A stretch of DNA of 8,155 nucleotides from Myxococcota bacterium (GTDB taxonomy: Bacteria > Myxococcota > Polyangia > GCA-2747355 > JAKLHH01), in assembly GCA_022710245.1 (NCBI GenBank), contig JAKLHH010000298.1:1-8155 (forward strand), written 5' to 3'. Both the position numbers and the translations under genes were made by a program. A model generated the notes under the pieces. The model saw only the letters and a list, made by a program, of their open reading frames with translations. It did no database searches and was not told where the DNA came from. Shown piece by piece: positions 1 through 8,155 of the stretch; position 1 is the first letter of the stretch, and the number at the start of each line of letters is the position of its first letter.

Positions 1-132
1 CGCGCCACCACAGGCGCGCCACCACAGGACGACCCACCACAGGCGCGCCACCACAGGACGACCCACCACAGGACGACCCACCACAGGACGCGCCACCACA
101 GGACGGCCCACCTCAGGACGCGCCACCACAGG
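1..132. repeat. Tandem array of 14/15-bp units, open at the left edge
   Basis: Nine consecutive units are visible: five or six close to ACGACCCACCACAGG or ACGCGCCACCACAGG, and three 14-bp units lacking the leading A (1-14, 15-28, 44-57). One unit (103-117) carries a CACCTCAGG variant. All share the core CCACCACAGG. The mixture of 14- and 15-bp units changes the reading frame, so the array is unlikely to encode a peptide repeat. It ends about 20 bp past the stop codon of the minus-strand acyltransferase, so it lies in that gene's downstream region. The left boundary is outside the window. Confidence 0.9.
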
Positions 133-153
133 ACGAGCGGCGCATGCGGCGCG

Positions 154-873
154 CTACACCGCGGCCTCCTCGTACAGCGCGCGCATCCTGCGCTCCACCT
201 CCGCCAGCGCTGCGTCGACAGAGGGGTAGTCGCCAGGACGCACGGGCTCGCCGATCACCATCCGGAGCAGCCGGTCGCCGTGGACGAGGTGGGTGCCTCG
301 CGGCAGCGCCTCGAAGGTCCCCCGGATGCAGACCGGGACCATGGGCCGCCCGCCCTCGGCGAGGAGGCGAAGGCCACCCTTGCGAAAGGGACCGAGCGTG
401 CCGTCGTGGCTCCGCGTCCCCTCGGGGAAGATCAGGATCGGCCAGGGTTCTCCGTCGCCGAGCGCGCCGATGATGGCATCCCGCGCGGTGTGCCCCTTGC
501 TGCGATCGATCAGGATGCCGCGCCGGCGCAGGTAGTGGCCGATCACCGGGAAGGACGAGAGCTCCTGCTTGGCGATGAAGCGAAGCGGCGACGGGAAGTG
601 GGCGAGGAGCACCGCCCAGTCCGCGTGGCTGGCGTGCGAGCAGACCACGCAGTATCGCTCCAGGCCCTCCACCTGCTCCGCCCCCCGGACATCCACCTCG
701 AGCTTCACCTGACGCAGCAGCCGGCGGGCGAGCAGCTGGCTCACGTGCTGCTCGAGGACCCCGTCCTCGCTGTCGATCTGGTTGGCGGCCAGCTTGACCA
801 GGTGGTAGCCGGTCGCGATGGCGAGCAAGCTCCCCATCTGGTGGACCGCCTTCAGCTCTCTGAGCAGGTTCAT
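154..873 (-). CDS. plsC: 1-acyl-sn-glycerol-3-phosphate acyltransferase-like protein (PlsC/LPLAT family)
   Basis: A 239-residue membrane-associated acyltransferase, expected to transfer an acyl chain to the sn-2 position of lysophosphatidic acid or a related lysolipid in phospholipid synthesis. All four family blocks are visible in order: the catalytic H(x4)D as HASHAD (residues 80-85), GILIDR (119-124), the glycerol-phosphate-binding FPEGTRS (149-155) and VPVCIRGT (179-186). Length is typical for a stand-alone LPLAT. The N-terminal 60 residues are only moderately hydrophobic. The ATG at 873 is supported by a GGGAGGG purine tract just upstream and by a promoter about 30-60 bp upstream; the stop is TAG at 154-156. 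It is transcribed alone, divergent from the sigma-factor gene, and the tandem repeat array lies just downstream. The family call is secure. The exact acceptor is not, since myxobacteria usually carry several paralogs. Confidence 0.9.
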   Translation of the reverse strand: MNLLRELKAVHQMGSLLAIATGYHLVKLAANQIDSEDGVLEQHVSQLLARRLLRQVKLEVDVRGAEQVEGLERYCVVCSHASHADWAVLLAHFPSPLRFIAKQELSSFPVIGHYLRRRGILIDRSKGHTARDAIIGALGDGEPWPILIFPEGTRSHDGTLGPFRKGGLRLLAEGGRPMVPVCIRGTFEALPRGTHLVHGDRLLRMVIGEPVRPGDYPSVDAALAEVERRMRALYEEAAV

Positions 874-903
874 GCACCGCCCTCCCTCGCACCGTGACGA
901 GAG

Positions 904-932
904 GGGATAACGCCTCGCCGGGATCGGGTCAA
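904..932 (-). promoter_or_regulatory. Sigma-70-type promoter of the plsC-like gene
   Basis: Read on the minus strand there is TTGACC (927-932, 5 of 6 to TTGACA), a 17-nt spacer, then TATCCC (904-909, 3 of 6 to TATAAT). The predicted transcript start near 897 leaves a short leader of about 24 nt that contains the purine-rich ribosome site of the acyltransferase. The spacing and -35 are good; the -10 is weak, as is common in G+C-rich genomes. Confidence 0.5.
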
Positions 933-1003
933 GCGCGGCCAGCGCGTCCAGCGGACTCGAGGACTCGCCCCGGCGCCCCGCTCGAGCCGTTCGGAGCTGG
1001 GTG

Positions 1004-1057
1004 GGACCTCAGAACGCTGAGAGCTGGATCGGACCTCAGAACGCTGAGAGCTGGATC
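1004..1057. repeat. Perfect 27-bp tandem duplication with internal hairpins
   Basis: Two identical 27-bp units abut at 1004-1030 and 1031-1057. Each begins GGACCTCAG and ends GAGAGCTGGATC. Each unit contains the inverted repeat CTCAG-AACG-CTGAG (first copy 1008-1021), a 5-bp stem with a 4-nt loop. A degraded partial unit (GGAGCTGGGT) sits just to the left at about 993-1002. The lack of divergence between copies suggests a recent duplication or active maintenance. Confidence 0.9.
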
Positions 1058-1394
1058 ACAGTCGCGGACAAGGTGCAGGCAGGGGCGCGGAGGAGGCCGT
1101 TGGAGGGTGGGCTGTGGAAAAGGTCAGGTAGTCTAAAATGGGGACTTGCAAAATGTCGAGGAATAGATCAAAGGGATCGGCCAATGTGAAGTCTCTGCAA
1201 AATTACATGCAGGGCGGGCCAGGGTCATCATTCTGAGTTCACTCGAATATCCGGGAGCTTCCGCGCAGACGGCGGTGTGGTCAGCGTTCTCCTCCGGCCC
1301 CGCAAGAGAAGGCGATCCAGACTTAGTAAGGTGCCCTCCATACTGACGGGCCAAAGGAGTCCCTGCCGCAGGTGTTCCCTCATCGACGGGCAGA

Positions 1395-1430
1395 TTTCCC
1401 CCTCCTGCGCTGTTTCATTGGAGGAGGAAA
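1395..1430 (+). promoter_or_regulatory. Leader hairpin masking a strong ribosome-binding site upstream of rpoD
   Basis: TTTCCCCCTCC (1395-1405) can pair with GGAGGAGGAAA (1420-1430) in 10 of 11 positions; the only mismatch is C1400-A1425. The loop is 14 nt (1406-1419). The 3' arm is the best Shine-Dalgarno sequence in the area, GGAGGAGG, lying in front of an 11-codon ORF that begins at 1437 and overlaps the rpoD start. The pairing is read directly from the sequence; any regulatory role is inference. Confidence 0.45.
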
Positions 1431-1436
1431 GAGGGG

Positions 1437-1468
1437 ATGCGGGCGGTAAAACGAGGTGGTGTCAGATC

Positions 1469-1472
<4 letters not shown>
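1437..1472 (+). CDS. Possible 11-codon leader peptide overlapping the rpoD start
   Basis: ATG at 1437 opens a frame encoding [11 protein letters not shown], and its TGA (1470-1472) overlaps the rpoD ATG (1469-1471) as ATGA, the classic arrangement for translational coupling. It is preceded by purine-rich GGAGGAGG and AGAGGGG sequences. Many of its codons (GTA, AAA, CGA, GGT, AGA, TCA) are AT-ending types normally scarce in such G+C-rich genes, and three of eleven residues are Arg. I recognise no known leader. It may be chance, since ATGA overlaps and purine tracts are easy to find near starts. Confidence 0.3.
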
Positions 1473-3255
<1,783 letters not shown>

Positions 3256-3262
<7 letters not shown>

Positions 3263-3272
3263 GCTCCAGCCC
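3256..3272 (+). other. GC-rich hairpin across the rpoD stop codon
   Basis: GGGCTG (3256-3261) and CAGCCC (3267-3272) form a perfect 6-bp stem with the 5-nt loop AGCTC, spanning the TGA at 3260-3262. No T-tract follows, so this is not a canonical intrinsic terminator. The gap to the convergent transferase gene is only 67 bp and shows nothing else. Confidence 0.3.
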
Positions 3273-3329
3273 AGCGCCAGCTGTATCGGCTACCTCCTGG
3301 CCGCGACGAGCCCGCCGCCCGCGCTTCTG

Positions 3330-3977
3330 TCACGCCTCCAGCTGCACCCAGGCGACGAGGAACCCGGCCTCGCTGCGGCAGCCCACCTCGAGCGTCGACC
3401 CCGCCGGCCAGCGCTCGCCGGCGGCGGCCTGCAGCACGGCCCGGAAGCCCGGGGCGGTCTCGCTGAGCTCCGCGTCGCGGTAGCCGAGGAACACCTCGGC
3501 CTGCGGGTAGAGCGCCTTGAAGACCGCCTCCTTCGCCGCGAAGAGCCGCTTCAGGCGCGCGCCGGTCGGGTCTGCCTCGGCCCAGGCGCGCTCCCCGTCG
3601 GTGCAGACGAGGCGCGAGATGCCGCCCTTGACCGCGCGGTCCTCGCGCTCCACGTCGAGCCCGAGGCCGGCGCAGCGCTCGCGCTGCGCGACCGCCGCCG
3701 CGGCGATCCCGCGCGTGTGCGTGATGGTGCCGACGACCCCCGGGGGCCAGAGCGGCTCGCCGCGTGGACCGCGACCGATCGGCGCCGGGGAGCTGCCGAG
3801 CAGACGCGTGATCGCCGCGTGAGCGACGGCCCGGCCGAGGAGGAACTCGCGCCGCCGCCGCTCCACCGCACCCGGCGAGAGCGCGGCCAGCTCCTCGGGG
3901 AACGGCGAGGCGATGGGCTCGGCGCTCTCGGCGCGGGCGCAGAAGGAGACCCGCTCGTCGAAGGGGGAGGCGATCAT
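3330..3977 (-). CDS. 4'-phosphopantetheinyl transferase, EntD-type
   Basis: A 215-residue enzyme expected to move the phosphopantetheine arm of CoA onto a serine of acyl or peptidyl carrier proteins in the cytoplasm. The N-terminal EntD-like domain shows the RRREFLLGR block (41-49). The transferase core shows PPGVVGTITHT (78-88, the substrate SxSH-type motif with T for S), GLDVE (106-110, Mg-binding Asp108 and Glu110) and FAAKEAVFKALYP (146-158, Glu150 and Lys154). Length fits EntD/Sfp-like enzymes. The ATG at 3977 is chosen because family similarity begins soon after it, but it lacks a close strong ribosome site: AGGAG lies 18 nt upstream and instead fits a 5-codon leader ORF. No polyketide or non-ribosomal peptide genes are adjacent, so the client carrier protein is unknown and may be the general fatty-acid ACP or a remote cluster. 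It converges with rpoD and is divergent from the DUF3347 gene. Confidence 0.9.
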   Translation of the reverse strand: MIASPFDERVSFCARAESAEPIASPFPEELAALSPGAVERRRREFLLGRAVAHAAITRLLGSSPAPIGRGPRGEPLWPPGVVGTITHTRGIAAAAVAQRERCAGLGLDVEREDRAVKGGISRLVCTDGERAWAEADPTGARLKRLFAAKEAVFKALYPQAEVFLGYRDAELSETAPGFRAVLQAAAGERWPAGSTLEVGCRSEAGFLVAWVQLEA

Positions 3978-3991
3978 GACGGTCCCAGCAT
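3974..3991 (-). CDS. Possible 5-codon leader ORF overlapping the phosphopantetheinyl transferase start
   Basis: On the minus strand AGGAG (3996-4000) lies 4 nt before an ATG (3989-3991) that encodes MLGPS and ends in a TGA sharing an ATGA overlap with the transferase start at 3977. The arrangement would let ribosomes load on the mini-cistron and re-initiate. It may be coincidental: the ORF is very short and the spacing is tight. Confidence 0.2.
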   Translation of the reverse strand: MLGPS

Positions 3992-4002
3992 ACCGCTCCT
4001 GC

Positions 4003-4031
4003 AGAATAGTCTGAACGCCGGTGAGAATAGT
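4003..4031. promoter_or_regulatory. Phased AGAATAGT direct repeat, candidate activator site
   Basis: AGAATAGT occurs at 4003-4010 and again at 4024-4031, starts 21 bp apart, which is two helical turns, so both copies face the same side of the DNA. The second copy is flanked by the inverted 6-mers ACGCCG (4015-4020) and CGGCGT (4042-4047). The repeats lie about 100-130 bp upstream of the predicted start of the sigma-54 promoter, the usual distance for enhancer-binding activators. They also lie just upstream of the divergent transferase gene. Binding by any protein is inference. Confidence 0.35.
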
Positions 4032-4105
4032 GTCGAAGCGACGGCGTCCGGCCTCGAGCCTCGCCTGAGCGCCGCGGAATCATTGCGTCTGCGCTGCAGC
4101 CAGCG

Positions 4106-4120
4106 TGGCACCGTGCTTGC
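4106..4120 (+). promoter_or_regulatory. Sigma-54 (RpoN) -24/-12 promoter of the DUF3347-like gene
   Basis: TGGCAC (4106-4111), five bases (CGTGC), then TTGC (4117-4120) match the RpoN consensus TGGCAC-N5-TTGC at every defined position, with the invariant GG and GC exactly ten bases apart. The predicted start at about 4132 leaves a 15-nt leader containing the AAGGAG ribosome site and then the ATG at 4147. Position, orientation and spacing all agree, so this is the best-supported promoter in the window. Sigma-54 promoters need an ATP-dependent activator bound upstream. Confidence 0.75.
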
Positions 4121-4146
4121 TCCGTGGGCGGCGCGAAGGAGAAGAG

Positions 4147-4713
4147 ATGATGAGCAACCGCAGTCGACGGCACACGTCGGGGTACACGTCCGGGTTTCTG
4201 GCCGGGCTGGCGCTGGTGGTCCTGCTGTCCCCGGCGAGCGGCAGGGCAGCGCCGACGGCCAAGTTCGACGCCGCCGTGCAGCCGCTCCTCGACGAGTACC
4301 TGAAGATCCAGCAGGCGCTGGCCGCGGACAGCGAGCGCGGGGTCGTCGCGGCGGCTCGCGCGGTGGTCAAGCTCTCGGAGAAGCTCGACGCCCGCACCGT
4401 GAGCGGCCCGCAGGCCGCCCGCTACCGCGAGATCCCGGGCAAGGTGAAGGCCGCCGCGAGCCGCGTCGAGCGCGCGAAGACCCTCGCCGATATGCGCGAG
4501 GGGCTGAAGGAGCTCAGCCGCCCGCTGGCGCTCTGGGCCACGCTCTCGAAGCCGGGCAACGTGAACGTCCTCTACTGCAGCATGGCCAAGGCGAGCTGGC
4601 TGCAGCGAGACGCGGCCATCCGCAACCCGTACTACGGCGCGAAGATGTCCCGCTGCGGCGAGGTCGTCAGCGGGCCGCACAAGGGCACCAGCGGCGGACA
4701 CATGGCGCGGTGA
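4147..4713 (+). CDS. Exported DUF3347-like protein
   Basis: A 188-residue protein with an N-terminal signal peptide: basic residues (RSRRH, 5-9), a hydrophobic core (FLAGLALVVLLSPA, 17-30) and a likely signal peptidase I site after GRAA (about residue 35). It should act in the periplasm. The mature part is helical, and its C-terminal block NVLYCSMAKASWLQRD...RNPYYGAKMSRCGEV (about 140-172) matches the hallmark of DUF3347, a family often found beside or fused to CusB-type metal efflux adaptors. Cys144, Met146, Met167 and Cys170 plus two C-terminal His (178, 185) could bind copper or another soft metal; this is inference. ATGs at 4147 and 4150 are both compatible with AAGGAG at 4136-4141, and the upstream ATG at 4105 lies before the transcript start. 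No efflux genes are adjacent. Its sigma-54 promoter suggests conditional expression. Confidence 0.75.
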   Translation: MMSNRSRRHTSGYTSGFLAGLALVVLLSPASGRAAPTAKFDAAVQPLLDEYLKIQQALAADSERGVVAAARAVVKLSEKLDARTVSGPQAARYREIPGKVKAAASRVERAKTLADMREGLKELSRPLALWATLSKPGNVNVLYCSMAKASWLQRDAAIRNPYYGAKMSRCGEVVSGPHKGTSGGHMAR

Positions 4714-4884
4714 GCTCGCCGGCCGAGGCGTCGACGTCGACGCTCTCCGCGGACTTGCCCGCACTAGGGGACCAGCGGCGCGGCCGAGGCGTCGACGTCG
4801 ACGTCGACGCTCTCCACGTCCTTCCCCCGGCTGGCGCACGGCGCGGCGAGCTCGCCGGCCGAGGTCGACGCGCTCTCTCCGCGC
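4712..4884. repeat. Three degenerate copies of a GTCGAC-rich palindromic element
   Basis: Between two convergent genes the motif GCCGAGGCGTCGACGTCGAC followed by GCTCTCC appears at about 4722-4748 and 4783-4815 (the second with one extra GTCGAC), and a shortened form at about 4857-4880. Copies 1 and 3 share the flank GAGCTCGCCGGCCGAGG (4712-4728 and 4848-4864). The GTCGAC runs form perfect palindromes: 16 bp at 4728-4743 and 22 bp at 4789-4810. They could fold into hairpins in either transcript and may act as a bidirectional terminator, but no T-tract is present. Confidence 0.8.
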
Positions 4885-4900
4885 ACTCCCTTCCCCGGAG

Positions 4901-5326
4901 CTACTTCAGCAGGCGCGCGTGCTCGACCTTGGCGCAGCGGTCCTGCACCACGTCGATCCCCGCCTCGATCAGCTTCTGCGCGAAGGCGTCGTTGTGGATG
5001 CCCTGCTGCAGCCAGACCAGGCGCGGTCGCGGGCTCATCGCCAGCAGATCCGCCAGGTGCTCGTCGAGCTTGTCCGCCCGACGGAAGACGTCGACGATGT
5101 CGACGGGCTCGCCCAGCTCGGCGAGCGTGGCGCGCACCTTCTCGCCGAAGAGCTCGCCGCCGGCCTGCATGGCGTTGACGGGCAGGACGCGATAGCCGTT
5201 GAGCTGCAGGTACCGCGGGACCGAGTAGGCGGGTCGCATCGCGTCGGAGTGAGCGCCGAGCACCGCCACCGTGCGCGCCTCGCTCAGGACCTGCTTCAGC
5301 TCGCTGTCGCTCTTCAGCTCTGGCAT
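4901..5326 (-). CDS. CoA-binding domain protein (YccU-like, CoA_binding_2)
   Basis: A 141-residue single-domain cytoplasmic protein with a Rossmann-like CoA-binding fold, similar to the CoA-binding module of succinyl-CoA synthetases but with no catalytic partner domain. Visible blocks: TVAVLGAHSDAMRPAYSVPR (about 19-38, the glycine-containing nucleotide loop), GYRVLPVN (about 44-51), VDIVDVFRRAD (about 75-85), LVWLQQGIHND (about 103-113) and VVQDRC (about 126-131), all typical of YccU proteins. Length is usual for the family. The ATG at 5326 is preceded by GGAGAGAG at good spacing; the stop is TAG at 4901-4903. It appears monocistronic, divergent from the nucleotidase-like gene. The physiological role of YccU proteins is not established, so no pathway is assigned. 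Confidence 0.9.
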   Translation of the reverse strand: MPELKSDSELKQVLSEARTVAVLGAHSDAMRPAYSVPRYLQLNGYRVLPVNAMQAGGELFGEKVRATLAELGEPVDIVDVFRRADKLDEHLADLLAMSPRPRLVWLQQGIHNDAFAQKLIEAGIDVVQDRCAKVEHARLLK

Positions 5327-5388
5327 CGACTCTCTCCAGGTCGGGATTGCTTAGGCTAGGCTAGCACGGCTCCGCCGCGATCGCTCTC

Positions 5389-5412
5389 GGCGCCGACACC
5401 GGCGCCGACACC
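5389..5412. repeat. 12-bp perfect tandem duplication
   Basis: GGCGCCGACACC is present twice in tandem (5389-5400 and 5401-5412) in the 150-bp gap between the divergent CoA-binding and nucleotidase-like genes. The gap also contains TAGGC repeated at 5351-5361. I could not identify convincing promoters for either gene here. Confidence 0.7.
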
Positions 5413-5476
5413 GATGGGCTGGTGACGGTCTCGTCCCCCTCGCCAGGAGCGCCCCTCCTCTGCTATTCAGGGACAG

Positions 5477-7993
5477 ATGCGCGCCCCGCTCCCCGGCTGC
5501 CTGCTCGTCCTCGCGCTCACCGCCAGCGCGGCCGCCGCGCCGCCCGCACCGCCCGCGCCGCCCGCGCCGCCCGCGCCGCCTGTGGGGCCCGCCGCGAGCG
5601 CCGCGGCTGCCGCGAGCGCCGCGGCTGCCCGCAGCGTCGAGGGGCAAGGCGCCGAGGGTCACCTCGACGTGCTCTTCACCAGCGACCTCGAGGGCCGCTT
5701 CGCCTGGCCGGGCTGCGGCGCCACGCGCCCGCGGGGCCACGCGGACCTCTCGCACCTGATCACCGCCTCACGCCTGCGCCGCGAGGCCGCGCGCCGGGCC
5801 GGCGGCGACGACCCGCTGGTCCTCGGGGGCGGCAGCATGCTCCGCCCCGACGTCCTCGGCGCCCACGTCTTCGGCGAGGGCGCGGCCTGGGCCCCACGCG
5901 CGGTGGACCTGCTCCGCGCCGTGGGCTTCAAGGCGGTCTCGCTCGGCCGCTACGACTTCAACAGCACGGCCTCCTCGCTGGCGCTCTACCTGCGCCTGAT
6001 GCGCCAGGCCGGGATCGCGGTGCTCGCGTCGAACGTCCGCTGCAGCGACCCGAAGGACTTCCGCTGCCGCGGCCTCGGCTGGGCGGGGCAGCCCTACTAC
6101 CTCCACCAGGGCCGCCACCTCCGCGTCGGTGTCCTCTCGGTCGTGCGCGAGGACCTGGTGCGCCGCCTCGACGCGAGCCGCGCCGGCAGCCTCATCGTCG
6201 ACGAGCCGGCGGCGGTGGCGCGGCGGCTGATCCGCAAGCTCCGCCGCGAGGAGCGCGTGGACCTGGTCGTGCTCCTCGCCAGCGTCAACCTGGAGAGCGA
6301 CACGCCGCAGCCGGTGATCGCGCTCACCCGCCGCCTCGGGGCCGACACCCCCGACCTGATCATCGCCGACGCGATGTTCGACCCGGAGAGCCAGGCCTTC
6401 ATCGACTACGCGCGCGTCCACGACGGGCCACCGATCACCGGCACCGATCGCTTCGGCCAGCACCTCGGACAGGCGAGCTTCCGCTTTCGTCATCGCCCGG
6501 GGGCGCTCACCCTCGAACGGCCGCAGATCTCCGTCTCCTCCGCGCGCAAGGTCACGCCCGACGAGGACGCGGTCCCGCTCGTGCAGGACCTCCTCGGCGA
6601 GCTCTGCCGCACGCTGAGCACGCCGGTCGGAAACGCGCACCTCAGGAGCCCCCTCGATCGCGACGGCTTCATCCGCTACGTCCTCGAGATCCTGCGCAAG
6701 CGGACCGGCGCCGAGGTGGCGGCCCTCAACGACAGCGCCGTCCCCGACACGACCTTCCCCATGCGCGGCCGCCTCACGCGCGAGAAGCTGCTGCGCGCCC
6801 TGCGCAACGAGACCCGCGTCGGCACGCTCCGCGTCAGCGGCGACCGTCTCCTCTCGCTCCTCGGCGGCTACGCCGGCGGCAGCGCGGCCGCGCTCCGCGT
6901 CCTCGGCCTCGAGAAGGTGGCCGGGAGCTGGTACGTGAACAGCCGGCCGCTGATGAGCTCGCACCACTACCTCGTCGCGACCACGAGCTTCGTCGCCCGC
7001 GGCGGCGAGGGCCTGCTCGCGCTCTCCTCCGAGAGCTTCCGCCGCTCCTGGTTCACGCTGCGTCGCGGGGTGATCGACTTCTTCGACGGCGACGGCCAGG
7101 CCGCGCTCGACCGCGACCCCGACGTGGACCTGCGCAAGGACTTCCGCGACCCCTGGGACCGCTGGCTCTTCTGGGGGAGCACCGACCTCGGCGTCTCCCT
7201 CGCCACGCAGTCGGTCTGGAACGGCGACGACGGCAATCGCTACTCGCTGCCGCCGCTCAAGCGCGCGAGCGTCACCTCGGTGAACGCCCGGCTCACGCTG
7301 AGCGGCGGCGCCTCGACGCGGCACCACGCGCTCGAGGCCGACCTCAGCCTGCAGTACGGCGAGACCTGGACGCGGGCCGCGGGCGCCACCAGCACCACCG
7401 CCGCCGAGACCCTCGACAAGATCCAGGGGAACTTCCTCTACCGCCTGCCGCTGCTGAAGAACCTGCGGGGGCTGGGCGCCTGGTACATCCCGGTCCCCTA
7501 CGCCGAGGGCTACCTGATCAGCGAGTTCACACCGAGCGGGAGCTACACCGATCCGGCGACCGGGGCCACGCAGACCTACCACTACCTCGACCTCGGCGGC
7601 ACCGTCGGGGCGGGGCTCGGCCTGCAGCCCGGGCTCTTCTTCAAGACCGGCTTCGCGCTCCGGGGCGAGGCGCTCAGCCCCGGCCCCGAGCACGCGCTCC
7701 GCACCGGCCTCTACGTCGGCTACACGCTGCGGCGGATGACCCTCGTCGCGTCGCCGCGCTTTCCGCTGCAGGCCGAGTCGCGCCTCGACTTCTTCCTCAC
7801 CGACCTCGGGGTCAGCCTGCGCCGCGAGCTGACCCTCGACTCCAGGCTCAGCTTTGGCCTCAAGCCGCCGCTCTTCGTCACCCTCACGCACCGCCTCTAC
7901 GTCTTCGACGATCGCGACCACCCGACCTCGCTGGCGAACGACCTCGGGGTGGGCCTGGAGGTGTTCCTCGACCACCGCTACCAGACGCGCTGA
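5477..7993 (+). CDS. Exported 5'-nucleotidase-like protein with degenerate active site and probable C-terminal beta-barrel
   Basis: An 838-residue exported protein. Segments: signal peptide (1-21, cleavage near ASAAAA), a Pro-Ala then Ala-Ser linker (22-51), a metallophosphatase-like domain (about 62-345), a 5'-nucleotidase C-terminal domain (about 375-520; AEVAALNDSAVPD, RGRLTREKLLRAL, LRVSGDRLLSLL, YLVATTSFVARGGEGLLAL), and a region of about 270 residues (565-838) of alternating amphipathic strands that looks like an outer-membrane barrel. Compared with UshA-type enzymes the metal ligands are lost: TNDHHG is TSDLEG (68-73), GGD is GGS (118-120), GNHEFD is GRYDFN (157-162), and the later His motifs are LLASV (266-270) and IIADA (295-299). 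It therefore probably binds a ligand or partner rather than hydrolysing nucleotides. The start has only a weak ribosome site (CAGGGA). It is the first of two plus-strand genes, 102 bp before an ExbB-like gene. Confidence 0.85.
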   Translation: MRAPLPGCLLVLALTASAAAAPPAPPAPPAPPAPPVGPAASAAAAASAAAARSVEGQGAEGHLDVLFTSDLEGRFAWPGCGATRPRGHADLSHLITASRLRREAARRAGGDDPLVLGGGSMLRPDVLGAHVFGEGAAWAPRAVDLLRAVGFKAVSLGRYDFNSTASSLALYLRLMRQAGIAVLASNVRCSDPKDFRCRGLGWAGQPYYLHQGRHLRVGVLSVVREDLVRRLDASRAGSLIVDEPAAVARRLIRKLRREERVDLVVLLASVNLESDTPQPVIALTRRLGADTPDLIIADAMFDPESQAFIDYARVHDGPPITGTDRFGQHLGQASFRFRHRPGALTLERPQISVSSARKVTPDEDAVPLVQDLLGELCRTLSTPVGNAHLRSPLDRDGFIRYVLEILRKRTGAEVAALNDSAVPDTTFPMRGRLTREKLLRALRNETRVGTLRVSGDRLLSLLGGYAGGSAAALRVLGLEKVAGSWYVNSRPLMSSHHYLVATTSFVARGGEGLLALSSESFRRSWFTLRRGVIDFFDGDGQAALDRDPDVDLRKDFRDPWDRWLFWGSTDLGVSLATQSVWNGDDGNRYSLPPLKRASVTSVNARLTLSGGASTRHHALEADLSLQYGETWTRAAGATSTTAAETLDKIQGNFLYRLPLLKNLRGLGAWYIPVPYAEGYLISEFTPSGSYTDPATGATQTYHYLDLGGTVGAGLGLQPGLFFKTGFALRGEALSPGPEHALRTGLYVGYTLRRMTLVASPRFPLQAESRLDFFLTDLGVSLRRELTLDSRLSFGLKPPLFVTLTHRLYVFDDRDHPTSLANDLGVGLEVFLDHRYQTR
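5540..5629. repeat. Low-complexity microrepeats encoding the Pro-Ala / Ala-Ser linker
   Basis: Within the nucleotidase-like gene, 9-bp CGCCCGCGC-type units at about 5540-5580 encode repeated APP, followed by an exact 18-bp tandem duplication (5594-5611 and 5612-5629, starting GCGAGCGCC) encoding an Ala/Ser-rich stretch. Both repeats keep the frame (9 and 18 bp), so slippage would change linker length without breaking the protein. Confidence 0.85.
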
Positions 7994-8005
7994 GGCCGCC
8001 TGATT

Positions 8006-8044
8006 GAAACCGGTGAACCTTTCTTCTGCATCGGTTTCTTCCTT
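8006..8044 (+). terminator. Hairpin with T-rich tail after the nucleotidase-like gene
   Basis: GAAACCGGTG (8006-8015) pairs with CATCGGTTTC (8029-8038), a 10-bp stem with one G-T wobble (8013/8031) and a 13-nt loop, followed by TTCCTT. It lies 13 bp past the stop at 7993, the usual position for an intrinsic terminator. The T-tract is interrupted by C residues, so strength is uncertain. A second GAAACC (8066-8071) could compete for the 3' arm. Confidence 0.45.
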
Positions 8045-8095
8045 GATGAGCGCGCGCGAGGAACGGAAACCATCGAACCCAGAAGGAGAGCGCAG

Positions 8096-8155
8096 ATGTG
8101 GGCCAACTTCTTCCGTGACGGCGGCTGGGGCATGTACCCGACCCTGCTCTTCGGC
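8096..8155 (+). CDS. N-terminus of a probable MotA/TolQ/ExbB-family protein, truncated by the window edge
   Basis: ATG at 8096 is preceded by an excellent ribosome site, AGAAGGAG, with 7 nt spacing, and the frame stays open for the 20 codons left in the window. The peptide has a short polar start (ANFFRDGG, 3-10) followed by GMYPTLLFG (12-20), the beginning of a hydrophobic segment. A GGxxMYPxLLxG pattern before the first membrane helix is typical of MotA/TolQ/ExbB proton-channel proteins, which energise outer-membrane processes through the proton motive force. With only 20 residues this is a tentative family call. That it is a real gene start is well supported. Confidence 0.6.
   Translation, partial: MWANFFRDGGWGMYPTLLFG

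Follow-up and report, generated by a model that had tools for sequence, protein, structure and literature searches.

A 5′-nucleotidase fold with a largely lost metal site, joined to a predicted outer-membrane-type barrel in a Myxococcota bacterium

The gene, its surroundings and its domain layout

The window (the whole stretch of 8,155 nucleotides of Myxococcota DNA that was analysed) contains an uninterrupted 838-codon frame that starts at the first ATG past a stop, and whose product combines a pseudo-5′-nucleotidase with a C-terminal barrel (Table 1). Its neighbours are ordinary, encoding an acyltransferase-like protein, an RpoD-type sigma factor, a phosphopantetheinyl transferase, a CoA-binding protein and a small, exported-looking DUF3347 protein (4147-4713) that weakly matches the LIC13259/LIC11441 family. 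At 8096-8155 another gene begins (MWANFFRDGGWGMYPTLLFG), truncated by the window end, which we take to resemble the start of a MotA/TolQ/ExbB-type protein. At the left end (1-135) a CCACCACAGGACG-like unit recurs in short tandem repeats, and a GTCGAC-rich repeated stretch lies between genes at 4730-4880.

Table 1. Features of the pseudo-nucleotidase gene in the window (conservation counts refer to aligned rows)
Feature	Coordinates	Strand	Basis or remark
Whole gene, pseudo-5′-nucleotidase and 12-stranded barrel, 838 aa	5477..7993	+	
Signal-peptide-like start, residues 1-20 (basic start, hydrophobic core, SAAA)	5477..5536	+	sequence reading
Pro/Ala-rich segment, residues 21-58	5537..5650	+	model confidence low
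Metallophosphatase-like N-terminal domain, about residues 59-361	5651..6559	+	VIA-align to UshA; hhalign to enzymes
Former motif I, TSDLEG (UshA D41 kept as D70; H43 replaced by E72)	5678..5695	+	
Cys80	5714..5716	+	Cys in 45/45 rows with a residue there
Former motif II, GGGS (UshA D84 replaced by S120)	5825..5836	+	
Former motif III, GRYDFN (UshA N116, H117, D120 replaced by R158, Y159, N162)	5945..5962	+	
Cys189	6041..6043	+	Cys in 44/46 rows
Cys197	6065..6067	+	Cys in 44/45 rows
Site of UshA H217, reads ASVN (S269)	6278..6289	+	
Site of UshA H252 and Q254, reads ADAMFD (A299, F301)	6365..6382	+	
Clade-specific motif GTDRFGQ, residues 322-328	6440..6460	+	
5′-nucleotidase C-terminal domain, about residues 362-540	6560..7096	+	Pfam PF02872 at 402-514
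Cys377, helix between both domains	6605..6607	+	Cys in 48/48 rows
GGEG, retained C-terminal-domain motif	7001..7012	+	
Linker, nucleotidase part to barrel, residues 541-563	7097..7165	+	model
12-stranded beta-barrel, residues 564-838	7166..7990	+	models; DUF3078 kinship via relatives

Recurring neighbours were sought by BLASTP clustering of 198 genes called in the window and 23 loci, with a GC3-heuristic gene calling that misses genes (e.g. window 3330-3977 and 4901-5326, minus strand). Beyond the family itself, clusters were shared by L001/L063 (overlapping copies of one place), L051/L052 (near-identical, four clusters) and L014/L015 (the genes of a distant subfamily), next to the scattered clusters cl1 (L001/L063, L047), cl10 (L002, L047) and cl16 (L056, L061). 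As no cluster recurred in three of these genomes, no operon partner is named.

Behind an N-terminal stretch of low model confidence (residues 1-58, pLDDT < 50), hhalign and structure comparison revealed the two-domain fold of UshA, which VIA-align matched to model residues 56-558. A preceding sequence-only reading of this DNA was hereby confirmed in its overall observation and partly supported in its interpretation: it had rightly proposed that the nucleotidase fold and the GGEG region of the C-terminal domain are retained. Its Pro-Ala tether was misplaced, since the Pro/Ala segment is N-terminal and the barrel is joined via approximately 23 ordinary residues. The C-terminal domain passes the cut-off of PF02872 (5_nucleotid_C; 26.7 bits versus 23.6), while PF00149 (Metallophos) found no match in the window protein up to E 1 and was absent among the Pfam families listed, up to E 1, for 34 nucleotidase parts of the family. 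The protein thus shares its fold, domain order and GG(D/E)G motif with UshA and the periplasmic 5′-nucleotidases (PF00149 plus PF02872; CD73, NadN and SoxB folds), but differs from UshA in that the catalytic dyad and all but one of the seven metal ligands are gone, PF00149 is not matched, four cysteines are conserved and a barrel is added.

A weak profile match and a Cys soon after motif I also recall the UshA_like_PCGU family (NF041198). However, the window protein scored only 25.3 bits against a cut-off of 275 and reads WPGC, with one Cys, rather than the P-C-G-C/U type, a motif that we took from the family name, from locus L004 and from the accessible part of PMC2398784, where a table lists UshA-like COG0737 proteins with a CxU motif. 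At L004:1501-2280 (and L006; the same Myxococcales genome), a UshA-like frame contains an in-frame TGA within P-(TGA)-G-C and is likely a selenoprotein of the NF041198 kind; it is followed by cytochrome c motifs and has no barrel. In the text available to it, a literature search for the nucleotidase-barrel architecture found nothing related.

The former metal site and its relatives

The seven metal ligands of UshA, in set and numbering, are presumably D41, H43, D84, N116, H217, H252 and Q254. Alignment revealed that the window protein has kept one of them (D70) and lost six, together with the His-Asp dyad formed by H117 and D120 in UshA. The sequence-only reading, which had every ligand motif replaced, was therefore right about the loss of the metal site and about six ligands, and wrong about D70. 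The accessible text of PMC2843633 names counterparts of D41, H43, D84, N116, H117, H252 and Q254, H217 not being among them, as well as F429, F498 and a domain rotation of 96 degrees. The base-stacking F498 corresponds to F505 here, a Phe found in 10/10 sequences of the window clade set, and the window protein carries other residues at the substrate positions R410, F429 (the second base-stacking residue) and N431.

Within the same clade set, position 120 is Ser in 10/10 sequences, position 159 is Tyr, Phe or His, and position 301 is Phe or Tyr. D70 was present in 8/8 sequences with a residue there; in P0012 (56% identical) its counterpart is lost. An alternative metal site built on His was rejected for this clade, as an 11-row alignment of the nucleotidase part showed no His column that was invariant or nearly so.

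Conservation around the old cleft was examined over 10 rows (P0005 being dropped as a near copy of P0004), in segments centred on the ligand columns of the enzymes, with cysteines removed, and compared with 475 circular shifts over the nucleotidase part. Segments of ±3, 4 and 5 residues at the metal ligands yielded 2.71, 2.67 and 2.67 bits versus 2.25, 2.25 and 2.24 elsewhere, values reached by 7, 10 and 4 of the 475 shifts. Segments at the substrate site of the C-terminal domain were weakly more conserved (reached by 35, 25 and 10 of 475 shifts). An initial test had yielded 0/479 shifts, but with loops partly picked with the alignment in view, and the enzyme-centred test is preferred. The sequence-only reading had suggested testing for a conserved patch at the former active site; in the window clade the old metal site is indeed under moderately stronger constraint than its surroundings, though its content is altered.

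Protein searches scored approximately 7990 candidates each, so that homologues may be missed. The window protein itself retrieved 8 matches of 41-50% identity, a profile retrieved 9 (two of them ordinary nucleotidases), and another profile, built on 32 diverse rows, retrieved 14. Two of the latter, P0017 and P0018, proved to be nucleotidases with domain repeats in which the Pfam scan found no barrel, and a third, P0019, is more remote, aligns poorly and matches DUF3078 weakly (E 0.02). Scans of genome contigs gave no loci at first and three loci the second time. At E 1e-3, a nine-row profile matched 40 of 116 class-set and 69 of 235 phylum-set genomes, ordinary nucleotidases counted too; members spanning at least 400 profile positions occurred in 20 of 116 class-set and, from the fetched loci, at least 23 of 235 phylum-set genomes. 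The genome at the centre of these sets (G001) is a Myxococcota genome by its label. Related genomes also encode intact nucleotidases (L008 and L016 in G001, L005 in G002), showing that the barrel-fused family is not the only nucleotidase of those genomes. P0002, P0004, P0008 and P0012 are annotated by one source as 2′,3′-cyclic-nucleotide 2′-phosphodiesterase, which is contradicted by their residues as aligned here.

The barrel was reached in 45 of 48 aligned members, the remainder (L003/P0009, L035 and L041) ending at a contig edge. The 48 rows kept between none and four of the seven ligands, and five rows lack the motif I columns. The window clade retained D41 only, or no ligand where motif I is missing. 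The clade of L030 to L037 kept D41 and H217; that of L036 to L054 kept D41 and, in part, D84 and N116; and that of L065 to L079 kept D84, N116, H217 and H252 in part, with motif I mostly reading N-x-D/E. Six distant rows kept four ligands. In L065 and L068-L071, D84, N116, H217 and H252 are present together, N-x-D/E replaces D-x-H, and an Arg takes the place of the catalytic His; these members are possibly still metal-binding. Among P0012, P0013, P0014, P0015 and P0016, which keep 0, 1, 1, 2 and 5 ligands, P0013 and P0014 retain D41 and P0015 retains D41 and D84. The barrel-fused P0016 (709 aa) is the least eroded member seen: it keeps D41, H43, D84, N116 and H217, and its catalytic His is replaced by Phe. 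Metal-freeness need consequently not extend to the whole family. P0016 supports an active ancestor, and it also indicates that metal binding may persist in some members. A complete metal site together with a barrel was found neither in the 48 rows (at most four ligands) nor in P0012-P0016 (at most five).

These patterns bear on whether the protein might still be an enzyme of altered chemistry, using one metal or none, or catalysing a new reaction in a reshaped cleft. The conserved metal-site loops with their fixed substitutes (S120; Y/F/H159; F/Y301), the persistence of D70 in the clade set, though not in P0012, and the four- and five-ligand members all speak for this. However, the nucleotidase part of the window clade has no invariant His, H117 and D120 are gone, and the members retaining four or five ligands carry Arg, Gly or Phe at the position of the catalytic His; we consider continued catalysis rather unlikely.

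The clades defined by ligand pattern were separated in a quick tree with SH-aLRT support, from which P0008, L039, L076, L035, L041 and L001 were left out. Read by eye, tree and ligand patterns are most simply explained by repeated loss of ligands after the fusion. L080 was placed beside the enzymes with a support of 12 and a very long branch, so that its fusion may have arisen separately. A second, distant subfamily of similar layout (L014, L015) aligned with the family over 649 columns (probability 98.5, E 2.5e-15). Its pseudo-nucleotidase frames with C-terminal barrel (L015:3587-6727 and L014:3751-6816) have no Pfam matches, and the L014 copy contains an in-frame TAG and may be broken or misassembled.

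C189 and C197 are jointly missing in L037, L073 and P0016, which keep C80 and C377; this joint loss suggests the disulfide pairs C189-C197 and C80-C377. The retention of C80, C377 and the barrel while the metal site was lost differently per clade might in turn indicate a purely structural role, in which the nucleotidase fold would serve as envelope scaffold or protein-docking platform with no small ligand. In the window clade, however, the loops of the former metal site are more conserved than the rest, which makes such a role improbable.

Nei-Gojobori dN/dS was 0.05-0.21 for the N-terminal domain, C-terminal domain and barrel each in the three pairs among L068, L069 and L070 and in L033/L034, and 0.12 to 0.44 in four more distant pairs (dS approximately 1 or above), all pairs lying outside the clade of the window. 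Most ligands being lost, a decaying pseudogene could be envisaged, and this is very improbable for the window gene given its open 838-codon frame, the many relatives of the same layout, their low dN/dS and the conserved cysteines; for the family, layout conservation, dN/dS and cysteines refute it. The possibility of a one-off decayed copy was rejected on the same layout and low dN/dS of relatives, in keeping with the sequence-only reading.

The C-terminal barrel

The outer-membrane-type barrel expected at the C-terminus was recovered as a predicted 12-stranded barrel, five models of which, in isolation, had a mean pLDDT of 75.6 to 79.1. DUF3078 (PF11276) was matched by 20 of 36 family barrels at E <= 1, with the best match (8.5e-08) from another member than the window. 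L066 (29.7 bits) and L074 (25.7 bits) exceeded the gathering score of 25, and L043 (20.4 bits) and L054 (19.4 bits) stayed below it. The window barrel itself is below detection, without a Pfam match up to E 5, autotransporter families included. L002 and L030, near the window in the tree, did not match DUF3078, and a profile of the 36 barrels found nothing among PDB sequences up to E 10, so that the DUF3078 link derives from more distant members. Some DUF3078 match was present in 23 of 140 phylum-set genomes, a few within the fused family. Differing from the fused family, stand-alone DUF3078 frames without nucleotidase part were seen in the phylum set (L083, L085, L087-L092, L094), and L015:7446-8483, adjoining a pseudo-nucleotidase gene, also looks like one.

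The best VIA-align match of the barrel was the nucleoside channel Tsx (1tlw), with 16.9 versus 14.5 for EstA, a likeness to be taken with caution as 12-stranded barrels resemble one another. Tsx was absent from the best 50 Foldseek matches listed for the barrel, and differs from it in sequence (8% identity, no sequence similarity found). To our knowledge, Tsx itself has no nucleotidase domain.

A C-terminal 12-stranded barrel is also found in type Va autotransporters, and EstA, AaaA, NalP, BrkA and Hbp were among the best structural matches (Foldseek, VIA-align). With its order of signal, passenger and 12-strand barrel, the protein might thus deliver the pseudo-nucleotidase to the cell surface, which we regard as unlikely. 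In contrast to EstA, AaaA and NalP, the window family has conserved cysteines in its N-terminal part and no autotransporter Pfam signature, none being listed for the 36 family barrels up to E 1. Export is disfavoured by the four conserved cysteines, of which one inferred pair spans approximately 300 residues. In the accessible text of PMC5802855, disulfide-bonded folded segments hampered secretion of the autotransporter Hbp, and some disulfide-containing domains were nonetheless displayed. The cysteines thus make surface display by autotransport less likely, the literature being mixed.

A non-catalytic nucleotidase fold on a barrel

We put at about even odds that the protein is a former 5′-nucleotidase of UshA fold set on an outer-membrane barrel, where it would act as a non-catalytic periplasmic binding, gating or scaffold domain. 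Behind this reading stand the two-domain fold, the loss of ligands and dyad, the 12-stranded barrel, the large family of the same layout and the purifying selection in relatives, each of which is shown or strongly predicted. The outer-membrane location of the window protein is a prediction from fold and family resemblance. The putative signal peptide would export the protein, the nucleotidase part would fold in the periplasm with the two disulfides proposed above, and the barrel would insert in the outer membrane. The nucleotidase part would no longer cut phosphate, and would instead use its former cleft to bind a small ligand, or gate or scaffold the barrel. Our best guess is a nucleoside-like ligand, because F505 is kept throughout the window clade set and the barrel is closest to Tsx in VIA-align; the loss of the F429 and R410 counterparts in the window protein runs counter to it.

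More tentatively, the family could be a Myxococcota nucleotidase-channel fusion with several independent losses of the metal site. Beneath the pore, the dead clamp would take up polar ligands, nucleoside-like or other, and control whether they pass. If true, a UshA-type clamp and a Tsx-type channel would be coupled in one polypeptide.

The protein is a variant built of known parts, a nucleotidase fold with a largely lost metal site and an outer-membrane-type barrel. Family members carry enzyme names that their residues contradict, of which annotation pipelines are hereby warned. Since similar proteins are kept by dozens of related bacteria, an old enzyme seems to have been put to a use other than its original reaction. 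Across the family the outer-membrane-type anchor stays constant and the metal site erodes by degrees, from five ligands in P0016 down to none, with different subsets by clade, so that experiments can ask what a nucleotidase fold that no longer cuts does, and whether it functions as a receptor or gate.
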